Shown here: positions 1 to 11,133 of the stretch, piece by piece
Layout of the letters: the number at the start of each line of letters is the position of its first letter
Numbering within the stretch: position 1 is the stretch's first letter
Source of the DNA: a bacterium
Lineage (GTDB): Bacteria > UBP15 > UBA6099 > JAJRTR01
Reading direction: 5' to 3'
NCBI GenBank assembly: GCA_024278215.1
Contig: JAJRTR010000040.1
Span: 1 to 11,133 of the forward strand
DNA length: 11,133 nucleotides
Notes under the pieces: generated by a model
What the model saw: the letters and a program-made list of their open reading frames with translations, nothing else
Told to the model about the DNA's origin: nothing
Database searches by the model: none
Program-made: the position numbers and the translations under genes

Positions 1-280
1 TATCTTCAACAGCATCCAGCGCGCTGTCCACTCGATTATCGTCTTGCGCCGCTTCCAGCTTGTAGCCGCCCTCCGACGGTTCCGATTCCGTTCTTTGCGC
101 CTCTCCGCCGTCCCAGGGATTCAACTCGACGAGCGGCAGCACAAGGTCGTTATTCCGGGTGCCGATGCTTTCAGTAGCTTCCGCGTTTATTCCCGAAGCG
201 ATTACCAGTAATATACAGAAGATCAAAACCGCGATTTGCGGTCTGTGCAGTGTGGTTGTATTTAGAATTCGTCGCATCAT
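1..280 (-). CDS. Exported protein of unknown function (N-terminal 93 residues; rest lies outside window)
   Basis: An open frame runs without a stop from ATG at 280 to the window edge, so the C-terminus is missing. The first residues (MMRRILNTTTLHRPQIAV) are positively charged and followed by a hydrophobic stretch at about residues 17-30 (AVLIFCILLVIASG) and then small residues (INAEA). This reads as a Sec signal peptide cleaved near residue 34, so the mature protein is probably periplasmic or secreted. The visible mature part is acidic and polar, with no domain I recognise. Two tandem ATG codons (280 and 277) could each be the start; the ribosome binding site is weak (GAG about 10 nt upstream). 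A strong promoter lies just upstream at 313-342. No function is assigned. Confidence 0.7.
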   Translation of the reverse strand, partial: MMRRILNTTTLHRPQIAVLIFCILLVIASGINAEATESIGTRNNDLVLPLVELNPWDGGEAQRTESEPSEGGYKLEAAQDDNRVDSALDAVED

Positions 281-312
281 GATGTTAATCTCATAAAGAA
301 TAATGAACAACA

Positions 313-342
313 ATTATATATTCAGACAGCAAATGCGGTCAA
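313..342 (-). promoter_or_regulatory. Sigma70-type promoter for the exported-protein gene
   Basis: Read on the minus strand, TTGACC (337-342) and TATAAT (313-318) are separated by 18 bp. The -35 box matches 5 of 6 consensus bases and the -10 box 6 of 6. Transcription would start near 306, leaving a leader of roughly 26 nt before the ATG at 280. This separates the exported-protein gene from the SRPBCC gene upstream on the same strand. Confidence 0.7.
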
Positions 343-427
343 ACAGTTCGAAATTAATGCAAAAGGAACTTCCTCTTTTGGTATCTTACGACTGAAATGC
401 TGTGCAGGATGGTAGGAAATACTTAAC

Positions 428-470
428 CCGCATTGGTGAAATATGCGAGCTAAGCATTTTTATGATGCGG
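428..470 (-). terminator. Nested inverted repeat after the SRPBCC gene, possible weak terminator
   Basis: An outer repeat CCGCAT (428-433) / ATGCGG (465-470) encloses an inner one, AAATATGC (439-446) / GCATTTTT (454-461), 7 of 8 paired. It lies 26 nt past the stop codon of the SRPBCC gene and upstream of the next gene's promoter, where a terminator would be expected. The T-run follows the inner stem only on the plus strand, so termination of the minus-strand transcript would not be of the classical kind. Confidence 0.3.
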
Positions 471-495
471 ATTGCAATCAGGCGGAATATACCAG

Positions 496-1023
496 TTATT
501 TATCTTTTTCTCTTTCTGCCCTGGCCAGCGCTTCGAGTTTCTTTATATGGTTCGCATAAAGCTCAGCCTGATTGTTAACTAGTTCCTTGAAGATCGCCTT
601 CTCGATGATGGGGCCGACGATGGGTACTTTGAAATTCAACTGGCCTTTCATTTCCAGGACAACCTTATTCCGTTTCTCTGTGTATGTCCATTTGCCTTTG
701 CAGAAAAATAACTTCTTCAGAAAAAAAGGTATTATTTCAAAGCTGTATACCATTGTGTTCGGGTCCCACTTGCTGACTTCTCGCCACGTGAGCATCTCAG
801 GCTTGAGAACCTTCTGTGCAATCGGCGGTATCTGGCCGTGTGCGCAGTAGGTGAATTCAATGTCCTGACGACCGTCCGGGTATTCAGTAAAATGTGTCAA
901 CTTGACATCGGTGACATTCGGTAATTCAGTATAATTGCCGGTGTCTTTTATCAGGTCGTAGTGTGTGACTTTCAGAACCCATTCGAGCGGATGTTCGAAT
1001 TTGTGTTTAATATGTATACGCAA
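496..1023 (-). CDS. SRPBCC/START-like protein, DUF2505-like
   Basis: A 175-residue soluble protein with no signal peptide. The layout fits the DUF2505 branch of the SRPBCC (START/Bet v 1-like) fold: an N-terminal strand (MRIHIKHKFEHPLEWV), alternating strands with a WxxxSKWDPN segment near residues 80-90, a strand pair (KGKWTYTEKRNKVVLEMKGQLNF), and a C-terminal motif VPIVGPIIEKAIFKELVNNQ (about residues 134-153) leading into a long charged helix. Members of this superfamily bind hydrophobic ligands in an internal cavity; the ligand here is unknown. The start codon is TTG (1021-1023). It is chosen because a perfect AGGAGG sits 6 nt upstream and no ATG is available near the N-terminus. It appears to be monocistronic. 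The fold call is by pattern recognition only. Confidence 0.7.
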   Translation of the reverse strand: MRIHIKHKFEHPLEWVLKVTHYDLIKDTGNYTELPNVTDVKLTHFTEYPDGRQDIEFTYCAHGQIPPIAQKVLKPEMLTWREVSKWDPNTMVYSFEIIPFFLKKLFFCKGKWTYTEKRNKVVLEMKGQLNFKVPIVGPIIEKAIFKELVNNQAELYANHIKKLEALARAEREKDK

Positions 1024-1152
1024 GTTGTACCTCCTGTGTTGCTGATTCGGTTTGTTTCAATATGCACAAAAATCGGAACCGTTTAACTGTATGGGAACAC
1101 ATGTTGTTTTTGATACTATCGCCGGCAATGATTCGAAAACCGAAAGTATATT
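1024..1152. other. Upstream region of the SRPBCC gene
   Basis: This holds the AGGAGG ribosome binding site (about 1030-1035) of the TTG-started gene. I see no convincing -35/-10 pair here on the minus strand. Overlapping short open frames on both strands have no ribosome binding site or recognisable protein character, so I do not call them genes. Confidence 0.4.
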
Positions 1153-1311
1153 GAGCCAATTGCAGAATTCTGCTATTGTCCATAGCGGCGTTGACAGCGC
1201 GAAATTGTCCTCGACGTACTCTACAAGTACGCCTGTGAGGATTTTACACCTCCGCCTTGCTCTGAACATTTTCGCTCGACCTCGCTACGAACATAATTTT
1301 GTAATTGGCTC
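1153..1311. repeat. Hairpin-rich element bounded by inverted repeats (MITE-like or structured RNA)
   Basis: The 159-bp segment is bounded by a perfect 9-bp inverted repeat, GAGCCAATT (1153-1161) and AATTGGCTC (1303-1311). Inside are a 12-bp palindrome GCAGAATTCTGC (1162-1173), a hairpin GCTAT/ATAGC (1172-1186), and a hairpin CGTACT-ctaca-AGTACG flanked by a TCCTC/GAGGA pair (centred near 1220). It is open in one frame on each strand, a common property of GC-rich structured repeats, with no ribosome binding site. Its base composition differs from the AT-rich DNA to its right. I infer a non-autonomous repeat element or a structured RNA; there is no second copy in this window. Confidence 0.45.
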
Positions 1312-1572
1312 TATTAACGAAGCACGTTGATTATAAATAATGTTAATGTTTATTTCATAAAATTACCTGATTTTGCAAATTGGATTTTATGACATGTTGC
1401 CATTATTATCAAGATATTTGGCTCAAACGGATTTGCGGCATCGTTTCCGGGGTGCCTGCTGGACACGATGATAAAGAGCCGAAAACAAAAACATTTCCGC
1501 TCGACTGGCCGTTGAATCGTAATTTAACAATCGGCTCATGAGTGGAAATGTTTGGATGCACCCAGCCGGGCG
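1312..1572. other. Gene-free stretch with inverted repeats
   Basis: About 260 bp without a supported gene. The left half is AT-rich and contains an 8-bp inverted repeat CATAAAAT (1356-1363) / ATTTTATG (1384-1391). The right half contains CATCGT (1439-1444) / ACGATG (1465-1470) and a longer, nearly perfect repeat at 1489-1553 (separate entry). Confidence 0.5.
1489..1553. repeat. 14-bp inverted repeat forming a long hairpin
   Basis: The arm at 1489-1502 (aaacatttccgctc) is complementary to 1540-1553 (gagtggaaatgttt) at 13 of 14 positions, and the one mismatch would be a G-U or A-C pair depending on strand. The loop carries a second partial dyad around GGCCGTTGA / AACAATCGGCTC. A competing pairing, GAGCCGA (1476-1482) with TCGGCTC (1531-1537), is also possible. 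It lies just beyond the Hsp20 terminator. Confidence 0.5.
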
Positions 1573-1607
1573 CAAAAAACAATAATCCCCCGCTATTCGA
1601 CGGGGGA
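1573..1607 (-). terminator. Rho-independent terminator of the Hsp20 gene
   Basis: On the minus strand the stem TCCCCCG (complement of 1601-1607) pairs with CGGGGGA (complement of 1586-1592) around an 8-nt loop. A T-rich tail follows, including a run of six T (complement of 1574-1579). It starts 11 nt after the Hsp20 stop codon. The GC-rich stem plus T tract is the classical intrinsic form. Confidence 0.85.
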
Positions 1608-1618
1608 GGACGTAATGA

Positions 1619-2059
1619 TTATTCTTCGGCGATGTCGACCTTCTTGACAGCACTTTCTTCTTTTACTTTCGGGATGCTCAGCTTCAGCACCCCGTTTTTG
1701 AATGATGCCTTGACGCTCTCTTCGTCGATATTATCCGGCAGATAGAACGAGCGCTCGAAACTGCCGTAGTGGGTTTCCACCCTGTGATACTTGCGGCCTT
1801 CCTTCTTCTCTTCGGTTTTCTTCTCACCTTTGATCGTGAGGGTCTTCTCCTTGATCTCCACCGTGATGTTGTCCTTGTCCATTCCAGGCACCTCGGCGCT
1901 GATCAGGTACTGGTCGTCATCCTCCGAAATATCGACAGCTGGAAACCACCTTTCGACTGCCGATCCGCGGAAGCCGTCAATATCCTTCACAATCCTTTCG
2001 AGAGTCTGATCGAAGAAACCCATATCCGGCCATCCACCTTTCCATTTTACGATTGCCAT
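1619..2059 (-). CDS. Small heat shock protein, Hsp20/alpha-crystallin family
   Basis: A 146-residue ATP-independent chaperone that holds unfolding proteins in the cytoplasm as part of large oligomers. The N-terminal arm (WKGGWPDMGFFDQ) leads into the alpha-crystallin domain, which begins at about residue 40 (WFPAVDISEDDDQYLI). It includes the bacterial signature AEVPGMDKDNITVEI, the loop YHRVETHYGSFERSFYLP, and the closing SFKNGVLKLSIPK, which matches the family motif AxxxNGVLxLxxPK. A short lysine-rich tail follows. Length is normal for class A bacterial Hsp20. The ATG at 2059 is chosen over an in-frame GTG at 2068, which overlaps the Shine-Dalgarno GGAGGTGA; GGAGG sits 8 nt before the ATG. 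The gene stands alone with its own promoter and terminator. Confidence 0.95.
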   Translation of the reverse strand: MAIVKWKGGWPDMGFFDQTLERIVKDIDGFRGSAVERWFPAVDISEDDDQYLISAEVPGMDKDNITVEIKEKTLTIKGEKKTEEKKEGRKYHRVETHYGSFERSFYLPDNIDEESVKASFKNGVLKLSIPKVKEESAVKKVDIAEE

Positions 2060-2118
2060 AACAATCACCTCCGTAATGTTTGTAGTTTTTCAGGCCTTCG
2101 CCTTCCTCTTTCAATTCT

Positions 2119-2147
2119 ATTATAAGCACTTAGTGTTATAATGTCAA
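2119..2147 (-). promoter_or_regulatory. Perfect consensus sigma70 promoter of the Hsp20 gene
   Basis: Read on the minus strand, TTGACA (2142-2147) and TATAAT (2119-2124) are both exact consensus hexamers with an ideal 17-bp spacer. Transcription would start near 2112, giving a leader of about 50 nt. There is no sigma32-like -35/-10 pair, so heat control would have to come from a repressor or the leader RNA. Confidence 0.85.
2120..2141. promoter_or_regulatory. Candidate operator filling the Hsp20 promoter spacer
   Basis: The 22-bp stretch is a quasi-palindrome: outer arms TTATAA (2120-2125) and TTATAA (2136-2141), inner arms CACT (2127-2130) and AGTG (2132-2135), offset by one extra G at 2126. 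It occupies the spacer and overlaps the -10 box, so a bound dimer would block RNA polymerase. It does not match CIRCE, whose arms are 9 bp with a 9-bp spacer. The binding protein is unknown. Confidence 0.5.
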
Positions 2148-2262
2148 GTATTCTCAGAAAAAAACATAAGAAATATCTATTAACAATATATGTGGCGTAA
2201 AATACCTTTATCTATGCGTCTTTTTAATTGAAAAGTATTCCTCGGAATTTACTATTTGAAAG

Positions 2263-2281
2263 CCACCGACAAGGTCGGTGG
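2263..2281. repeat. Perfect hairpin resembling an IS200/IS605-type end palindrome
   Basis: CCACCGAC (2263-2270) and GTCGGTGG (2274-2281) pair perfectly around a 3-nt loop. The context gaaagccaccgac resembles the terminal hairpins of IS200/IS605 elements. No tnpA or tnpB gene is present, so if it is a transposon end it is only a remnant. A simple structured RNA or a terminator lacking a T tract is equally possible. Confidence 0.35.
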
Positions 2282-2335
2282 ATGGAACGAGCTGAAGGAT
2301 CGACTGACTTCGAGGTTAAGATAAACCATGTGTGC

Positions 2336-2364
2336 CGTGCTCAAACCGCTTTTGTTTGGGCACG
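2336..2364. repeat. 11-bp stem-loop upstream of the small membrane-protein gene
   Basis: CGTGCTCAAAC (2336-2346) pairs with GTTTGGGCACG (2354-2364) with one G-U pair and a 7-nt loop. It lies about 125 bp before the presumed promoter of the next plus-strand gene. Its role is unknown. Confidence 0.5.
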
Positions 2365-2487
2365 ACCATCAGTACTGATATAACTGTAGATCATGTCAGG
2401 ATCGTATGAGGTTATTGCAATCGGCTCGTAGTAGAACAGACTTCTGATAGCGGCTCGTATATGTAAATAATAGATGTCGCACCCTCT

Positions 2488-2496
2488 TGCTATAAT
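2488..2496 (+). promoter_or_regulatory. Extended -10 promoter for the 93-residue membrane-protein gene
   Basis: TGC precedes a consensus TATAAT (2491-2496), forming an extended -10 element. I see no convincing -35 box 17 bp upstream. The 9-bp direct repeats at 2422-2430 and 2451-2459 lie where an activator could bind. The start of transcription would be near 2503, with a leader of about 30 nt. Confidence 0.5.
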
Positions 2497-2532
2497 CAGG
2501 ATTAATCTTGAATTCGATGGAGGTATAACAAG

Positions 2533-2814
2533 ATGTTCGGACCGATAGGACCAGCGGAATCATGGACTCTCATTGTTTGTGTATTAATTATGTCTGTTGC
2601 AATCACAAAACTGATCTATTGGATAATACTGATATTATCGGAAGTGACGGGGGGAAAGAGGCTGCACAAGGAAATGATATGTCCGACAGGTGAAATATGC
2701 GGGATAAAGAAACGGACGCTGCCGCCGAAGACTGTAAGAAAGAGCTTGTATGTTGAGCGAGGGTGTACCGGTGGTTGCGTTTCGGCGGTGCGGAGTTGCA
2801 ACGGAAATGACTGA
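2533..2814 (+). CDS. Small single-pass membrane protein with cysteine-rich tail, unknown function
   Basis: A 93-residue protein I do not recognise. Residues 11-36 (WTLIVCVLIM to IILILS) form one hydrophobic transmembrane helix. The rest is basic and carries cysteines at 50, 56, 78, 82 and 89 (CPTGEIC, CTGGC), spacing that could bind a metal or form disulphides but matches no motif I know. A clear Shine-Dalgarno (GGAGG, 9 nt before ATG) and an extended -10 promoter support a real gene. It is the only plus-strand gene in the left half and converges on the mutase operon. Whether the cysteines face the cytoplasm or periplasm is uncertain; the lysine/arginine-rich tail favours the cytoplasm. Confidence 0.65.
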   Translation: MFGPIGPAESWTLIVCVLIMSVAITKLIYWIILILSEVTGGKRLHKEMICPTGEICGIKKRTLPPKTVRKSLYVERGCTGGCVSAVRSCNGND

Positions 2815-2824
2815 AATGTGCGGT

Positions 2825-2889
2825 TAACCGTTTACGGTATATACAAAAAGAGGAGATCGAATTCCATTTCTCAATACCGTAAACGGTTA
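2825..2889. repeat. 16-bp perfect inverted repeat with LacI-operator-like arms, between convergent genes
   Basis: TAACCGTTTACGGTAT (2825-2840) and ATACCGTAAACGGTTA (2874-2889) are perfectly complementary around a 33-nt loop. Each arm is also nearly palindromic. The right arm contains GTAAACGGTTAC (2879-2890), which fits the GTAAnCGnTTAC pattern typical of LacI/GalR-family operators. The left arm has the same pattern with one mismatch (2824-2835). The repeat starts 10 nt after the small-protein stop and 15 nt after the mutase stop. It could act as a bidirectional terminator, although neither side has a T tract. Confidence 0.6.
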
Positions 2890-2904
2890 CAAATTGGTAA
2901 TTTA

Positions 2905-4608
2905 TTACAGAAATTTGCGTTCTTCGTAAGTGCCGAAGATGTCTTTGAGTCCCTGCACGATTTCGCCGAGCGTGGCGTGCGACTCGATGCAGTTGATGAA
3001 GTGCGGCACGAGGTTTTCCCTGTCCGAAGTGGCGGCTTTTTTCATTTCTTCGAGTGCGTTGTTTGCCGCGGCCCTGTTGCGTTTCTGTTTGAATCTCCTC
3101 ACGCGCTCGACCTGTTCGTCTTCGGTTTTCTGCTCGATCTTCAGGAGTTCAATATCCGGCTCGATACCCTGGTTGAATACGTTTACTCCGACGAGGTACT
3201 TCGTCTTCTCCTCGAGTTCTTTCTGGTAGCGATATGAAGCCTCGGCTATTTCTTTCTGGAAGAATGCGTTGTCCAGCGCCTTGAGCACGCCGCCCATTTT
3301 CTCCACACGAGCCTGGTAGTCGTAGAATGCCTGTTCCATATTATTTGTGAGCGCTTCGACATAGTAGGAACCGGCGAGCGGGTCGACAGTGTCAGTGACT
3401 TCCGTTTCATAGGCGATTATCTGCTGGGTGCGGATAGCGATCTGTGCAGCTTTTTCAGAGGGGAGCGCGAGCACTTCGTCCATCGAGTTCGTGTGCAGCG
3501 ATTGCGTGCCGCCCAGCACGGCGGCCATGCCTTCAAAAGCCGTTCGGACAATATTGTTTTCCGGCTCTTCGGCAGTGAGCGAAACGCCTGCGGTCTGCGT
3601 GTGGAACCGCAACATCATCGAGCGCGGATTCTGCGGATTGTACTGCTTTTTCATCTCGCGGGCCCATATCCGGCGTGCCGCGCGGAACTTCGCTATCTCC
3701 TCGAAAAAGTCGATATGCGAATCGAAAAAGAACGACAACCGCGGCGCGAAATCATCGACATCCAGACCCGCCTCGACTCCGCGCTGGACATAGAACAGCC
3801 CGTTCAGAAGTGTGAAGGCCAGTTCCTGTTGCGCGGTCGAGCCCGCCTCGCGTATGTGGTAGCCGCTGATGCTGATGGTGTTCCATCGCGGCACGTTTTC
3901 CGCGCAGAACGCGAATACGTCGGTGATGATCCGCAACGAGGGTTCGGGCGCGTAAATCCAGGAATTCTGAGCCTGGTATTCTTTAAGGATGTCGTTTTGT
4001 ATAGTGCCGCCGATTTTGTCGAGTGACACGCCTTGCTTTTTGGCAACAGCTATATACAGCGAAAGCATGATCGCCGCCGGACCGTTGATCGTCATCGAGG
4101 TAGTCACCCTGTCGAGCGGTATCTCATCGAACAGATTTTCCATGTCCTCGAGTGTGCAGATCGCCACACCGCAACGCCCCACTTCTCCGATGGACATCTC
4201 GTGGTCCGAGTCGTAACCCATGAGCGTGGGCATATCGAATGCCGTGCTGAGCCCGGTGCCACCCTGCGACAGCAGGAACTTGAATCTTTCGTTCGTCTGT
4301 ATCGCGGTGCCGAACCCCGAGAACATCCGCATCGTCCATATCCGGCGGCGGTACATCTGTTCGTGTATCCCGCGCGTGTATGGGTAGCTGCCCGGCGCTC
4401 CGAGGTCCGACGCCGGATCAAAACCGGCTATATCTTCAGGGGCGTAGAGAGGGTTGACCGGTCTGCCCGATAATGAAGTGAACTCTGTGCGTTCAATTAT
4501 TTCAGGCTTGTTGGAACTGTTGGATTTATTGATGTCAGCCGATGCCGTCTCAGGGGACCGATGCGGGACAGCACATCCGGTTGCCTGATTATTGTTTGTC
4601 TCTTTCAT
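2905..4608 (-). CDS. icmA: Cobalamin-dependent acyl-CoA mutase large subunit, probable isobutyryl-CoA mutase
   Basis: A 567-residue large subunit of the methylmalonyl-CoA mutase family, catalytic barrel only. Clear family blocks: YPYTRGIHEQMYR (75-87), WTMRMFSGFGTA (91-102), AFDMPTLMGYDSDH (123-136), TIQNDILKEY (202-211), SISGYHIREAG (246-256), and LGGTQSLHTNSMDE (365-378). His251 aligns with the conserved active-site His. Phe96 and Gln214 replace the Tyr and Arg (P. shermanii Tyr89/Arg207) that hold the methylmalonyl carboxylate. This Phe/Gln pair marks isobutyryl-CoA mutase, which interconverts isobutyryl-CoA and n-butyryl-CoA. The C-terminus lacks the B12-binding domain (no DxHxxG), so a separate small subunit is needed. 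The ATG at 4608 has AAGGAA 7 nt upstream; the open frame extends to 4815 only inside meaB. Residues 1-35 are a Ser/Asn-rich, poorly conserved extension. Confidence 0.85.
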   Translation of the reverse strand: MKETNNNQATGCAVPHRSPETASADINKSNSSNKPEIIERTEFTSLSGRPVNPLYAPEDIAGFDPASDLGAPGSYPYTRGIHEQMYRRRIWTMRMFSGFGTAIQTNERFKFLLSQGGTGLSTAFDMPTLMGYDSDHEMSIGEVGRCGVAICTLEDMENLFDEIPLDRVTTSMTINGPAAIMLSLYIAVAKKQGVSLDKIGGTIQNDILKEYQAQNSWIYAPEPSLRIITDVFAFCAENVPRWNTISISGYHIREAGSTAQQELAFTLLNGLFYVQRGVEAGLDVDDFAPRLSFFFDSHIDFFEEIAKFRAARRIWAREMKKQYNPQNPRSMMLRFHTQTAGVSLTAEEPENNIVRTAFEGMAAVLGGTQSLHTNSMDEVLALPSEKAAQIAIRTQQIIAYETEVTDTVDPLAGSYYVEALTNNMEQAFYDYQARVEKMGGVLKALDNAFFQKEIAEASYRYQKELEEKTKYLVGVNVFNQGIEPDIELLKIEQKTEDEQVERVRRFKQKRNRAAANNALEEMKKAATSDRENLVPHFINCIESHATLGEIVQGLKDIFGTYEERKFL

Positions 4609-5569
4609 AGGAACTTTCCTTGAAAAGAATTTTAAATATTTCCGAAGAAGCAGAGTAGGGGTCGGTCTCTCCGCGTTCCACTTTATCGGCCCGTGCTTTT
4701 GTACGCGGGATCGTGTCCACGAGCCCGTCGCGCATAAGCCGCCGGAACTGAAACTGCAATGCCTCGTCGAGGTCCGCGCGCGGATCGTGATAGTTTTCCA
4801 GGCGGCCCGTATCATTCAAATAATTGTAATGTCTCTTAACTTCTTCCCAGATATCATCCGTGCCTTTATTGTCGCGCGCGACACATTTAATCACGGGTAT
4901 CTGCCATCCGTCGCGTGGATGTCCGAAAGCGAATAGTAGCGTTTCAGCAATTTCGTCGGCCCCGTCGCGGTCTGCTTTATTCACAATCACTGCGTCGGCA
5001 AGCTCGAGTATCCCTGACTTAAGAATTTGTATCGTGTCGCCCGACTCGGGCACAAGGACCAGGAGCAGCGTTTCGGCGATATTCCTTATGTCGTATCCCA
5101 CCTGGCCGAGTCCGACGGTCTCGATCAGAATGACATCCGCGCCGAAGGCCTCAAGAAGCAGCGTATGATATTTTGTCGCTTCGGCCAGTCCGCCGAGGCT
5201 CTGCCCGGATGCGACGCTTCGAATGAAAACGTCCTTCAGGTTATAAGTGCCGCTGAGCCGGATTCTGTCGCCGAGCAGCGCGCCGCCCGTGATGGGTGAT
5301 GTCGGGTCGATGCACAGGACACCGACGCGGAGTTCGAGTTCGTGCGCTTTCCTTATGAGGTTGCCCAGCAGCGTACTTTTCCCGGCGCCGGGAGGCCCGG
5401 CCAGGCCGATGCGGCGCGCCGGTTTTATTCTCGGATAAACGTCCTTCATTATTTCCGCCACAGCATCCGGGTCCCGCTCGACAACAGACATCAGCCTCGA
5501 GAGCGCCCTGACATTTCCTTCGAGCATTCTCTTTACCAACTCTTTGTTTGCCAATACGTCTGCCGACAT
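4589..5569 (-). CDS. meaB: MeaB-type GTPase, chaperone of the B12-dependent mutase
   Basis: A 326-residue G3E-family P-loop GTPase (MeaB/ArgK type). It gates cofactor loading and protects the adenosylcobalamin mutase from inactivation, in the cytoplasm. An N-terminal helical part (LVKRMLEGNVRALSRLMSVVE, 11-31) is followed by the Walker A GPPGAGKST (58-66), the segment CIDPTSPITGGALLGDRIR (86-104), the Walker-B region ILIETVGLGQ (147-156), and the guanine-specificity motif NKAD (197-200). The C-terminal helical arm (about 265-320) mediates dimerisation in this family. Length is typical. The gene is first in a two-gene operon; its stop lies inside the mutase start, overlapping by 20 nt, which suggests translational coupling. 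The ribosome binding site at ATG 5569 is weak (GAGAA about 12 nt upstream). The order GTPase then mutase matches the domain order of fused IcmF. Confidence 0.93.
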   Translation of the reverse strand: MSADVLANKELVKRMLEGNVRALSRLMSVVERDPDAVAEIMKDVYPRIKPARRIGLAGPPGAGKSTLLGNLIRKAHELELRVGVLCIDPTSPITGGALLGDRIRLSGTYNLKDVFIRSVASGQSLGGLAEATKYHTLLLEAFGADVILIETVGLGQVGYDIRNIAETLLLVLVPESGDTIQILKSGILELADAVIVNKADRDGADEIAETLLFAFGHPRDGWQIPVIKCVARDNKGTDDIWEEVKRHYNYLNDTGRLENYHDPRADLDEALQFQFRRLMRDGLVDTIPRTKARADKVERGETDPYSASSEIFKILFKESSYERDKQ

Positions 5570-5629
5570 TTATTGCATTTTCTCGATTCCATATATAAGT
5601 CTTAAATTCATTACAAATATCAGGAGACT

Positions 5630-5658
5630 ATTATATCTCAATTCAGAAATGATTACAA
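5630..5658 (-). promoter_or_regulatory. Sigma70-type promoter of the meaB-icmA operon
   Basis: On the minus strand TTGTAA (5653-5658) and a consensus TATAAT (5630-5635) are spaced by exactly 17 bp. Transcription would start near 5623, giving a leader of about 54 nt before meaB. No riboswitch or cobalamin-box structure fits in this short leader. Confidence 0.65.
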
Positions 5659-5659
5659 A

Positions 5660-6018
5660 AACAGATGATGAAAATACGTGGAATTCGTGGAGTTGCAAAA
5701 ATGTTAAATCTGAATTTGAAAGATGGAAAGGCGGCAGATTTAGACAATATAAGACAAAATAATAAGCAGAAAAGTGGAAAAATTATGTAAAAAATGAGAA
5801 AAACCATTGATTTCAGTAAAAATATTTTTAAAAAGGGGTTTTCAAGAAAAGAAATAGAAGTTAAAATAAGTCAGCGTAGTTACATATAGGTAATTTAAAT
5901 TCTTTAATAAAACAAAGATAAGATGAGTAAACACAATCGACTATACCTGCGTATATGCAACGCATTGCCACACTAAATAATGCAAAGGTTTTGGGAAACC
6001 AAAATCAAAATAAAATAT
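5660..6018. other. AT-rich gene-free region upstream of the HU gene
   Basis: Strongly AT-rich with many short A- and T-tracts, including the palindrome AAAAATATTTTT around 5818-5829, so it is probably intrinsically curved. Two short plus-strand open frames (ATG 5649 to 5762, and 5794 to 5889) lack ribosome binding sites and are not called. I could not identify a convincing -35/-10 pair for the HU gene; TAAAAT at about 6010 is the nearest -10-like hexamer. Confidence 0.5.
5989..6004 (+). promoter_or_regulatory. GNRA-tetraloop hairpin in the HU leader
   Basis: TTTTGG (5989-5994) and CCAAAA (5999-6004) pair perfectly around a GAAA tetraloop. It is 17 nt before the Shine-Dalgarno GGAGG of the HU gene, close enough to affect transcript stability or ribosome access if it is within the mRNA. 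The stem is short and AT-rich, so its strength is modest. Confidence 0.35.
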
Positions 6019-6034
6019 TTACGGAGGTTGCCAG

Positions 6035-6394
6035 ATGAACAAAGCAGAACTCGTAGAAGCCATCGCGAAAGAAACAGGTGCGAGTAAGGCAAAGGTCGAG
6101 GCGGGACTCAAAGCCGCCATAGCAGTTATTACTAAACAACTGTCCAAAAGAGACGGTTCGGGAACAGTGCAACTGATCGGTTTCGGCACATTCTCGGTCA
6201 AGAAACGTAGTGCACGCAAGGGGATCAACCCTGCCACCGGCGAAAAGATCAGGATCAAAGCCAAAAAGGTTCCGGTCTTCAAGGCGGGCGCATCGCTCAA
6301 AGATGCTGTAGCGGGCAAAAAGAAAGCTGCTGCGAAACCGGCTCCGGCCAAGAAAAAAGCCAAGAAAAAAGCCGCAAAAAAGAAAAAGAAATAA
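6035..6394 (+). CDS. hup: HU-family nucleoid protein with lysine-rich C-terminal tail
   Basis: A 119-residue DNA-architecture protein. Residues 1-90 are a standard HU/IHF domain: MNKAELVEAIAKETG, the dimer helices, IGFGTFSVKKRSARKGINPATGEKI with the GINPATGE arm (about 64-71), and VPVFKAGASLKDAV closing the fold. HU bends and compacts DNA as a dimer. Residues 91-119 are almost entirely Lys, Ala and Pro (AGKKKAAAKPAPAKKKAKKK...), resembling eukaryotic histone H1 and the tails of mycobacterial HupB; this should add non-specific DNA binding and compaction. The start is firm: GGAGG lies 7 nt before ATG. It appears monocistronic. I cannot tell HU-alpha from HU-beta types or exclude additional hup genes elsewhere. 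Confidence 0.93.
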   Translation: MNKAELVEAIAKETGASKAKVEAGLKAAIAVITKQLSKRDGSGTVQLIGFGTFSVKKRSARKGINPATGEKIRIKAKKVPVFKAGASLKDAVAGKKKAAAKPAPAKKKAKKKAAKKKKK

Positions 6395-6647
6395 GTAACC
6401 GGCGGTTTAAGCAACTTTTTTCAGCACTATATAGTTGAGTAGTTATTTTATCAGATACTGTCCGATGGCGGGTTTGTTGTGCTGTAAACTGCGTGTCCAA
6501 CGGCAGGTCAGGTGTGTTTTTAGTGACTACTGATTCAGTCTATGTTGAGCTGATGTAGATGGTGATCCGATAGTTGATGTACCGGTACTGATGTATACCT
6601 TATATGGGTATGTGTTGGTATTGTGGTACTTGAAAATATACGAAACA
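6395..6647 (+). other. HU 3' region or possible small RNA region
   Basis: About 250 nt between the HU stop codon and the first good terminator. Just after the stop is a short imperfect stem AACC-ggc-GGTT (about 6398-6408) with TTTTTT 8 nt later, a weak terminator at best. Further on are the palindrome GTACCGGTAC (6579-6588) and a small stem ATACC/GGTAT (6595-6611). No protein-coding frame is convincing. The transcript is either a long HU 3' UTR or a separate non-coding RNA. Confidence 0.4.
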
Positions 6648-6681
6648 AATGCGCGTCTGGATAGCGGATGCGCATTTTTTT
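6648..6681 (+). terminator. Rho-independent terminator
   Basis: AATGCGCGTC (6648-6657) pairs with GATGCGCATT (6667-6676), ten pairs including one G-U, around a 9-nt loop, followed by an unbroken T run to 6681. It ends transcription from the left, either HU mRNA or an RNA made from 6400-6640. It insulates the mannosidase gene that follows. Confidence 0.85.
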
Positions 6682-6737
6682 ATAACTACATGTGTAGTTC
6701 CGGCAGGAGCTGGTTTTCGTTCAGGCGCTGTTTATTA

Positions 6738-6743
6738 TATAAT
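6738..6743 (+). promoter_or_regulatory. Probable -10 box of the mannosidase promoter
   Basis: A consensus TATAAT lies 66 nt before the chosen ATG and 57 nt after the terminator, the expected place for a promoter. The -35 region is poor (TTTTCG at 6714-6719 with an 18-bp spacer), so expression may be weak or activator-dependent. Confidence 0.4.
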
Positions 6744-6808
6744 TTACATGGCGTTATTATCATGTTTATTCGCGACAAGTGCGATCTGATATGAGGGAGC
6801 ATATATTC

Positions 6809-9800
6809 ATGATCAAATTTGAAAAGACAGTCATTATAACATTTATATTTATGGTGGCAGTTTCATGCAGTGCGTGTGCGATGAACACAAAGCTGAATGA
6901 TGCCGTACTGCAAATGAAAAAACTCGTCTTTCAGCCGCTTGAAAAATGGCAGATGTCGTCGAAAGTGACAAAAGAGGAAGCCCTGGATGTCAAGACGAGC
7001 CGAAAACGATTTCGCAAAGTCGGCATCGGCTACTTCTGGGCGGACGCGCAAACGATATGGCTGCGCACGCGCTATGTCGTGCCGGAGAAACTGCTCAACA
7101 TGCCGGTTGCAGGAACAAAAATCGCTATGTCGGCCAATATCGAGGACTATGGCGAGATATATGTGAATGGTGAACTCAAGCAGATATTTCGAAGATCGAC
7201 AGGATATATTGTGCTCACGGAAAACGCGAAGCCCGGTACGAAATATTACATCGTTATCATGGCGCGCAGAAAGAGCAACGACTCGGGCCTCATTCGCGAT
7301 ATAAGCCTCGAATATGAAATGTTGCACGATCTTGAATTACGCACCATCGGCTATACCGAATCTTTCGATGCGCTCGCGACACTTTTTGATCTTACGGGGC
7401 AGAACCCCGAAGACTGGCGCGCCACTCTCGACGAGGCCGGCGGCGCTATAGACATAGACGCTCTGAAAAACGGCGAGATAGATAAGTTCTACACGTCACT
7501 TGATGTGTCGGACCGCATACTTGAACCCCTCTCGAGGATATTTAAGCAATACACCATGCTGCTGATGGCATACTCGCATATCGACGCTGCCTGGATGTGG
7601 GATAAGTACGAAGCCGAGAATGTGATTGTTAAGGGCACGAGCGAGAAAGTGCTGCAACTCGAAAAGGATTTCCCCGGTTTTATCTACGTTATGAACCAGA
7701 TGCACTGCTACCGATGGATGGAGCGGGATTATCCGGAACTGTTCGAGCGGATAAAGGACGCGATCAGGCGTGGCGTGTGGGAGCCGATGGGGGCCGAGTG
7801 GGTCGAGCCCGACGGCAACCTGCCAAGCGGTGAAAGCTATGTGCGGCAGTTCTTTTATGGCCGCAAATATTCACAGGAAAAATTGGGTTATGTCAGTTCG
7901 GTCGGCCTTACTCCCGATTCTTTCGGCTACAACTGGAACCTGCCGCAGATACTCGCGAAAAGTGACATGCGCGGCTTCATCACGCAGAAAATAAGCTGGA
8001 ACGACACGACGGTTTTTCCGTACAATCTTTTCTGGTGGGAGGCGCCGGACGGCACGCGCCTGCTGACTGTTTTTCCGCAGGGTACATACTCTGAGACGGT
8101 CGACGGCAACACGATGGCCGATCAGTTGCGCCGGATAAATAAGAAACACGGCGTGAAAAGCAACCTTGTCATCTGGGGTATCGGCGACCACGGCGGCGGC
8201 ATCCCGCGCAACTATGCCAAACGCGCATTCGGACTCAAAGAGTCGCCGATCTATCCGAAAATCGAGTTTGTCAACGGCGAGATGCTCTATGACAGGCTGC
8301 TCGAAAAATCAAAGGAACTCGATTTCCCTGTTGTCGACGATGAACTCTATCTCGAATACCACAGAGGCACATATACAACACAGGCCGAGACGAAAAACAA
8401 TAACAGGCGTAACGAACACTGCCTGATGAACGCCGAACGTTTTTCGTCTATCGTATCTATCGAGAGCGGCGAGGTTTACCCGACTGGAAAAATAGAAGAA
8501 GCGTGGAAGATGCTGCTCTTCAATCAATTCCATGACATACTGCCCGGCTCGTCGATCCCGAAGGTATATGACGACGCTGATATTGATCATGCGTTTGTCG
8601 CCAGAGAATGCGGCGATGCGCGCCGGGCCGCTATGTCGCGGATCGCAGATTGGGCGCTTACTATCAGCGATGGCGAGCCGCTGGTTCTCTTCAACGGCCT
8701 GTCGTGGTCGCGTGCAGGGCTTGTCGAAGTCGAGGTGGACGAAGGGCTCCCGGAAATCTCGATTTTCAACGAGCTGAGAGAGGAAGTGCCGGTGCAGATA
8801 GTGCGGGACGAGGACGGCACGCGCAAAGTGTTGTTTGTTGCGCGAAGCGTGCCTGCCATGGGCTATGCCGTGTATACGATGAAGCGCGGCAAGCGGCCCG
8901 AAGGTTACGCCCGTCCGCTCAGTGTCGACGGCACGACGATGGAAAATGAATACTACAAAGTAGTTGTGGACCCTGCGACCGGCTGGGTATCGAGCATATA
9001 CGACAAAAAGAACAACGTAGAGGTGGTCGAGCCGGGCGGGGCAGCGTTCGAGTTGCAGGCACGCCATGAAGTGCCGAAGTCGAATGCGTGGGACATGTGG
9101 TTCCCCAAAGACGGCGGACATATAGAGATGCCGCCGCCGTCGAAAATCGAAATCGTCGAGGAAGGCCCGGTGAGAGTCACTATCAGGGTCACAAGGCCGT
9201 TCGGCGAGCAGGACGAATTCCGGCAATATTATTCTCTCGTCGAGGGTGTGCCGATAATATACGGAAAGCTCGATGCGGACTGGCAGGACAGAAACATATT
9301 TCTGAAATCCGCCTTCCACCTCAACCTCGACGCGGACTATGCAACCTATGAAATTCCTTATGCGGCGATTAAGCGAACAACGAAGCCGAAGACGCCCGCC
9401 GAGAAAGCGAAGTGGGAAGTCAGCGGCCATCGCTGGGTCGATTACACAGATAAAGAAAAGAACTACGGTGTCACACTTCTGAGCTACAACAAGTATGGTT
9501 ACGACACGAAAGGAAACGTGATGAGGATGACGATGCTGAGGTCGCCGGGCAACCCCGACCCGGACGCCGACAGGGGCACGCACAGCATACCATACGCGCT
9601 CTATCCGCACACCGGCGACTGGCCGGATGCCGAAAGTCAACTCAGGGGCCGCGAGTACAACGATCCCATTATGGTCGTCCGGACGGGCACACGCGCGGGC
9701 CGGCTCGGCCTGCGCCACAGTTTCTTTTCAGTGAATCCTCCCAGCGTAGTCGTGACCACTATTAAAAAAGCCGACTATGGCGAAGGGTTCATCGTAAGGC

Positions 9801-9979
9801 TTGTCGAGACAGCCGGCAAAGACACAACTGCTGTACTGAACCTGCCGGATGAACCGAAGAAGATTGTCGAGACGAATCTCGTCGAACGCGACTTGGGCGA
9901 ACTGGCCGGGCTCGACGGCGACAGGATAAAGATTCCCATAGGGCATTACGAAATCAAATCTTTGCGCGTCATATATTGA
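6809..9979 (+). CDS. Glycoside hydrolase family 38 alpha-mannosidase, exported, possible lipoprotein
   Basis: A 1056-residue GH38 enzyme that would release alpha-linked mannose with retention, using a zinc ion. Residues 1-24 form a signal peptide; AVSC (17-20) could be a lipobox, giving a membrane-anchored lipoprotein. A beta-rich domain follows (about 60-180, with YGEIYVNGELKQ), then the catalytic domain. Zn ligands read as His257 and Asp259 in AYSHIDAAWMW, the nucleophile/ligand Asp370 in TPDSFGYNWNLPQIL, and His575 in NQFHDILPGSSIP. FPYNLFWWEAPDGTRLL and GIGDHGGGIP are also family-typical. The C-terminal beta-domains start near 920 nt before the end of the family core (MENEYYKVVVDPATGWVSSIYD). 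ATG 6809 is chosen because AGGGAG lies 9 nt upstream and the signal peptide begins there; upstream in-frame GTG 6779 and ATG 6791 have no such site. No transporter or regulator is adjacent. Confidence 0.92.
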   Translation: MIKFEKTVIITFIFMVAVSCSACAMNTKLNDAVLQMKKLVFQPLEKWQMSSKVTKEEALDVKTSRKRFRKVGIGYFWADAQTIWLRTRYVVPEKLLNMPVAGTKIAMSANIEDYGEIYVNGELKQIFRRSTGYIVLTENAKPGTKYYIVIMARRKSNDSGLIRDISLEYEMLHDLELRTIGYTESFDALATLFDLTGQNPEDWRATLDEAGGAIDIDALKNGEIDKFYTSLDVSDRILEPLSRIFKQYTMLLMAYSHIDAAWMWDKYEAENVIVKGTSEKVLQLEKDFPGFIYVMNQMHCYRWMERDYPELFERIKDAIRRGVWEPMGAEWVEPDGNLPSGESYVRQFFYGRKYSQEKLGYVSSVGLTPDSFGYNWNLPQILAKSDMRGFITQKISWNDTTVFPYNLFWWEAPDGTRLLTVFPQGTYSETVDGNTMADQLRRINKKHGVKSNLVIWGIGDHGGGIPRNYAKRAFGLKESPIYPKIEFVNGEMLYDRLLEKSKELDFPVVDDELYLEYHRGTYTTQAETKNNNRRNEHCLMNAERFSSIVSIESGEVYPTGKIEEAWKMLLFNQFHDILPGSSIPKVYDDADIDHAFVARECGDARRAAMSRIADWALTISDGEPLVLFNGLSWSRAGLVEVEVDEGLPEISIFNELREEVPVQIVRDEDGTRKVLFVARSVPAMGYAVYTMKRGKRPEGYARPLSVDGTTMENEYYKVVVDPATGWVSSIYDKKNNVEVVEPGGAAFELQARHEVPKSNAWDMWFPKDGGHIEMPPPSKIEIVEEGPVRVTIRVTRPFGEQDEFRQYYSLVEGVPIIYGKLDADWQDRNIFLKSAFHLNLDADYATYEIPYAAIKRTTKPKTPAEKAKWEVSGHRWVDYTDKEKNYGVTLLSYNKYGYDTKGNVMRMTMLRSPGNPDPDADRGTHSIPYALYPHTGDWPDAESQLRGREYNDPIMVVRTGTRAGRLGLRHSFFSVNPPSVVVTTIKKADYGEGFIVRLVETAGKDTTAVLNLPDEPKKIVETNLVERDLGELAGLDGDRIKIPIGHYEIKSLRVIY

Positions 9980-10182
9980 TTCGTGTATGAAAAGTCGCAA
10001 TAAATATTTTCACGATGAACTTTCGAGAACAATAGCACAGGATTCGGGATACGATAACGAACGATAGAATAAGCAATGATAAAGGTGTGCAAAGATACGA
10101 TTTGACAGGGCGCATAAATCGGTGCAGACTGAGATATAGATAAATAGATGATCTTCTGAATCAAAATTATTACGAGGAAAAA
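9980..10182. other. Gene-free region after the mannosidase gene
   Basis: No supported gene. GTG(tat)GAAAA near 9983 and TTTTCAC near 10009 could pair as a weak stem after the mannosidase stop but have no T tract. A TTGACA hexamer occurs at 10102-10107 with only a poor -10 (CAGACT) at 17 bp. An antisense 95-codon frame across 10010-10297 has no recognisable features. Confidence 0.4.
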
Positions 10183-10368
10183 ATGGACAAGGTAAATGTT
10201 CAAAAATACGCTGCCGCCATGGACTGGGCCGACTGAGAATCCGGGGGCAACCCCGTATAGAACCGGCTATATACCTGAAAACAACAGACTGCAACATAAA
10301 GCGCTACCTGACAGTATGCACTGAAAAAAGCAGGCGACACACCGGAAGCAGCGCCGGCAACCATCTGA
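10183..10368 (+). pseudogene. Candidate small gene disrupted by two compensating frameshifts
   Basis: ATG 10183 has a good ribosome binding site (GAGG, 5 nt upstream) and opens MDKVNVQKYAAAMDWAD, ending at TGA 10234-10236. Shifting by one base there continues as ENPGATPYRTGYIPENNR...KALPDSM (10235-10318). Shifting back at about 10319 restores the first frame as LKKAGDTPEAAPATI followed by TGA (10366-10368). The whole would encode 61 residues, and each piece has the base pattern and composition of coding DNA. An intact alternative is a 42-residue frame from ATG 10196 to TGA 10324 that uses the middle segment alone. The family is unknown. It may be a decayed gene, an assembly indel pair, or chance. 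Confidence 0.35.
10242..10277 (+). repeat. Two adjacent small hairpins inside the candidate small gene
   Basis: CGGGG-gcaa-CCCCG (10242-10255) forms a 5-bp stem with a GNRA tetraloop. It is followed at once by TATAG-aaccgg-CTATA (about 10256-10271). No known riboswitch consensus fits. They may simply reflect coding DNA (the PGATP codons). Confidence 0.35.
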
Positions 10369-10390
10369 GGGCCGAAAACACAACTATTTG

Positions 10391-10424
10391 GAGAAAAACG
10401 AGAAAAATAACAGTTTTGAAAACT
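10391..10424 (-). terminator. AT-rich hairpin with T-runs after the YkgJ-type gene
   Basis: On the minus strand, AGTTTTCAAAACT (complement of 10412-10424) is a short palindromic stem beginning 9 nt after the stop codon. It is followed by ATTTTTCTCGTTTTT. Position and T-runs fit a terminator, but the stem is all A-T except its ends, so termination would be inefficient. Confidence 0.4.
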
Positions 10425-10432
10425 ATCAGTCG

Positions 10433-11083
10433 TCAGAGTTCGAGGACTGTGCAGACTTTATTTTTCAGCCATTTAATAAACTGCCCGTCGGCTCTCCTGT
10501 TGTCGGCAGGCTGTATCTGTTTCCGGAACGGGAAGTCATCAATCAAATCGAAATTGAACATAACTTCATATAAAAGATCTCGCGTTTCATCATCAGTTTT
10601 CTTCATGCAGGCGGTCGCGACTCCCGGCATGAAAGATATCAGCGGATAGTATGAGCTGTACATATTTATCACCAGCCAGCCCATAACGGAATATCGTTTT
10701 TCCTCTTTTAATCCGGGACACATTTCTTTGTCGGGTGTAAGTGCATAAGCAGGGACGCGATCCGAGTTGTAATATTGCATCACGGGGAAGAACCTGCAAG
10801 CGGCGGGCCTGAAATGATGTATCGAACACAGGTTGCTTTCCAGAAACACACACCTTTTCCTGTTCAACTTCAACAGGCATATCGGGTATGTGCCGTACTC
10901 GAATCTTTTTTCGTAAATAATGTATTTCCCGTTTATTTCATCGGTTGTAATATTAAGGTTGTTACGCAGGTTCCAGACATCGAGGGGATTGAGAAAAATC
11001 TCGAGCCCGCTCTTGCAGCATGTGCCGCAACATTTGCATGAAAACCGGATTATATCATCTTCGTTAAGTTTGTCGTTGTACAT
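10433..11083 (-). CDS. YkgJ-type cysteine-cluster protein (putative metal or Fe-S binding)
   Basis: A 216-residue soluble protein of the YkgJ/UPF0153 type, whose members carry a conserved cysteine cluster thought to bind zinc or an iron-sulphur cluster; the reaction is not known. The N-terminal motif FSCKCCGTCCKSG holds Cys16, 18, 19, 22 and 23. The second cluster is Cys69, Cys78 (RCVFL), Cys86 (LCSIHHFRPAACRFFP, with His89) and Cys96, matching the family CxFL...C-x-IH-xxRPxxCRxFP pattern. Two more cysteines, at about 122 (MCPG) and 159 (TACMKK), lie further on. Length is normal for the longer members. The ATG at 11083 has only a weak GGGA site 4 nt upstream, but the cluster begins at residue 16, so little can be missing. 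It is convergent with the mannosidase gene and no maturation or redox partner is visible. Confidence 0.85.
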   Translation of the reverse strand: MYNDKLNEDDIIRFSCKCCGTCCKSGLEIFLNPLDVWNLRNNLNITTDEINGKYIIYEKRFEYGTYPICLLKLNRKRCVFLESNLCSIHHFRPAACRFFPVMQYYNSDRVPAYALTPDKEMCPGLKEEKRYSVMGWLVINMYSSYYPLISFMPGVATACMKKTDDETRDLLYEVMFNFDLIDDFPFRKQIQPADNRRADGQFIKWLKNKVCTVLEL

Positions 11084-11133
11084 TCAATCCCGCGAAGCAA
11101 TCTATTTGCGCCAATCAGTTCGATTTACAGAAA

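Follow-up and report, generated by a model that had tools for sequence, protein, structure and literature searches.

A standalone Phe/Gln acyl-CoA mutase encoded next to meaB is probably the large subunit of an isobutyryl-CoA mutase

Within the family of B12-dependent acyl-CoA mutases, methylmalonyl-CoA mutase (MCM) holds the carboxylate of its substrate through Tyr89 and Arg207 (numbering of MutB from P. shermanii). A Phe/Gln pair at these two positions, taken from characterised enzymes, is a marker for isobutyryl-CoA mutase, and an Ile/Gln pair is a marker for 2-hydroxyisobutyryl-CoA mutase (HCM), represented among solved structures by HcmA (PDB 4r3u). Isobutyryl-CoA mutases are known as a two-subunit type with a standalone large subunit, such as IcmA/IcmB of Streptomyces and Slip_0757-0760 of Syntrophothermus lipocalidus, and as IcmF, one fused chain with a B12 domain, a G domain and a mutase domain. 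The isobutyrate isomeriser Syntrophothermus lipocalidus has a gene cluster for proteins with the mutase N- and C-terminal domains, an adenosyltransferase and a MeaB-like protein (PMC5017805). The misnaming of isobutyryl-CoA mutases as MCM has already been described for IcmF (PMC7764203).

Here, we analysed a stretch of 11,133 bases (the window) that forms one entire contig (C9) of a 4.55 Mb genome, assembled in 207 contigs and 95% complete. A stop-free reading frame on the reverse strand (positions 2905 to 4608) encodes a standalone B12-dependent acyl-CoA mutase large subunit of 567 aa, as identified from its translation, family matches, alignment and tree position. Among the initial 50 codons, the ATG at 4608 is the sole ATG, GTG or TTG, and it is preceded by a purine-rich stretch. 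The protein consists of a single domain and lacks a B12 domain. The start of its gene overlaps by 20 bases with the 3' end of the gene directly upstream, meaB (4589 to 5569, reverse strand; over the cut-off of NCBIfam TIGR00750 and matched by Pfam MeaB), which encodes the G-protein chaperone of B12 mutases, and the operon comprises only these two genes. Just 3' of the mutase gene, a 15-base inverted repeat found by eye (2826-2840/2874-2888; AACCGTTTACGGTAT / ATACCGTAAACGGTT) is possibly a terminator or regulatory hairpin. The remaining neighbours, including an Hsp20 gene and an HU-type gene, have no obvious link to acyl-CoA metabolism. Among them are a GH38 alpha-mannosidase-like protein of 1066 aa that matches all four GH38 Pfam domains (6779 to 9979) and a CxxCxxCC putative zinc- or iron-chelating protein (10433 to 11083).

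The residues that bear on substrate choice could be read directly from the translation, with Phe96 in WTMRMF (codon 4321 to 4323) and Gln214 in KEYQAQN (codon 3967 to 3969), both on the reverse strand and counted from the ATG at 4608. When the protein was aligned with a broad set of mutases that included MutB of P. shermanii, human MCM, Sbm of E. coli and HcmA, the original prediction was confirmed: these residues occupy the columns of MutB Tyr89 and Arg207, where HcmA has Ile and Gln; the catalytic His (MutB His244 column) is retained. Written as the letters at these two columns, the pairs in the 88 aligned sequences are F/Q in 32 (the window protein included), Y/R in 52 and I/Q in four; the mixed pairs Y/Q and F/R are absent from the collected set, and seven more sequences beyond the 88 have other pairs. 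Because the orthologues from the same order in other genomes, which are 70-76% identical to the window mutase, carry F/Q in five of five cases, the pair is not a chance occurrence. The segment AFDMPTLMG, earlier described as IcmA-like, proved characteristic of the F/Q proteins and HCMs, and the column of MutB His122 contains Leu or Ile in each of the 36 rows with F/Q or I/Q and Gln or His in each of the 52 Y/R rows.

Trees were built without the two diagnostic columns. MCM was represented in them by MutB, Sbm and the human enzyme, and further references were HcmA, MeaA, IcmF-type proteins and Xaut_5043, a candidate pivalyl-CoA mutase; F/Q proteins of high-GC genomes, rather than a named characterised IcmA, stood for the IcmA type. 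In a tree of 43 rows, the standalone F/Q and I/Q proteins form one side of a branch that separates them from the Y/R proteins (ultrafast bootstrap 100, SH-aLRT 95), and the window mutase falls inside this F/Q and I/Q clade, outside the MCMs and MeaA. In quick trees made from larger sets, the query together with its nearest well-supported relatives from beyond its own order forms a group of F/Q and I/Q rows only (SH-aLRT 96 and 95). The six proteins of the window order form one clade (support 100), to which the tree assigns no firm position among HCM, the high-GC F/Q proteins and the others inside the F/Q clade; a split that joins the query clade to the Y/R rows would also arise from a query clade at the base of the F/Q group. 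The Streptomyces plasmid mutases that we examined are Y/R types or IcmF. Elsewhere in the collection, one genome of 2.5 Mb (G038; L085-L091, L097, L098) has 19 mutase-family matches, several with the unusual active-site pairs I/G, V/G, Q/A, L/N and L/L, and some of these group with Xaut_5043.

With the IcmA/IcmB and Slip_0757-0760 systems, the window mutase shares the standalone large subunit, the length class, the F/Q pair and the Ala before Phe117, and as in the two-subunit type of Syntrophothermus its partner is MeaB (PMC5017805). It differs from the two-subunit enzymes, of which the named examples lie outside our alignment, in second-shell letters of its own and in having the B12 subunit outside the cluster. 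IcmF has the F/Q pair too but, in contrast to the separate genes found here, is a single fused chain and stands far off in the tree. The letters around the pair, RMF and QAQN, match those of IcmF despite that distance.

For a family-wide comparison of gene neighbourhoods, 15 marker proteins served as queries against the loci of 22 F/Q mutases and 25 Y/R mutases, labels being phmmer best matches above 40 bits. Since the loci are phylogenetically related, the p values serve as guides only. Y/R relatives adjoin propionyl-CoA carboxylase and epimerase genes, and one or other of these propionate genes is present at 16 of 25 Y/R versus two of 22 F/Q loci (Fisher p 2e-4), or at 11 of 19 versus 0 of 14 after removal of the high-GC genomes and L075 (p 5e-4). 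Acyl-CoA dehydrogenase, crotonase and thiolase genes, on the other hand, often adjoin the F/Q relatives; beta-oxidation genes occur at 11/22 F/Q and 2/25 Y/R loci (p 0.0025), and in the reduced set at 5/14 and 2/19 (p 0.11). A B12 subunit is encoded nearby at 16 of the F/Q loci versus four of the Y/R loci. The clearest locus (G039) encodes a thiolase, 3-hydroxybutyryl-CoA dehydrogenase (hbd), crotonase, acyl-CoA dehydrogenase, F/Q mutase, B12 subunit and another acyl-CoA dehydrogenase. A second one (G027) is similar to the cluster for isobutyryl-CoA mutase in S. lipocalidus (PMC5017805), as it encodes an acyl-CoA dehydrogenase, cobalamin adenosyltransferase, F/Q mutase, CoA-transferase subunit, B12 subunit and MeaB. 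These contexts fit butyryl/isobutyryl-CoA metabolism. They support the butyrate/valine-type role, earlier proposed for the whole operon, for the mutase; no beta-oxidation gene is present in the 11,133-base window itself.

The genome contains only two matches to the MM_CoA_mutase family. A scan of genome contigs with the window mutase protein gave a single locus, a distant one. The second mutase, at C182:68333, is also standalone but has the Y/R pair. Its contig carries an epimerase-type glyoxalase, a carboxyltransferase protein and succinate dehydrogenase/fumarate reductase genes, and a biotin carboxylase is encoded near the mutase, which suggests that propionate metabolism is covered by this second enzyme. 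The only small mutase-type B12 protein of the genome (C182:53398-53745, 135 aa) is encoded about 15 kb from the Y/R mutase, and the window holds the sole MeaB that exceeds the family cut-off. Since the genome, itself incomplete, has one of each, the B12 subunit and MeaB are probably common to both large subunits. The earlier claim that the operon as a whole does not serve propionate metabolism thus goes too far, as the sole MeaB and the sole B12 subunit, the latter on the MCM contig, probably serve the propionate MCM too. In another genome (G005), the gene of the small B12 protein adjoins the F/Q mutase orthologue. The window genome also has 39 B12-binding-domain matches, most of which lie in ORFs of 440-660 aa, a length that would suit radical SAM proteins that bind B12.

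The window gene very probably encodes an isobutyryl-CoA mutase large subunit, an assignment that the original prediction had made and that is supported by the residue pair, the tree, the separate Y/R mutase and the gene contexts of the family. The large substrate-binding subunit would pair with the small B12-binding subunit from C182, the product of the adjoining meaB would load adenosylcobalamin, and the holoenzyme would reversibly interconvert isobutyryl-CoA and n-butyryl-CoA, Phe96 and Gln214 standing in for the carboxylate-holding Tyr and Arg of MCM. In the cell, isobutyryl-CoA, e.g., from valine, could be passed via butyryl-CoA to beta-oxidation, or the reaction could run in reverse. An aerobic-type valine route looks absent, because no protein of the genome scored as a methylmalonate-semialdehyde dehydrogenase above the cut-off of that family. 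Together with 18 acyl-CoA dehydrogenase matches, 3-hydroxyacyl-CoA dehydrogenases and seven 2-oxoacid ferredoxin oxidoreductase-type matches, this makes the route from valine or isobutyrate via butyryl-CoA plausible.

Automatic annotation would call the protein an MCM, and NCBIfam and Pfam indeed name it no more specifically than methylmalonyl-CoA mutase (N-terminal domain). The adjoining meaB would suit an MCM too, and the fold family and the catalytic His are shared with MCM. That it is an MCM despite its F/Q pair is nevertheless highly improbable: both carboxylate-binding residues are lost, the fused B12 domain is missing, the tree places it in another clade, and the same genome has a Y/R mutase near propionate genes. 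It also scores below the equivalog cut-offs for MCM, IcmF (355 versus 1500 bits) and the small subunit, although the MCM model (640.8 versus 876 bits) also covers the fused B12 domain. An HCM can be given equally little credence, even though HcmA gives the strongest match in the PDB (2.1e-165), has Gln at the Arg207 column and belongs with the HCM clade to the same F/Q and I/Q group. The window protein has Phe rather than Ile at the MutB position 89, and its Ala at the HcmA-specific Asp (DFDMPTLMG; Asp in 4/4 I/Q and Ala in 32/32 F/Q rows) makes this function unlikely; HCM clusters moreover carry a CoA ligase and a GntR regulator, neither of which is present at the window locus.

Substrates of other chain lengths deserve more weight. 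The earlier wording that F/Q defines isobutyryl-CoA mutase is too strong, since the pair is a marker taken from characterised enzymes; it would select against a carboxylate and leave chain length free. The lineage has second-shell residues of its own (Met95, Gln212 and Asn215 in the window protein): residue 95 is Met or Leu in five of the six members of the clade, and residue 215 is Asn in this lineage and Lys in most standalone F/Q relatives. Xaut_5043, with an L/N pair, further illustrates how easily substrates change in the family. A mutase mainly for another non-carboxylated acyl-CoA (valeryl/2-methylbutyryl-CoA or isovaleryl/pivalyl-CoA) is still unlikely, as the Xaut_5043-type sequences differ in their pair and lie far off in the tree, and the F/Q relatives occur in short-chain beta-oxidation contexts. 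There is a small chance that the clade of the window order, marked by these second-shell residues, is a separate F/Q branch that acts on something other than butyryl/isobutyryl-CoA and has one B12 subunit and one MeaB in common with an MCM of the same cell.

The putative isobutyryl-CoA mutase of the window is probably an ordinary enzyme under the wrong name, of a known kind for which this happens often, and its case corrects a likely misannotation as MCM. Automatic annotation could be aided by the MutB His122 column as a third perfectly separating position. For the organism itself, only one of the two mutases in the genome should serve to infer propionate metabolism.
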